Positions 1 through 64,000 of a stretch of DNA of 64,000 bases are shown here, piece by piece (the stretch's first letter is position 1; each line of letters opens with the position of its first letter). Both the position numbers and the translations under genes were made by a program. The stretch lies in NCBI GenBank assembly GCA_002401685.1, contig NVTU01000001.1, positions 34,672 through 98,671 on the forward strand, read 5' to 3'. The notes under the pieces were generated by a model. The model saw only the letters and a program-made list of their open reading frames with translations. It made no database searches and was not told the DNA's origin. This stretch comes from Kordiimonadales bacterium (GTDB lineage: Bacteria > Pseudomonadota > Alphaproteobacteria > Sphingomonadales > Kordiimonadaceae).

Positions 1-268
1 GTTTCGTGAGTAAAATTACCGCCACAACTGTACAAAAAAACACCGATTTCTCCTAAATATCTGACATCGTTAGAAATAAAGAACGATCAAGCATACGGAA
101 AATCTCCCTTTTCGATAACGCATAGTTGAACTCGGTTGTATTGGCGAAATCTGTACTTGCCTTATGATAAGCAAATCCGATGAATAGAATCGTGAAATCT
201 TATTTTTTCAATAGAAAAGCCACGCGATTCTTTAAAGATTATTATAGTTAACTAAAGAAAACTGTACC

Positions 269-1363
269 ATGTTCGATAAAGCAACTTCTTCAGCTACTCA
301 GACGTATTGGCAAAACCTCCAGGACCTCACGGTCGCCGGTGTCGGCTTTTCTGTGCCCGGTGATGCAATAGAAACTGCAGACCTCTTGGAACACATTGAC
401 ACTGTTTTTGGCACCCACTGCGCTAAGCGCGGCAAGATATATGCTGAAAAGCTAAACATCAGAAAACGACATTTCTGTCGAGACATGAATAAACAAAAAG
501 AAGGCCCACGCTCAGGGGACAGCAATCCTGAACTTTCGGCGCGCGCGCTGACAAGCGCGCTGGATAATGCCGGCCTAAAGCCGAATGATCTTGGCTATAT
601 CATCGCCCACACCGCTACGCCAGCTCGCCCAATACCCAACAATATGGCCTTCACGTGCGACATACTAAAATACACAGGCCCCTATATGGAACTGCGCCAA
701 GCCTGCACAGGTTTCGCCAATGCGCTTGTAATCGCCTACGGCATGCTCTCTCAGCCAGGCGCCAAGCCAATCGCAATTGTCGGTTCAGAAACGGGCTCCA
801 GCTATTTTGATCCTAAGCGACTTGCCGAAGACAGCGGCCAACTGGTCAATTTGGTTCAAATGGGCGATGCTGCGGCAGCCATTATTCTTAAGCCTGGCGA
901 TGAAGACGGGCTCGGCAAGCTTTCGCATGCTTTCTTCGGCCATATTGGCCTGGGACGTGAGCCGGGCTTTACCCTGATGGAAGGTGGCTCAGATGCGCCG
1001 TTCACCGACCTTGAAGTCATAGAGTTCGCGCACGAATTTGCGTCCGTCCGCACCAATGGCCCGGAGCTTTTCGTCGCCGGCATTCAAGCGGCCTTGCAGA
1101 TTGGCTGCGACCTAACAAAAATGGATCACATCATCCCGCACCAGGCCAACGGCAATATGGCAGAGCTGATGGCAGAACACCTAGGAATTGATGGCAGCCA
1201 TGTATACGTAAACGCGCACAGGCGCGGCAACACAGGCTCTGCGGCCATTTGGCTGGCGTTCGCAGAATTGCTGCCACTGCTCACATCCGGAGAAACTGTG
1301 ATCACGCTAGGCGCTGAAGCCACCAAATATCTATATGGCGGTTTTAAATATACCCATGGATAA
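269..1363 (+). CDS. 3-oxoacyl-ACP synthase III (FabH-like KAS III)
   Basis: ORF with thiolase-fold motifs: RQACTGFA (Cys), HQANGNMAE (His), NTGSAA (Asn). Confidence 0.85.
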   Translation: MFDKATSSATQTYWQNLQDLTVAGVGFSVPGDAIETADLLEHIDTVFGTHCAKRGKIYAEKLNIRKRHFCRDMNKQKEGPRSGDSNPELSARALTSALDNAGLKPNDLGYIIAHTATPARPIPNNMAFTCDILKYTGPYMELRQACTGFANALVIAYGMLSQPGAKPIAIVGSETGSSYFDPKRLAEDSGQLVNLVQMGDAAAAIILKPGDEDGLGKLSHAFFGHIGLGREPGFTLMEGGSDAPFTDLEVIEFAHEFASVRTNGPELFVAGIQAALQIGCDLTKMDHIIPHQANGNMAELMAEHLGIDGSHVYVNAHRRGNTGSAAIWLAFAELLPLLTSGETVITLGAEATKYLYGGFKYTHG

Positions 1364-2297
1364 TCGCCCGCGTATCTCTGTAGCTGGTTTAAAGAAATCC
1401 TATGACGGAATTTCGGCGGTATCAAATTTTGAGCTGAAGCTCGAAGCAGGCGAAATATTCGGCCTACTGGGTGCGAATGGCGGCGGTAAAACCACGACGC
1501 TACGTATGCTTGCGGGACTACTCGCGCCTGATAACGGCTCAGGGAATGTGTTAGGGCACGACCTGTTCATCGAAGACAAAAAATCCTTCGAGATCATGCG
1601 ACACAGCACAGGCTACATGGCGCAAAAACATGCGCTCTACACAGCACTGACGGTAGCTGAAAACCTGAAGTTCCGGGCAGATATATACGGTGTTTCAAAC
1701 CCCTCAAATGCGGTTATCTCAACTCTTGAAAAATTCGACCTAATGGCCCTCGCCGACAAACGGGTAGGAACACTTTCCGGCGGCTGGGCCCGACGGCTAC
1801 AATTAGCCGCAGCCTTAATACACGACCCTAAATTACTGCTCCTTGATGAACCTACGGCGGGGCTGGATGCGCGCGCTAAGGCAGCGGTTTGGCATGATAT
1901 TACTTCGCTCGCCGCTGCAGGTACAGCGATTGTGGTGTCAACGCACGACCTGAGCGAAGCAAAACGAACGACCCGCTCCAGCTTCCTTCAGAACGGGTAT
2001 ATAGTAGCCAGTGGCTCCGCACACGACATCATCCGACAGGCCAATGTGACCCGACTATCGCTGACAGGGGACGGCGTCGAAAAACATCTGTTATCCCTCA
2101 AGAAAATACGAGGTGTATACGGTGTCTTCCCTGAACCCGCCGGTGTCAGTCTTACACTTCATTCCGACGAATTATCTGCGATCACAGCTTTGGCCCGCGA
2201 AAATGCTTTATCTCTAAAGATCCATACAGCAACACTTGAAGATGCCGCCTTGTTACTGGGAAACCCTGAAAATAATGCCGAGGCAGACAATGTTTAG
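1356..2297 (+). CDS. ABC transporter ATP-binding protein (DrrA/CcmA type)
   Basis: Walker A GANGGGKTT, signature LSGGWARRLQLA, Walker B LLLLDEPTAGLD. ATG at 1356 chosen (overlaps upstream stop) over ORF-track 1335. Confidence 0.9.
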   Translation: MDNRPRISVAGLKKSYDGISAVSNFELKLEAGEIFGLLGANGGGKTTTLRMLAGLLAPDNGSGNVLGHDLFIEDKKSFEIMRHSTGYMAQKHALYTALTVAENLKFRADIYGVSNPSNAVISTLEKFDLMALADKRVGTLSGGWARRLQLAAALIHDPKLLLLDEPTAGLDARAKAAVWHDITSLAAAGTAIVVSTHDLSEAKRTTRSSFLQNGYIVASGSAHDIIRQANVTRLSLTGDGVEKHLLSLKKIRGVYGVFPEPAGVSLTLHSDELSAITALARENALSLKIHTATLEDAALLLGNPENNAEADNV

Positions 2298-3393
2298 TAC
2301 GGCTAGCGTGAAACGCATTTTAGCGATAGCCCGCATCGAAATGCTGCAGTTGATGCGGGAACGCACGACCTTCTCGTTGATTGTCATTATACCCGCTTTG
2401 CAACTTATTCTTTTTGGGTATGCCATAAACCTTGACCCCAAAGAGGTCACGCTCGCCATTGCGGGCACCAAGCCCGGCCTTTATGACCGCGTCACCGAAA
2501 TCGCAGAAAAAACCACTTACTTCAAAACACCGACCGAATTGCTGCCGCAAGGCCAAGCAGCCGAACAGGTACGTACAGGCAAAGCGCTTATCGGCATTGA
2601 ACTGCCAGAAGAAGGGGACTTCGATGATTTTGATAAAGAGAGTAAGCCGCTTACGCTCTATATTGATGCGTCCGACAGCATCGCTGTAGCCGCCGCTGCA
2701 GCAGCGCTCGAAAACGGCTATATGCGCCAACTGGCCTCTATGCAGGAAACGCCAATAACCACCGAAGTGCACTGGCTCTTCAATCCAGAGCGCCGAACCG
2801 CTTGGACGATTGTGCCTGGCCTCATTGGTGCGGTGGTGATGATTTCCATGCTCATGTTAGGCGCCTTAAGTTTGGTCAGCGAGCGCGAACGCGGCACGTG
2901 GGAAACCTTGCTCACCACGCCCGTTAGGAATATTGAGGCCTTACTAGGCAAGCTAACGCCTTGCGCAATCCTGTCCCTCGTACAGGCGGGCATTGTTATG
3001 GTCGCGGCGTCGCTGCTTTTCGGTGTGCCCATGACCGGGTCCTTGGGCCTGCTATTCGTCGTGATACCGTTATTCGCAACTGCGCATTTAATGCTCGGCT
3101 TTGCTTTCTCGGCTTTCGCCAAAACACAGCTGCAAGCCGTGCAAGGCGCGGTCGCCTTTTACCTGCCCTCCATGCTGCTATCGGGTTTCATGTTCCCCTA
3201 TCAAGGCATGCCCACTTGGGCCCAGATTTTTGCTGAGGTCATTCCTCTAACGCACTTTGTCCGCATCGCGCGCGGATTGTTGCTTCGGGGTCAATCGCTT
3301 GCCGAGATGTGGCCAGACCTTCTCGCAATCGTGCTTTTCCTGCTAATTGCCATGACATTAGCGCTCGGCGCATACCGGAAAAACTTGGATTAG
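2290..3393 (+). CDS. ABC-2 type transporter permease
   Basis: N-terminal TM, large extracellular loop, SERERGTWETLLTTPV motif and C-terminal TM cluster. ATG at 2290 overlaps the stop of the ATPase gene. Confidence 0.88.
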   Translation: MFSTASVKRILAIARIEMLQLMRERTTFSLIVIIPALQLILFGYAINLDPKEVTLAIAGTKPGLYDRVTEIAEKTTYFKTPTELLPQGQAAEQVRTGKALIGIELPEEGDFDDFDKESKPLTLYIDASDSIAVAAAAAALENGYMRQLASMQETPITTEVHWLFNPERRTAWTIVPGLIGAVVMISMLMLGALSLVSERERGTWETLLTTPVRNIEALLGKLTPCAILSLVQAGIVMVAASLLFGVPMTGSLGLLFVVIPLFATAHLMLGFAFSAFAKTQLQAVQGAVAFYLPSMLLSGFMFPYQGMPTWAQIFAEVIPLTHFVRIARGLLLRGQSLAEMWPDLLAIVLFLLIAMTLALGAYRKNLD

Positions 3394-3517
3394 CATCACA
3401 GCATTACTGCAGTGTTTTCCATCTTTATCAACTTTTCCGAATTCAATCGCACGAAACGGAACGCCGCTAAACCGCTGCTCCGATAAAACTGGCCTCACAC
3501 CGCAGTTAAGGATCCAG

Positions 3518-4237
3518 TTGATGAAAAATTTCCTATTGATACACGGCAGTTGGCACGGCGCATGGTGCTGGCACAAAATATTCCCGCGCCTTGAAGCCGA
3601 AGGTCATAATGTAATTGTACCTGACCTGCCCGGCCGGGGCCGCGCACCCGCAAAAACATATGCAGTTAGTCTCGACCGCATGGTGAGGGCCGTTGAAGCC
3701 GCGTTGCCAAAGGCCGGGAAAACCACCATCGTCGTTCATAGCCGGTACGGCATTGTTGCGTCGATGCTGGCAGAGCGTGTACCCGAAAAAATTGAGCAAA
3801 CCATTTACCTCGCATCCTTCATGCTGCCATCGGGCAAACGCGTGTTGGACTATATGCCGGACCGAGGCTCAAAACTTATCGGCCACGTTGAAATCAACAA
3901 GCTTGCCTTATGGGACTTGCTGCATCCTCGCATTTACCGCGAAGCGCTGTACGCAGATTGCAGCGAAGAAGATGTTGCCATGGCTCGCTTGCTGCTGGGC
4001 CGGGAGCCCGCGCGCCCGGCACTCACCCGCCTTAAATTAACTGATGATAACTTTGGCCGCGTGCCGCGCGCCTATATCCGGCTAACCGAGGACTATGCAG
4101 TTTCACTAAACCTACAGGACCAATTGCTGAATTTAACCAGCGTAGACCGGATTGAAAGCATAAAATCGAGCCATTCGGCATATTTTTCCAAGCCAGATGA
4201 GCTAACTCGCACTATCCTTAAATTGGCAGGAGACTGA
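3518..4237 (+). CDS. alpha/beta hydrolase (MES/HNL-like)
   Basis: LLIHGSWHGAWCWHKIFPRLEAEGHNVIVPDLPGRG oxyanion region; VHSRYG elbow; C-terminal SSHSAYFSKPDEL. Confidence 0.8.
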   Translation: MMKNFLLIHGSWHGAWCWHKIFPRLEAEGHNVIVPDLPGRGRAPAKTYAVSLDRMVRAVEAALPKAGKTTIVVHSRYGIVASMLAERVPEKIEQTIYLASFMLPSGKRVLDYMPDRGSKLIGHVEINKLALWDLLHPRIYREALYADCSEEDVAMARLLLGREPARPALTRLKLTDDNFGRVPRAYIRLTEDYAVSLNLQDQLLNLTSVDRIESIKSSHSAYFSKPDELTRTILKLAGD

Positions 4238-4239
4238 AG

Positions 4240-5328
4240 ATGATGACCCCATCAGATACACACCTTAGTGGTACCACCCTCTACGCTGACGAGGCTGCAC
4301 GCTGGAAAGCCATGCGCAGCCGCGATGCAGGCGCAAACGGTAGCTTTTATTTCGCCGTCTTGACCACAGGTGTTTATTGTCTGCCGTCCTGCGCTGCCCG
4401 CCCCCCTCTTCGCGAAAACATCAGCTTCTATGATACCCCGGCGGAGGCTGAAAAAGCAGGCTATCGCCCGTGTAAACGATGCAAACCCTTATTGCCGCCC
4501 CTTGCTGAACGTCACGCCCTTGTGGCTGCAGCAGCCTGCAAACAAATCGACGAAGCTGAAGAAGAACCTAGCCTGAAGGTCTTGGCAGACGCTGCGGACA
4601 TGAGCCCCCACTATTTCAACCGCCTTTTTAAGAAAGCTATTGGCGTAACACCTAAACAATACGCACTGGCCCGGCGGTCAGAAAAAATGAAACAAAAGCT
4701 GCAAAGCGGTGACGCCGTAACCGATGCCATCTATTCAGCGGGCTATGGCACCGCCAGCCGATTTTACGAGACTGCCGAAAGCCGCATGGGCATGACAGCC
4801 AGCAACTACAAAGCAGGTGGGCAAGGCGCGAAAATCTGTTATGCCACCGGTGTATCATGGCTCGGCCCAGTACTTATCGCGGCCACAGAAAAAGGTATCT
4901 GTTCAATACTCTTTGGCAATGATGACGCCGGGCTGGTTGCTGACCTGCGCACTCGTTTCGACAAAGCGACGTTGGAGCCTGCAGAACCCGGTTCTGATTT
5001 CGACAGATGGCTTGTGCAAACACTCGCTTTCATCGAACAGCCAAGCCACGGCCTAGACCTGCCGCTTGATGTGCAAGGCACCGCCTTTCAGGAACAGGTA
5101 TGGCGCGCACTCAAGGAGATTCCAGCAGGCGAAACAGCATCCTACACCGAGGTTGCGGCTAGGATTGGCAACCCCAAATCCCACCGTGCCGTTGCCAAAG
5201 CCTGCGGAGCCAACCCCGCGGCTATCGCCATTCCCTGCCACCGCGTGGTGCGAGCAGACGGCGGTTTAAGTGGCTACCGTTGGGGTGTAGAGCGCAAACG
5301 CAAACTGCTCGCGCGGGAACGCTCATGA
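4240..5328 (+). CDS. ada: Bifunctional Ada: Cys4 methylphosphotriester repair/AraC HTH + O6-methylguanine-DNA methyltransferase
   Basis: C-x3-C...RPCKRC zinc site, AraC-type HTH (SPHYFNRLFKKAIGVTPKQY), active-site IPCHRVVRADGGLSGYRWG. Confidence 0.93.
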   Translation: MMTPSDTHLSGTTLYADEAARWKAMRSRDAGANGSFYFAVLTTGVYCLPSCAARPPLRENISFYDTPAEAEKAGYRPCKRCKPLLPPLAERHALVAAAACKQIDEAEEEPSLKVLADAADMSPHYFNRLFKKAIGVTPKQYALARRSEKMKQKLQSGDAVTDAIYSAGYGTASRFYETAESRMGMTASNYKAGGQGAKICYATGVSWLGPVLIAATEKGICSILFGNDDAGLVADLRTRFDKATLEPAEPGSDFDRWLVQTLAFIEQPSHGLDLPLDVQGTAFQEQVWRALKEIPAGETASYTEVAARIGNPKSHRAVAKACGANPAAIAIPCHRVVRADGGLSGYRWGVERKRKLLARERS

Positions 5329-6050
5329 ACCCGCTCACAGCAATAGAAAGAACCCCTAGCGTCCAGAAGCTTGATTGGGCGCGTATTGAGCAAGACCTCA
5401 ATAGCAAAGGCTTTGCCCTCACCGGCCCCCTGCTTTCAACCAGGGAATGCGCGGCCTTGATCGCTGAGTATGACAATCTCGATATATACCGTAGCCGCGT
5501 GGTGATGGCACGGCACAATTTCGGTCGCGGCGAGTATCAATATTACGATTACCCCCTGCCCGGGCTTATCGCAAACCTCCGTGTCTCATTGTACTCAAAG
5601 CTAGTCCCCCTTGCTACCCGTTGGGCCAAGACAATGAAGCAGGAAAGACCTTTCCCTGACACCCTGAAAGCTTACACTGAGGTATGCCACGAGGCAGGCC
5701 AAACGCGTCCTACACCGCTGATTTTGAAGTACGTCGCAGGCGACTATAACTGCCTGCATCAGGACCTATACGGTGAGCATGTGTTCCCGCTACAAGTCGC
5801 GATTCTCCTCAATGAACCAGGTGAAGACTTCGAAGGCGGCGAGTTTGTGATCACAGAGCAGCGCCCCCGCATGCAGTCCCGCCCACATGTAGTCGCGCCA
5901 AAACAGGGTGAAGGCGTCATCTTCGGCGTGAACGAACGGCCCGTACAAGGCGTACGCGGCACCTACCGAACGAAATTACGTCACGGAGTAAGTGAAGTCC
6001 TTTCTGGAAAGCGCCACACTCTCGGCATCATCTTCCACGACGCCAGCTAA
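5325..6050 (+). CDS. 2OG-Fe(II) oxygenase
   Basis: LHQDLYGEHVFPLQVAILLNEPGEDFEGGEF ... RHTLGIIFHDA; ATGA overlap with ada stop at 5325. Confidence 0.85.
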   Translation: MNPLTAIERTPSVQKLDWARIEQDLNSKGFALTGPLLSTRECAALIAEYDNLDIYRSRVVMARHNFGRGEYQYYDYPLPGLIANLRVSLYSKLVPLATRWAKTMKQERPFPDTLKAYTEVCHEAGQTRPTPLILKYVAGDYNCLHQDLYGEHVFPLQVAILLNEPGEDFEGGEFVITEQRPRMQSRPHVVAPKQGEGVIFGVNERPVQGVRGTYRTKLRHGVSEVLSGKRHTLGIIFHDAS

Positions 6051-6102
6051 TCTTGGGAGCTAACTGCTCAGCCCATATGCCGGCCTTAGCAAACAGCAGG
6101 CA

Positions 6103-6741
6103 TCAGGGTCGCGCTCGGCGGAATGTCAGGTTATAGCGGTAACACCCGGTTTCGGGGTGGTCACCGGTTTCCAGCTTTTTAATACCGTGGAAAAAGCGGC
6201 GTGCCTTGCCGCCGAGCACGAATACATCGCCGTGCATAAGCCGGATCAACTTTGGCTTGCCGCCGCGCTTGTCACCGTACAACTGGTAGGTGGCAGGTAC
6301 GCCGAGCGACACCGAGACAATAGGCCAACGCATATCGCATTCATCCGCATCTTGGTGTGGGCTTAAGCTGGTGCCGGGTGCATACTGGTTTATCAGGCAG
6401 GCATCTGGCTCAAACCCGGAAAACCCGGCCCGCGCCGCTGTTTCCGCTGCAAATACCTTAAACAGTTCAGGCATTACAGGCCACTGTTCGCCGCTTTCAG
6501 GATCTGAGGGCGAATAGCGATAGCCACGCCTATCCGACACCCAGCCAAGCGGCCCGCAATTACTCATCGCTACTGACATGCGGTGACCCCCGGGGGTGGT
6601 CAGGTGCCTAAGCGGTGCGCGTTCAAGCACGGTTTTGATTTTGCGCAACAGTGCCGTGCCGTCAGCAAGCCCAGGGAACAGCACTGCGCCGTCCCCGTAA
6701 TCCTCGCGTTCAGGCCGTAGTGCTGCGAATAGATCTTCCAC
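6103..6741 (-). CDS. alkB: AlkB-type alpha-ketoglutarate-dependent DNA dealkylase
   Basis: NQYAPGTSLSPHQDADE (HxD), RFFHGI (His), YRYNLTFRRA (RxxxxxR). Confidence 0.9.
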   Translation of the reverse strand: MEDLFAALRPEREDYGDGAVLFPGLADGTALLRKIKTVLERAPLRHLTTPGGHRMSVAMSNCGPLGWVSDRRGYRYSPSDPESGEQWPVMPELFKVFAAETAARAGFSGFEPDACLINQYAPGTSLSPHQDADECDMRWPIVSVSLGVPATYQLYGDKRGGKPKLIRLMHGDVFVLGGKARRFFHGIKKLETGDHPETGCYRYNLTFRRARP

Positions 6742-6747
6742 CGAATT

Positions 6748-6946
6748 TTACCTCCACAATATCATAGCTTCTCTACCGGACGGCATATTGGCTGTCCAAC
6801 CAAAGCTGCCCTCGTTCAGCATTTCAATGCCGACAGCAATCACGGGGCGATTTTTTCATCATGCGTTACGCCGCCATCGAGTTTGCCCAGCGTAAAAGCA
6901 GGCCCTATTGAGGCACGCCCCCATTGCCGATCTGAGCCTTCATTTA
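6748..6946 (-). pseudogene. Frameshifted remnant of an unidentified protein C-terminus
   Basis: On the - strand, LNEGSDRQWGRASIGPAFTLGKLDGGVTHDEKIAP then, after a 1-nt shift at the CCCC run, VIAVGIEMLNEGSFGWTANMPSGREAMILWR*. Family not recognised. Confidence 0.4.
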
Positions 6947-7139
6947 AAAAACAAGCCTATTTTAAATATAACTCTGGAAGCTTATGCCAAATATCGCCAT
7001 AAGTAATCGGCGCGGGAGGGCGCTACTGGAAAGCGTAACATATAAGCCTCAACAAGGCAGCTGCCCTAAACTTTGGCTTACATTCCCGTGCGTTGTAAAA
7101 AGCGTTACTAAGGCCGTCAGCCTTACAGGGAACATACGA

Positions 7140-7667
7140 ATGAAAACTCAGGTTTTACTGAGAAAGATACACCACTGGGGATCAATTTTCATCGCGGTAC
7201 CGCTCGCGATCATGATTGGTGCGGGCGTCCTGTTGATGCTCAAAAAGCAATTCGACTGGATCCAACCGCCAAGCCAAAAGGGCGTTGAGCGTACAGGCAT
7301 CCCAAACCGCACAATGGCAGAGCTGTTCGCAGCGGCCAAAGCCGTTCCTGAAGCAGGCATTGATAACTGGGCAGACCTTGACCGAGTTGATGTAAAAGCG
7401 GGCAAAGGCATCATCAAATTCATGTCGGCTTCCAATTGGGAAGTACAGGTAGATACGGAAACCGCAGAAGTGCTGCAGGTTGCCTTCCGCCGCTCAGATA
7501 TCATCGAGAAAATTCACGACGGCAGTTATTTTGCCGATTGGGCCAAGCTGGGGCTATTCTTGCCAGCGGGCATATTGCTATTCATATTGTGGATGACCGG
7601 CATCTATATGTTCTTCTATCCAATGTATAAAAGACGCAAACGCACGAAATCTAAGCGCGCTAGATAA
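7140..7667 (+). CDS. PepSY-associated TM helix domain protein
   Basis: LLRKIHHWGSIFIAVPLAIMIGAGVLLML...; C-terminal TM and basic tail. ATG at 7140 is better than ORF-track 6984. Confidence 0.75.
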   Translation: MKTQVLLRKIHHWGSIFIAVPLAIMIGAGVLLMLKKQFDWIQPPSQKGVERTGIPNRTMAELFAAAKAVPEAGIDNWADLDRVDVKAGKGIIKFMSASNWEVQVDTETAEVLQVAFRRSDIIEKIHDGSYFADWAKLGLFLPAGILLFILWMTGIYMFFYPMYKRRKRTKSKRAR

Positions 7668-7767
7668 GCGCTCAGCACGACACGAACGAAGACGAAATTT
7701 TAAGGACGATACAAACACAGGTACCACTACAGAAACATTTAACTTGGGAATAATGGGGAGGGGCTTC

Positions 7768-10700
7768 ATGACATATTCATTCATCAAAGCAGCCATGATC
7801 GTAGCAGTTGGGCTGACAGCTACATCAGTAAGCGAACAAGTAAGCGCAAAACCCGCTGACAAACGCCAGTTTGAAGCGATGAAATACCGCAATATCGGGC
7901 CGTTTCGCGGCGGAAGGGCAACTGCAATCGCGGGCGTACCCGGCGATCCAACTACGTATTATATGGGTGCCACGGGCGGTGTATGGCGCACAACAGACGC
8001 AGGCACCAACTGGGCGCCTATCGCAGATAAATTCCTCAAAACCGCTAGTGTCGGTGCTATTGCCGTCGCGCCGAGCGACCCCAACGTAATTGTTGTCGGC
8101 ATGGGCGAAAGCCCGTTTCGCGGCGTAGCCTCCAGCCACGGTGACGGGGTTTACATCTCCACTGATGGCGGCACGACGTTTAAGAACATGGGCCTTTCGG
8201 AAACACGCCAAATATCTGCCGTGCATATCGACCCGAACGACCCCAATATAATTTATGTGGCAGCACAGGGCAGCTCATGGGCGCCCAACAAAGAACGTGG
8301 TGTTTTTAAGACCACCGATGGCGGCAAAACCTGGAAAAATACGCTGTTCGTAAGCGATGTTAGTGGTGCCGTTGATCTGTCACTTGACCCGAACAACCCG
8401 CGCATTCTCTATGCTGCGATGTGGGACCACGAGCGCGAGCCCTGGGAAATTCGCTCAGGTGGCGAAGGCAGCGGCATTTGGAAATCACTCGACGGTGGCG
8501 ATACCTGGAAGAAAATGGGCAAAGGTCTGCCCAAAGAAATGGGCAAGATCGGCGTTGTTGCAGCACCCGCTAAATCTGGCCGTGTTTGGGCAATTGTTGA
8601 AGCCAAGAAAAAGGGTGGCGTTTACCGGTCGGACGATTACGGCGAAACATGGACCCATACAAGCGGCAACCGCAACCTACATGCACGGTCCTGGTACTAT
8701 ATGCATATCTTTGCTGACCCAAAAAACGCTGACATAGTTTATGTGCAGAACTCGGCTTTCTATAAATCCGTAGACGGCGGCAAGAAATTCTCCACCCGCA
8801 TCAGCGGCACACACGGCGATTTCCATGATTTCTGGATCAATCCGGATAACCCCGACACAGTCGCAGTGGCCAATGATGGCGGTGCAGCCATTAGTTTTAA
8901 CGGCGGCAAGACATGGACAACCCAGCATAACCAAATGACCGGGCAGTTTTACCGGGTGAATGTGGATAATGACTTCTTCTACCGGGTGTATGCAGGCCAG
9001 CAGGATAATTCCACAGTGGCCATTCGCGGCATCGGCCCTGATGGCGGCATTGGGCTGGAGGATTACAGTGCTGTTGGCGGCGGCGAAAGCGCACACGTTA
9101 GCTTTGACCCCAACAATCCACGCTACGTTTACGCGGGATCATACCTCGGTACGATCACTGAATATGACCGGGAAACCAAATCTTCGCGCAATATCTCTGC
9201 TTACCCAGAAGTTCGGTTCGGTGTCGCCCCGAAAGAGCGGAAATACCGTTTTAACTGGAACGCGCCAGTGTTGGTATCAGCACACGACACCAAAGTAATT
9301 TACCATGCGGGCAATGTTTTGTTCCGGTCTAGCAACAGAGGCAATAACTGGGATGTTATCAGCCCAGATCTAACCAAAGCGGACCCTAAAACACTGGATA
9401 TTGGCGGCAGGCCGATCACCAACGAAGTGTCTGAGAATTACGCGACCATTTTTGCGCTTTCAGAAAGCCCGCGGGACCCGAACATTTTATGGACAGGCAG
9501 CGACGACGGCTTGGTCAATATCACCACCGACGGCGGTGCAAACTGGAAAGACGTAACGCCGAAGAAAACCGGCAAAGGGCTAGTGAATTCAATCGAACTG
9601 TCCCCGCACACGGCCGGCACAGCCTATGTTGTCTTCACACGTTATAAATATAACGATCACACACCGCTGATTTACAAAACTACCAACAACGGTAAAAGCT
9701 GGAAAAACATCGCCAAAGGCCTTCCAGAGGACGCGTTTGTTCGTGTTGTGCGCGAAGACCCTACCCGCAAAGGCCTGCTCTATGCTGGTACCGAACTGGG
9801 TATGTTTGTTTCCTTCAATGATGGTGGTGATTGGCAGCCGTTAAAGCTGAATATGCCGGTGGTGCCTATCACGGACATCAAAGTGCATGAGGATGATATC
9901 GTGCTGTCTACGCAGGGCCGCGCCTTCTGGGTGTTGGATGATATCGCGCCAATCCGCAACGCAAGTGTGAAACTTGCGGACAAAGCAGTGCTATACAAGC
10001 CTTCAGACGCATACGACCTCCAGCTTTCAGGCCGAGCGAACTCACGCCAGGCGCCTAACCCAACGCGCGGTGCTGTAATTTATTACACCCTGCCCGACGG
10101 GTTTGATCACAAAGAGACCGTGATCAAAATGGAGATCCTGGACGCGAACGACAAAGTGCTGCGCACGATGAAATCCAGCAAGAAAAAGGAAGGCAAAGGC
10201 GGCGGACGCGGCGCTAAGTATAAACTTCCTGCCAAAGAAGGCCTGAACAAAGCTGTATGGAACCTCAGCGAGGAACCACGCAAAGGTGTTAAAGGCGTTT
10301 GGTCGATCGCATGGGGCAGTCGCGGCAGCTACGGTGGCCCAAATGTGTTGCCGGGTGACTATAAAGTGCGGCTAACGGTGGGCGAAGAAACATCCGAGCA
10401 AACCGTTACCGTGAAGTATGACCCGCGCCACAGTGTGACCGACGCCCAGTGGGCCGAGAAACGCGGCATGATCGCAGATATGGACGCGATCTTCACTGAG
10501 CTCAATAAATCAGTGATTGCCTTTCGCAGTGCGCGTTTGCACCTCAAGGGCCGCCTCAAAGGCATCAAGGATAAGGACCTCAAAAAGCAGGGCAAAGACA
10601 TCATCAAAGCCATGAAAGCATGGGAAGATGCCGCCTTTGCCAGCGACCGTGCTTTCTTTCAGGATGTGCTTAACTGGCCTGACAAGCTGGTGGCAGACCT

Positions 10701-10947
10701 TTCCTTCTTGATGGGCGCGATCGACGGCCAAATTCCGCCAATGACGCAAGGCTCCAAAGACCGCTACACGGACCTGAAAGTCAAATGGGATGAAGCCATC
10801 GCCAGCCGCGATAAGCTGTTGGGTGAGGACATCGCTGCTTTCAACACAGCTTACCGCGAAAAAGGCCCAGATGTGCTTGATGTTTCAGGGATCAACGAAG
10901 CTGACGATACGGCAGACGAAAGCTCGGAAGCAGATACAAGCCATTAA
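7768..10947 (+). CDS. BNR/Asp-box (sortilin VPS10-like) beta-propeller exported protein
   Basis: Many repeats of S/TxDGGxTW (STDGGTTF, TTDGGKTW, SLDGGDTW, SDDYGETW); N-terminal signal peptide. Confidence 0.88.
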   Translation: MTYSFIKAAMIVAVGLTATSVSEQVSAKPADKRQFEAMKYRNIGPFRGGRATAIAGVPGDPTTYYMGATGGVWRTTDAGTNWAPIADKFLKTASVGAIAVAPSDPNVIVVGMGESPFRGVASSHGDGVYISTDGGTTFKNMGLSETRQISAVHIDPNDPNIIYVAAQGSSWAPNKERGVFKTTDGGKTWKNTLFVSDVSGAVDLSLDPNNPRILYAAMWDHEREPWEIRSGGEGSGIWKSLDGGDTWKKMGKGLPKEMGKIGVVAAPAKSGRVWAIVEAKKKGGVYRSDDYGETWTHTSGNRNLHARSWYYMHIFADPKNADIVYVQNSAFYKSVDGGKKFSTRISGTHGDFHDFWINPDNPDTVAVANDGGAAISFNGGKTWTTQHNQMTGQFYRVNVDNDFFYRVYAGQQDNSTVAIRGIGPDGGIGLEDYSAVGGGESAHVSFDPNNPRYVYAGSYLGTITEYDRETKSSRNISAYPEVRFGVAPKERKYRFNWNAPVLVSAHDTKVIYHAGNVLFRSSNRGNNWDVISPDLTKADPKTLDIGGRPITNEVSENYATIFALSESPRDPNILWTGSDDGLVNITTDGGANWKDVTPKKTGKGLVNSIELSPHTAGTAYVVFTRYKYNDHTPLIYKTTNNGKSWKNIAKGLPEDAFVRVVREDPTRKGLLYAGTELGMFVSFNDGGDWQPLKLNMPVVPITDIKVHEDDIVLSTQGRAFWVLDDIAPIRNASVKLADKAVLYKPSDAYDLQLSGRANSRQAPNPTRGAVIYYTLPDGFDHKETVIKMEILDANDKVLRTMKSSKKKEGKGGGRGAKYKLPAKEGLNKAVWNLSEEPRKGVKGVWSIAWGSRGSYGGPNVLPGDYKVRLTVGEETSEQTVTVKYDPRHSVTDAQWAEKRGMIADMDAIFTELNKSVIAFRSARLHLKGRLKGIKDKDLKKQGKDIIKAMKAWEDAAFASDRAFFQDVLNWPDKLVADLSFLMGAIDGQIPPMTQGSKDRYTDLKVKWDEAIASRDKLLGEDIAAFNTAYREKGPDVLDVSGINEADDTADESSEADTSH

Positions 10948-10957
10948 ATAAAACGAC

Positions 10958-10988
10958 GGGCTGCAGACACCCCTAGTGTTTGCAGCCC
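10958..10988 (+). terminator. Hairpin between the two BNR genes
   Basis: GGGCTGCAgACAC-ccctag-GTGTtTGCAGCCC; no strong T-run, so may attenuate only. Confidence 0.5.
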
Positions 10989-11031
10989 TCCCTTTCAGAC
11001 AAATTGATTTCACCCCTCGGGAGGCATAACC

Positions 11032-14000
11032 ATGCAAAATATTCTCCGCGCAGCCTTAATAGGCGCGATGCTTACTGCACCCATTGCTATCATGGTCGGT
11101 AGCGAGCAAGCAGCGGCACAGAGCAGCAAAAAAGACGCTAAGCCCGTCAATGTATTCAGTAATATGAAACCGCGCCTTATTGGCCCAGCTTATCCGTCCG
11201 GCCGTATTTCAGACTTTGCCTTCCATCCGGTAAAAGACAATATCTACTATGTTGCAACAGCCTCAGGCGGTGTGTTCAAAACAGTCAATAATGGCACTAC
11301 GTGGCAGCCGATCTTCGATAAAGAAGCCTCCTACGCCACCGGCGTTATCGAAATGGACCCGAATGATGTTAACACCCTGTGGGTTGGCACCGGCGAAAAC
11401 AACGCTCAGCGCTCTGTCGCGAACGGTGACGGTGTTTATAAATCCGTCGACGGCGGTAAATCATGGGAAAACGTAGGCCTCAAAGATAGCGGCCATATCA
11501 GCCAGATCTGGATCAACCCAGCTGACAGCGACCATGTGCTCGTGGCTTCCCAAGGCCCGCTCTGGTCATCCGGCGGAGACCGCGGTCTTTACAAAACTAC
11601 AGACGGCGGCAAGACGTGGGAACTAATCCTTGAGATTGATGAGCACACAGGTATCAACGAATTCGCCGTTGATCCGGCCAACACCGACCGCATTGTCGCC
11701 AGCAGCTACCAGCGCAGGCGTCATACTTGGACACTGATAAACGGTGGCCCCAGCAGCGGCATTCACCGCACCACTGACGGCGGCAAAAGCTGGAAGAAAG
11801 TTAAATCCGGCATGCCGAGCGGTGATCTTGGCCGGATCGGCATTGCACAAGCACCGAGCCAGCCAAACCTCCTGTATGCAATCATTGAAGCAGACGCCAA
11901 AGGGCGCGGCGTTTATGCGTCCACCGATTTCGGCGTAACATGGAAGAAGCGTTCGTCCCGTCGTTCCTCCAGCCCGCAGTATTATAACGAGCTATTTGTT
12001 GACCCCAGCAACCCAGAACGCATCTACGCCACTGATACGTTCACCAGCGTTTCGCACGACGGCGGGCGCACTTGGAACAGGCTCGATTTTAAGGCCAAGC
12101 ATGTAGATGATCACGCGGCTTGGATCGACCCAAAAGACAGCGACCATATTTTCATCGGCGGTGACGGCGGTGTGTATGAAAGCTTTGATATGGGCAAAAG
12201 CTGGCGGCATATGAACAACCTGCCGATTACCCAGTTTTACCGTATATCGCCTGATAACGCGCTGCCCTTCTATAATGTTTGTGGCGGCACACAGGATAAT
12301 AATTCACTGTGCGCGCCTTCGCGTACCAGTGTGAACCACGGCATTACCAACAGTGATTGGAATATCATCCTCGGCGGTGACGGCTATAAAGCCGTGTCTG
12401 ATCCAACCGACCCCAACATCGTTTACACCCAGTATCAGTACGGTGGCTTGGCGCGCTATGACCGCCGGTCACAGGAGCGTGTGTATATCACCCCGCAACC
12501 AGCCAGCGGCGAAGATGCCTACAAGTGGAACTGGAACACGCCGATCATCGTCAGCCCGCACAAGTCAACGCGGCTCTATTATGCGGCTGAGAAACTGTTT
12601 GTCTCCGACGATCGCGGCAATAATTGGCGCACGATCAGCCCTGACCTCACCCGCCAGCTTGACCGTAACAAACTAAAAGTTATGGGCCGGGTCTGGAGCG
12701 AAGCGGCTATTGCTAAAAATGATAGCACCTCGATTTTCGGCAGCATCATCGGCCTCAGCGAAAGCCCACTTAAGGAAGGCCTGCTCTTTGTGGGTACAGA
12801 TGACGGCCTGATCCAGGTGAGCGAAAACGGTGGCGAGAGCTGGCGCAAGGTAAGTAAGTTCAAAGGCGTACCTGAAATGTCGTTGGTTGAAGACGTGATC
12901 GCCTCCGTGCACGACGAAAATGTTGTTTACGCGGTTATGGACAACCACAAACAGGGCGACTATCTGCCTTATGTGCTCAAGTCCACCGACAAGGGCAAAA
13001 AATGGAAGATGATCAGCGGCAACCTGCCAAAACGCGGGACAGTGCACACCATTGCAGAAGACCATAAAGACCCGAACCTGCTATTCGCGGGCACCGAGTA
13101 CGGCCTGTTTTTCACGCAAAATGGCGGCAAGAACTGGCACCAGATTAAATCGGGTTTCCCAACAATTGCTGTACGGGACCTTGAAATTCAACGCCGCGAA
13201 AATGACCTTGTGATCGCCACTTTTGGTCGCGGTATTTATATCCTTGATGATTATTCCCCGATGCGGTCGCTGTCTGCTGATGTTCAGAAGGCAGGCATGA
13301 CGTTGTTCGAGGTCAAAGACCCGTGGCAATATATTGAAGGCGATCTTTGGGGCGGCACGCCGAGCGGCTCGATGGGCGATGGTTTCTGGCGCGCAGATAA
13401 CCCCATGTACGGCGCTGTCTTCACGTACCACCTTGCTGACGGCCTTAAAACTGAGCGTAAAGAACGACTGGCTTCTGAAGCCAAAATCCAGAAGAAGGGC
13501 GAAGATACGCCCTACCCTTCTTTCAGCACCTTAAAAGCTGAAGACCGTGAAGAAGCCCCTTCTGTACTGTTCACCATCAAGGACGCAGCGGGCAATATCG
13601 TGCGCAAAATTAAAGGGAAATCTGGCAAAGGTATGCATAAAACTGCATGGGACCTTCGTTATGATGCACCCAACGCGACAAACCTTCGCACGCGCGCATT
13701 GCTGCCGTGGGAAAGCCCTCCGTCAGGCCCGCTGGCGTTGCCCGGTGCGTACACGGTTACCATGTCCACGCGCATCAAAGGCACGCTGCAAACCGTAGGC
13801 GAAACTCAGTCCTTCACGGTGAAATCGCTTGATCTCAGCCCCGGCGAAGTCGGCGACAGACAGGCGTTACTAGCGTTCCAAAATAAAACCGCTGACCTAA
13901 GGCGTGCCACTATTGGTGCGGGCCGTGTGCGAAATGATCTCTTAAATCATATCGCACATTTAAAGGCAGCTTTGTTGCGTACGCCTAACGCCACCGAGGC

Positions 14001-14328
14001 ACACGAGCAACGCTTGCGTACCATCAAATCTCGGCTGGATGATGTTGGAGAAGCCCTGAACGGTGACCGCGCCAAAGGCGGTAGGAACGAACCAGTGCCA
14101 ATGTCTATCAACGGCAGAATTGGCTCGATTGTCTTTGGCCACTGGGATTCCCAAGGCGCAGTAACGGGGGTGCATTCGGGCGCATACGATATCGCGGCTA
14201 AAGAATTCGCAGCCGTGCTAGCTTCGCTCAAATCCATCAAAGCCGACTATAAGGTATTAGAGGCAGAACTTGGCGCCGCAGGCGCACCTCCTACACCGGG
14301 TCGGATGCCCGACTGGCAGCTTAAGTAG
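11032..14328 (+). CDS. BNR/Asp-box (sortilin VPS10-like) beta-propeller exported protein, paralog
   Basis: Same architecture and repeat motif (SVDGGKSW, TTDGGKTW, SENGGESW); signal peptide ending AAAQ. Confidence 0.88.
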   Translation: MQNILRAALIGAMLTAPIAIMVGSEQAAAQSSKKDAKPVNVFSNMKPRLIGPAYPSGRISDFAFHPVKDNIYYVATASGGVFKTVNNGTTWQPIFDKEASYATGVIEMDPNDVNTLWVGTGENNAQRSVANGDGVYKSVDGGKSWENVGLKDSGHISQIWINPADSDHVLVASQGPLWSSGGDRGLYKTTDGGKTWELILEIDEHTGINEFAVDPANTDRIVASSYQRRRHTWTLINGGPSSGIHRTTDGGKSWKKVKSGMPSGDLGRIGIAQAPSQPNLLYAIIEADAKGRGVYASTDFGVTWKKRSSRRSSSPQYYNELFVDPSNPERIYATDTFTSVSHDGGRTWNRLDFKAKHVDDHAAWIDPKDSDHIFIGGDGGVYESFDMGKSWRHMNNLPITQFYRISPDNALPFYNVCGGTQDNNSLCAPSRTSVNHGITNSDWNIILGGDGYKAVSDPTDPNIVYTQYQYGGLARYDRRSQERVYITPQPASGEDAYKWNWNTPIIVSPHKSTRLYYAAEKLFVSDDRGNNWRTISPDLTRQLDRNKLKVMGRVWSEAAIAKNDSTSIFGSIIGLSESPLKEGLLFVGTDDGLIQVSENGGESWRKVSKFKGVPEMSLVEDVIASVHDENVVYAVMDNHKQGDYLPYVLKSTDKGKKWKMISGNLPKRGTVHTIAEDHKDPNLLFAGTEYGLFFTQNGGKNWHQIKSGFPTIAVRDLEIQRRENDLVIATFGRGIYILDDYSPMRSLSADVQKAGMTLFEVKDPWQYIEGDLWGGTPSGSMGDGFWRADNPMYGAVFTYHLADGLKTERKERLASEAKIQKKGEDTPYPSFSTLKAEDREEAPSVLFTIKDAAGNIVRKIKGKSGKGMHKTAWDLRYDAPNATNLRTRALLPWESPPSGPLALPGAYTVTMSTRIKGTLQTVGETQSFTVKSLDLSPGEVGDRQALLAFQNKTADLRRATIGAGRVRNDLLNHIAHLKAALLRTPNATEAHEQRLRTIKSRLDDVGEALNGDRAKGGRNEPVPMSINGRIGSIVFGHWDSQGAVTGVHSGAYDIAAKEFAAVLASLKSIKADYKVLEAELGAAGAPPTPGRMPDWQLK

Positions 14329-14340
14329 GCCTTTAGAAAA

Positions 14341-14366
14341 GCCGGCAGCAATGCGTTGCTGCCGGC
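14341..14366 (+). terminator. Strong hairpin after the second BNR gene
   Basis: Perfect 11-bp stem GCCGGCAGCAA-tgcg-TTGCTGCCGGC; no T-tract follows. Confidence 0.55.
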
Positions 14367-14412
14367 CTATCGTACTACAACGCAACTAATTCAGATAAGG
14401 GAGATAGTCTCG

Positions 14413-15540
14413 GTGGCCCCATATTCCTCGAAATCGATGGCAATGCTCGTTTTGCTAGGCTTGCTTTCGCAAATCAGCGTTGCCCAAGATTATAAGTCCA
14501 AAACCGAGCTAAAACTTGGTGGTCCGACTGGGCGTATTCTTCTTGCTGATCTAAACGCGGATCGCCTTCCCGAAATTATCACAGCGTTACCCGAGCAGAA
14601 TTCAATCGCAATTGCATTCAGTCCAGACCAGAAAGGCTACCGAAATACCAATATTTTCAGCTCAGGCCAAGGGACACCTACCGATTTGGTACTGACTGAC
14701 TTTGACGCCGATGGTATTTTGGACCTGGCTGTGGCCAACCACGAAACCAACCATATTTCGATATTCATGGGCACAGGTTCCGGAAACTTTAAAGACGCTC
14801 AAATACTCATCACACCGAGCCAACCTCATGTCCATACGCTCGCAGCGGGTGATTTTGACGGTGACGGCAAAATTGATCTGGCTGTGGACAGTTGGCAAAA
14901 CAACCAGATTCTTGTTTTCAGGGGTAAGGGAGACGGTTCGTTTAACGCTACCCCTCAGAAAATTACAGTAGCCCCGCAGCCGCGTATAAATATCACGGCT
15001 TACGATTTCAACGGAGATGGCCTTGCTGACATAGCGGCACCGGCAAACGCCAGCGGTAAAGTCTCGGTATTAATCAACAGTGGCGCTGCAGGCTATTTAC
15101 TTTCGACGCCAACCGTTGCGCCCTCGCCATTTCATATAAGTGCCGGTGATATAAACGGCGACGGCAAAGCCGATCTAGCGATCACGCACCGGGCGGGCAA
15201 TTACCGGAACCAGCAATATGACAAACTTACTATTCTTTACGGAGACGGCAGCGGAGGCTTTGCTGAAGCGCCCTTTTCTCCTATGGAAGTAAAGGGCAGC
15301 CCCACGCAAGCAGCCATCGGCCAAATCGGCTGCGGAAAGCACCAAAGCATCGCCGTTGTAAAACAAAGCAGCAATGAAATAGCCATAATTACGTTTACTG
15401 AGAACGGCCCACAGCAAAAATATATTAGCGACGGCGAAAGCCCGAGAGAACTAGCTATCGCTGATATGGACGGTAACGGCTGTGGCGATTTGGTGGTCTC
15501 TTGGTATGAAAACCAGAAGATTACTATCTATTATTATTGA
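14413..15540 (+). CDS. FG-GAP/VCBS repeat protein (integrin-like beta-propeller)
   Basis: Repeats DFDADGILDLAVAN, DFDGDGKIDLAVDS, DFNGDGLADIAAPA, DINGDGKADLAITH. ORF-track start 14356 lies inside the hairpin, so GTG 14413 or an ATG near 14437 is preferred. Confidence 0.8.
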   Translation: MAPYSSKSMAMLVLLGLLSQISVAQDYKSKTELKLGGPTGRILLADLNADRLPEIITALPEQNSIAIAFSPDQKGYRNTNIFSSGQGTPTDLVLTDFDADGILDLAVANHETNHISIFMGTGSGNFKDAQILITPSQPHVHTLAAGDFDGDGKIDLAVDSWQNNQILVFRGKGDGSFNATPQKITVAPQPRINITAYDFNGDGLADIAAPANASGKVSVLINSGAAGYLLSTPTVAPSPFHISAGDINGDGKADLAITHRAGNYRNQQYDKLTILYGDGSGGFAEAPFSPMEVKGSPTQAAIGQIGCGKHQSIAVVKQSSNEIAIITFTENGPQQKYISDGESPRELAIADMDGNGCGDLVVSWYENQKITIYYY

Positions 15541-15570
15541 GGGCCGGATACCGGACTGGCAGCTTAAGTA
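15541..15570 (+). pseudogene. 3'-end relic of a BNR paralog (..GRIPDWQLK*)
   Basis: 27/30 nt match to 14298-14327, the end of the 1,098-aa BNR gene, including exact GACTGGCAGCTTAAGTA. Confidence 0.6.
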
Positions 15571-15579
15571 AAATGATGC

Positions 15580-15602
15580 CCGGGGCGGGAAATTTGCCCC
15601 GG
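15580..15602 (+). terminator. Hairpin CCGGGGC-N9-GCCCCGG
   Basis: 7-bp GC stem following the BNR relic. Confidence 0.5.
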
Positions 15603-15737
15603 CCATTATTGTCTTCTGCTCTGCTTTAGGCTTCCCTCGCCAAAGTTTGGTAGGTTTTCAGCAGCAGCAGCCTTTAAAAATGACACCAACATTCCTACTT
15701 AACAGGTGTGCCCCGGAATAATGGTAACGAGAAAACA

Positions 15738-15926
15738 ATGACAAGCAACGAGACCAGCAGTAATCGAAGCCGGTTTTATGGCCAACTTGTTGGGTTTTTT
15801 TTAGGTCTTATTGTCGGCGAGTTATTTTTTGGTGAGCCGGGTTTAGGCTGGGTGACTGGGTTGGCTATTGGCAGTATTGTGGACACCAGTCGTTGGCCTC
15901 CTATTGCCTTGAAAGCCAAAAAATAA
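15738..15926 (+). CDS. Small glycine-rich membrane protein, hypothetical
   Basis: Short ORF with two hydrophobic Gly-rich segments (GFFLGLIVGELFFG..GLGWVTGLAIGSI). Confidence 0.45.
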   Translation: MTSNETSSNRSRFYGQLVGFFLGLIVGELFFGEPGLGWVTGLAIGSIVDTSRWPPIALKAKK

Positions 15927-15959
15927 ACACAGAAAATCCCGTCAGACGCTTACATCCAA

Positions 15960-16751
15960 TCACCTGTCTTTGTCGATATACCGCCATCCCCGATGCGCGA
16001 GGAAAATTACAAATATACTGAAGGCTCCCACAGCTGCGATATTGATCAGCATAGTTTCCGCTGTACGAATACCAATGGCCGTTAAAGCAAGCTCACCGAA
16101 GTGAAAGCTAGGAAGCGCCAAGGCGATCGTCGCAAAAGCTTTGGGGAAGACGCTGATCGGCACCCAGAGGCCACCAAGCAATGACAGCGGAAAATAGATA
16201 AGCTGGGTGAGCGCCGCCGCAGACGATGCTGCCTTGGCCCGCAATCCTATCGCCAAGCCTAGGACCGCGAACGGTATTGTTGTGAACAGGTTAAGCCCGA
16301 CCAGCGAAAGCCATGTAAACGCCGTCAACCGCACACCGCCGCCGTAGGCCGCGATGGCAAACAGCATCATCGTCACAATGAAGGTGAAAACCATCGCCAT
16401 GAATAACTTGGCAATGAGTAGCGCCGAAAACGGCATCGGCGCGGCGCGTTTAATCTCAAGCCAGCCTCTGTCCCGCTCGTTGGCAATAGCAACACCAAAG
16501 GCAAAAAGGCTGGTGCCCATGGCCGCAAAAATCCCGTAAGTGGCAAGCATATAAGTGGCGCGATCTACGCCCGTGCCGCCAAGAACCACACCGAATATCG
16601 TATAAAATACAGTGGGGAATAGCATGGTTGGCAGGGCAAAGCCTGGTGTACGCCATGCTTTCAGCAGTTCCATTTTGCATTCGGCCCAAATGATGCGGCC
16701 AACGGGCGCGCGCCCGGCGATTTGGTTATATTGCATACTGGTGTCGCTCAT
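15960..16751 (-). CDS. ABC-2 type transporter permease
   Basis: Six hydrophobic segments, NERDRGWLEIKRAAPMP motif; 4-nt overlap with upstream ATPase. Confidence 0.85.
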   Translation of the reverse strand: MSDTSMQYNQIAGRAPVGRIIWAECKMELLKAWRTPGFALPTMLFPTVFYTIFGVVLGGTGVDRATYMLATYGIFAAMGTSLFAFGVAIANERDRGWLEIKRAAPMPFSALLIAKLFMAMVFTFIVTMMLFAIAAYGGGVRLTAFTWLSLVGLNLFTTIPFAVLGLAIGLRAKAASSAAALTQLIYFPLSLLGGLWVPISVFPKAFATIALALPSFHFGELALTAIGIRTAETMLINIAAVGAFSIFVIFLAHRGWRYIDKDR

Positions 16752-17722
16752 GCTGCTTCTCCGATTTTCTTCGAACTTTTATGCTGCTGTGTGAGGCTAA
16801 GGAAGGCGGTTTCCAGCCCTGCCTTGCTAACACTCAAATCCACGACGCTGTGCCCTTGGGCAAATAACTGCCGAAGCGCGGCTTCTGCGTCACTGGTTAC
16901 TAACTGGATGCGTTCGCCTACATGGATTATTTTCTCTGCGCCCGGCAACGCCATCAATACGCTGTCGGCGGCGTCAGTACGCATATCGATCAGTTTACCG
17001 CCAGACAGTGCCTTAATCTCAGCAGGCGTACCGTCAGCTACGATCCGCCCTCCTGCCAGCACAACGATGCGGTCCGCTAACGCATCAGCCTCTTCAAGAT
17101 AATGCGTCGTTAGCACAACGCCCCGGCCTGCGCTGATAAGCGTGCGAATAACCTGCCAGAAAGCATGCCGCGCCTCGATATCAAGCCCGACCGTTGGCTC
17201 ATCAAGAATAATGAACTCGCTATTACCACACAGCGCGAGCGCCAGTTGTGTACGACGTTTCTGGCCGCCTGAAAGCACGCCGTAACGCTTGTTCAATATA
17301 TCTTCCAGCCCCATCATCTCCACGACGTCTGCGAACGGCATCGGCGCTGCGTAATAGGTTTGAAAAAGCCGAATGTGCTCTGCCACGGTTAACTGCTCTG
17401 GCAGCTCTGCGGACTGAAGCATCGCGCCAACCCGGCTGCGTGCAGCGGGGCTGCCTGCAATGTCGCCGCCAATGCGTACAGTGCCTCCCGTTGGCCTAAC
17501 AAGGCCCAACGCCATCGATACTGAAGTGGTTTTACCCGCGCCGTTCTCGCCCAAAAGCGCCGTTAACGCCCCCGCAGAGAAGGATAGCTCAAGCGCATCA
17601 ACGGCCAGCTTATCGCCGTAGCGCTTGCTGACGCCCCTATACTCAATAACATTACCTGTTTTCAGGGGGATATTTCCCGTGACGGCGTCTGCCAAATGCG
17701 ACAAGTTTGGTACGTTTTCCAC
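16748..17722 (-). CDS. ABC transporter ATP-binding protein
   Basis: GENGAGKTTSVSM, LSGGQKRRTQLALAL, FIILDEPTVGLD. Confidence 0.9.
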   Translation of the reverse strand: MENVPNLSHLADAVTGNIPLKTGNVIEYRGVSKRYGDKLAVDALELSFSAGALTALLGENGAGKTTSVSMALGLVRPTGGTVRIGGDIAGSPAARSRVGAMLQSAELPEQLTVAEHIRLFQTYYAAPMPFADVVEMMGLEDILNKRYGVLSGGQKRRTQLALALCGNSEFIILDEPTVGLDIEARHAFWQVIRTLISAGRGVVLTTHYLEEADALADRIVVLAGGRIVADGTPAEIKALSGGKLIDMRTDAADSVLMALPGAEKIIHVGERIQLVTSDAEAALRQLFAQGHSVVDLSVSKAGLETAFLSLTQQHKSSKKIGEAA

Positions 17723-17943
17723 TATGTGATCCTTCCGAGCTGCGGGCTAACCCGTGCTCCATATTGCTGTCTATCTTTGTTTCGGTTCGACTTTCACACC
17801 AAAATTCAGGTCGTTTTAGTATGGTCTCGCCCAATGTCGCTGCGAAAGCCCCCGCCAGTGTGCTGCCACCCGCCTAAGCCGGGTGCGCCACCATCCTTTT
17901 TCGGGGCAGTGAAGCTTTCAATAGAATCACCCTAGCACAAACT

Positions 17944-17960
17944 ACTTTGTATTACAAAGT
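17944..17960. promoter_or_regulatory. Perfect 17-bp palindrome ACTTTGTATTACAAAGT, candidate operator
   Basis: Read directly; intergenic, upstream of the ABC operon on the - strand. Confidence 0.5.
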
Positions 17961-17982
17961 TCTTTGTTAACATCTCCAACGA

Positions 17983-18010
17983 AAAAGGCTCCCTAATGCA
18001 GGAAGCCTTT
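17983..18010 (-). terminator. Rho-independent terminator for the 18047-18454 gene
   Basis: On the - strand: AAAGGCTTCCTGCATTAGGGAGCCTTTTTC, stem followed by T-run. Confidence 0.65.
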
Positions 18011-18046
18011 AAAAACTTGAACGTACGCTAGATTAAAACGCGTTAC

Positions 18047-18454
18047 TTAATCAGCGTCCGCCTCTTTTTTAGCCATTTTTAGGGTCAGGAAAATCATTAG
18101 CGCAACAAAAGCAGCGGGCAAAATAACCGTCACTACATCTGAAACTGCCTGCTGGCTCGAAAGCTTACCAGTTACCATTTCGGTAATATGTATAAGGCTG
18201 TGAAGGCCTAGAAACATCAGAGCTGACACAGCAAAAGGCACACGCCATTTAGCCACAAACGCCCCCATCAGCAGCGCCGCCCCGGCTGTAAGGTACGCCG
18301 CACCAACATCAGCCAAAAAATGAGAATTCAGCGGGCCCGTATGAGCGGTAAAATTATCATAGAAAAAATTCGTCAGAAAATACGCCATAATGCCTGTGGC
18401 GAAATGATAGCCACCCAGAATATAGAGTATCAGCGTTACTGTTTTAGATTTCAC
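18047..18454 (-). CDS. Four-TM integral membrane protein, hypothetical
   Basis: 135-aa hydrophobic ORF. Confidence 0.65.
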   Translation of the reverse strand: MKSKTVTLILYILGGYHFATGIMAYFLTNFFYDNFTAHTGPLNSHFLADVGAAYLTAGAALLMGAFVAKWRVPFAVSALMFLGLHSLIHITEMVTGKLSSQQAVSDVVTVILPAAFVALMIFLTLKMAKKEADAD

Positions 18455-18511
18455 GATGTTGCTCCCCTTAGCAGTTTGCCCCCAAACCGGTCTTTTATCT
18501 GGTGGTGCGCG

Positions 18512-19000
18512 CTATGTGGCCAGCCCCACCTGAATGATGATGCGGTTCATAATAGCAACAACCACGCCAGCCCATAGGGCCTTGGCAATCATATAATCAA
18601 ACGGCGAAATCTCCGTCAAGCCCACTACGCTGGCAAGCCCCAAAGTGATCGGCGCAATGGTAAGCACGGCAAATACCGCGAACAGCATTGCACTTAACCA
18701 TACGGATTTAGGCATACGGCCCAAGACCCGGTGCAGGCGGCGCTCTGCATCCCAAGTGAAGGCCGCCATGGCCCCAGATTTCACACGCGCTTTTTGGATG
18801 GCCATCACAACAAGGCTCATAATGAAAAACAACAGAAACGCCGACACTATAATATCAATGCCAAACCCTTCTTCACCTCCAGCCAAAATCGTACCGCCGC
18901 CCCTTTTTGTGAACCAAACAATGGCTGCAGTAACAACAACATTAATCACGACATTTGCGATGGTTTCTTTGCGGATATAGCTGTTCAGTGTGTCTGTCAT
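18512..19000 (-). CDS. Integral membrane protein, hypothetical
   Basis: 162-aa ORF with several TM segments. Confidence 0.65.
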   Translation of the reverse strand: MTDTLNSYIRKETIANVVINVVVTAAIVWFTKRGGGTILAGGEEGFGIDIIVSAFLLFFIMSLVVMAIQKARVKSGAMAAFTWDAERRLHRVLGRMPKSVWLSAMLFAVFAVLTIAPITLGLASVVGLTEISPFDYMIAKALWAGVVVAIMNRIIIQVGLAT

Positions 19001-19098
19001 CGGTGTGCTCCCCAGCGGTTTTATATTTCCCCTTTGAATGAGCTAACGTGAACAGGTCGCTTTTCAAGGTCGCCGCCTACCGCGCAAAAGCGCAACAA

Positions 19099-19126
19099 AA
19101 GGCCCGCACCAATCGGTTGATGCGGA
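19099..19126 (-). terminator. Terminator downstream of porin gene
   Basis: On the - strand: CCGCATCAACCGATTGGTGCGG followed by GCCTTTTGTT. Confidence 0.5.
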
Positions 19127-19164
19127 CTTCGAACTTTATAGGCTAATGACTTAAGGGACGATTG

Positions 19165-20565
19165 CTACCAATCTACTTGCGCACGCAAGCCGAATGTATT
19201 CACTTTGTTTGCGCCGTCTGCGCCGTTTTCAATCACGGCAAAGGCCTCACTGATACGAGAGTATGAATAGTTGGCGCTGAACCGCGTATAGCGGTTTACC
19301 CACAGGCTTGCGCCTAATATGAACGTATCTTGCTCACCGCCAAATACGCCTTCGTCTGTCAGGTCAATCCTGTCAAACTTCGCAGCAACCTGGACGGCAT
19401 TGGCGCTGTTCAGCTTGATCCGACCAAAAGTACCTTTCGCTGGACTGTAAGCACGCTTTTCGCCCGTGATGAAATAGCTAACCTCAATATATCCGCCTGA
19501 AAAGGTTGGGTCATTTTGGCCAACTGAAGGATTGCTTAAATCCGCTTTGGTAATAGCCCATTCAGCTTGGAAGGAAAGCGGTCCAAATATGGACGCAGCT
19601 TCCACACCGTAGAAGGTATCTTTGTCCGCGATAGTACCGGTATTGATAAATCGGTTCGCCAAGTGAGCATGCGGACGCTGACGGTACCGGATATCGCTCT
19701 GGTCGTCCCCCAAGTTACGGCTACGGAAAGACGCGCCGAAGTGCCATTGCGCGCTCCCAAATACGGGGCTATAGGTCGCGCGGGCAGCAAAAGTCAGCCC
19801 CTCATCTTCCGCGACCGTATCATTATCGCCCCTAAAAACACCGACGGTGACTGTATAGTTGTCGCCGCCAAGGGCAGCGCTGATACCAATTTGCCGTGCA
19901 AGCCCAAAGGCGTCGGTAAAAGAGGCGCGCTCCATAAAGGTCGTGTAACGCCCGCTTGTTTGTTCCTCGAGCGAGTTTGGCGTTTTAAACTGCCCAATGG
20001 TGATCTTCGCAGGACCTTGCCACTGCAGGTACGCGTCCGTTACCGCAACATCATTACCGGAAAAATCGGCTTCAAATTTATATTTAATATCGTTCCATGC
20101 CTTGCCTTCGATCCCTATTCGGGCGGCACGGAACTCGGTCGCTTTGATATTATCGTTATTATCGCTGTCATTGACGAAAGCCGTATCGACAATCACACGG
20201 CCCCTAAGGTTCATTTCAAAGTTACCGTCCGGGCTTGAGATACTTGGCGCTGGTTCCCATTTAACTTTTAAATCGCTAGAAGGCTTTGCTCGCCCGGTGG
20301 GCTTCGTTACCATCACAGGCGCCATCTGCTCTGCCCCAGCCCTTTCTGCCCCAGTCCTTTCTGCCGCAGCCTTTTCTATCGCTGCCTTTTCTATCGCTGC
20401 CTTTTTCTCACTCGCCGCGACCTTTTCCTGAAGAACGGTCAACTGCTTTTGCAGCTCTGCCATTTGCTTCTTCAAGTCACTCATGTCATCTGCCGCGACA
20501 GGCTGGGCCGCCAGCAATGTCGCGAGGGCAGTTGTCAAAAGTAAGCCGCGTTTAATCTGGTGCAT
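19165..20565 (-). CDS. OprO/OprP-type phosphate-selective porin
   Basis: Signal peptide, N-terminal coiled coil (LKKQMAELQKQLTVLQEKV), then FEMNLRGRVIVDTAFV...FKTPNSLEEQTSGRYTTFMERA and a C-terminal barrel ending in aromatic W. Confidence 0.88.
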   Translation of the reverse strand: MHQIKRGLLLTTALATLLAAQPVAADDMSDLKKQMAELQKQLTVLQEKVAASEKKAAIEKAAIEKAAAERTGAERAGAEQMAPVMVTKPTGRAKPSSDLKVKWEPAPSISSPDGNFEMNLRGRVIVDTAFVNDSDNNDNIKATEFRAARIGIEGKAWNDIKYKFEADFSGNDVAVTDAYLQWQGPAKITIGQFKTPNSLEEQTSGRYTTFMERASFTDAFGLARQIGISAALGGDNYTVTVGVFRGDNDTVAEDEGLTFAARATYSPVFGSAQWHFGASFRSRNLGDDQSDIRYRQRPHAHLANRFINTGTIADKDTFYGVEAASIFGPLSFQAEWAITKADLSNPSVGQNDPTFSGGYIEVSYFITGEKRAYSPAKGTFGRIKLNSANAVQVAAKFDRIDLTDEGVFGGEQDTFILGASLWVNRYTRFSANYSYSRISEAFAVIENGADGANKVNTFGLRAQVDW

Positions 20566-20706
20566 TCTATGCTCCTAAAAAGGTCTATTCGCATGCGGTA
20601 TCACCGCAATTTTAGTACCTGACCGGCGACCCTATTAAGTGCTTGGTGCCCACCGTTCATGCTGCGCAACTTACGGGATGAAGTCTTACAGCTCAATGCT
20701 GGAATT

Positions 20707-20724
20707 ATGACGCGGCAGTGACAC
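20707..20724 (-). promoter_or_regulatory. Candidate Pho box in porin/phoR divergent region
   Basis: On the - strand: GTGTCACTGCCGCGTCAT, two GTCA-type half-sites 11 bp apart. Confidence 0.4.
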
Positions 20725-20774
20725 TTTCCCAGCAACCAGTTGCACAAAAGGCCACGATTGGAGATAAGAGCTGC

Positions 20775-21830
20775 ATGACACACAAAAACACACACGAACC
20801 TATATTGGCACCGGCACCGTCCGCCCATAACTCGGTATCAATCGAAAACCTGCCGTTACCAGCACTGTTGGTTTCAAACGCGGGGCACGTTCTTGCGGCC
20901 AATAGAAGCGCCGCCGCTGTTTTCGGCGAAAGCCAGGCCGGCTGTCACGTGGCAACTGTGGTTAAAGACAAGAAATTCCTGAAACTAGTATCACACGCTA
21001 CAGAAACCAACGCGACCGCACAGTGTGAGATCGTCACCAGTGGACACGCAAAACGGCGTTTTCAAGCCAGCATCAATCCGTTCCATGAAGAAAAACGGGA
21101 TGGGCTTTTCATCGCCTTTTACGAAACGACGGCCGCTTACGAGGCTGAAAAAATGAGGTCATCCTTTGTCGCGGATGTCAGCCACGAACTGCGCTCCCCG
21201 TTGACAACGATGATTGCCACTATTGAAACACTGAAAGGCAGCGCAGGCAGCAAACCGGATGTACGAGCCCGCTTTGTGGAGCTACTTGCTTTGGAAACCA
21301 ACCGGATGCACCGCATTGTGGACGATCTTCTCAGCCTATCAGCCACGGAGGCCAACGAGCATATTGCGCCCGAGGATACCGTTCAAATCGGCCCAATCGT
21401 TGCTAACATTGCCGAAGTATTAGCAATGAAGGCTGCAAGCAAAGACATGACCATTCAGTTGCAAATTCAGCCAGACATGCCCGACATTTTGGGCGATAGT
21501 GACGAGCTGTACCAAGCGCTTTATAACCTTGCGGATAATGCCATAAAATACGGGAGTTCAGGCTCCGACGTCATATTAACCGCTGCATTCGAAGATGGTT
21601 TTGTGCAATTTCAAACGCACAATTGGGGAAGTCCGATCAAGGAAAAACACCTACCTCGATTAACCGAGCGCTTTTACCGCGCTGATAAAAGCAGATCCCG
21701 AGATCTCGGCGGCACAGGCCTTGGCCTGGCAATTGTAAAACACATCGTCAACCGCCATTTGGGCTCGCTAGAAATCACCAGCAGCCAGGAAGAGGGCACG
21801 GTTTTCTCTCTAAAGTTTCCTCAAAGATAA
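20775..21830 (+). CDS. phoR: PhoR-type sensor histidine kinase
   Basis: PAS region, DVSHELRSPLTTM H-box, DNAIKYG N-box, GGTGLGLAIVKHIVNRHLG G2 box. ATG 20775 or GTG 20718. Confidence 0.85.
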   Translation: MTHKNTHEPILAPAPSAHNSVSIENLPLPALLVSNAGHVLAANRSAAAVFGESQAGCHVATVVKDKKFLKLVSHATETNATAQCEIVTSGHAKRRFQASINPFHEEKRDGLFIAFYETTAAYEAEKMRSSFVADVSHELRSPLTTMIATIETLKGSAGSKPDVRARFVELLALETNRMHRIVDDLLSLSATEANEHIAPEDTVQIGPIVANIAEVLAMKAASKDMTIQLQIQPDMPDILGDSDELYQALYNLADNAIKYGSSGSDVILTAAFEDGFVQFQTHNWGSPIKEKHLPRLTERFYRADKSRSRDLGGTGLGLAIVKHIVNRHLGSLEITSSQEEGTVFSLKFPQR

Positions 21831-22017
21831 ATAGCTTTCCATCACTGATACAATGACTTAGAGACAATAGTACCAAAAAAATACTTTATTCAACAAAGTG
21901 TCACGCTACCATCCACAACTGTGATACAGTTCGAATTTGCGGGGCATAGGACTGAGATAGATTTTATAAACTAGCTGATAGTATAACGCGCCCCGCATTC
22001 AAACGGCTTGGGAGCCT

Positions 22018-22497
22018 ATGACTGCAATATTGATAGAAAATCCCACTGATTCCGAGGTGAGCTGCCCTCGCTTATTGCGGTTCCTTGAGACTTGGCAATC
22101 TATCAAAGCTACCGAAGGCCTACCAAAGCGTCGACATTTCACTTTTCGACTGCTCAAAGACTATCTTCCCGATCTTGCAATAATGGATGTCAAAAACGAA
22201 ACCGGGCGTTTTCTGGTTTCATTGGTAGGCACCCGCTATACCGAGATGGTCGGGCAGGAAATGACCGGCCTCCATATTGACGAAATGCAACACACCGAAG
22301 AAATGATGAAACGATGTCAAAGACTCGTCGAAACTGGCCTGCCTTATTTTGCCACAAGAAACCCATTAAACTGGGCTGGCAAGGACTACAAATCCTATAG
22401 CATCCTCGGCGTACCGCTGTACGGCGAGGATGAAACTGTTAGCAAAATTCTATTTTGTGTCTCCTTTGAGAGCATGCAGTACGCGGCGTCAGATTAG
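22018..22497 (+). CDS. PAS_5-family protein
   Basis: LPDLAIMDVKNETGRFLVSLVGTRYTEMVGQEMTG typical of the PAS_5 family. Confidence 0.75.
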   Translation: MTAILIENPTDSEVSCPRLLRFLETWQSIKATEGLPKRRHFTFRLLKDYLPDLAIMDVKNETGRFLVSLVGTRYTEMVGQEMTGLHIDEMQHTEEMMKRCQRLVETGLPYFATRNPLNWAGKDYKSYSILGVPLYGEDETVSKILFCVSFESMQYAASD

Positions 22498-22645
22498 CTG
22501 TAGCCAACGAAAGCTAATTTGGATAGATGTCCGTAGAGATCAAACAAAATCGATAGACGAAATGGCCCGGAAATTTACCAAAAGCCCGAGCCCATAAGAC
22601 ATCTGTTGCACAGATTTATGAACTTTCCTGAATGTTTGTCATCTG

Positions 22646-22869
22646 TTGAAAGCGGCAGTGGCCTCCCTGCCCGCTGACCAATTGGAAGCGCGATGCAGAC
22701 ATGTGGCAAAAACGACAACGCCCTATTTAGCAGTCGATAATTCGCAGGAATGGATAGGCCGGGGCTATAAATATTATTCCACGGTTGCCCTGCCGCTTTG
22801 GGCGAAGCGGGCGATATCAATAAAATCTTCGTCTGCCTTTCCTTCCGTGATGAGTATAGCGACCACTGA
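22646..22869 (+). pseudogene. Truncated and frameshifted PAS_5 paralog
   Basis: QLEARCRHVAKTTTPYLAVDNSQEWIGRGYKYYSTVALPLW then, in the next frame, GEAGDINKIFVCLSFRDEYSDH*. Parallels RCQRLVETGLPYFATRNPLNWAGKDYKSYSILGVPLYGEDETVSKILFCVSFE of 22018-22497. Confidence 0.7.
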
Positions 22870-22896
22870 GGGCACAGAATGCCAAACCAACCTTAC

Positions 22897-22914
22897 TTGT
22901 CACAGCGCTGTCAC
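22897..22914 (+). promoter_or_regulatory. Pho box upstream of phoB
   Basis: TTGTCACAGCGCTGTCAC: two TGTCAC half-sites 11 bp apart, matching the CTGTCAY-N4-CTGTCAY layout. Confidence 0.6.
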
Positions 22915-23090
22915 ATTTCTGTAAAGAAACAGCCTTGGACCCATTATAAAATGCCAGTTAATTGCTAAAACCCTACCAGAGGCAAGCAGCATCAGGCCGG
23001 GCAACATAAAATGATTGGCAAACAAGTGGCCTTTCATTTCAACCAGCTTTATATTCAGGGCATCCATGCCCACCATAACGGATAAATTTA

Positions 23091-23780
23091 ATGGCTTTAG
23101 GTATACCCTATATTTTGATCGCTGAAGACGAACGCGGCCAAGCTGAGGTTCTGAAATATAACCTCGAGGAAGATGGTTTTCGTGTGGGTGTGGCTCCGGA
23201 CGGAAGGCAGGCACTGGATATGATTGCCGAGGCCTTGCCCGATCTCCTAATCCTTGACTGGATGCTGCCTGAAATGTCGGGCATCAATATAATGAAAAAC
23301 CTACGCGCGGGTACAGACACCAAACTATTACCCGTCATTATGCTAACTGCCCGCGGTGAAGAAGATGACAGGGTGCGCGGTTTTGAAGTCGGCGTAGACG
23401 ACTATGTCGTAAAACCTTATCTACCGTCAGAATTGATCGCGCGTGTTCACGCTGTGCTGCGCCGCGCGCGGCCCGAGCTTGCCGAAGAAAAACTAGAATA
23501 CGGCGGCATTATGCTGGACCTGACGCGAATGCGTGTTAGCCGAGATGGTGATGCAATTGAGCTGGCCTCCACTGAATTCCGCCTGCTACGTGCCCTTCTC
23601 AGTCGCCCTGGTCGTGTCTTCAGCCGCAACCGCTTGATTGACCTTGCATGGAGCACAACTACGTTCCTTGAGGACCGTACAGTCGATGTCGCGATCAAAC
23701 GTTTGCGCCAAGCGTTAAACGAAGGCGGCAAAGCAGACATGATCCGCACCGTTCGCAGCGAAGGCTACTCAATCGAGTAA
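23091..23780 (+). CDS. phoB: PhoB-type OmpR-family response regulator
   Basis: REC domain (LLILDWMLPEMSGINIM, MLTARGEE, VVKPY) plus winged helix (RTVDVAIKRLRQAL...IRTVRSEGYSIE). Confidence 0.88.
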   Translation: MALGIPYILIAEDERGQAEVLKYNLEEDGFRVGVAPDGRQALDMIAEALPDLLILDWMLPEMSGINIMKNLRAGTDTKLLPVIMLTARGEEDDRVRGFEVGVDDYVVKPYLPSELIARVHAVLRRARPELAEEKLEYGGIMLDLTRMRVSRDGDAIELASTEFRLLRALLSRPGRVFSRNRLIDLAWSTTTFLEDRTVDVAIKRLRQALNEGGKADMIRTVRSEGYSIE

Positions 23781-23880
23781 CAGCGTCCTCTGGTCGCTTG
23801 TTTTCCGCTGTGTCATTCCCCTTCCTTGTCTTTTCGTCGTCCCCATACTAGCGTGACCGATGGGGAACAGGGGAACTAAC

Positions 23881-24255
23881 ATGAATTTACTAGCGACCAT
23901 TGCCACGGGCTTTGTGGCCCTGAGCCATTTTGGCTTTATGGCGCTTGAGATGTTTTTCTGGAACCATCCAACTGGCCAGAAAATATTTAACATCACGCCA
24001 GAGTTCGCAGCCGCTTCCGAATCTCTCGCCGCAAACCAAGGGCTTTATAACGGTTTCCTTGCTGCGGGCCTGGTATGGGGCATGCTTAGCAAGAAGAGCG
24101 ACGTGGTTAAGTTTTTCCTGATATGCGTTATCATTGCAGGGTTTTTTGGAGGCTTTACTGTAAGTTTAAGCATTATCAAAACCCAAGCACTGCCTGCCCT
24201 TATTGCCTTGGCGCTGGTTTTCTGGGCAAACCGTAAGGCACGCCCAACCCCATAA
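23881..24255 (+). CDS. DUF1304 family membrane protein
   Basis: MEMFFW motif (ALEMFFWNHPTGQKIF), NQGLYNGFLAAGL, TM segments. Confidence 0.8.
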   Translation: MNLLATIATGFVALSHFGFMALEMFFWNHPTGQKIFNITPEFAAASESLAANQGLYNGFLAAGLVWGMLSKKSDVVKFFLICVIIAGFFGGFTVSLSIIKTQALPALIALALVFWANRKARPTP

Positions 24256-24326
24256 TCGTAGCATAGGCTATTTTAACGCGGCGGCGCAAAACCTACACAT
24301 ACGCGGAAGATTGTTTGCGGGGTTTC

Positions 24327-27300
24327 TTAGCTGGCGATTTGGTGCTTCTCTTCCTCTTCGACATAGACGTTCACTGCCGCCTCAACTTGATCGCAAAGAC
24401 CCGTAAACCGTGCTGCAAGTTCAGAGCCTTTGCTGAAGTCCTTGTCAGCTGCCAGAATTTCCAGTTCGCGCGCCAACTCCGCCAATAAGTGCGCGCCGAT
24501 CTGGACGGCGCAGCCTTTAAAGGCATGCGCGTGCTCCAGCAGCGCATCAGCATCCTCTGCTTTAATCGCGGCAACCACCTGGACTTTGGTATCAGCGGAG
24601 AAACCGTTGTAGGTATTGAGGAGTACCGTAAAATCGTCCCCGGCCGTCACGCGCAGCGCATCAATTGCATCGGGATCCAACATCATTTCAGGCGCGTCAA
24701 GCGGGGAGGCGATCGTTATAAATGTATCCGGCAGCCATTCGGTCAGCGCATGTTCCAAATCGGTTATCAAAATCGGCTTCGACACATAGTCGTTCATCCC
24801 GGCCTCTAGGCATTTCTCTTTAAAACCGGTCATTGCGTTTGCTGTCAGCGCAACGATCGGCTGACCGCGAGAGTTGGTGCCAGCTTCCAGACCCCTGATT
24901 GCGTTGGTCGCCTCAAAGCCATCCATTTCCGGCATTTGGCAGTCCATAAAAATAAGGTCGTAACAATATTTACCAGCCATCTTGAGAGCTTCTAAACCGT
25001 TACCTGCAGGCGTAACAGTACAGCCAAGTTTCTCCAGCATATGGGTTGCCACCATCTGGTTTACGGCGTTGTCTTCAGCAAGCAATATTTGTGCGCCTCG
25101 AAACTGTTTGATTTCCTTCGTCTTTGATTGCCGCTCACTGATCGCATGCCGCGTTAACAGCGGAATAGACTTATTGGCAGCTTTTGCGCTAAAAATTGCG
25201 GCCATAACGGCCGTTATTTCGCCTGGGAAAATTGGTTTCGTCAAATAGGCAGAGACACCAAGGTCTTTCATTTGGGCCCCGTCCCCGGCCCTAGGCGCAG
25301 ATGTCATGATAACCACAACAAGGTCTGCTATGGTTTCAGTTCTGCGAATTTCTGCAACCAGCATGTCGCCGCTCAGCTCTGGCATACATAGATCGGTCAA
25401 TAGCATATCATAGGGCTTGCCTTCACTGGCCGCGAGGCGCGCCATATTCAGTGCTTGCAGCGGCGACTGGGTGTATGCCATTTGCATTTTGTGGCCGCGC
25501 AATTGCTCGCCTACGATCAAATGCGCAACTTCGCAGTCGTCTACCACCAGTATTTTCTTGTCGTGCAGCAGCGCCAAATCATATTTTTTCTGAGCGACAA
25601 TAAGCTCCTCTGACCGGCCTAGCACCAGAGTATACCAAAAAGTCGAGCCTTCGCCGACAGCACTCTTTAACCCGACCTCACCGCCCATCTGCGTTACCAG
25701 TTTCTCTGTAATAGAGAGGCCAAGACCGGTACCTCCGTATTTCCGCGTGGTACTGGTATCAGCCTGATCAAAGGCTTTGAAGATCATCGCCTGTTTATCC
25801 TTAGGGATGCCAACACCCGTATCCTGGACCTCAAACAGCAACGCCCTCATATCGCCCGATCCACCTTCTTCAGATACGGTTAGCAACACGTACCCTTTAT
25901 CAGTAAATTTTACTGCATTGCTGATCAGGTTTAGAAGTATCTGCCGCACACGCCCCGGGTCGCCAATAGTAAGATGGGTATTTGGCGCGCGAAAACGCAG
26001 GAGCAATTCGATATTTTTCTCAGCGCATTTCACGCTCATCAGCTCGGCAACATCTTCGATCAGATGCTGAAGGTTGAAAGGGATGGCCTCGAACTCAAGT
26101 TTGTCAGCCTCAATTTTTGACAGATCAAGAATATCATTCACCAGAGATAGCAGCGCGTGGGCCGATTTCATCGTCGTGTCTGCAAAGGTACGTTGTTTGC
26201 TGGAAAGCGCAGTGTCCAATAGTAAGCCAGTAGCGCCAATAATACCGTTCATCGGCGTTCTAATCTCATGGCTCATATTGGCAAGGAAATCGGATTTAGT
26301 GCGGCTTGACCGCTCTGCATCAGCTTTGGACGCCAACACCTTTTCTTCCCATAGCAGTCGCTCGTCCGCCATGTCATTGAACGCCGACATCAGCAGGCCA
26401 ATTTCGTCCTTGCGGCCTAGATCCTCTATTCGGGCCCAGCGGTTCCCTGCCGCCATGCTTTCAACTGCCTTTTTGGTGGCAAGCAGTGGGTCGACTATAG
26501 TTCTTCCGATAGTCCAAGCGAGAAATAGCCCTAAAAGCAGCGACGCTGCAACAACGCCAATCAGAAACGAATATGCATTTGCCCTAGTTTCGTCGCGTCC
26601 CGCAATCTCAGCTGTGATCTGGCTCTCGAAGATGGCCTCTAAGGACCCAAGGTTACGTCGCATTTCATCGATATAAGTTTTACCTTTGGATTGCGCGATT
26701 TGAGCCGCAAGGTCCGTCATATTTGCAGCTGTGCCTATTTCTCTGCGCAGTAAAATCCGAGGTGTACTAACGCCTATCTGCCAGGCACGGATCGCCTGTT
26801 TTGCTTCCCTGAGAAGCGCTACCTGAGCCGGATTATCAGCAACATCCGCGGCAAGAACATCAATGGTCTCTCTAAACCGCATGATACCAGCGTTAAAGGG
26901 TTCTAAAAACGTTTCGTCGCCAGCAAGCAAATAACCCCGCATACCAGTTTCCATATCAATGGCACTATTGAGGACTGTGTTCGCAGCCACAATCACATCA
27001 TAGGTATGGGAAACCCATTCTCGATCTTCTGCCATCGATGCTAGATTGAGAAGTACGGCGGCTTCTGCGCCCCTTGCATTATCCCTGTGGACTTCCATCA
27101 ATTCAGTTTCGACTATCTTGAATTCCGTCAACTCCGCACGGAAAGCATCAAGCGCACTTTTGCCACCCTTTTGCTTCACGAAACTGGAAATTTCGTAAAT
27201 TGACGCCAGTGACTGTCCACTGTTGGCACTGTTGGCCTCTCGGCGCAAGGTAAGCCCAGTTTGAACCGCCGTTGCATTCCAAGTATCTATGATCTGTTTT

Positions 27301-28118
27301 AGCCGACCCACGCGGCTTACTTGTGCAGAGTTATCCCGCACCTGCCGCTGCAGCGTTTTGATATTCTTATTGAAATTCGCTACACCCACTGTGTAAGGCT
27401 CCAGAAACTCGTCATCGCCGGTTAGCAAAAAACCACGCATGCCGGTTTCCATATCCACGGCGTTGGATAACAGTTCATCACTTGCTGCGAGCACTTCATG
27501 TGTATGGTTCACCCAGCCGAGCGTTTCCCAAACCGTGGCAACGTCCTGATCAACATTTTCTTTGGTCGCAATTAATCTCGTCCGCCTTGAATTTAGGAGC
27601 GTTTCCTCGCGGTCAATAAACCTCGCTATTTTCTGTCGAAAAATACCAAACAGAGTTTTGCCGTACCCCTCTTGCACTAGCTTTTCAATTTCGTTCATCG
27701 TTCGCGCACTGGCGATCGCTCGGCGAAGTTCGATGTTAGGAGCGGCGACTTCCTGCTGCCATTCCCGAAGCAATTCATTTAGCTTTTCGAGATGTACAAG
27801 CTGTTCGGGCAGATCAGCCGCAGCAATTTGCATTGCAAGCAAGGACGCCAGCGTTTCCTCTACCCCGCTGAGATAAGGCTCCAGGAAAGTTTCTTCACCA
27901 GCAAGAAGAAAACCGCGCATGCCAGTTTCCATATCCAACACCGATGTCTCAAGGTCCTTCAAACCTACCAGCTTGGTTTCAGCTTCCACCACTTTGTTAT
28001 TAGCGGTTTTCACCGTTTCAAAGCTCTGGACTATGGAAATTCCAAGGCCAAGCGTGAGCAATATCGGCGCGAAGAAACCAACGTATACCTTCGTTTTGGT
28101 CGAAATATCCTGAAACAT
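24327..28118 (-). CDS. Hybrid sensor histidine kinase: 3x CHASE3, HAMP, HisKA, HATPase, 2x REC, Hpt
   Basis: Three DMETGMRGF/YLL segments; NMSHEIRTPMNGIIG; GTGLGLSI; LLTDLCMPELS and LIFMDCQMPEMDG; HAFKGCAVQIGA. ATG 28118 (MFQDIST) preferred over 28184. Confidence 0.9.
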   Translation of the reverse strand: MFQDISTKTKVYVGFFAPILLTLGLGISIVQSFETVKTANNKVVEAETKLVGLKDLETSVLDMETGMRGFLLAGEETFLEPYLSGVEETLASLLAMQIAAADLPEQLVHLEKLNELLREWQQEVAAPNIELRRAIASARTMNEIEKLVQEGYGKTLFGIFRQKIARFIDREETLLNSRRTRLIATKENVDQDVATVWETLGWVNHTHEVLAASDELLSNAVDMETGMRGFLLTGDDEFLEPYTVGVANFNKNIKTLQRQVRDNSAQVSRVGRLKQIIDTWNATAVQTGLTLRREANSANSGQSLASIYEISSFVKQKGGKSALDAFRAELTEFKIVETELMEVHRDNARGAEAAVLLNLASMAEDREWVSHTYDVIVAANTVLNSAIDMETGMRGYLLAGDETFLEPFNAGIMRFRETIDVLAADVADNPAQVALLREAKQAIRAWQIGVSTPRILLRREIGTAANMTDLAAQIAQSKGKTYIDEMRRNLGSLEAIFESQITAEIAGRDETRANAYSFLIGVVAASLLLGLFLAWTIGRTIVDPLLATKKAVESMAAGNRWARIEDLGRKDEIGLLMSAFNDMADERLLWEEKVLASKADAERSSRTKSDFLANMSHEIRTPMNGIIGATGLLLDTALSSKQRTFADTTMKSAHALLSLVNDILDLSKIEADKLEFEAIPFNLQHLIEDVAELMSVKCAEKNIELLLRFRAPNTHLTIGDPGRVRQILLNLISNAVKFTDKGYVLLTVSEEGGSGDMRALLFEVQDTGVGIPKDKQAMIFKAFDQADTSTTRKYGGTGLGLSITEKLVTQMGGEVGLKSAVGEGSTFWYTLVLGRSEELIVAQKKYDLALLHDKKILVVDDCEVAHLIVGEQLRGHKMQMAYTQSPLQALNMARLAASEGKPYDMLLTDLCMPELSGDMLVAEIRRTETIADLVVVIMTSAPRAGDGAQMKDLGVSAYLTKPIFPGEITAVMAAIFSAKAANKSIPLLTRHAISERQSKTKEIKQFRGAQILLAEDNAVNQMVATHMLEKLGCTVTPAGNGLEALKMAGKYCYDLIFMDCQMPEMDGFEATNAIRGLEAGTNSRGQPIVALTANAMTGFKEKCLEAGMNDYVSKPILITDLEHALTEWLPDTFITIASPLDAPEMMLDPDAIDALRVTAGDDFTVLLNTYNGFSADTKVQVVAAIKAEDADALLEHAHAFKGCAVQIGAHLLAELARELEILAADKDFSKGSELAARFTGLCDQVEAAVNVYVEEEEKHQIAS

Positions 28119-28295
28119 GCCTCTGCAAGCCTTCCAATACCCCCGACACCCGCGCGAACAATTACCGCGCATGACAAGGCTCATGAAAGCACGAGAGCGT
28201 TAAAATCACTTTAACAAGTCAAGGAGCAATCTGCAGAAGAACTAGGCTCACCATAGCTTAGCGCCACTATTTCACGTAGTTTTCGACAAGCTAGG

Positions 28296-29633
28296 CTAGA
28301 AGCTGACTTCAATGCCGAGGGTAACCCTGTCGCGGTCCCGGAACTGTCCGAAAAGCCCGTAGCTGCTACCGTAGAAAAAATCAGCACCTGCCTTCAGGCG
28401 CACGTTGCTGCTCCACTGGTAGGACATCGCTAACTGTAGCAAGCCATCATTGTCCGCGACACTTTGAATAACCAACGCTTCCGCCGAAAGCGTTTCATTC
28501 ATGAAATTCCGGCGGATCAGAAACGTGAGGCTAGTATCCGTTTTCGCACGCACGATGCCGGGTTGAAAGTTCGAGATGCGGGATTGAAACACCTGGGCGC
28601 TCAAAAACCAATCGGTAAACCCCGAATAATCCAGACCTACCACATAGGAGAACTCGTTGGCGCGAACAACGCCGTCGGCGTCTGCCTGATCAGATGTTCG
28701 GAAAAACCGATTGGTCGAATAGCCAATTTCAGCACGCAAAGCGAAATCACCAAAAACAGTGGCCGCCGTGCCGCCAACAAGATGACTGCGCTCATAATTT
28801 TGCGTAATTGTAATACCAGCGTCTGAGACCGAACGCCGCACGACAGGCCTGTCGACGTAATGGTAAGCATAATTCAGCGACACATCCCAGCCGCCTAGAA
28901 AGGCTGATAATTTCACACCCACGTCAGAGTCTGTGAAGGCATTTGAAGGCTTATCAAGCGGCCTAAAATTAACTGGCACACCAATAGGCGCCTGCGGAAC
29001 AACAAGCGGGGATGTAAAAGCAAAAGCAGCGCCTTGTTCTGGGATATCATCGTAGGTGGTATCGGGTATCCAGATCAGCTGCAGCAGTGCTTCACCGACT
29101 GGGATTTCAGCGTTGACGGCCCATAAGGCAATCCGGCTATCTTCGAACTCGGGCAGGATAAACTCCCTGAAGGACTGCGGGTTCAATATGTCGAGCACCT
29201 TAAGCCCGTCCGCCTGCCCCCATACGATCTGCTGCTTGCCAATACGCAGGAACGTATTACCAATATCTGTATCGATATAGGCTTCAAGGATTTCGGCCTC
29301 AAGATGGTCCCCCGCAAACACACGGCCACTAAATGCCGCTCGGTTGATACCTGGCGGCCGCCCGGGCTCCAGCCTGCCCTGGCTATCCCCGCGGATACGG
29401 CCAATCAGCGTAAAGCGGCTACTGGAGCCAAAATCAAAGCCGAGCTCTGGCTTGAAGATGAACTCGTTTTTCTGCAAGTCACCCTGCTTGAATCCCAGCG
29501 CCGTCTGCGTCTCCAATATAGCAGAAAGCTCAAGCGTATCTGAGGCCCTGGCGTGGGTAGGGATGGCAGCGCCCGCAACTAATGCAGACGCTGCCAAAGA
29601 GTACCAATAAAGCGATTTGGAAAGGGACAACAT
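28296..29633 (-). CDS. DUF1302-like outer membrane beta-barrel protein
   Basis: Signal peptide, RIGKQQIVWGQADGLKVLDILNPQ motif, barrel strands, C-terminal F; adjacent to the RND gene. Confidence 0.75.
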   Translation of the reverse strand: MLSLSKSLYWYSLAASALVAGAAIPTHARASDTLELSAILETQTALGFKQGDLQKNEFIFKPELGFDFGSSSRFTLIGRIRGDSQGRLEPGRPPGINRAAFSGRVFAGDHLEAEILEAYIDTDIGNTFLRIGKQQIVWGQADGLKVLDILNPQSFREFILPEFEDSRIALWAVNAEIPVGEALLQLIWIPDTTYDDIPEQGAAFAFTSPLVVPQAPIGVPVNFRPLDKPSNAFTDSDVGVKLSAFLGGWDVSLNYAYHYVDRPVVRRSVSDAGITITQNYERSHLVGGTAATVFGDFALRAEIGYSTNRFFRTSDQADADGVVRANEFSYVVGLDYSGFTDWFLSAQVFQSRISNFQPGIVRAKTDTSLTFLIRRNFMNETLSAEALVIQSVADNDGLLQLAMSYQWSSNVRLKAGADFFYGSSYGLFGQFRDRDRVTLGIEVSF

Positions 29634-29643
29634 ATCGGTACTC

Positions 29644-32600
29644 TTATCTACTGCGCTTCAAGCTGCGCTTTTCAAACACTTTGGCCTTCACCTCGGTCGC
29701 ATAATCAACATTGCTGAAGATGAAATTGGTTTTATGCCCGGTTTTGTGATTTTCAACCCGGATGGAATGCGTGGTCCATATGCCGCCGATCTCGCGGATA
29801 TCACTGTTCAGCACCGTTTTCAGGTGGTTGCCATTCGTATCCCACATCTCTGCCTTGCGGCTCATCATAATGCTGGGATCAATACGCCACAGCACACGGC
29901 TGTAGCCCAGTTCCTTGGCAATCTTCTCTGTTTTTGGCGTACCTTCGATCACCACTGTTTCAAACCCGTCAACGGTCTCATTGCCTATGGTTTTGAAAGT
30001 GTAATCTTCGGCTGCAACTTTACTTTCCTTTTTAATGTCCTCAAACGAAAGGTCCGTACCAAGGAAGTAATCACCGCGATCCGACGCTGAAATGCGCCGT
30101 ATTTTCCGGAGAGCAGGCAGATAAAGCCACTGGTCATCATCCCGGTCGGCTTCTGGATAGTCATAGGTAAGAAACCCTGTACCCTTCACGCTGGATGGGC
30201 CCGTATAGTATAGCACAGTGCGCTTCTCGGCACCGAAATACCGGCGGTAGCCAATGGTATCCCGCTTGCGGATCTTGCCGCGCCTGTCGATCAATTCCAT
30301 CTTCAGGTTACGCGTTGCCCATTCGCCGTCATCGCGTGCGTTAATGGCCGCGATGATCGCGTCTGCATCAGAAAGATCAGCCGCTTCCGCCGTATCCGCC
30401 AGAACAATCCATCCGGCAACTGCCATGGCTGCAACAGTGCCAACAGCCGCGCCCACGGGCTTACCAACGGGAGCGCCGTCCTCGTCAGCGAACAGAAATG
30501 CGGGCTTAAGAAGCTTACCAAGCGTGGGCAGGATCGTAAGGCCCGCAATGAAACTCGCCGTCACTGCAGTAACAACCAGCCCGCCAAAACGGATCAGTGG
30601 CGGAACTTCGCTGGTCATCAGTACGGCAAAGCCGAGGCCAAGGGCGGCGAAATTAAAGAATAGTGCCCTGCCCGTGGACGGAAACAGATCGACCATGCGC
30701 TCGTCGTAACTGCCGGTGCGGGTGGCAATAAGTTCCTTCATTCGGTCAAGCGTATGAATGGCGAAATCGATACCCAGCCCGATCGCGATCGCGGCAAACA
30801 TACTGGTACCTACGCCGAGCCAAATGCCCGAGAAGCCCATCACCGCGTACACAAGTAGCAACGCCATCGCCACCGGAATAAGAGAAAATAACCCCGCTAC
30901 AAAAGACCGGAATACAATGATTGCCGCAATGAACACGAACAGCAGGGAAAGCCCCAAGCTTTTGGTATGGTTGAGCGAGATGGTTTTAAGCCATTTGTGG
31001 TTCACTGCCACCCGGCCGGACAGGTTCGCAGTGATCTCGCCGGTGTTAAACTCCGTATCTACATAGGTTTGGATTTGCGGCATAATTTTCGTCAGCAGCA
31101 CATAATCAGCTGTGGGCAAATTAAAACGTACATTGGCCAAGCGGTAATCATAATCGATCTCTTCTTCAAAATCGGTTGGGTCACCCGATACCGAATAGAG
31201 GAAGAACAGTTGCGCCACCAAGTCTGGGTCTTCAGGGATGGTGTAGAACTCGTCCCTATTCTCGTTCACCGCTTTATGCATCTGCTTGATGTAATCGACA
31301 ACGGACGTGGAACCGTTAACCGCGGGGATAGCTTCTACGAACTTCTGCAATGCCTCAATACGCTTCAGGTGGCGCGGTTGATACAAGGCTTCAGCGTCCT
31401 TAGTTTCAATGGCAATATCAAGAAAGTAGGTGCCGTCCATGCGCTTGTTAATCGCGCCGTCAGCGATATAAAGCGGTTCGTCCGTTTGGAAGTTTTCAAT
31501 CTGCTGTTCCTGAACAATCACCTTCGACGTACCGATGATGCCAACCGTTGCGACCATCAGCGAGAATGCAATTGTGAACTTTGGGCTAGCCATTGCCGCC
31601 TTGCCAATACGGGTCATTGCTCTGCCGTAGCGGTCATTGGTGTTTTTGCCAGTAAACAGCTTACTGGGCTTCAACTTAAACAGCGTTAAAGCAGCGGGTA
31701 AAATCGTCATCGAGTAAAACCAAGCGGCTGAAACACCGACAGCGGCGAACAAACCGAAATATTTCATCGGCGGCATTTCTGCGCCGAACCAAAGCCCCAT
31801 GAAACCCGCGACAGTTGTCACACTGGTGAGTGTTACCGGCTTCCACATTTTCACCATGGTGCGCACGGCTATTTCCTGTTTGCCTGCATCTGGCATGCGT
31901 ACGCGTTCTTCGTAGAACTGGCTTAAAATATGGATACTGTCCGCGACCGCGATACCAATAAGGATGGTAGCCAAGCCGTTGGTGATTACAAAGAATGAGA
32001 CCCCAAACGCCGCCATAGACCCGAGCGCCGCCGCAACGGTGCCTATCACGATAAGGTTTGGCAGCAGCATGCCACCAAGGGTACGGAAGGCCACAAACAG
32101 CACCACAGTGATAATCAGCCCCGCAAGCGGGTTGAGCGTTTTGGCATCATTATCAATATAAGTTGCCAAATAGCCTGCAATGGCCCCAACGCCTGCCACA
32201 TGAACTTCGTCGCCGTCAGCTTTGGGGGTGGCCGCAATTATATCCATGATCTCTTGGTAGGTGGCTTCAGACGTGCCCTGATCAATAAGCTCAACCACGA
32301 TCAAAGTCGCTGTGCCGTCACGAGCAACTAGAGCCCCCTGATAAAGCGGGAAGTCTGCGATCGCTGCCTTGATGGCATCTGCGCGCGCCTGGGTATTCGG
32401 GTATGGATCATAAAACTCCGTAACCTCCATACCGTCATTAGTGCCTACAATGTTACTTTCCGTCGAAAGGCTGGTGACCTTATCTGGGTCAACATTGCCG
32501 AGCTTTGAGACAGCATCGGTCAGCACTTGCACCAAGTGCAGGCTGCCGGGGTTAAAGACGCCGGTCTTCCCGTCATTGATAACCGCAATAACAATCGGAT

Positions 32601-32811
32601 CCTCTAGGCCAAAGGTCTCGCGCACCTGCTCGCGGTATATAAGCACCGGGTCATCATCTGCGATGAAAGCATCGGCGCTGGTATCCTTATGGAGTTGCGG
32701 CACAAACGAGCCGATTGCTGCGATTGAAAGCAGGCTGAGGATCAGCAGTGTCTTTGGCCAATTGGTGAGCGCGGTGAAAAAGGCTTCTGCTCTGGAGGAT
32801 GGTTGTATCAT
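29644..32811 (-). CDS. RND (MMPL/HpnN-like) exporter fused to LolA-like outer-membrane lipoprotein-sorting domain
   Basis: Two TM blocks of RND type, then a signal-peptide-like helix ending ...LADTAEAA, then KMELIDRRGKIRKRDTIGYRRYFG...YLPALRKIRRISASDRGDYFLGTDLSFED (LolA-like). Confidence 0.85.
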   Translation of the reverse strand: MIQPSSRAEAFFTALTNWPKTLLILSLLSIAAIGSFVPQLHKDTSADAFIADDDPVLIYREQVRETFGLEDPIVIAVINDGKTGVFNPGSLHLVQVLTDAVSKLGNVDPDKVTSLSTESNIVGTNDGMEVTEFYDPYPNTQARADAIKAAIADFPLYQGALVARDGTATLIVVELIDQGTSEATYQEIMDIIAATPKADGDEVHVAGVGAIAGYLATYIDNDAKTLNPLAGLIITVVLFVAFRTLGGMLLPNLIVIGTVAAALGSMAAFGVSFFVITNGLATILIGIAVADSIHILSQFYEERVRMPDAGKQEIAVRTMVKMWKPVTLTSVTTVAGFMGLWFGAEMPPMKYFGLFAAVGVSAAWFYSMTILPAALTLFKLKPSKLFTGKNTNDRYGRAMTRIGKAAMASPKFTIAFSLMVATVGIIGTSKVIVQEQQIENFQTDEPLYIADGAINKRMDGTYFLDIAIETKDAEALYQPRHLKRIEALQKFVEAIPAVNGSTSVVDYIKQMHKAVNENRDEFYTIPEDPDLVAQLFFLYSVSGDPTDFEEEIDYDYRLANVRFNLPTADYVLLTKIMPQIQTYVDTEFNTGEITANLSGRVAVNHKWLKTISLNHTKSLGLSLLFVFIAAIIVFRSFVAGLFSLIPVAMALLLVYAVMGFSGIWLGVGTSMFAAIAIGLGIDFAIHTLDRMKELIATRTGSYDERMVDLFPSTGRALFFNFAALGLGFAVLMTSEVPPLIRFGGLVVTAVTASFIAGLTILPTLGKLLKPAFLFADEDGAPVGKPVGAAVGTVAAMAVAGWIVLADTAEAADLSDADAIIAAINARDDGEWATRNLKMELIDRRGKIRKRDTIGYRRYFGAEKRTVLYYTGPSSVKGTGFLTYDYPEADRDDDQWLYLPALRKIRRISASDRGDYFLGTDLSFEDIKKESKVAAEDYTFKTIGNETVDGFETVVIEGTPKTEKIAKELGYSRVLWRIDPSIMMSRKAEMWDTNGNHLKTVLNSDIREIGGIWTTHSIRVENHKTGHKTNFIFSNVDYATEVKAKVFEKRSLKRSR

Positions 32812-32845
32812 TGGTTATCTCGCATATTTGAGTAAACGCTTATCC

Positions 32846-32857
32846 GTGTAGATACAC
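32846..32857. promoter_or_regulatory. MarR operator copy 1 (GTGTAGATACAC)
   Basis: One mismatch from the GTGTATATACAC palindrome; 35 bp upstream of the RND gene. Confidence 0.55.
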
Positions 32858-32878
32858 ATATAAGCGCAAAAAACAGCC

Positions 32879-33094
32879 TTAAGCCCTTTGCATTTCAAGG
32901 GCTTTTATCGTGGCATCTTGCCTGTCAACTTGGTCGCGCAAACGGCGCACCTCCGCCGCCAATGCCAGCCTTCCGTCATGCTCAGAGACCGTATCAAGCG
33001 CCGTAGCCCAACGCGTCAGCCACGCCCAAAACTCACCAGCCATAGCGCTAGCAACCGGCTCTTTTTGGGTGGGTGTTCTTTCCGTATCTGTCAT
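32879..33094 (-). CDS. Small hypothetical protein (71 aa)
   Basis: Short ORF between marR-like gene and RND gene with its own copy of the operator upstream. Confidence 0.55.
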   Translation of the reverse strand: MTDTERTPTQKEPVASAMAGEFWAWLTRWATALDTVSEHDGRLALAAEVRRLRDQVDRQDATIKALEMQRA

Positions 33095-33114
33095 GATCAG
33101 TCTTTCTTTTTGTA

Positions 33115-33126
33115 GTGTATATACAC
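33115..33126. promoter_or_regulatory. MarR operator copy 2 (GTGTATATACAC, perfect palindrome)
   Basis: 21 bp upstream of the 71-aa ORF start. Confidence 0.6.
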
Positions 33127-33175
33127 ATGCTATTTTGTAGCTTACGCAGACTGGACCTTTTCAGGCATCAGCGGC

Positions 33176-33622
33176 CTACAAATCTTTAAATTGGTCTATT
33201 GAGGACGAGATGTCAGACCAGGCTTGTGCCCCAATCTCAGATTTCAGGGTCGCCTGAACTCCCTGCCACAAGGGAATAGCGTCTTCAAGAACTGCAAGGC
33301 CTTGGTCTGTAATTTCTGCAGTCCGCGCTCGCCGAAACCCTTCTTCCGACAGCTTAATAAATCCCCTACGCTCCAGCGGCTGCAGGTTGCGCAGCAACGT
33401 TGTTCGTTCCAACCCCATTTTTTCCGCTAGCTCAGAAAGCGTCATGCCTTCCAGCAGCGTAATTACATTCAGCATAGAAAACTGCGTGCCCTTGATGCCC
33501 GCAGGCTTCAGGGCCTCATCATAGCGGCGGCTAAGTTTGCGCGTTGCCTCTCGCATTTTGTAGGCAACACACTGCCCGGCAACATCACGCCTAAGCGTTT
33601 CTATAACTGTTTTTCTGTTCAT
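33176..33622 (-). CDS. MarR-family transcriptional regulator
   Basis: LLEGMTLSELAEKMGLERTTLLRNLQPLERRGFIKLSEEGFRRARTAEITDQG winged helix; ATG 33622. Confidence 0.85.
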   Translation of the reverse strand: MNRKTVIETLRRDVAGQCVAYKMREATRKLSRRYDEALKPAGIKGTQFSMLNVITLLEGMTLSELAEKMGLERTTLLRNLQPLERRGFIKLSEEGFRRARTAEITDQGLAVLEDAIPLWQGVQATLKSEIGAQAWSDISSSIDQFKDL

Positions 33623-33626
33623 ATAT

Positions 33627-33638
33627 GTGTATATACAC
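33627..33638. promoter_or_regulatory. MarR operator copy 3 (GTGTATATACAC, perfect palindrome)
   Basis: Immediately upstream of the marR-like start codon. Confidence 0.6.
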
Positions 33639-33720
33639 GTTCGCGACTCTTTTTTCAAGAGGTAGCCAGAAAAAACTGGAGCAATCGGCCGATGGAAAAT
33701 GAATTAGCCTGCTCGCGCAC

Positions 33721-33752
33721 AAAAAAAGGCGCCAGTCCTAAAACCAGCGCCC
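33721..33752 (-). terminator. Terminator downstream of metalloprotease gene
   Basis: On the - strand: GGCGCTGGTTTTAGGACTGGCGCC then TTTTTTT. Confidence 0.6.
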
Positions 33753-33795
33753 TTCAATTACACACGCCTCAAATGAGGCGCTATTTCCTTAGAAG

Positions 33796-36270
33796 CTAGT
33801 CCGCATCCAGTGCTTTGGCGATTTTCCCTGCCAAATTCTGGAAGTGAATGCCAGACATTGTCGACGCGTTTTTAGACCCTACGCGGCTAAGCTGCTTCTC
33901 CAGCGTTACCAGCGTGGAACGGCAAAGCGCGCGGTAATCATCGCTCACCTTGTCATCGCCGCTAGACGGCGCTTCAACACCTGCGATAAGCAGATTCACC
34001 ATTGATGCCTGAAGCCGACGACGGAAAGCAGAAACATCAGGGTTACGCTTCCGTGCCTCTTCAAACACGGCCGACCTAACATCTGAGAATAGCTCAACTG
34101 GGCTGTAAGTCTCGATGCCACCAGCGCGGAATGTGACCATACGGTCAATGCGCCGTGCAGACAAAAGCTGGCCAAGTGGCCGCGTGCCAAAGCGCGTGAC
34201 TGCATCCAGGTAGAAATCGTAGCCAACACGCTTCAGTACTTCTTTATTCTTCCAGAAAGCTGGAAGTTTAAAGGCATACTTTGCGATATAGGCAAACGCC
34301 TCTTTCTGCTTATCCATCGGGTAGGATGTGTAAACATCGGTGTCGGCATGGCCCTGAGCAAGCTCGTTGCGGTAAACCGCAGAACCAACATATTTGGTCA
34401 CGTGGCCAAGCTCGCGGGCATACTGAGATGCAAGCGCGCCGTAGGCTACGCGTACTTCCGCGTATGTTTTTCCGTCTTCGTAGGAAGCAGCGTCGACGAC
34501 ATTTGCCATAATACGCTCAAGGTTTTTCATACCCAGCAGGCTGGCTTCCATTGCATCATCACCGATATCTTCGGTTTGAATGCGCGGATCATAAGCAAGA
34601 CCAGCTGAGTAAGAATCCCAGCGCAACGCCTTGTTGGTTAGCTGGCGATCAGCAATTTTGTTAAGCAACGGCACTTCATCGTCAGCGGAAAGATCACCCG
34701 CGAACTCTTTATAACCCCATTCAACAGCGAAGTTATCATAAGGGCCGGTCACATAATCAATCGGCGATACACCGTCTTCTGGCTGCATCACATAATTGAA
34801 GCGCGCGTAATCCATAATGGAAGATGCAACACCGTTTTTGGCAACGAAGGCCGGGTCACGCAATTGCGCAACCGTATAAGCGTTTGAGCCAATGAAGTTA
34901 TGGTGCAGGCCAATTGAGTGCCCTACTTCGTGTGCCACAACAAACCGTACCAAATCAGACATGACATCATCCGGCAGTGGTAGTGATTTAGCGCGTGGGT
35001 CGGTAGCGCCGGCTTGAGCGAAATACCATTCTTCCAAAAGCTTCAGCACATTATGGTACATGCGCACATCAGCTTCGATGATCTCACCCGTACGCGGATC
35101 GGCCACATGCGGGCCATTGGCGTTTGGAATGTTGGATGGTACCCAACGAATTACAGCGTAACGCGCATCTTCCGGGTCCCAGTCAGGATCTTCTTCAACT
35201 GTCGGTGCCATCTTGGCAACGATGCCATTTTTAAAACCAGCTTTTTCGAAAGCAGATTGCCAAAATTCAATACCTTCACGTACGGCTTCAATGTAGCGCG
35301 TTGGCGTACCACGATCGATATACCAGGTGATCGGCTTCTTCGGCTCGCTCATCGCGGCAGATGGGTCTTTCTTCTCAAGCCGCCAGCGTTTGATATAGCG
35401 CCGGGTATCTACTTTGTTTTTGTCACCGCTGAAATCAGCATAGCGGGCATCAAAGAAACCAACACGGTGGTTATAATGGCGCGGCTTCATTAGATCGTCC
35501 GGCAGAGCGAAAATAGAATGGCGGATTTCCGCCGTGATGTTCTCTGTTTTTTTGCCGTTCTTGCGTGTGAAGCGACCAAGCACGCGGGCTTCGACGTTGC
35601 GCTCAAAGGATTTAACATTTTTGATGATGGAAACTTTTGCGTCCATCTTATCGTCGCGCATACCCTCAAGGCCTTTGACCTTACCCATGAAAATGGAGGT
35701 AACCTCGATAACCGGTGTTTTATCTTCGCCGAAAGTAACAATTGGCAATTTCGCGAGGACAGCGTCCAGATCAGATGCGTCCACCACAAACGTCTCAGGC
35801 TCACCTGCTTTTGAGATCACTGAGTAATCGCGACCGCGCAGGATAATGTCATCATTGATGCGTTCAAAATATACATATTGGCGCGAGCTGTCGGCGCTGA
35901 TCAGGCCTTTTTTGGTCTGGATACCAGCAACTTTTACCTGCCACACAAATTCGCGGCCAAGTTGGTCCGCAGGGATTTCGAAATAGGCTTTATTATCAAC
36001 AAGGTGGGTCGTAAAGACACCGGTACGGGTGATCGCCTTTTCAGTGATTACGTCTTCGTACTTTTTAATCTTCGACTTTTTCTTTTTATCTTTTTTGTTG
36101 TCTTTATCGTCGCCGTTCTCTTCAGCGCCTTCTTTTTTCTCGTCGTCCTGCTTTTTAGGGGCCTTTTCATCCATAAAGGCGCGGCTTTCGCCGAAATCAG
36201 AAGCGGTTGCAGATACCGCAGATAGTGCCAGCAGACTAGTGACGCATGCCAGCTTAATGACGTTAACCAT
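33796..36270 (-). CDS. Zinc-dependent metalloprotease (DUF5117/DUF4953 type)
   Basis: VAHEVGHSIGLHHNF (HExxHxxGxxH); signal peptide from MVNVIKLACVTSLLALSAVSATA. Confidence 0.88.
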   Translation of the reverse strand: MVNVIKLACVTSLLALSAVSATASDFGESRAFMDEKAPKKQDDEKKEGAEENGDDKDNKKDKKKKSKIKKYEDVITEKAITRTGVFTTHLVDNKAYFEIPADQLGREFVWQVKVAGIQTKKGLISADSSRQYVYFERINDDIILRGRDYSVISKAGEPETFVVDASDLDAVLAKLPIVTFGEDKTPVIEVTSIFMGKVKGLEGMRDDKMDAKVSIIKNVKSFERNVEARVLGRFTRKNGKKTENITAEIRHSIFALPDDLMKPRHYNHRVGFFDARYADFSGDKNKVDTRRYIKRWRLEKKDPSAAMSEPKKPITWYIDRGTPTRYIEAVREGIEFWQSAFEKAGFKNGIVAKMAPTVEEDPDWDPEDARYAVIRWVPSNIPNANGPHVADPRTGEIIEADVRMYHNVLKLLEEWYFAQAGATDPRAKSLPLPDDVMSDLVRFVVAHEVGHSIGLHHNFIGSNAYTVAQLRDPAFVAKNGVASSIMDYARFNYVMQPEDGVSPIDYVTGPYDNFAVEWGYKEFAGDLSADDEVPLLNKIADRQLTNKALRWDSYSAGLAYDPRIQTEDIGDDAMEASLLGMKNLERIMANVVDAASYEDGKTYAEVRVAYGALASQYARELGHVTKYVGSAVYRNELAQGHADTDVYTSYPMDKQKEAFAYIAKYAFKLPAFWKNKEVLKRVGYDFYLDAVTRFGTRPLGQLLSARRIDRMVTFRAGGIETYSPVELFSDVRSAVFEEARKRNPDVSAFRRRLQASMVNLLIAGVEAPSSGDDKVSDDYRALCRSTLVTLEKQLSRVGSKNASTMSGIHFQNLAGKIAKALDAD

Positions 36271-36429
36271 ACTTTCCTCCCAAGACTTTGGTTTATTCAA
36301 GTTTAGCTTCTAATTTTAAAAGGACCCCTTGGAAAGAAGTTTCGGCCGAAACTAAACTTTTGGGATAGCCGTTCGCACCTAAAAATTAGATACTTAGCCA
36401 ATACAGGAAGAAAGAGCATACGGTGAGGT

Positions 36430-37377
36430 TCAACTGTTGGGCTTTTCCATGTTTATGTCAGCCAAAGCCAAGCTTTCCACGGTAAGCTGCTCCCGACAAG
36501 AGGAACAAACCGCAATCGCCTGCAGCGCCTGCTTGCAGGGCTTATGCTCAAGCGTCAGTGACGGCGTGCGACCCCCACCAAAACATTCCTCACCCCATTG
36601 CAGTAGGAACAGAAGGATGGGGTACAAGTCTAGCCCTTTGCTGGTTAGCTTATAATCGAACCTCTCAGGATTTTGCTGATACGCTTTTTTTGTGAAAAGC
36701 TTCTTCTCAATCAGCCAATTGAGCCGAGTTGTTAGAATGTTTGTAGAGACACTGGTCTCCTTCAAAAATCCGTCATAGCGGCTGATGCCCATAAAGGCCG
36801 CCCGCAGCATCAAGGTCGACCAGCGGTCGCCAAATATCTCCGATATCTCATCAAACAGCATGGTCCCACCGGACCGCGACTTTGCCAGCCCCGCCTGCCT
36901 CCGCCGTTTCATATAGCCTGCAGCGCCTTGATTGGCATGCGCGGTCAGCGAACGGGTAACATCAATCGCCTGCACTTCTTCACTACAGTGTCCACACACA
37001 CAGATCGGCGACATATTCTGACCACAGGACCGGTGGTGTAATTTTACTGAAATACGGTCCGGACCAGCGTTCCATGCCTGCTCCCAACGCAACATCATCA
37101 GCGCAACCGGGAACAAAGCCGCCCCCTTTTCATCAAGGATATACTCGTAGCGCTTAGGCTTTTCGTAATAGAGCCGTTTTTTCAATACACCTGCTGCCAC
37201 AAGTTTTTTAAGGCGGGTACTGATCACGGCTTTCATCAAGCCCGTGATGCGCTGAAACGCATCAAATCGACGCGTTCCAAGCCATACGCTCTCCATCAAC
37301 AGTAACGTTGGCGCATCACAAATGATGTCTACCGCTTTCCAAATTGCATCTGGCTGCGGTTTAGAATCTAGGGTCAC
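36430..37377 (-). CDS. HxlR-family regulator with two tandem HxlR domains
   Basis: Domain 1 ATLLLMESVWLGTRRFDAFQRITGLMKAVISTRLKKLVAAGVLKKRLY; domain 2 RWSTLMLRAAFMGISRYDGFLKETSVSTNILTTRLNWLIEKKLFTKKAY. Confidence 0.85.
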   Translation of the reverse strand: MTLDSKPQPDAIWKAVDIICDAPTLLLMESVWLGTRRFDAFQRITGLMKAVISTRLKKLVAAGVLKKRLYYEKPKRYEYILDEKGAALFPVALMMLRWEQAWNAGPDRISVKLHHRSCGQNMSPICVCGHCSEEVQAIDVTRSLTAHANQGAAGYMKRRRQAGLAKSRSGGTMLFDEISEIFGDRWSTLMLRAAFMGISRYDGFLKETSVSTNILTTRLNWLIEKKLFTKKAYQQNPERFDYKLTSKGLDLYPILLFLLQWGEECFGGGRTPSLTLEHKPCKQALQAIAVCSSCREQLTVESLALADINMEKPNS

Positions 37378-37496
37378 GATCTCTGGCTCCGTGGCTTAGT
37401 TATGTTCTGTTGATAGAGGAAGGTACTGCCCTTGTCTATCAAGCCATGCGTTCACCTGCAGTTTACAAGAAGGCTTGACTGATCGGCCACTTAGAT

Positions 37497-37519
37497 TAAG
37501 TATTGTTATGCAAGTCACT
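37497..37519. promoter_or_regulatory. Shared element TAAGTATTGTTATGCAAGTCACT, copy 1
   Basis: 22/23 identity to 41111-41133; in the divergent HxlR/thiolase gap. Confidence 0.6.
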
Positions 37520-37536
37520 AGGCAATTGGATACAAA

Positions 37537-38727
37537 ATGGACGCTTATATTTATGATGCGGTGCGAACCGCCAGAGGAGCAGCACACCCGCAAGGTGGCC
37601 TAGCTGGCGTAAAACCACACGCCCTACTCAAAACCACACTAACGGCACTAAAGGCGCGAAACGTAGATACTGCCGCGCCGTCCGAACTGATTATAGGCTG
37701 CGTGACACAAACAGGTGAGCAAGGCGGCCACATTGCCCGAACAGCAGCGATACTCGCAGACCTACCGACGAGCACGTCTGCTATGATGCTCAATAATTTT
37801 TGCTGTTCTGGCCTTGATGCATGCCAGATAGCAGGCCTTAAAACTGCCGCTACACACGAGCTTATTTACGCTGGCGGCGTGGAAAGCATGTCCCGCGTTG
37901 CCGCTTTTTCCGATAAAGGGCCTTATTATTCTGACCCGGAGACCATGCAAGCTGCCAGTTTTGCACCGTTATGGATCAGCGCCGACTTTGTTGCCACGTC
38001 GTACGATATCAGCCGGGTCGACGCCGATACTTACGCAGTGCAGTCCCAGCAGAAAGCGGCAATAGCGCAGGCTGAAAAACGCGCGAACGGTTCCATCATA
38101 CCGGTAGAAACCCCGACAGGTATTTTTGAAGTAGATGAGACACCTCGCCCAAACACCACTCAGGAAAGGCTTGCTAAACTCGATACTCTTCATGAAAAGT
38201 TTGGCCCCCCGAGCATTGACGCGTCTTTCCTGAAAAAACATCCATCGCATGCGGTGGTTTCTCACATCCACCATGTGGGAAGTGCGCCGAGCCTGGCAGA
38301 CGCCGCAGCCTTGGTCTTGATTGGCTCCGCAGAGGCAGGTCAAGCGAACCGCTTGAAGCCGCGCGCCAGAATACTTTCCGTCGCCAATGCAGCCGCAGAC
38401 CCCTTGCTGTCCTTAACCGGCGGCATCGACGCCGCTAAAGTCGCACTGACCCGGGCAGGCCTGAAAGCTGGTGATATCGATCTCTACGAATTTAACGAAG
38501 CCTACGCCGCCGTCTGCCTGCTATTCCAAAAGGAGCTTGGCATCGACCCTGCCACAATGAATGTAAATGGCGGCGCTATTGCACTTGGCCACCCAATGGG
38601 TGCCACAGGGGCCATCTTAATCGGCACAATTTTAGATGAACTAGAACGCCGCGGCCAATCAACCGGCCTTATTTCACTGTCTGGCGCCGCAGGGCTTGGC
38701 AGCGCCATGATTATCGAACGGGTATAA
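37537..38727 (+). CDS. Thiolase (acetyl-CoA acetyltransferase family)
   Basis: NNFCCSGLDA (Cys), NEAYAA, GGAIALGHPMGATGA. Confidence 0.9.
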   Translation: MDAYIYDAVRTARGAAHPQGGLAGVKPHALLKTTLTALKARNVDTAAPSELIIGCVTQTGEQGGHIARTAAILADLPTSTSAMMLNNFCCSGLDACQIAGLKTAATHELIYAGGVESMSRVAAFSDKGPYYSDPETMQAASFAPLWISADFVATSYDISRVDADTYAVQSQQKAAIAQAEKRANGSIIPVETPTGIFEVDETPRPNTTQERLAKLDTLHEKFGPPSIDASFLKKHPSHAVVSHIHHVGSAPSLADAAALVLIGSAEAGQANRLKPRARILSVANAAADPLLSLTGGIDAAKVALTRAGLKAGDIDLYEFNEAYAAVCLLFQKELGIDPATMNVNGGAIALGHPMGATGAILIGTILDELERRGQSTGLISLSGAAGLGSAMIIERV

Positions 38728-38728
38728 A

Positions 38729-39520
38729 ATGACTATTTCAATTTCCACATTATTTGCTACCAGCTTGGGTGTCTCAGCAGGAATTTTTCTTCTAGTTTGG
38801 GCCATCAGTGTTTTGAAAAAAGATGCCAGTATTGTTGATATCCTTTGGGGGCCTGCCTGTGCCGTCCCCGGCATCACAGCTTACTGGGTTGCAGGCACGG
38901 GCCACCCGCAGCAACTATTGCTCGTGACGCTTGTCAGCATTTGGGCCGTGCGTCTCTCGCTTTATTTGGCAAAACGCAATCTGCCACACGGTGAAGATTA
39001 CCGCTATGTACGCATGCGCAAACGGTCCAAGAGCGATACAGCCTTCATTTTCAAAAGCCTGTGGTACGTGTTTGGCATGCAGCTTGTTATTTCATGGATT
39101 ATTTCGCTGCCGGTTCAACTGGGTATAATCGGCTTGGAAGGCGACAGCATAAGCACCTTGGCGTATGTTGGCGCAGCGTTATGGTTGCTCGGCTTTGGCT
39201 TTGAAACGATCGGTGACCACCAGTTAACCCAGTTTAAAAAGAACCCTTCGAATATGGGTAAACTGATGACAACAGGCCTCTGGGCATGGACCCGCCACCC
39301 GAATTACTTTGGCGACAGCATGGTCTGGACGGGGCTTACTGTCATCGCGTTCGCAGCGCCTTACGGCATATACACTATCGTCAGCCCGCTACTGATGGCT
39401 CTGTTCCTTGTTAAAGTCAGCGGGAAAGCATTGACGGAACGCCACATGGTGGAGAAATACCCAGAGTATGAAGCTTATAAAGCCTCTACGAGCGGCTTTA
39501 TCCCGATGCCGCCAAAATAA
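38729..39520 (+). CDS. DUF1295 (steroid 5-alpha-reductase-like) membrane protein
   Basis: TGLWAWTRHPNYFGDSMVWTG motif, multiple TMs. Confidence 0.85.
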   Translation: MTISISTLFATSLGVSAGIFLLVWAISVLKKDASIVDILWGPACAVPGITAYWVAGTGHPQQLLLVTLVSIWAVRLSLYLAKRNLPHGEDYRYVRMRKRSKSDTAFIFKSLWYVFGMQLVISWIISLPVQLGIIGLEGDSISTLAYVGAALWLLGFGFETIGDHQLTQFKKNPSNMGKLMTTGLWAWTRHPNYFGDSMVWTGLTVIAFAAPYGIYTIVSPLLMALFLVKVSGKALTERHMVEKYPEYEAYKASTSGFIPMPPK

Positions 39521-39545
39521 GGCGATACGGCTGAGGCATAAACAG

Positions 39546-39574
39546 AAAAGGCTCCCAAATAGGGAGCCTTTTTT
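39546..39574. terminator. Bidirectional rho-independent terminator
   Basis: AAGGCTCCC-aaata-GGGAGCCTT flanked by A- and T-runs, between convergent genes. Confidence 0.8.
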
Positions 39575-39591
39575 CATAAGAGCAACCGCAG

Positions 39592-41058
39592 TTAGCTTGT
39601 CTGGCGGATTTCGTCCCCGTTCGCCCATGTGGCGTGCGTGCCGCTTGATATCCTGTGCGGCAACATAATCCGGCACACCGGCCCGTCTTCGAACTTTTTG
39701 GCATCAATCAATACGCACTCTGTCCGGTCGACTTTCATATCAGTGATAAAGCTCACCAAATAGCCGTCGTCTTCATCCACCGCTCCGATGCGGGGCACAA
39801 ACGGCGCTTCACTGCCGTACCGGTCTTCACCAAACATCAATGTTTGTTTCCCGCCAGTTTCCATATCGTGCTTCACTAGGCCTTCAAAAAGGAACCACCC
39901 TTTTTTAGGCTTTGCACTGTAGATGTACCTGTTTTTGCGCCCGGCATATTTCTGATTAATCATGCCGAATTCCAGCACTTCATCATCCAAGTCTTCTTCA
40001 GTGGTTTCGCCGGTTTTCAAATTAAAGCGCCAGCGGTGCAGCCGCGTCTGCAAGCTGTTCAGATCAACAAGAGACATCAGCGTTGCATAGCGTTTGGGTT
40101 GATCTTTCAACGGTTCAGGCATCGGGTTCCCTTGAAAATAACCCTCTAGCACAAGCTCGTCGCCTTCTTCGTAAGCATTGAGCCAGTGCAGAACATACGT
40201 TGGTTTGGCTTCAAACCACTGGATATCTTCTGGGCCGCCCATACGCGGCACCACTGCAAAGCGGGAAGGCTTGCTATCGTCGTAACACGGCAGGTGAATG
40301 CCTTGCTCCATCATCTCTGGTATCCAGGCCATCGGCAGATCATTCAGGATCGCGTAGTTTTCCGAGAAGGCCATGTCATGCGGCAATCGCGGGCCCGGTA
40401 ATTCTATGGGAATATAGTTCTTAAGCTTGTTATCGGCCCCCACCACACCGTAGTGCATATAAGGCGGATATTTTGAATAGTTGAAAAACAGCATCTCGCC
40501 GGTATTTACATCGACTTTTGGGTGCGCAGAAATGCCGTCAATCGGCGTCCAGCTTTCAATGCCAAGCTGCTCAAGTGTGTAAGGGTCGAGCCGGTAGCCT
40601 TCGCCGCACATAAAGAAAGTAGACAATACTTTACCGGCATGCACCACAACATCCGTTGAAGAGGCATCCTTCAAACCGTCCTGAACGCATTCGCCAGGCC
40701 GCTTTGATTTAACCGGGTAGGCTGTCCAACCGGCCCAAAGAGATTCACCAGCTTCTTGCTCGGCCTCAAAACCGCGTGTTCGGACATAACGATTACGGTA
40801 TTCTGCTTTCCCGTCCTTAAACGACATCATATGCAGCATCCCGTCACCGTCAAACGGATGGTAGCGGCCATGGGGCTGGTGCAGCGGATTTTCAGTGTTA
40901 CGCAAATATACACCGTCAATGTCCGTTGGAATGGTGCCGATCACCTCCATATCAGTCGCGTTAAATTCTTCGTGCGCGGGTGCCCAAGGACCGTTCATAT
41001 AAGGATGGTCATTTTCCTTAATCGACGATTTAAATTCTTTAATCAGCGTGGCGGCCAT
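39592..41058 (-). CDS. Carotenoid oxygenase (RPE65/CCD family)
   Basis: GVYLRNTENPLHQPHGRYHPFDGDGMLH; His ligands in SAHPKVD, HDMAFSENYAILNDLP, HWLNAYEEG. Confidence 0.9.
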   Translation of the reverse strand: MAATLIKEFKSSIKENDHPYMNGPWAPAHEEFNATDMEVIGTIPTDIDGVYLRNTENPLHQPHGRYHPFDGDGMLHMMSFKDGKAEYRNRYVRTRGFEAEQEAGESLWAGWTAYPVKSKRPGECVQDGLKDASSTDVVVHAGKVLSTFFMCGEGYRLDPYTLEQLGIESWTPIDGISAHPKVDVNTGEMLFFNYSKYPPYMHYGVVGADNKLKNYIPIELPGPRLPHDMAFSENYAILNDLPMAWIPEMMEQGIHLPCYDDSKPSRFAVVPRMGGPEDIQWFEAKPTYVLHWLNAYEEGDELVLEGYFQGNPMPEPLKDQPKRYATLMSLVDLNSLQTRLHRWRFNLKTGETTEEDLDDEVLEFGMINQKYAGRKNRYIYSAKPKKGWFLFEGLVKHDMETGGKQTLMFGEDRYGSEAPFVPRIGAVDEDDGYLVSFITDMKVDRTECVLIDAKKFEDGPVCRIMLPHRISSGTHATWANGDEIRQTS

Positions 41059-41110
41059 GAGTGCTCCTGCTTTTCTATCTGTATTGTATCATTGACCTGA
41101 TCATAGATAG

Positions 41111-41133
41111 TAAGTATTGTTATGCAAGTAACT
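41111..41133. promoter_or_regulatory. Shared element TAAGTATTGTTATGCAAGTAACT, copy 2
   Basis: 22/23 identity to 37497-37519; in the divergent carotenoid oxygenase/thiolase gap. Confidence 0.6.
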
Positions 41134-41155
41134 ATTTCAAGTGGGGACGCAAAAC

Positions 41156-42385
41156 ATGGCAACGGACATTTTTATACTTGGCGGTGAGCAGACGGATTTT
41201 GCCAGAAATTGGAGCCGCGAAGGCTTATCAATATTCGACATGCTGTCACACTCGGTCCTTGATGCCTTAGAAAAAACCAAGATTGATGCCGCGGATATCG
41301 ATGTGGTTCATATTGGCAATTTCGTTGCTGAGCTGTTTGCGAACCAAGGGCTACTCGGTGGCTTTTTTGGCCATATTCACCCGGACTTTATCGGCACCCC
41401 GACAAGCCGTCATGAAGGTGCGTGTGCGTCTGGTTCCCTTGCCATTTTGGCCGCTATGGCTGATCTAAAAGCGGGTCATTATGATCTCGCCTGCGTTACC
41501 GGCGTTGAATATATGCGAAACGTGCCCGGCCAAACTGCCGCGGATTTCCTGGGAGCAGCGGCGTGGGCCAAGGTAGAGACAGACGAACGCCAATATGTCT
41601 GGCCGGCAATGTTCTCAGATCTCGCTGAGCAATATGACACGCGCTACGGGCTGGACCGTCGCCACCTTGCTGCAATTTCCCGGAAGAATTTTCAAAATGC
41701 CAAACGCAACCCCAATGCACAAAGCAGGAATTGGACATTCAGCAACGACAGTTTTGCCGCAAACGACGAAGAAAACCCAATTGTCGAAGGCTGGATGCGC
41801 CGCAGTGACTGCGGGCAAGTTACAGACGGTGCCGCGGTTATTTTTCTCGCAACAGAAAACCGTGCGCAAGCCTATGCAGATGCAAACGGTATTGCCCTTG
41901 ATAGCCTGCCGCGCATCAAAGGCTGGGGCCACACCACTGCCCCGATGAAACTTGCCACCAAATTTGAGCTGGCGCCCAGCGACGACTATATCTTCCCCCA
42001 AGTACGCAAAGCCATTACTGACGCCTATAAGCGCGCCAGCTTATCAGGCCCGGATATGCTTGACGGTATCGAAACACATGATTGCTTTTCCATCACCGAA
42101 TATATGGCCATTGAGCATTTCGGCATTACCGAACCCGGCAAAGCATGGCAAGCAATTGAGGAAGAGCGCCTGACGCCGGGCGGCAGCTTGCCAATGAACC
42201 CTTCTGGCGGCCTCATCGGACTTGGCCACCCTGTCGGCGCCACCGGCGTGCGTATGATGCTCGATGCAGCAAAACAAACAAGGGGTATGGCGGGCGACAT
42301 GCAGGTAGAACACGCTCGCACTTTTGCCACCTACAATGTTGGGGGTTCTGGCACGGCAAATGTCTGTTTCATCGTCGGGAACTAG
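41156..42385 (+). CDS. Thiolase / acetyl-CoA acetyltransferase (SCP2-like)
   Basis: HEGACASGSLAILAAMADL (Cys), GIETHDCFSITEYMAIE, GGLIGLGHPVGATGVRM. Confidence 0.88.
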   Translation: MATDIFILGGEQTDFARNWSREGLSIFDMLSHSVLDALEKTKIDAADIDVVHIGNFVAELFANQGLLGGFFGHIHPDFIGTPTSRHEGACASGSLAILAAMADLKAGHYDLACVTGVEYMRNVPGQTAADFLGAAAWAKVETDERQYVWPAMFSDLAEQYDTRYGLDRRHLAAISRKNFQNAKRNPNAQSRNWTFSNDSFAANDEENPIVEGWMRRSDCGQVTDGAAVIFLATENRAQAYADANGIALDSLPRIKGWGHTTAPMKLATKFELAPSDDYIFPQVRKAITDAYKRASLSGPDMLDGIETHDCFSITEYMAIEHFGITEPGKAWQAIEEERLTPGGSLPMNPSGGLIGLGHPVGATGVRMMLDAAKQTRGMAGDMQVEHARTFATYNVGGSGTANVCFIVGN

Positions 42386-42540
42386 TTCAGAATGAGTATC
42401 TAAAGAGCTCTTGGTTCAGGCACCACCACCTAAAGCAGGCTTCCGCCTTACGTAGCACTAAAACCTGCACCAGCTCGGTCATGAGGCCCTATCTGCAACA
42501 GGCCCCTGATGCTCTGCGCGCCAGCTAGCTTAAGAATACT

Positions 42541-42789
42541 TCAAAATTTTGGGGCTTGCACAATGTAAGCATCGATAGTGTTCTCACCCACAGCTTTGCT
42601 GGCTTCAAGCCGGTGAATACCGGCAACGAGAACATACCGGCCCTTCCCTTCGCGGACTCTAATGGGCTTCTGCTCCTCCCCGTTGAGCATATCTTCAACG
42701 ACACCGTCCAGCTTGCTTTGGTCCAGTTCCTTACGCCGCGCTGCTGGGATGTATATATCTTCTAGTTTCACTGCGACGGTCTTTAGCAT
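42541..42789 (-). CDS. Stand-alone ParB/Srx-like N-terminal domain protein
   Basis: 82 aa; KPIRVREGKGRYVLVAGIHRLEASKAVGENTIDAYIV resembles the ParB GxxRxxA region (GIHRLEA). Confidence 0.7.
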   Translation of the reverse strand: MLKTVAVKLEDIYIPAARRKELDQSKLDGVVEDMLNGEEQKPIRVREGKGRYVLVAGIHRLEASKAVGENTIDAYIVQAPKF

Positions 42790-42982
42790 TTATTATCCCT
42801 ATCTGATTCCATCGTTTCCACTTGTCACACGTTATGGGTATGCATTTTTGGAAACCTAAATGACGTTAACGCGATCGGGGGGAAATACCACCGCTTTCCG
42901 CCTCTAAGTATTCATTTTAATCCCAACGTGCGCAAAATGGGCTTGTCTCAATAATGTCGCCACCGTCCCGGACCATAAACGA

Positions 42983-43618
42983 CTATCGAGCCGCCGGTGA
43001 GCGAAAAGCTTTCAACTGCGCATCAACATATACGGTCATTGCTTGCAAAATCATCTCGTGCCATTTTTTGGTGTTGACGATGTTTGAGACAGCGTGGTGC
43101 TGTAAACTGATGAAGCCATGAATTAGAGCCCATATACCTAAGGCAAATCTTCGGCGTTCAGCCAAGTTAGCAACCTCCGGCATGGCTCTTGAGGAATGTT
43201 CTACGAGCAGATCAAAAGAATCTCGCCCGGCCTGCTTGGCGTCATCGGAGGGCAAATAGTTGCTGGCGCCCTCGCCGAAAATAAGTTTGTAATGTGCCCG
43301 GTGCTCTACGGCCATTTTGATATAGCGCCGGGTCGCCGCAATAATTTCTGCCTTAGGATCAGCCTCGACTTGCTCGGCTTTTACCGCCTTTGATACATAA
43401 CCAAAGCCCTCTATATAAAGCGCATCCAGAATACCTTGCTTGCCGTTAAAGTGGCTGTATATACCAATTGTTGATAGCCCCGCGCGTTTTGCTATGGCCC
43501 TAACGCTGAGCGCCGACGCACCACCTTCGAGGAATAGCGCAGACGCCGCATCCAGTATTTTTATCTTTGTTTTGCTCACTTGCTCACCTGATGTATCGCT
43601 TTGCGGCACACCCTTCAT
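42983..43618 (-). CDS. TetR-family transcriptional regulator
   Basis: KIKILDAASALFLEGGASALSVRAIAKRAGLSTIGIYSHFNGKQGILDALY HTH. Confidence 0.88.
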   Translation of the reverse strand: MKGVPQSDTSGEQVSKTKIKILDAASALFLEGGASALSVRAIAKRAGLSTIGIYSHFNGKQGILDALYIEGFGYVSKAVKAEQVEADPKAEIIAATRRYIKMAVEHRAHYKLIFGEGASNYLPSDDAKQAGRDSFDLLVEHSSRAMPEVANLAERRRFALGIWALIHGFISLQHHAVSNIVNTKKWHEMILQAMTVYVDAQLKAFRSPAAR

Positions 43619-43641
43619 TTTTGCTTCCCACTTGACAAGTT

Positions 43642-43656
43642 ATAACACTGTTATAT
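43642..43656. promoter_or_regulatory. TetR operator copy 1 (ATAACACTGTTATAT)
   Basis: Inverted repeat ATAACA-C-TGTTAT in divergent tetR/oxidoreductase gap. Confidence 0.65.
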
Positions 43657-43671
43657 ATAAAATAGCACAAC

Positions 43672-43686
43672 ATAACACTGTTATAT
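43672..43686. promoter_or_regulatory. TetR operator copy 2 (ATAACACTGTTATAT)
   Basis: Identical 15-mer, 30 bp from copy 1. Confidence 0.65.
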
Positions 43687-43703
43687 TCATGAGGTGATGA
43701 AAA

Positions 43704-45104
43704 ATGTCTACTGATCTTGAAACGGATTATCTAATTGTTGGAACCGGCGCGGTAGGCATGGCGTTTGCCGATACACTGCTGACGGAAACCGACGCAAATA
43801 TCATTCTTGTCGACCAATATGCCAAACCGGGCGGGCACTGGAATGTCAGTTATCCCTTTGTCACCCTGCATCAGCCGTCCGCTTTCTACGGCGTAAGCTC
43901 GCGCGAACTTAGTAAAGGCCGCAAGGATCAAGTTGGTTTGAATAAGGGATTGGGTGATCTCGCCTCAGGCGCGGAGGTCAGTGCTTATTTCGATGATGTG
44001 ATGCGGCACCAATTTTTACCGTCTGGTCGGGTCAAATATTTCCCCATGAGTGACTATAAAGGCGACGGCAGGTTTGTATCGATGCTGACGGGCGAAAGCC
44101 AAACGGTTAAATATAAGAAGATCGTGGACGCGACTTATCTGAAAACGTCAGTACCTTCCACGCATACACCCAATTTTACAGTAGCGCCTGAGGCTAGGTT
44201 TATACCGCTCAACGACCTTACGCGCGTCAAGGATGCGCCAGCTGGGTATAATGTCATAGGTGGCGGAAAAACCGGGATTGATGCTTGCCTGTGGCTGCTT
44301 GAAAACGGCGTAGACCCTGATAAAATCAGCTGGATTATGCCGCGCGATGCCTGGCTTCTAGACCGTAAAAACACCCAGCCAACAGTCGAGTTTTTTGATA
44401 GCGCCATGGGCGCACAGGCCGGGCAATTCGAGGCAATTGCGAATGCCAGTTCGGTGACCGACATGTTCGACCGCCTGGAAGCCAACGGCTATTTCCTGCG
44501 GCTCGACAAAAATGTGCGCCCATCGATGTTCCACGGCGCAACCGTCAGCAAGCTTGAACTTGCCGAATTGCAGCGGATCAAAAATGTCGTGCGTCTTGGG
44601 CGCGTACAATCGGTTGGTGCTAACGAAATTGTCTTAGACCACGGCACCGTCCCGACCAGCCCTGAGCATCTGCATATCGATTGCTCAGCAAGCGCCATTA
44701 CCAATGTTGTGATGAAACCAATCTTCGACGGCAACCTAATCACACCGCAAACGGTGCGCTCCTATCAGCCGGTGTTCAGTGGCTCTTTTGTCGCTCATGT
44801 TGAAGCAACTTACGGCGACGAGGCCGAGAAAAACGGCCTGTGCACTGTGGTGCCGCTGCCCAATCACGATGCAGACTATCTGCGGCTAACCGCCGCCTTT
44901 ATGACCAACCAATACATCTGGTCACAAGACGCCGACCTGAAAGCCTGGTTGTTGGAAAATCGCCTTGATGGCTTCAGCAAGTTGGTCGCCAGCATCGATC
45001 CGAACGATGCCGAGAAAATGGCAATAATGCAAAAGCTTGGGGCGAATGCTATGCCGGCAATGGGTAAATTACAGCAATTTATTGCTGCTTTGGATCAAGG
45101 ATAA
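43704..45104 (+). CDS. FAD/NAD(P)-dependent oxidoreductase
   Basis: DYLIVGTGAVGMAFADTL dinucleotide-binding motif; second motif YNVIGGGKTGIDACLWLL. Confidence 0.85.
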   Translation: MSTDLETDYLIVGTGAVGMAFADTLLTETDANIILVDQYAKPGGHWNVSYPFVTLHQPSAFYGVSSRELSKGRKDQVGLNKGLGDLASGAEVSAYFDDVMRHQFLPSGRVKYFPMSDYKGDGRFVSMLTGESQTVKYKKIVDATYLKTSVPSTHTPNFTVAPEARFIPLNDLTRVKDAPAGYNVIGGGKTGIDACLWLLENGVDPDKISWIMPRDAWLLDRKNTQPTVEFFDSAMGAQAGQFEAIANASSVTDMFDRLEANGYFLRLDKNVRPSMFHGATVSKLELAELQRIKNVVRLGRVQSVGANEIVLDHGTVPTSPEHLHIDCSASAITNVVMKPIFDGNLITPQTVRSYQPVFSGSFVAHVEATYGDEAEKNGLCTVVPLPNHDADYLRLTAAFMTNQYIWSQDADLKAWLLENRLDGFSKLVASIDPNDAEKMAIMQKLGANAMPAMGKLQQFIAALDQG

Positions 45105-45108
45105 AATC

Positions 45109-46224
45109 ATGAGCGAATTTCAAATCCGCAGAGATGACCTGACGCAAACGCGCATCGTTGCCGCAGGCAACACAGTGGAAGATTTCCAACTTGATTCTGG
45201 GGATATTCTTGTCAAAATTGATCGCTTTGCCTTCACTGCCAACAACATCACCTACGGCGCTGTTGGCGACCAAATAGGCTATTGGCAGTTTTTCCCACCT
45301 TCTTCAGGTGACAACGGTGAAGATACAGACGGCTGGGGAATTCTACCAGTCTGGGGTTTCGCTGATGTTGTTGTTTCAAATACAGAAGGCCTGCCTGTCG
45401 GGGAACGTTTATACGGATACTTCCCGCCTGCTGATTTCCTTAAAATGACCCCTAAAGGAATTGGTCCCTCGCGTTTTACTGACGCCGCCGAGCACCGCTC
45501 AGCCTTGCCGCCAGGGTATAATATGTATCGTCGTGTCACAGCAGAACCTGGTTATGACCCATCGATGGATAACGAACGCGCGCTGCTGTACCCGCTTCAC
45601 ATCACGTCCTTCTGTTTGTGGGATGCGCTTAAGGACAAAAACTGGCACGGCGCCGAGCAAATCCTTATCCTCAGCGCATCAAGTAAAACCAGCATTGGTT
45701 TGGCCTACGCCCTTGCGGATGACAAAGCTGCACCGCAAACAACAGCCGTCACATCGTCGCGTAATATCGGTCTCGTGAAACGGCTCGGGCTTTACGGTCA
45801 CCAAGTCACCTATGACAACCTGACCGATATTGACGCAAATGTGCCTGCAGTGATTGTCGACATGTCAGGAAATCTCGGCCTACTGGCGAAATTGCATACG
45901 CACTTAGGCGGCAACATGAAGCACTGCATCAATGTCGGTATGACACACTGGGAAGAATTCCAAAGCAAAGAAGGTGCAGATGGGATCATCACAGAAAGAA
46001 GCGAGTTTTTCTTTGCACCGGGTCACATCCAAAAGCGCATGGCTGATTGGGGACCTGCCGAATTTAACGAGCGCACCGGGTCATTCATGCACGCGACAGC
46101 ACTGCGCAGCCGGGATTGGCTGACGTGTACGCCGATTGATGGGCTGCAAGGCCTTGCTGATATTTTCGCGGATGTGTCCGGCGGCCGTATTGCCCCCGAC
46201 CAAGGATTGATCATTTCTCTTTGA
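45109..46224 (+). CDS. DUF2855 family protein
   Basis: MSEFQIRRDDLTQTRIV...DGWGILPVWGFADVVVSNTEGLPVGERLYGYFPPA; MDR-like N-terminus. Confidence 0.75.
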   Translation: MSEFQIRRDDLTQTRIVAAGNTVEDFQLDSGDILVKIDRFAFTANNITYGAVGDQIGYWQFFPPSSGDNGEDTDGWGILPVWGFADVVVSNTEGLPVGERLYGYFPPADFLKMTPKGIGPSRFTDAAEHRSALPPGYNMYRRVTAEPGYDPSMDNERALLYPLHITSFCLWDALKDKNWHGAEQILILSASSKTSIGLAYALADDKAAPQTTAVTSSRNIGLVKRLGLYGHQVTYDNLTDIDANVPAVIVDMSGNLGLLAKLHTHLGGNMKHCINVGMTHWEEFQSKEGADGIITERSEFFFAPGHIQKRMADWGPAEFNERTGSFMHATALRSRDWLTCTPIDGLQGLADIFADVSGGRIAPDQGLIISL

Positions 46225-46254
46225 CCTTCCTAACCATAGATCATTCGTCATTAC

Positions 46255-46298
46255 GTGTGACTACTTCGGTCTTATTTCTATCGCCCAAGTAGTCACAC
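46255..46298. promoter_or_regulatory. Perfect 12-bp inverted repeat upstream of tetR-like gene
   Basis: GTGTGACTACTT ... AAGTAGTCACAC, directly followed by TTGACA (46299-46304). Confidence 0.5.
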
Positions 46299-46332
46299 TT
46301 GACAAAATGGATAAAGTTTGTAAATTCCGCCC

Positions 46333-46899
46333 ATGATTCACGAAGACTTTTTCGCGAATGCCATGGGCGTGTTTATCCGTTACGGCTTTCGCAAGACATC
46401 AATGGACGACATCGCAACCGCTGTTGGGCTGTCCCGTCAGGCAATTTACAATCGCTTTGGCAACAAAGATGCGCTCTTCACTGCCGTAGTTGATGCTGCC
46501 GTTCAAAAATATTACCGCAACGCCAGCGTGGCTCTGAAAGACAATAGCCGCCCCCTAAGGCAGCGGTTGCTAGAAGCCAGCATGTGTTCGGCAGGCGAAT
46601 ATATTGAAGCGCTCAGGTCTTCGCCGCACAGCTATGAAGTGATCGCCCTCACAAACGCGGAGGCAGGAGAGCTTGCCGATACGCTGAGGGAAGAATTTAA
46701 TCACTTCGCGGCCGAACTTTTATTGAACGAGAACGTCTTTATAGACACAGCTGCTGCCCGCGACGCTTTGTTCGTAATTGAAACTGCGTCAAATGGTCTT
46801 CTTCACAAAGCGAAGACCTTGCAGGAGTATCACGATGGAATGGAAACAGTCATTCGAACTGTCGTTCCGGGCACACCTAAAACACAATTGACAGAGTAA
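46333..46899 (+). CDS. TetR-family transcriptional regulator
   Basis: GFRKTSMDDIATAVGLSRQAIYNRFGNKDALFTAVV HTH. Confidence 0.88.
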   Translation: MIHEDFFANAMGVFIRYGFRKTSMDDIATAVGLSRQAIYNRFGNKDALFTAVVDAAVQKYYRNASVALKDNSRPLRQRLLEASMCSAGEYIEALRSSPHSYEVIALTNAEAGELADTLREEFNHFAAELLLNENVFIDTAAARDALFVIETASNGLLHKAKTLQEYHDGMETVIRTVVPGTPKTQLTE

Positions 46900-46909
46900 C
46901 GAGGACGGC

Positions 46910-48094
46910 ATGCGAAGCATCATGAAACTTGAAAAGAAAACCCTTCTGCCCCTAGTTGTGGGCGCCTCCGTGTTTACACTTGGCTTTTTTGCTATGTCCG
47001 CCGCAGGCGCAGGCACCAGCCCTACGGACGGCAGCGGGCAGCCCCGTGCAGCAGGCCCAATTGTTGAAACCGCCGCCGCAACACTGGCAGAGCGCAGCTA
47101 CCAAATTGAAGCGCCCGGCCGCCTTCAAGCTTGGGAAGAGTTGACCCTCGTTGCTGAAGTATCCGGCAAAATCATTTATGTGAACCCAAAGTTTACACTT
47201 GGTGGACGACTGCAGAAAGGGGATGTTCTCTTTAGAATAAACCCTGCGGACTATGTGGCCGAGAGAAGCCGCGCAGAGGCCGCGGTTGAAAGCGCAGAAG
47301 CAACATTGGTTCAAGCGAAGCACGCCAACCGACGCCAACAGGATCTGGTCAAGCAAGGCGTTGTTTCAGAAGCGGCAAAGGATACCGCTATTGCCAATTT
47401 AGCGATCGCTGAAGCTGGCGTATCCCAGGCGAAATCTCAATTGCAGCGCGCCACAGAGAATTTCGCCCGCACAACCATTGTCGCCCCCTTTCCTACGCTT
47501 GTGGCGCAGGAAACCGCATCGGTTGATACATATGTAGCGCCGGGCCAGGCGCTTGCCACCCTCCTTGATACCCGCGCTGGGACCTTGGTTGCGGGCCTGT
47601 CTCCCGAAAAGGCCGCCGCCGTGTCTCGCATGCTCAAAGCAGGATCCGGCCGACTGAAGGCTGTCGCAAAAACCAATAGCGGCTCAGTGGGCTCAGGCGT
47701 GCTCACTGGATACATCGAGCGATTTGCACCTAAAGTTGACGAAGCATCGCGCTCAGCCCTTGTGGTCGCTGTTTTCCCTGACGCTTTTGATCCTGCCAAC
47801 GATGGCCGTATCTTCGCGAATGATTTCATGACCCTAGAAATCACTGTGCAATCAACTGATACCGTTTGGCAGATACCATCAGGTACCGTGCGCAAGGGCC
47901 AGTTTATCTGGGTGGTGGATAACAACACCTTACAGCGCCGCGACGTGACTGTCGTAAGGAACCTGGGTGACACGGCACTTGTAACCTCCAGCATCCCGCT
48001 GGAAGGCGCGCAAATTCTGATGACACTGCTTTCTGAAGAAAGTGAGGGCCTCAAGGTGCGCACTCTTCCCTCTTCTATGCTCGCAGCACGGTAA
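46910..48094 (+). CDS. RND efflux periplasmic adaptor subunit
   Basis: HlyD-type lipoyl/coiled-coil arrangement (GKIIYVNPKFTLGGRLQKGDVLFRINPADY). Confidence 0.88.
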   Translation: MRSIMKLEKKTLLPLVVGASVFTLGFFAMSAAGAGTSPTDGSGQPRAAGPIVETAAATLAERSYQIEAPGRLQAWEELTLVAEVSGKIIYVNPKFTLGGRLQKGDVLFRINPADYVAERSRAEAAVESAEATLVQAKHANRRQQDLVKQGVVSEAAKDTAIANLAIAEAGVSQAKSQLQRATENFARTTIVAPFPTLVAQETASVDTYVAPGQALATLLDTRAGTLVAGLSPEKAAAVSRMLKAGSGRLKAVAKTNSGSVGSGVLTGYIERFAPKVDEASRSALVVAVFPDAFDPANDGRIFANDFMTLEITVQSTDTVWQIPSGTVRKGQFIWVVDNNTLQRRDVTVVRNLGDTALVTSSIPLEGAQILMTLLSEESEGLKVRTLPSSMLAAR

Positions 48095-48103
48095 GGGACC
48101 AGC

Positions 48104-51100
48104 ATGAAACGTTTAATAGAGATCTGCCTCGAAAACAGAGTGGCAGCCAACTTATTCGCGGCCGTACTGATCATCGCCGGATTACTATCTGTGCAAACAC
48201 TAAACATGCGCTTGTTCCCGGAGGTAATCCTAAACGCGATCTCAGTGACGGTCCCTTACCCTGGGGCAACACCTACCGAGGTGGAAACGTCGATCGTTAA
48301 ACCGATCGAGGAACGTCTCGAGGGGGTCGACGGTGTTCGTAAAATCACTGCGCTCGCAGCTACCGGTGTAGCCAGTATAATTGTCGAGCTGGAAGACGGT
48401 GAAAGCATTCCTGAAATGCTTGATGACATCCAAACCGAGATCAACCGCATCACGGTATTTCCCCAGCGCGCCGAACGGCCACAGGTCACACACGCCGACT
48501 CGCAAGAGCTCGCCGCTCGTATCATCTTGTACGGTGATCTGGACCAAAACATCCTAAAAAAATGGGCGGAACGGGTTAGGTCTGACCTGACCGACAAGCC
48601 GACAATTTCCCGCGCATCGATCAGCGGAGCCCCTGAGTATCTGATCGATATTTCCATATCAGAAGAAACTCAGCAATCTCTCGGCCTGTCATTGGTTGAA
48701 ATCGCAGGCAAGGTCGCTGAGCAAAGTCTGGCCCTTTCTGGCGGCCAGATCGAAAATAATCGCCAAAAAATACTAGTTCGGTCCACAGGAGAACGCCGCA
48801 CCGGAGAAGGTTTCAAAACCATCGTACTGGGTGCAGGCATAACCGGCACGCCAATCCTTTTGGGCGACATCGCGGACGTCAATGACGGGCTTGCAGAAAC
48901 GCCTGTGCGCGCCACCTATAAAGGCAAGCCGGCTACGTTCATTTCGGTCTACCGCACCGGTGACGAAAAACTTTTGGACCTTGCGGCTGAAGTACGCAGT
49001 TATTTTCATAACGAAATTACTGGGGTTCTGCCAGCTGGCATCCAAGCCGAGTTTTGGCGCGATGAATCTACAATGCTCGAACAGCGTATAAGCCTATTGT
49101 CGAAAAACGCATTTATCGGTCTTTTATTAGTTTTCCTCCTACTGATGGCCTTCCTTGATATCCGCATTGCTGGATGGGTAGCCTTCGGTGTAACCGTAGC
49201 TTTCGTCGGTGCTTTCACCTTGATGGGCATGTTCGGCATCACCATCAATCAGCTGACCCTGTTCGGTTTCATTCTCGCGATCGGGATTGTGGTGGACGAT
49301 GCCATCGTCGTGGGTGAGAACATCCACGGCACGTGGCGCAATCAAAAAGTCACGCCAAAGGTTGCTGCTCGCATCGGCGTGCTGCGTGTATCAACGCCAG
49401 TACTCTTTTCGGTCACAACCACGATCGTCGCCTTTGTGCCGCTTCTGTTTTTACCCGGTACGTTCGGGCAGTTCCTTGGGCCGATTGCGTCTGTTGTGAT
49501 TATCGTTTTAGTCCTGTCTTTGTTTGACAGTTTTTTCATCCTGCCGCGCCATTTGGCGCATCTGCGCACCGAAGGCCCGCGCTGGTTTTCACCGCGTAGA
49601 ATAGCTGACCCGTTCCGCAATTGGTTTGCCTCCCGCCTGCGCTGGTATACCGAAGGCCCTATGCGCAAAGCGATTACCTTCACTGCCAACAACCCTGTTG
49701 CCACGATATTGGTGGCGTTCGGCATTTTCCTAAGCTCGCTCTCGTTGATCACGGGCGGCTCTGTGAAATTCGTATTTTTCCCATCTGTTGAGGGAGATTA
49801 TATCACTGTCGAGCTTGAGTTATCGGAAGCGACCTCTCAGGAACAAACTGTACGCTACGCCGAGCATATCGCAGACGCTGCTGCCGAAGCAGCCAAGCAA
49901 TTCACGGGGACAGCGGAGCCACTGAAAGGCGTTTTCTGGACACTTGGGGTTAATCTGGCGCTCGACAATGCACGGGCAACCACCAGCGGCGGCGCAGCAG
50001 CTAACAAAGCTTTCGTTGTTGCCCGGTTGGAAGAGGCTTCTGTTCGCGGTTTTGCTGCAGGTGATTTTCAGAAAGCATGGCGCAAAGCCGTCGGGGAAAT
50101 TCCTGGCGCGCAGAAGCTCACTTATACCTCAGATATCATCTCCCCGGGGGCACCTGTACAATTGGAAGTCAGCACCCGCATTCCGTCTGAAGCAAAAGCG
50201 GCTGTGGGCACAATCGTCGACGAGTTGAAAGCATTGCCCGGCGTTTATGACATCCGCGACGACCGCTTCCGTACCACGGACGAAGTTCGTATCACCTTGA
50301 AGCCTTTGGCCCGCTCTTATGGCCTCACGCAACAAGACCTTGCCCAGCAAATTCGGGCAGCATTCTTCGGGGCAGAAGCCGTTCGGGTCCAGCGTGACCG
50401 CGAGGAAATTCAAGTACGCGTACGGCTGCCGAAGGAGCAACGCTCCAGCTTGGACGCCATGCGTAACCTCCGCATCAAAGTGGCGGGCAGCTTTATTCCG
50501 ATCAGCAGCCTTGCAGACATTTCGGTTGAACCTGCACCTGCAACCATTACCCGCATTGGGGGCCGCCGGATCTACAAGATATCGGCCTATGTTGATACCA
50601 CCGTCATCACAGCAGGTGAAGCTACGGATTTTATCGTACAGGATATTGCAGCGCGCGAGGCCGACCGGTTTGACGGGCTGCACATAACGCTGTCCGGCAA
50701 CCAAGAAGAGCAAGCGAAAACAGCGCCTGCTATTGCCCGTAACTTTATGCTGGCCATGATGGTGATCTACACACTTCTGTCGCTGAGCTTTAAATCTTAT
50801 AGCCAGCCGATCATAGTGATGTTGGCAATACCCTTTGGCTTTATGGGCGCGCTGGCAGGCCATGCACTGATGGGTTTGAATATGACACTTCTGAGCATGT
50901 TCGGGGTGATTGGCTTATCTGGCGTGATCATCAATAACAGCCTGATGGTCATCACCTTTGTGAACGATAGGTTGGCCGAAGGCGAAGAGCCCGTGAAAGC
51001 TGTGATCGAAAGCACGTTGGAGCGATTTAGGGCCATCCTATTGACCACGCTGACCACATTCCTTGGCGTAACCCCAATCATTCTCGAGACCAGTGTACAG

Positions 51101-51256
51101 GCTCAGTTCCTGGTACCAACAGCTGTTTCGTTGGGTTTCGGGATTATCATTGGTACAGGCATACTGATTTTCACGCTGCCCGCGCTCGCGGTTCTTCACC
51201 TGCGCATTTTTGGACATCATGCAACAAAGCAAGAAGCACCCATCGCCGCAGAGTGA
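48104..51256 (+). CDS. RND efflux permease (AcrB/HAE family)
   Basis: VPYPGATPTEVETSIVKPIEERLEGVDGV; GIVVDDAIVVGENI; 12-TM layout. Confidence 0.9.
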   Translation: MKRLIEICLENRVAANLFAAVLIIAGLLSVQTLNMRLFPEVILNAISVTVPYPGATPTEVETSIVKPIEERLEGVDGVRKITALAATGVASIIVELEDGESIPEMLDDIQTEINRITVFPQRAERPQVTHADSQELAARIILYGDLDQNILKKWAERVRSDLTDKPTISRASISGAPEYLIDISISEETQQSLGLSLVEIAGKVAEQSLALSGGQIENNRQKILVRSTGERRTGEGFKTIVLGAGITGTPILLGDIADVNDGLAETPVRATYKGKPATFISVYRTGDEKLLDLAAEVRSYFHNEITGVLPAGIQAEFWRDESTMLEQRISLLSKNAFIGLLLVFLLLMAFLDIRIAGWVAFGVTVAFVGAFTLMGMFGITINQLTLFGFILAIGIVVDDAIVVGENIHGTWRNQKVTPKVAARIGVLRVSTPVLFSVTTTIVAFVPLLFLPGTFGQFLGPIASVVIIVLVLSLFDSFFILPRHLAHLRTEGPRWFSPRRIADPFRNWFASRLRWYTEGPMRKAITFTANNPVATILVAFGIFLSSLSLITGGSVKFVFFPSVEGDYITVELELSEATSQEQTVRYAEHIADAAAEAAKQFTGTAEPLKGVFWTLGVNLALDNARATTSGGAAANKAFVVARLEEASVRGFAAGDFQKAWRKAVGEIPGAQKLTYTSDIISPGAPVQLEVSTRIPSEAKAAVGTIVDELKALPGVYDIRDDRFRTTDEVRITLKPLARSYGLTQQDLAQQIRAAFFGAEAVRVQRDREEIQVRVRLPKEQRSSLDAMRNLRIKVAGSFIPISSLADISVEPAPATITRIGGRRIYKISAYVDTTVITAGEATDFIVQDIAAREADRFDGLHITLSGNQEEQAKTAPAIARNFMLAMMVIYTLLSLSFKSYSQPIIVMLAIPFGFMGALAGHALMGLNMTLLSMFGVIGLSGVIINNSLMVITFVNDRLAEGEEPVKAVIESTLERFRAILLTTLTTFLGVTPIILETSVQAQFLVPTAVSLGFGIIIGTGILIFTLPALAVLHLRIFGHHATKQEAPIAAE

Positions 51257-51269
51257 CCAGAGAAAAAGA

Positions 51270-51314
51270 GTTCACAAACGCGGTAGTGGTTGGCGCGCCG
51301 CAGTGTTTGTGAAC
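51270..51314 (+). terminator. Long hairpin after RND permease
   Basis: GTTCACAAAC ... GTTTGTGAAC, followed by AGATAAAAAA. Confidence 0.45.
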
Positions 51315-51413
51315 AGATAAAAAACGGCACTAATGCCGGCTTATAGGGGCTTTCACTACTGCTGGAGGTCGCAATTTCTCACGCAACTACAAAGGCTTTG
51401 GGGGTGAATTACT

Positions 51414-52619
51414 CTACAAGTAACTAAGCCACCAGTCTTTACGTCGAGTTTTGATGTTAGCTACCCATTTACATAGCGGGTAAAGCATCCCGATAACCAG
51501 TAACCAGACAAGATATACGCCTCCCAAGCCCAAGCCATAGCCCTGCGGATAAAAGAAGAAATCCTTGAAAAATTGACTGGCTTCATACCCCTGAGACATG
51601 CCCAGAAATATGCTAAGCACGTGGATAAGGTATAAATGTGCGACGTAAAAAGCAAAGGGGACGCGGCCAAACATTACAAGCATGTCTTTTAGCCATCCTG
51701 TCGCCCGGTCAGCGTAAGCACAAACTATGGCCATTGGACCAAGTGTTATCAGCAAAAACAAAAAGCTTGGTGGATATTTACTAACATTCATGAAATCAAA
51801 GAATGTCTCGGCCAGCCCTGATTTGTGGACTTCCCAAGGGTTCATATCCCCATATAAATGAGATGCTCGAATAAGGACGAAAGCAACGATCATCATTACT
51901 CCCGCCTTTAACAAAAAAGCATCCCGCGCTTGAGGTGGTTTCTGAAAAATAAAAGCTGTGCCAAAACCCAACAACATTACGCCAATCCAGGGCAAGAGCG
52001 GGTAAACGAATACTATCTGGAATGGTCCTTCGGTGAGCGATCCTTGTGTATGCAATCCAGTCCAGAAAGTCGCCGTACCACTAAACATATTATTTTCGGG
52101 GCCATAACCATCCAATAAATTGTGCCCCAAAAGGATTACAATGCCTAAAGACAAACAAATCTTTGGGCCCAGATATTGGCACCCAGCCAGCACAAGCATG
52201 CTCGCACCAATGGCCCATATAACCTGAAGAAAGACCGTTGTGTCACCGCCGGTTTCGACTGTGCCAAAAGGGGCAAATGTCCAAGCTGTTGAAATAATGA
52301 ATACCTCTACAAGGATCAGCCACACACCGCGTTTGAAGAGAAATGCTCCGAGCTCATTCTTTGATTTCCGCTCTGCCATCAATCCTGCCGAAGTACCAGC
52401 TAGAAATACAAATACCGGAGCGCAAAAATGCGTTATCCAGCGTGTAAAGTAGAGCGCCGGATCAATATCAGCACCCGCCATTGGGTCCTGAAGACCACCC
52501 GTCATGAAAAAATCACGCACATGGTCAATCGCCATAATGATAATCACGAGACCGCGTAGCATATCTATATTTGTAAGCCGATATGACCGGGCGTCTCCCG
52601 CCACAGATGCATATGTCAT
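51414..52619 (-). CDS. Heparan-alpha-glucosaminide N-acetyltransferase-like membrane protein (DUF1624)
   Basis: RLTNIDMLRGLVIIIMAIDHVRDFF and FVFLAGTSAGLM motifs, ~10 TM. Confidence 0.8.
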   Translation of the reverse strand: MTYASVAGDARSYRLTNIDMLRGLVIIIMAIDHVRDFFMTGGLQDPMAGADIDPALYFTRWITHFCAPVFVFLAGTSAGLMAERKSKNELGAFLFKRGVWLILVEVFIISTAWTFAPFGTVETGGDTTVFLQVIWAIGASMLVLAGCQYLGPKICLSLGIVILLGHNLLDGYGPENNMFSGTATFWTGLHTQGSLTEGPFQIVFVYPLLPWIGVMLLGFGTAFIFQKPPQARDAFLLKAGVMMIVAFVLIRASHLYGDMNPWEVHKSGLAETFFDFMNVSKYPPSFLFLLITLGPMAIVCAYADRATGWLKDMLVMFGRVPFAFYVAHLYLIHVLSIFLGMSQGYEASQFFKDFFFYPQGYGLGLGGVYLVWLLVIGMLYPLCKWVANIKTRRKDWWLSYL

Positions 52620-52834
52620 ATGTAATCCTCCCCACCCGAGAAGACTTTAGCTTATACAAATATTTCAGTTCGGTCTAGATAACGTGCCCTGCGCTCATTG
52701 AATGCCCGTTTTTGGCGGAAAACCGGCCAAACCAGATTTCAGGGCCAGCGGCTGCATATGACCCCAAGCCGACAAAGCGGCCCTCAGCCCGCTACAAACA
52801 AAGTTACCGCTGTATAGCGTCAGGATAAATTGGT

Positions 52835-55306
52835 TTATTCATACCGAAGCGCGTGAATTGGGGTTTTGCGGGCGACAACAAACGCGTTGCTGCCGACCGT
52901 GCCCCAAGCGATTGCGATCGAAATCACACCCGCTGCCAGACAAAGCGGCAGCAGTACCCACAATTCGATCCGCACGGGGAAACCGTTCAGCCAATCATTC
53001 ATCAAATAGACCACCACAGGCCACGCGACCAAATTGGCCACAAGCACCGGCCGCGAAAACTGCCATATGAGCAGGCGGACGATGTCCCATACGCTGGCCC
53101 CCAAGACCTTCCGCAGACCGATTTCGCGAACCCTGCGCTCGGCCGAGAAAGAGGCTAGCCCGTACAACCCGAGGCAGGCGATAAGAATTGCCAGACCTGC
53201 ATAAATGGCCAGCGTCAGATTAGTCTGTTTCTCGCCGTTAAACTCTGCGGCAAGCGCCTGCTCTACATAGGTGTATTTGAACGGGATGTTGGGGACCATG
53301 GTCGTCCACAGCCGCTCAATTTCAGAGATGAGTAGCGCAGCATCACCTGTATAGCGCAGTGTCAGTAGTGGCAGGGCACGATCCGCTTGAAAGAAAATAC
53401 GCGGCTGCGCTTCTTTGCGCACACCTCTAAAATAGGCATTTCCAGCAACACCGACGACCCTAAGCGTAAGATCCGCCCCCACCAAGCGCGCAGTCAGCGT
53501 ACTGCCAACAGCGTCCTCAGGGCTGCCGAGGCCAAGGCGTTTGGCGGCAAGTGCATTGATGACTACGTTTCGCGCCAGGCTACCGACCTGTCTCAGTTCA
53601 CCGAACCCAGGCAAAAGGTCCTCTGAGAATTTCGGTGAAAAGTCGCGGCCCGCAAGAATCGGAACTTCAAAGAGGCTGAAATACTTATGATCATGAAAAT
53701 TCATAAATAAAGTTAAGGCTTTATCTGGATCAACTGACGGCGCCTTAACGCTTGTGGCGCCAGTTCTATAAACGGTCGGTGCATTGGTCGTAAAAGTGCT
53801 CCCAGTGATCCTAGGCAGCTTTTCAACTTGTTGCTGAAAGGCTTTTTGTACCTCTGCTGCCCCAGAGCGGTTCATATTCTCAATGATCAGCAAATTAGTT
53901 TTGTTGAAACCCGGATCGAGATTGGCGGTATAGAGACGCTGAAGATAGACAACAAGTGCTGCCACAATCAGCGTTATCGAGATAGCGAATTGCAGGACAA
54001 CCAGCAAACTACGCAGCCGGGATGAGCCGATTGTTTCAACTGAACGGTTTGCTTTTAACACCTGCCCTGGGCGGAACGATGATAGCACAAACGCTGGATA
54101 CAGCCCGGCGAACAGGCCAACAAACAAGGTTGTGCCAATGAACAGCGCCACTAGAGGTGTATTTGAATAGTCGAGCTGAAGATCAAGCAACGCCACGTCA
54201 TTATAGACCGGCAGAAAAATTTCAACGAGCATCAGTGAAATGGTCGCCGCAATAACGGCGGTGAAGAGTGATTCTGTGAGATATTGCTGGACAAGCGACC
54301 CACGGCTGGCGCCTAACACTTTGCGCAGGCCAACTTCTTTTGCCCGAATACCTGATTTTGCCGTTGAGAGATTAATAAAGTTTATGGCTGCGATCACGAG
54401 AATCAATATGGCGATTGCCGTAAAAATGGCGACATTTCCACCAGTACCACCCGTAGGACCCTTGAGCCGCATCGTTGACAGTGGCAGGACGGCAGGGTTT
54501 TGAATTTGAGACGGGGTAAGCGTCGTGCTGCCAAAGTGAAGGCGATTTGCCAAGCTATCAAGCATACCATTCAGCCGGCTGGTAACAGTGCCTACCGGCA
54601 CCCCTTCTTTCAATTCGAAATAAACCCGGGCTGTCACATCGTCCCATCTATCAAGCCGACTGACCCTGCCAGAATTCGCCGGTGCAAAATCGGCTTCATC
54701 GATCAAAACAAACGCCGGAAAATTCAGAACCGACCTGTTTTCAAGATCACGGTAGACGGCCCCCACACGGTATTCCATATCGCGGCCACTCCTGGTGATC
54801 GTCATCACCTGGCCCATCGCTGTTGCCGAGCCAAAGAGCCGCTGCGCGACTGCTTCGGATAAGGCGATGCTGCGTTTGTCTGAAAGAACCTGTCGCACAC
54901 TGCCAGCCACCACATCAAAATTAAACATGTCGGCGGTTTCTACATCGGTCCAAATCACTTGCTGTTCAGAAACCTGATCGCCAACTTTGATAAAGGGGCT
55001 TGCCTCAATAGTGCGGGTAGAGGCTGCAATCTCCTCTTTGAAATACTTATCCAGCGCGCCTTTCCACGGTGCAGGTGCTTCTTCAGATGTGCCCTCCCAC
55101 CCACTTGGTAACTTCCAAACGGGGTGAACATTGTACAGGCGCTCCGACTTGGCCCAGTGCTGATCGAAGGAGAATTCAAATTGTACGAAGAGGGCAATCA
55201 TCGTGCAGGCTGCCAGACCGATAGCCAACCCCATGATATTGATCATGCTGAAAAGCCTGTTCTTGAGTAATTGGCGCGTACTGAGTTCCAGATTCTTCAT
55301 GAACAT
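52835..55306 (-). CDS. MacB/FtsX-type ABC transporter permease
   Basis: Two FtsX domains (GIRAKEVGLRKVLGASRGSLVQQYL; RRVREIGLRKVLGASVWDIVRLL) and MacB periplasmic core. Confidence 0.88.
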   Translation of the reverse strand: MFMKNLELSTRQLLKNRLFSMINIMGLAIGLAACTMIALFVQFEFSFDQHWAKSERLYNVHPVWKLPSGWEGTSEEAPAPWKGALDKYFKEEIAASTRTIEASPFIKVGDQVSEQQVIWTDVETADMFNFDVVAGSVRQVLSDKRSIALSEAVAQRLFGSATAMGQVMTITRSGRDMEYRVGAVYRDLENRSVLNFPAFVLIDEADFAPANSGRVSRLDRWDDVTARVYFELKEGVPVGTVTSRLNGMLDSLANRLHFGSTTLTPSQIQNPAVLPLSTMRLKGPTGGTGGNVAIFTAIAILILVIAAINFINLSTAKSGIRAKEVGLRKVLGASRGSLVQQYLTESLFTAVIAATISLMLVEIFLPVYNDVALLDLQLDYSNTPLVALFIGTTLFVGLFAGLYPAFVLSSFRPGQVLKANRSVETIGSSRLRSLLVVLQFAISITLIVAALVVYLQRLYTANLDPGFNKTNLLIIENMNRSGAAEVQKAFQQQVEKLPRITGSTFTTNAPTVYRTGATSVKAPSVDPDKALTLFMNFHDHKYFSLFEVPILAGRDFSPKFSEDLLPGFGELRQVGSLARNVVINALAAKRLGLGSPEDAVGSTLTARLVGADLTLRVVGVAGNAYFRGVRKEAQPRIFFQADRALPLLTLRYTGDAALLISEIERLWTTMVPNIPFKYTYVEQALAAEFNGEKQTNLTLAIYAGLAILIACLGLYGLASFSAERRVREIGLRKVLGASVWDIVRLLIWQFSRPVLVANLVAWPVVVYLMNDWLNGFPVRIELWVLLPLCLAAGVISIAIAWGTVGSNAFVVARKTPIHALRYE

Positions 55307-55573
55307 CGGGCTATTTTCCTGCTTAATAATTTATTTGGCTCTCCTAACAGCAATTGCCGTGCCACAAAAACTATCATTACTTTTCAGTTATTTACCTGAA
55401 ATTCAAGTGCGCGCAGCCTCGCCGCACGTCCGGTTTTGAACAGATACTGTGCGAAACTGGACAGCGGATTTAAGGCGCCTAGGGAGCTTGCCGGGGTCAC
55501 CTTCCCCGGAATTTATGCGGAAGACCATGAGATTGAAAAGGGAACGGCACGTCACTCTGGGCCCGGATTGTTC

Positions 55574-55733
55574 GGTCTTGGCGAGGAGCGGGAACCAACC
55601 CTAGTTGTCGGAATGTCTGTTAACTGCCGAATTGTAGACAGTCAAAAAGAGAGAGGTGTCTCTCTAATTGTGAGGTTCCACACTCCGTGCGTCACTATGT
55701 TGAAAATTGCGTCACTAGTAGTGAATGCCTAAA
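55574..55733. repeat. 160-bp direct repeat, copy 1 (right end of oldest cassette relic, 'E0')
   Basis: Ungapped hand alignment to 59809-59968; ends GCGTCACTAGTAGTGAATGCCTAAA. Confidence 0.75.
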
Positions 55734-55794
55734 ATAGGTGTGGGTTTTCAGGTTAAGTGATTCAAAATAGCGCTAAAACGGCACATTTTTCAAA

Positions 55795-55863
55795 GATAGT
55801 GATTCACTTGTTTAAAGTTAGTCATTTAAAATCGCCAAATTTCACAGTTGGTGAGAAATTCCC
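55795..55863. repeat. Subterminal inverted repeat, left copy
   Basis: About 53/69 ungapped match to the reverse complement of 57674-57742. Confidence 0.65.
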
Positions 55864-55872
55864 AGAAATTAG

Positions 55873-56043
55873 GTCCACGGCATAAACCCGCATGCGTACT
55901 TGACATGGGTCTTTGAAACTATCGCAGATCATCCGATCAATCGCATCGACGAACTGCTGCCATCGAACTTTAGAAAAGCCCTGCTCAAGGAACTACTTAA
56001 GGGCATTTGGACGGGAGCATACGTAAGTTATGCGTATTATTAA
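55873..56043 (+). pseudogene. IS66-family transposase (TnpC) C-terminal relic
   Basis: VHGINPHAYLTWVFETIADHPINRIDELLPSNF, the hallmark IS66 C-terminus, without the rest of the gene. Confidence 0.75.
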
Positions 56044-56094
56044 ATTTGATCATGGTTTAAGTAACGAAATGAATATAGTTACAAAAGTTAGGGC

Positions 56095-57474
56095 TTGAGG
56101 AAAATGGAACGAAGTTTAGAGATTTTCAATCGGTTGGTCAGGGAGCTATTGGCCGATGAAGCTCAAAATCCGGTGGCGGAATATATACCTTCACGCCACT
56201 TATACCAGCGTCTTGATCTCAAGTTACAAAAAGATGGCATCAGTGCTTTAGAGCTTGAAAAATCTTTAAAAGACCTTGTTTTTACGACGCCTCGCACGGC
56301 AACCAATGCGTTTTTTAACCAGCTTTTTGGTGGTCGCCAAGACAAAGCAATTCTCGGAGATCTTTTATCGGTTGTGCTCAATAACAGCATGTACACCTAC
56401 AAGGCTGCTGGACCGCAGATTGGCGTAGAGAAAGTCGTATTGCGGGAAGTGTGCGATATGATTGGCTGGGGCAAAAACTCAGACGGAACATTGGCGCCTG
56501 GTGGCTCTATGACAAATTTCATGGGGATGCTTATGGCGCGTGATGCCTATAATGAAAAAACAAAGCATGAGGGCGTTCAGCAAAAAATGACGGTCTATAC
56601 ATCTATAGAAGGTCATTATAGCACGTCAAAAAATGCCGCCTTTACAGGTATTGGAAGGGACCATGTAAGAAAAATTGCAACAGACGCTAAAGGACGTATG
56701 GATAATGCAGTTTTGCGTAAAACGATACAAGAAGACATTGCAAATGGCCTCCATCCTATTCTAATCAATTGTACTGCAGGGACAACTGTATTGGGTGCTT
56801 TTGATAATCTAATAGAAGCAAAAGAAATCGCGAAAGAATATAATATTTGGCTGCATGTTGACGGTGCCTATTGCGGGTCTGTTCTATTTAGTGCGAAGCA
56901 CAAACACTTAATAGAAGGCGTTGAAAACGTAGATTCCTTTACGCTGAATGCACACAAGATGCTGGGTACACCACTTGGTTGTTCATTGATTGTCGTAAAA
57001 GACAAAACACATCTGCATAATTCTTTCTCTAACGATGCGTCGTATTTGTACCAAACCGATCACGATGAATTTAATCTTGGTAAAACATCGATTCAGTGCG
57101 GCCGCAGGAATGATGCGCTGAAGCTTTGGGTGCTTTGGAAAAGTGTCGGTACAAATGGTTTAGAAAATATCGTAGATAAGCAGTTTGAATTAGCTAACAC
57201 TGCACGGAAGTATGTAAGAGGTAATTCTGATTATACAGATTACAGTATAGACGATGCAGTTTCTGTTTGTTTTAATTATAAAGGTATACCTGCCGAGGAA
57301 ATTTGTACGTTACTCTACGAACATTCTCAGCTCTTGGTAGGTTATGGTTCGTTCAAAGAAGATACATTCATCCGTTTGGTCACTATCAATGCTACAAATG
57401 AAAATGAAGATATTCTAAAATTCTTCAAAACTATGGAAACATTTGTTGCAGAGCACGAAGCATTATTCACGTAA
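56095..57474 (+). CDS. PLP-dependent group II amino acid decarboxylase (Glu/Asp/diaminobutyrate decarboxylase-like)
   Basis: APGGSMTNFMGMLMARD; WLHVDGAYCGSVLFS; SFTLNAHKMLGTPLGCSLI (PLP Lys). Start TTG 56095 or ATG 56104. Confidence 0.85.
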   Translation: MRKMERSLEIFNRLVRELLADEAQNPVAEYIPSRHLYQRLDLKLQKDGISALELEKSLKDLVFTTPRTATNAFFNQLFGGRQDKAILGDLLSVVLNNSMYTYKAAGPQIGVEKVVLREVCDMIGWGKNSDGTLAPGGSMTNFMGMLMARDAYNEKTKHEGVQQKMTVYTSIEGHYSTSKNAAFTGIGRDHVRKIATDAKGRMDNAVLRKTIQEDIANGLHPILINCTAGTTVLGAFDNLIEAKEIAKEYNIWLHVDGAYCGSVLFSAKHKHLIEGVENVDSFTLNAHKMLGTPLGCSLIVVKDKTHLHNSFSNDASYLYQTDHDEFNLGKTSIQCGRRNDALKLWVLWKSVGTNGLENIVDKQFELANTARKYVRGNSDYTDYSIDDAVSVCFNYKGIPAEEICTLLYEHSQLLVGYGSFKEDTFIRLVTINATNENEDILKFFKTMETFVAEHEALFT

Positions 57475-57673
57475 ACGGATGAGGTCGACTTTAGGGAGGC
57501 CAATAATGCAATGGTACCGCTTAAGAAGAGTGTCCGCTTAGGGTCATATCCTGTCATTCCAACAGGAAATGAGTTAGGCCTGCTTTCCGAAGTGATAGCG
57601 GCCGTTTTTCGACAAGGACAATAGATGAAACATCAACGCCTTAGCTTGTTGGAAGCGCTTGAGTGAATGTGCA

Positions 57674-57742
57674 GGGAATTTCTCGCTAACTGTAAAGCTT
57701 GGTGACTTTAAATCACTATATGTGAAATTGTGAATCACTATA
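57674..57742. repeat. Subterminal inverted repeat, right copy, containing AATCACTATATGTGAAA twice
   Basis: Inverted match to 55795-55863; 17-mers at 57711-57727 and 57733-57749. Confidence 0.65.
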
Positions 57743-57955
57743 TGTGAAAAGCATGGCTCTCCCTAAATCCTGAAAGACAAAATTCACTAACTGCGACATA
57801 CGGATTCTGGCGCTAAGCTGCCACTAGGCACATTCTCGGAATTGATGGCTTGATGTAGGGGCTAAGGCTAACTCGCGCCAGTCTAAAAGACTGCCGTCTT
57901 GATGGAGTACGTCACTAATTAGGAAAATGCGTCACTAATAGTGAAAACTTACAAA

Positions 57956-57960
57956 AAAGG
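57956..57960. repeat. 5-bp target-site duplication AAAGG, left copy
   Basis: Directly precedes TGTAGG; identical to 60032-60036. Confidence 0.55.
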
Positions 57961-58238
57961 TGTAGGTTTTCAAGAGTATTGATCCAAATACTGCCAAAAA
58001 CACCCCGTTTGATCAGCGTTATTGATTCAGAATTTCACAGTTAGTGATGCAAAATGTGGGATTTTCACATTTAGTGAAAAAATCTGAGCCATCAATGTCT
58101 GAAACTGACTCCGAGTATACGTACAGAGAGGGCTGCAATTGACCCATTGCAGTCGGTTAAGTTTACCCGCATTGCTTTGACTACCGGCCAGTAGTTGCCG
58201 TGATGGAAAGGCAATGCGCTCAAAAGGACCGGCCGAAA

Positions 58239-58272
58239 ACGCGAATCAATTGTATGGACGAACTGCTACCCT
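58239..58272 (+). pseudogene. Highly degraded IS66 TnpC C-terminal relic
   Basis: ATCAATTGTATGGACGAACTGCTACC aligns to ATCAATCGCATCGACGAACTGCTGCC of the E1 relic; reads RINCMDELLP*. Confidence 0.45.
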
Positions 58273-58353
58273 AAATTTACCTTTCAGATTGAAACTGTGC
58301 AGCATAAATTACTATTTTTTGCTTGTGATACCGACTAAATGGTCCGTATACTA

Positions 58354-58467
58354 CTGATAATGGAATTCCCGTCTGATAATGGAATTCCCGTCTGATAATG
58401 GAATTCCCGTCTGATAATGGAATTCCCGTCTGATAATGGAATTCCCGTCTGATAATGGAATTCCCGT
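58354..58467 (+). repeat. Six perfect tandem copies of 19-bp CTGATAATGGAATTCCCGT
   Basis: Read directly; the final copy contains the ORF-track start codon at 58455. Confidence 0.95.
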
Positions 58468-58472
58468 CATTT

Positions 58473-59783
58473 ATGTCTCAAATGCTTTACAGTAAGGCCT
58501 TGCAATTTTATCAAAGTAAGAACTTGGTGGCCGCGAAGAATAGCTGCTGGAAAATAAAAAGCGCATCGGATTGTTTTGGCAAGGCCGCTTTTCTGCTGGG
58601 CTGTATCGCGAAGGATGAAAAGCGCTGGGATCTCGCAGCAAGCCAATTCAAAAAGTCGCTATCCGTCAACCAAAGTGACTTCCTTAGCTATGTGAATTTG
58701 AGCGAAGTCCATCAAAACCAAAGCCAATTTGACCTGGCACTGGAAGCTTCAGAAACGTCCCTACCCCTTGCAGATGCCCCGGACGCCCACGCACATTGCC
58801 TGCGCCAATTGGCAAAAATTCAATTGGAGCTAGCACGGCATGAAGAAGCGCTGTGTACCTTAAAAAAGGCGATTGCCCTCAAACCCAATTCTGCTGCTTC
58901 CCATTATATTTTTGGTTATGTCCTGCTTCAAACGCATAAGGCCAGTGCCGCGATCACGTCACTTCGGAAAGCAATAGAGCTCGGACTGGCCTCGGGGACC
59001 GTTTTTCGGGATCTCGGACGCGCCTACATTCTGGAAAACATGCAAACAGAGGCCATTGCAGCGCTGGAAAAATCGATCGAATTGGACGGGCCCGATGACA
59101 GTGCCGTGCATATGATCAATGCGCTTCGCGGTCAACACACGGAAGTAGCACCTGACATCTATATCGAGAGGTTATTTGATGATCTCGCGGGCAATTTTGA
59201 AAAACAGCTGATCACTGATTTAGAATATGATATTCCGACCAAAATAGTGACGCTGCTTCAAGAGGAATCATACCTACAGGGCTCTAAGTCTCATATACTC
59301 GACCTTGGATGTGGTACCGGTTTAGTTGGCCAAGCCATGGCACCATACAGCGCAAGTATTGTTGGGGTCGATTTGTCTCAGAAAATGCTGAATATGGCGC
59401 GCGATAAAGGCACCTATTCCAAGTTATCCAAGAACAATATTCTCGATGAATTGTGTACAATTGATATGACAGCTTTTGATTACATCATTGCTGCAGACGT
59501 GCTCATCTATATGGGGGCTTTGGTGTCGTTGTTCGAAACCTTGAGCCAGACAAATCCGATCAAAAAAAGCTCAACCTTTATTTTCTCGGTGGAACTATCG
59601 AGCGCCAAAGAGTGCCAATTGCTTGCTTCAGGGCGATACGCCCACAGTGAACAATATATTGATAAGTTATGTGAAAAATATGGGTTCAGTATTGAAGTTC
59701 AAAACCACACAACAATAAGAACCGAGCGCGGCAAAGCCATTGACGGTGCTATTTATTTTATCCAACCGAAGCGGCCTTCTTAA
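58473..59783 (+). CDS. TPR-repeat SAM-dependent methyltransferase
   Basis: TPR units (DFLSYVNLSEVHQNQSQFDLALEASETSLPL, SAASHYIFGYVLLQTHKASAAITSLRKAIEL) and HILDLGCGTGLVGQAMAPYSASIVGVDLSQKML. Start 58455 or 58473. Confidence 0.85.
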   Translation: MSQMLYSKALQFYQSKNLVAAKNSCWKIKSASDCFGKAAFLLGCIAKDEKRWDLAASQFKKSLSVNQSDFLSYVNLSEVHQNQSQFDLALEASETSLPLADAPDAHAHCLRQLAKIQLELARHEEALCTLKKAIALKPNSAASHYIFGYVLLQTHKASAAITSLRKAIELGLASGTVFRDLGRAYILENMQTEAIAALEKSIELDGPDDSAVHMINALRGQHTEVAPDIYIERLFDDLAGNFEKQLITDLEYDIPTKIVTLLQEESYLQGSKSHILDLGCGTGLVGQAMAPYSASIVGVDLSQKMLNMARDKGTYSKLSKNNILDELCTIDMTAFDYIIAADVLIYMGALVSLFETLSQTNPIKKSSTFIFSVELSSAKECQLLASGRYAHSEQYIDKLCEKYGFSIEVQNHTTIRTERGKAIDGAIYFIQPKRPS

Positions 59784-59808
59784 CCGGCGCCCCAATATAA
59801 TAATGTCT

Positions 59809-59968
59809 GGTTTTGGCGAGAAGCGGAAGCCAACCGTAGTTGTCTGGATGTCCGGTCACAGGCAAAATGCAGACAGTCAAAAATAGAGAGGTATCTCGTT
59901 AATTATGAGATTCCACACTCTGCACGTCACTAATGCTCAATTTGCGTCACTAATAGTGAAAACCTACA
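59809..59968. repeat. 160-bp direct repeat, copy 2 (internal right-type end within E2)
   Basis: Ungapped hand alignment to 55574-55733; ends GCGTCACTAATAGTGAAAACCTACA. Confidence 0.75.
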
Positions 59969-60031
59969 CCTGTCACTTTGGGGAGTGCGTCACTAATTAG
60001 AATTTTTCGTCACTAATAGTGAATTCCTACA

Positions 60032-60036
60032 AAAGG
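60032..60036. repeat. 5-bp target-site duplication AAAGG, right copy
   Basis: Directly follows CCTACA; identical to 57956-57960. Confidence 0.55.
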
Positions 60037-60038
60037 CG

Positions 60039-60115
60039 TGGTGGGCCCGGAGGGACTCGAACCCCCGGCCAGACCGTTATGAGCGGTCTGCTCTAACCAA
60101 CTGAGCTACAGGCCC
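60039..60115 (-). tRNA. tRNA with CAT anticodon (Met or Ile2)
   Basis: GGGCCTGTAGCTCAGTTGGTTAGAGCAGACCGCTCATAACGGTCTGGCCGGGGGTTCGAGTCCCTCCGGGCCCACCA folds as a cloverleaf with encoded CCA. Confidence 0.93.
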
Positions 60116-60219
60116 TTACCACGGGCGCTTACCTAGCAACTCTTCTGCTGCCTAGCAAAGCTTTTCTTCTAAATCTTATGGGATTTCTCAAAGGGCTCGT
60201 AAAAACTCAACCTTTGAGC

Positions 60220-60450
60220 CTAAAGCGCGTCGATCTCATCCTTGAGCCGCGCGCCTTTATCGGTGGCGATACGTTCCAACACTTGAATGCGCTCTTCCAG
60301 ACCTGCTATTTTTTCTTTTGCTTCCTTGTCTAGGGAGTGTGTGTGTGTTGCAGCTTCTTTCTGCCGCGTTTTAAGCCACGATTTTATCAGCCCGGTGCCA
60401 AACACAATCGCCACGATCACAATTATCATTGTTGCAGTTGTAGAACCCAT
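60220..60450 (-). CDS. PspB-like small membrane protein
   Basis: N-terminal TM followed by coiled coil LEERIQVLERIATDKG typical of PspB-like proteins. Confidence 0.6.
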   Translation of the reverse strand: MGSTTATMIIVIVAIVFGTGLIKSWLKTRQKEAATHTHSLDKEAKEKIAGLEERIQVLERIATDKGARLKDEIDAL

Positions 60451-60732
60451 CTTATTTTCCTCGCAAAACGTTGGCCGTTAATATTATTATCACAACCGGT
60501 GAAGGCATGGGCTCTGCGGCCCTATTACCCTTAACCACTTGCGGGGAAAATCAGCGTCCCAGTGCCTGCGCACCGTCAGCATTTTACTGCCTCACACCAG
60601 ATTTCACAGCGAACACAACACTTCCCCTACTAAAGTTCATATAAGTATCATCACCAAAATTTGCAATGCACGGCGTTTACAACTAGCTATGATAACAATC
60701 AGAAAATGTCTGTATATTTGAGGGGAGACACT

Positions 60733-62178
60733 ATGCGCGTTCGTTTCTTAAGCGCTTCACTACTGGCTGTTGCTTTGGCTTTTCCGGCCCTATCCTATGA
60801 TGACGATGATAAGCCTTGTGCGCAGGGTACCTGCAAAAGCAGTTGGAGCGGCACTGGTGCTGCCGAGCAAAAACCTGCGACCGATTTGGGCAAAGACTAT
60901 AAAAGCTTCCTAAACGTAGCGCGGACAGAGCTGCTAACCGTGGCCTACGCCATCGAAGAAGCCAAGAAAAATGGCTTCAAGGAATGGAAAGCAGGCACCA
61001 AGATTAACCCGGGTGACCGCTACTATGATAACAACCGCGACCGCGCGCTTACCCTGATCATCGGCGGCCAGGACCCCGTGGCCAGTGGTGTTCGTTTTGT
61101 AGCCAGCCATATCGACAGCCCGCGGCTCGAGCTAAAAGGCCGCCCCAACTACGGCAAGGCAGGCTTTGGCTTGTTCCAAACCAATTACCACGGCGGCATC
61201 AAAACCTACCAGTGGACCAACCTGCCGCTTGCGCTTTTGGGCCGTGTTGACAAAAAAGACGGCACCACCGTTCAGATCAGCATTGGCCTGGACCCGTCCG
61301 ACCCAATTTTCATGATCCCAGACCTATCCCCGCATGTTGATCGACCTCAGCGGAACCGCAAGGCCCGCGAAGTGATCGCGTTCGAAGAACTAGACCCAAT
61401 CGTTGCTTCCGGCCCGCATGGCCCCGAGGGAAAAATTGACGCTAGCACTTGGGTTTTCCGCTACCTGAAGGCAAACTACGGCATTGAAGCTGCTGATCTG
61501 GTTTCAGCCGAACTTGCCCTTGTGCCTGCAACACCGCCGCGCGATATGGGTTTTGACCGCCGTCTAACGGCTGCTTACGGGCAGGACGATAGGCTTAGCG
61601 CTTTTGCCAGCATTCAGGCTGCAATGGCCCTGACAACCCCGCCAAAAACCACAATCATCCTTCTGGCTGACAATGAAGAAAGCGGCAACAATAACGTAAC
61701 GGGCGCTAGTTCCACGTACCTAGTCGACCTAACGGGTGAGCTGCTATACGCAGAAGTCGGCGACGCATACCGCCAGCCACTATTAACCCGTGCCCTGCGC
61801 GCCTCCAAGGCGCTCTCGATTGATGTAAACCCGGGTATCAACCCGATGAACCCTGGGGTATGGGAAGGCGGCAACGCACCTAAGCTTGGCTACGGCATCA
61901 ATATCAAGCTGTATGGTAAAGGCTTCAATGCCAACAGTGAGTTTATCGCCTGGACACGGGCTGCGCTCGACGATGCTGGTGTGCCGTGGCAAACAGCTAC
62001 CTATAAAGTGGCACGCGGTGGCGGTGGTACATTGGGCGGTGAGCTTTCACACTATAACATCGACACGATCGATTTTGGTGTGCCGGTACTCTCAATTCAC
62101 ACACCCTACGCTGTGAGCGACAAAATGGATGTTCTGGCACTGAAGAACGGCATCAAAGCCTTTATTGAAAAGAAATAA
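60733..62178 (+). CDS. M18 family aminopeptidase, exported
   Basis: ASHIDSPRLELKGRP, LLADNEESGNN, GGTLGGELSHYNIDTIDFGVPVLSIHTPYAVSDKMD; N-terminal signal peptide from ATG 60733. Confidence 0.85.
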   Translation: MRVRFLSASLLAVALAFPALSYDDDDKPCAQGTCKSSWSGTGAAEQKPATDLGKDYKSFLNVARTELLTVAYAIEEAKKNGFKEWKAGTKINPGDRYYDNNRDRALTLIIGGQDPVASGVRFVASHIDSPRLELKGRPNYGKAGFGLFQTNYHGGIKTYQWTNLPLALLGRVDKKDGTTVQISIGLDPSDPIFMIPDLSPHVDRPQRNRKAREVIAFEELDPIVASGPHGPEGKIDASTWVFRYLKANYGIEAADLVSAELALVPATPPRDMGFDRRLTAAYGQDDRLSAFASIQAAMALTTPPKTTIILLADNEESGNNNVTGASSTYLVDLTGELLYAEVGDAYRQPLLTRALRASKALSIDVNPGINPMNPGVWEGGNAPKLGYGINIKLYGKGFNANSEFIAWTRAALDDAGVPWQTATYKVARGGGGTLGGELSHYNIDTIDFGVPVLSIHTPYAVSDKMDVLALKNGIKAFIEKK

Positions 62179-62215
62179 GGCATAACCAACAAGACCAGCC
62201 TGCTTTCACTGCAAG

Positions 62216-62263
62216 GTAGGCTGGCACAGCACCGTAGGCTAGCACAGCACGCGAGGCTGGCAT
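62216..62263. repeat. Short imperfect 18-bp tandem repeat (GTAGGCTGGCACAGCACC)
   Basis: About 2.6 copies read directly after the M18 gene. Confidence 0.6.
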
Positions 62264-62363
62264 CACTTTTACAGCAATTGCCTGTTTCCACACAAAAATA
62301 CTGCATCGGGGTAGACTGAAAGCAAGGTTTCGGCCACCATTGGCAAAACAACAGGGAAGCCAC

Positions 62364-63764
62364 ATGGTGCTAATATTAAAAATGATTTGCGTAGCAGCTA
62401 GTTTGCTGGCCTTCACTGCCCCCATCAAAGCCCTGTCTTCAAGCGCCCTTCAAGCCGAGCCTATCATCGAAGTTCCTGTCAAAGTTCTTCTGAAAAATTT
62501 CTATTATCTTGATCCCGCTAGCGGCATGATGGTGCGCGGCGACTTCATGCTGATTGAGAACGGGATTATTTCCTCGGTTAACCTTTCACAGGGCCTCTGC
62601 GCTGGCTGCACGATAATTGATCTTGAAGGCGGATACCTGATCCCTGGCCTAATGGATTTACATCAGCATTTAAATGTGGGCGGCTTTGCCAAAAAAAGCA
62701 CCGAGCAACTGATTGGGCTGCTGCGCCGCAATTTCTATTGGGGGATTACCACTGTCTATAACCCCGGCATACAATTGCCGCTTCTGCGCGCAATACGAAA
62801 AGCCACAAGGCGGAATCCAGGCTGGTATCCTGAGGTTTATGCCGCAGGCCAAAGCATTGACACGCCAGGCGGTTGGAATGATCGCGGTGCCCCAAGCAAA
62901 CCTGTGGGCGCGACAGCCAGTGACCTACAGGAATTTAAAACGGTTGCCACCCGGCAGCTGGCCGCCAGTGCCGATTTCATCAATGTTTCATCAGATGATA
63001 TGAGCTGGCTGACCAGCACACCTATGGCTCAGTTTCCGCCTTTATTATTGCAGCAAGGTGTGGCTTTGATGCGCGCCAATAAACGCCGGTTGTTTGTGCA
63101 TGTGGCCCAGAAAAATGATGTGCAAGCCGCTTTAGCTGCAGGCGTAGACGCCGTTATCAGCGGTACGATTGACGGCTTGATCGACGACCCGGCTATCCGC
63201 TTTTTCACAGCCAAACAAACAGGCTACATCTCGACGCTCGCGCTTTACGAAACGATTGCTAACCCGCAGAAATCTGTCGCAGCGCAAAAGTATTTTGATC
63301 CCGACTTCGTCAATAGCAGGCATATATACAGCAATATGGGGTCAGACTTCATGGCCCAAAACTGGCGGGACTGGTGGGACCGGGCGGAAATATTATCAAG
63401 TAAAATACCAACCCTGCGCGGCAATACACTTGCCCTCATTAAAGCAGGTGCGCTAGTCGGCATTGGCACCGATGCAGGCACACCCAGCGTAATTTTTGGC
63501 GCGTCGCTAGCCTACGAGATGCAATTACACGAACAGCTAGGCCTTGCCCCCCTCGCCATCATCCAGATGGCAAGCCTGAACAACGCAAAAATATTGAAAA
63601 TCAGCCACCGTACAGGCTCAATCGCCCCAGGAAGAGAAGCCGATTTGGTTCTTCTTACCCAGAATCCGACCTCTGGCATAAAGGCTATCAACTCCCTTGT
63701 ATGGACAATGCAAAACGGCGAAATCACCTACCGACGCGAATTGACGGCCCCCGGAAGCAGATAG
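62364..63764 (+). CDS. Amidohydrolase (imidazolonepropionase-like), exported
   Basis: GLMDLHQHLNVGG (HxH), GIGTDAGTPSVIFG, ILKISHRTGSIAPGREADLVLLTQNP. Confidence 0.85.
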   Translation: MVLILKMICVAASLLAFTAPIKALSSSALQAEPIIEVPVKVLLKNFYYLDPASGMMVRGDFMLIENGIISSVNLSQGLCAGCTIIDLEGGYLIPGLMDLHQHLNVGGFAKKSTEQLIGLLRRNFYWGITTVYNPGIQLPLLRAIRKATRRNPGWYPEVYAAGQSIDTPGGWNDRGAPSKPVGATASDLQEFKTVATRQLAASADFINVSSDDMSWLTSTPMAQFPPLLLQQGVALMRANKRRLFVHVAQKNDVQAALAAGVDAVISGTIDGLIDDPAIRFFTAKQTGYISTLALYETIANPQKSVAAQKYFDPDFVNSRHIYSNMGSDFMAQNWRDWWDRAEILSSKIPTLRGNTLALIKAGALVGIGTDAGTPSVIFGASLAYEMQLHEQLGLAPLAIIQMASLNNAKILKISHRTGSIAPGREADLVLLTQNPTSGIKAINSLVWTMQNGEITYRRELTAPGSR

Positions 63765-63908
63765 CGCCCTATCTCGCCCTAGCGCGGCGAGGGTTAATTT
63801 ACCTACAATTTTACGCAACCCTTCAATTACAGCCCTTTTCGTGGCATACTGCTGCAGCAATTATGTCTGGGCGAAGGGGTTCGCCCTATTTTTGAGTGGT
63901 GCTGATCA

Positions 63909-64000
63909 ATGGTAAATTCAATCAATACAAATGCGGGCAGCTTGCTGGGTACTCGCAACTTGCAGGACGCAAACAAGTCTCTGGCTAATACACAGAACAG
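63909..64000 (+). CDS. Flagellin N-terminus, truncated by window edge
   Basis: Not in the ORF track. ATG 63909 reads MVNSINTNAGSLLGTRNLQDANKSLANTQN, matching the conserved flagellin N-terminal helix. Confidence 0.8.
   Translation, partial: MVNSINTNAGSLLGTRNLQDANKSLANTQN

Follow-up and report, generated by a model that had tools for sequence, protein, structure and literature searches.

A decarboxylase gene between Tn7-like ends in a stack of candidate transposase-less cassettes at tRNA-Met of a Kordiimonadales bacterium

Results

Two units, E1 and E2, are arranged head-to-tail beside a tRNA-Met(CAU) gene in the window, the 64,000-nucleotide stretch of Kordiimonadales contig NVTU01000001.1 analyzed here. 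E1 (55739-57953, 2.2 kb) has asymmetric TGT...ACA ends bearing arrays of ~20-22-bp sites, and its cargo is a single intact PLP decarboxylase gene. The open reading frame list and Pfam reveal cargo reading frames only, and no tns or other transposition genes. We consider E1 and E2 to be small tRNA-Met-targeted elements that are non-autonomous, have Tn7-like ends and were presumably moved by TnsABC and TniQ acting in trans and stacked by repeated insertion; we give this reading a probability of roughly 0.6. The features of the region are listed in window coordinates, with the strand where one is assigned.

55569-55733, minus strand: R0, a solo right end; 50-bp terminal part at 55684-55733, its terminal TGT changed to TTT, together with ~115 bp of conserved subterminal sequence
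55734-55738: ATAGG, which separates R0 from E1 by exactly 5 bp; the other junctions have AAAGG
55739-55861, plus strand: left end of E1; four ~22-bp sites are spaced along it, at 55746, 55788, 55810 and 55840
55873-56040, plus strand: C-terminal remnant of an IS66-family transposase (PF13817, E 2.1e-12, 47.5 bits, cut-off 30)
56104-57474, plus strand: group II PLP decarboxylase of the CSAD/GADL1/GAD type, 456 aa (PF00282, E 3.6e-76; GADL1, E 1.4e-74)
57674-57750, minus strand: inverted, degenerate repeat of the subterminal part of the E1 left end (77 nt; 78% complementarity with 55787-55863)
57904-57953, minus strand: E1 right end, TGTAAGTTTTCACTATTAGTGACGCA and a second TTAGTGACG site 20 bp further in
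57954-57960: AAAAAGG, spacer separating E1 from E2, of which the final AAAGG (57956-57960) is the left copy of the E2 duplication
57961-58084, plus strand: E2 left end, with spaced ~22-bp sites at 57968, 58011, 58033 and 58063
58354-58467: six head-to-tail 19-bp repeats, CTGATAATGGAATTCCCGT, within E2 (repeat comparison)
58455-59783, plus strand: E2 cargo, a TPR and methyltransferase protein of 442 aa (Pfam)
59919-59968, minus strand: E2 inner right end, the end recognized in an earlier note made from the sequence alone
59982-60031, minus strand: R3, the outer right end, which likely bounds the 57961-60031 unit on the tRNA side; 7 nt separate it from the CCA of the tRNA
60032-60036: AAAGG, right copy of the 5-bp duplication
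60039-60115, minus strand: tRNA-Met(CAU), the presumed attachment site (ARAGORN; RF00005, 69 bits)

Ends and stacking

The sequence TGTRRGTTTTCA with at most one mismatch has seven matches in the window against 0.98 expected, and the four exact ones coincide with both ends of E1 and both ends of E2. The E1 end sequences quoted in the earlier note were recovered at 55739 and 57953, and the likeness it saw between the ends of the two units is borne out on both sides. The left ends, of which the window holds two full examples, have the terminal TGTnGGTTTTCA in common, along with three or four internal sites that are spaced, ~22 bp long and related to TTTCACAnTTAGTGATGCAAAA. The right ends are compact, with TGTAGGTTTTCACTATTAGTGACGCA and a second TTAGTGACG 20 bp further inward, and show 86% mean column identity across 50 bp. 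The proposal that E1 and E2 are cassettes of the same type carrying different cargo is supported.

The sequence preceding E1 repeats the E1/E2 junction (55687-55861 versus 57907-58084, ~178 bp, 69% identity, E 2.7e-13), and the window therefore contains four right ends rather than two: R0 (55684-55733), E1 (57904-57953), E2 inner (59919-59968) and R3 (59982-60031). The R0 region is 78-80% identical to 59804-59966, and R0 scores 51 bits with model R1, whose training set includes it. R0 probably belonged to an older element in the stack, as its right end. The inner end at 59968, taken earlier for the right end of E2, is an inner right end; the boundary of E2 is very likely the outer end at 60031.

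The ~115-bp subterminal sequence is common to R0, the E2 right end (59804-59966) and the relative G019. In the subterminal part of R0 (55648-55665), a terminator-like hairpin followed by a T-run reads inward from the tRNA side and might stop transcription of tRNA-Met once the element has inserted; the number of terminator-like sites in this region is close to chance (3 found versus 2.1 expected). Within E2, the array of CTGATAATGGAATTCCCGT 19-mers lies just upstream of, and overlaps, the start of the TPR-methyltransferase reading frame.

Target site and duplication

The outermost right end (60031) lies 7 nt past the CCA of tRNA-Met(CAU), and the unit 57961-60031 is flanked on both sides by a perfect 5-bp AAAGG repeat. 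Such a match arises by chance about once in 1000 cases, or once in 500 when either of two right ends could have been chosen. E1 lacks a perfect duplication (ATAGG on the left against AAAAA/AAAGG on the right), and the 5-mers flanking the elements of G001, G002, G021 and G025 show no exact match. Earlier reports describe a 5-bp duplication, a compact right and a spaced left end, and the use of tRNA sites via TnsD/TniQ for Tn7 (PMC11406308, PMC10293859). The units described here display TGT...ACA ends with several ~20-22-bp inverted sites, one end compact and the other spaced, and a fixed orientation at a fixed distance past a conserved gene, which is 7 nt in the window and 6-10 nt in G001, G002, G021 and G025. 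As far as sequence can tell, the end anatomy, the tRNA position and the 5-bp repeat suggest that the ends follow a Tn7-like logic.

IS21, Tn5053/402-like and IS1202-like elements likewise have TGT ends and repeated sites inside them. Derivation of E1 and E2 from another such TGT...ACA class, the tRNA position being incidental, would be in keeping with these end features and with the lack of a tns gene in both units. Against it, related ends of graded similarity recur at this tRNA with the same offset, and two of them come with tnsABC-tniQ; we regard this derivation as very improbable; IS21 in particular was set aside on end anatomy and position.

The decarboxylase cargo

The PF00282 match confirms that the cargo is a group II decarboxylase, as first noticed. 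The PLP lysine motif NAHK is present, and the closest solved structures are the GADL1, cysteine-sulfinate and glutamate decarboxylases. The gene likely starts at the ATG at 56104, with GAGGA just upstream and homologues aligning there; a TTG at 56095 is the alternative start. The homology to these three enzymes supports the suggestion of a metabolic rather than a defensive cargo, while nothing was found in support of the acid-stress role proposed along with it.

The AT-rich composition remarked on in the earlier note holds when GC content and codon usage are compared with 25 window genes: the decarboxylase has a GC content of 0.407 versus 0.523 ± 0.022 and a GC3 of 0.372 versus 0.556 ± 0.031. 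Its codon-usage distance is 0.40 against a mean of 0.24 ± 0.06, with one window gene reaching 0.42. Some of the homologues are also AT-rich (GC 0.417-0.494), so composition alone is insufficient proof of transfer.

Homologues with 74-79% identity are present in five of 29 family relatives, three from the same genus (G009, G011, G024) and two from the same family (G001, G002), and no homologue at that level was found in the other 24 family genomes. They occupy three different neighborhoods, none resembling the surroundings of E1 and E2 in the window. This distribution differs from vertical conservation with the same neighbors, the pattern named at the outset as speaking against a cassette. Comparison with the homologues yields a dN of 0.14-0.18 with saturated dS, which indicates that the gene has been retained under selection; the sequences thus class the decarboxylase as a gene under purifying selection.

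Elements at the same tRNA-Met in relatives

A survey of tRNA-Met 3' flanks in 24 family genomes revealed right-end-like sequence in the genome of the window (G000) and in G001, G002, G012, G019, G021 and G025, with weaker end remnants recognized by eye in G017 and G027. When each ~3-kb locus was scanned with a PWM derived solely from the window's four right ends, the position 6-10 nt past the CCA scored highest in G001, G002, G021 and G025. In G007 the first rank falls at +25, with a weak score of 4.6. Across relatives' loci totaling 871 kb, which overlap in part and are not wholly independent, the top scores (19.4, 17.2 and 15.6) all belong to tRNA-Met-adjacent or stacked ends. Several sister genomes retain the order of M18 peptidase and tRNA-Met, and what lies on the opposite side of the tRNA varies; none of the relatives examined showed an empty site. 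The MacB-type gene to the left of E1 has many paralogues, and among the relatives examined stands beside the tRNA only in G019, with 38% identity.

In G012 and G001, the variable side of the tRNA opens with a Tn7-like element carrying tnsA-tnsB-tnsC-tniQ. The G001 element (L062) spans ~9.9 kb between inverted ends TGTCCATTTTCATAATTAATGAGAA and TGTCCATTTCCATAATTAGCGAGAA; the nearest PDB match of its TnsB is a Tn6677-type TnsB, and its cargo, judged by eye, includes a retron-like reverse transcriptase. The G012 element (L023) has one in-frame TAG stop in tnsB, and no left end was found for it. Both share with E1 and E2 the tRNA, the offset of about 7-9 nt and the end layout, but differ in possessing the transposition genes, in their larger cargo and in the sequence of the end sites. 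Model R1 gave no match at E 5 or better in a multi-locus search, and on L062 alone reached the G001 ends at only E 1.1-2, which is not significant; the link to the tns-bearing element thus depends on where the end lies, how it is laid out and how the PWM ranks it. Neither the model search of relatives' loci nor pattern scans of viral and genome contigs turned up a complete element whose ends match closely, and a plasmid search with the end junction gave no match. The sole genome-contig pattern match (L010) was rejected as a chance occurrence, as it has no site array and adjoins a planctomycete Rhs-like gene.

Elements with both ends and no tns match in the 20 kb around each locus are found in G002, G021 and G025. 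The G002 element (L143) extends 7.5 kb past tRNA-Met, with both Tn7-like ends and the RNA-repair genes rtcR-rtcB-rtcA. G021 (L144) and G025 (L145) have both ends at tRNA-Met around a related 14.2-kb catabolic-looking cluster, with a further end beyond. By eye, the cluster comprises amidohydrolase-like, alpha/beta hydrolase, MFS and TonB-receptor-like genes. In G021, an end also follows a second tRNA-Met-like gene.

The closest E-type end is found in G019 (~71% identity over 180 bp to the E2 right end, E 0.0013), on a 9-kb contig where no tns genes were seen. It follows, after 7 nt, a tRNA-Met 3' fragment (L109, 6535-6608) located 5.4 kb beyond the real tRNA. To judge from its sequence, this lone fragment with its E-type end is a fossil of an earlier insertion or duplication. 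The tRNA-adjacent element of G019 carries cytochrome P460 and Ada genes.

Another kind of occupant is seen in G013 (L025), where serine-recombinase-like genes begin right past the same tRNA-Met, with similar flanks in G009, G011 and G024; two unrelated kinds of element seem to use the site. These genes, together with the array of single-gene units at a tRNA, are what an integron-like or tyrosine/serine-recombinase cassette array would lead one to expect. The units in the window, however, have inverted multi-site ends of opposite types and a 5-bp duplication, and their TGT ends lie outside the tRNA gene without splitting it. An array of this sort was set aside on end anatomy and position, and is the least credible of the explanations considered.

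Transposase genes

TnsB was sought with a single query over 401 genomes of the order and with a five-sequence profile over 30 family genomes. Neither search matched anything in G000, whose assembly is 77% complete, nor in G021, G025, G017 or G027. The profile gave strong matches in G001, G011, G012, G014 and G024 and further ones in G004, G005, G010 and G026, and only weak partial matches in G002, G019 and G020. The TniQ search of G000 was negative, but its positive control also matched nowhere. The PF00665 search of G000 is weak evidence because the TnsB of G012 itself falls below the PF00665 cut-off.

Discussion

E1 lacks a transposase of its own and has ends laid out like those of Tn7-like transposons at the same tRNA in related species, and was therefore probably moved by the machinery of another element. 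A related complete element would have supplied TnsA, TnsB, TnsC and a TniQ recognizing tRNA-Met in trans; this helper may now be absent from the genome or may lie within the unassembled 23%. TnsB would bind the end sites, and the excised cassette would insert 6-10 bp past the tRNA-Met CCA with its right end toward the tRNA, duplicating 5 bp. As the site is regenerated each time, further insertions would build the stack, the R0 element first, E1 next and E2 nearest the tRNA, which would make E2 the youngest.

The main rival to movement in trans is decay: E1 and E2 might once have been complete Tn7-like transposons at tRNA-Met, having lost their tns genes through IS-mediated or internal deletion and kept the cargo that the host uses. 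The IS66 remnant and the inverted left-end fragment inside E1 point to internal rearrangement and suggest the decay of a larger element. The extra neighboring right ends (R0, and the inner and outer ends of E2) and the in-frame stop in tnsB of the G012 element at the same tRNA could be read in the same way. Decay would, however, require two adjacent elements each to have lost all of tnsABC and tniQ, yet retained both ends and exactly one intact cargo gene, and similar tns-free, two-ended elements recur in G002, G021 and G025. We consider decay unlikely on balance. Cassettes moved in trans are favored by two complete pairs of ends that each enclose a single intact gene, and by the tns-free two-ended elements in complete genomes.

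Tn7-like ends, tRNA-targeted Tn7-like elements and metabolic cargo are already known. E1 and E2 resemble the tRNA-sited, TnsD/TniQ-guided Tn7-like transposons (e.g. the type I-B2 and I-D CAST branch) in their asymmetric ends with arrays of ~20-bp sites, the 5-bp duplication of E2, the fixed place past the tRNA, the compact end facing the tRNA and the metabolic cargo (PMC8649781, PMC11406308). They differ in having no TnsA, TnsB, TnsC or TniQ, none of which was found in the 77%-complete genome either, and in their size of only 2.1-2.2 kb with one cargo gene each.

Mobile insertion cassettes (MICs) use the ends of simple IS elements. E1 and E2 are like MICs, such as those of qnrD plasmids, in that a passenger gene lies between transposon ends, the transposase is absent and mobilization in trans is presumed (PMC3913671). 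Unlike MICs, they are bounded by Tn7-like ends, sit at a specific tRNA target and are stacked. A limited and partial literature search found no account of one-gene Tn7-like units stacked at tRNA-Met without a transposase.

An earlier survey of Tn7-like elements defines them by tnsB and includes metabolic cargo (PMC8649781). Transposase-less one-gene stacks would escape surveys seeded with TnsB. We put forward only tentatively, at somewhat short of even odds, that E1 and E2 belong to a family-wide class of miniature transposase-less Tn7-like cassettes, which would carry one or few cargo genes, depend on tRNA-Met-directed machinery and form ordered stacks, a transposon-built counterpart of an integron array unseen by such surveys. 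If Tn7-like machinery does move such cassettes in trans, the pool of Tn7-borne DNA would be larger than TnsB-seeded surveys report (PMC8649781), and single metabolic genes could be delivered to a safe, conserved site. The 3' flank of tRNA-Met would offer a simple marker for finding such islands.
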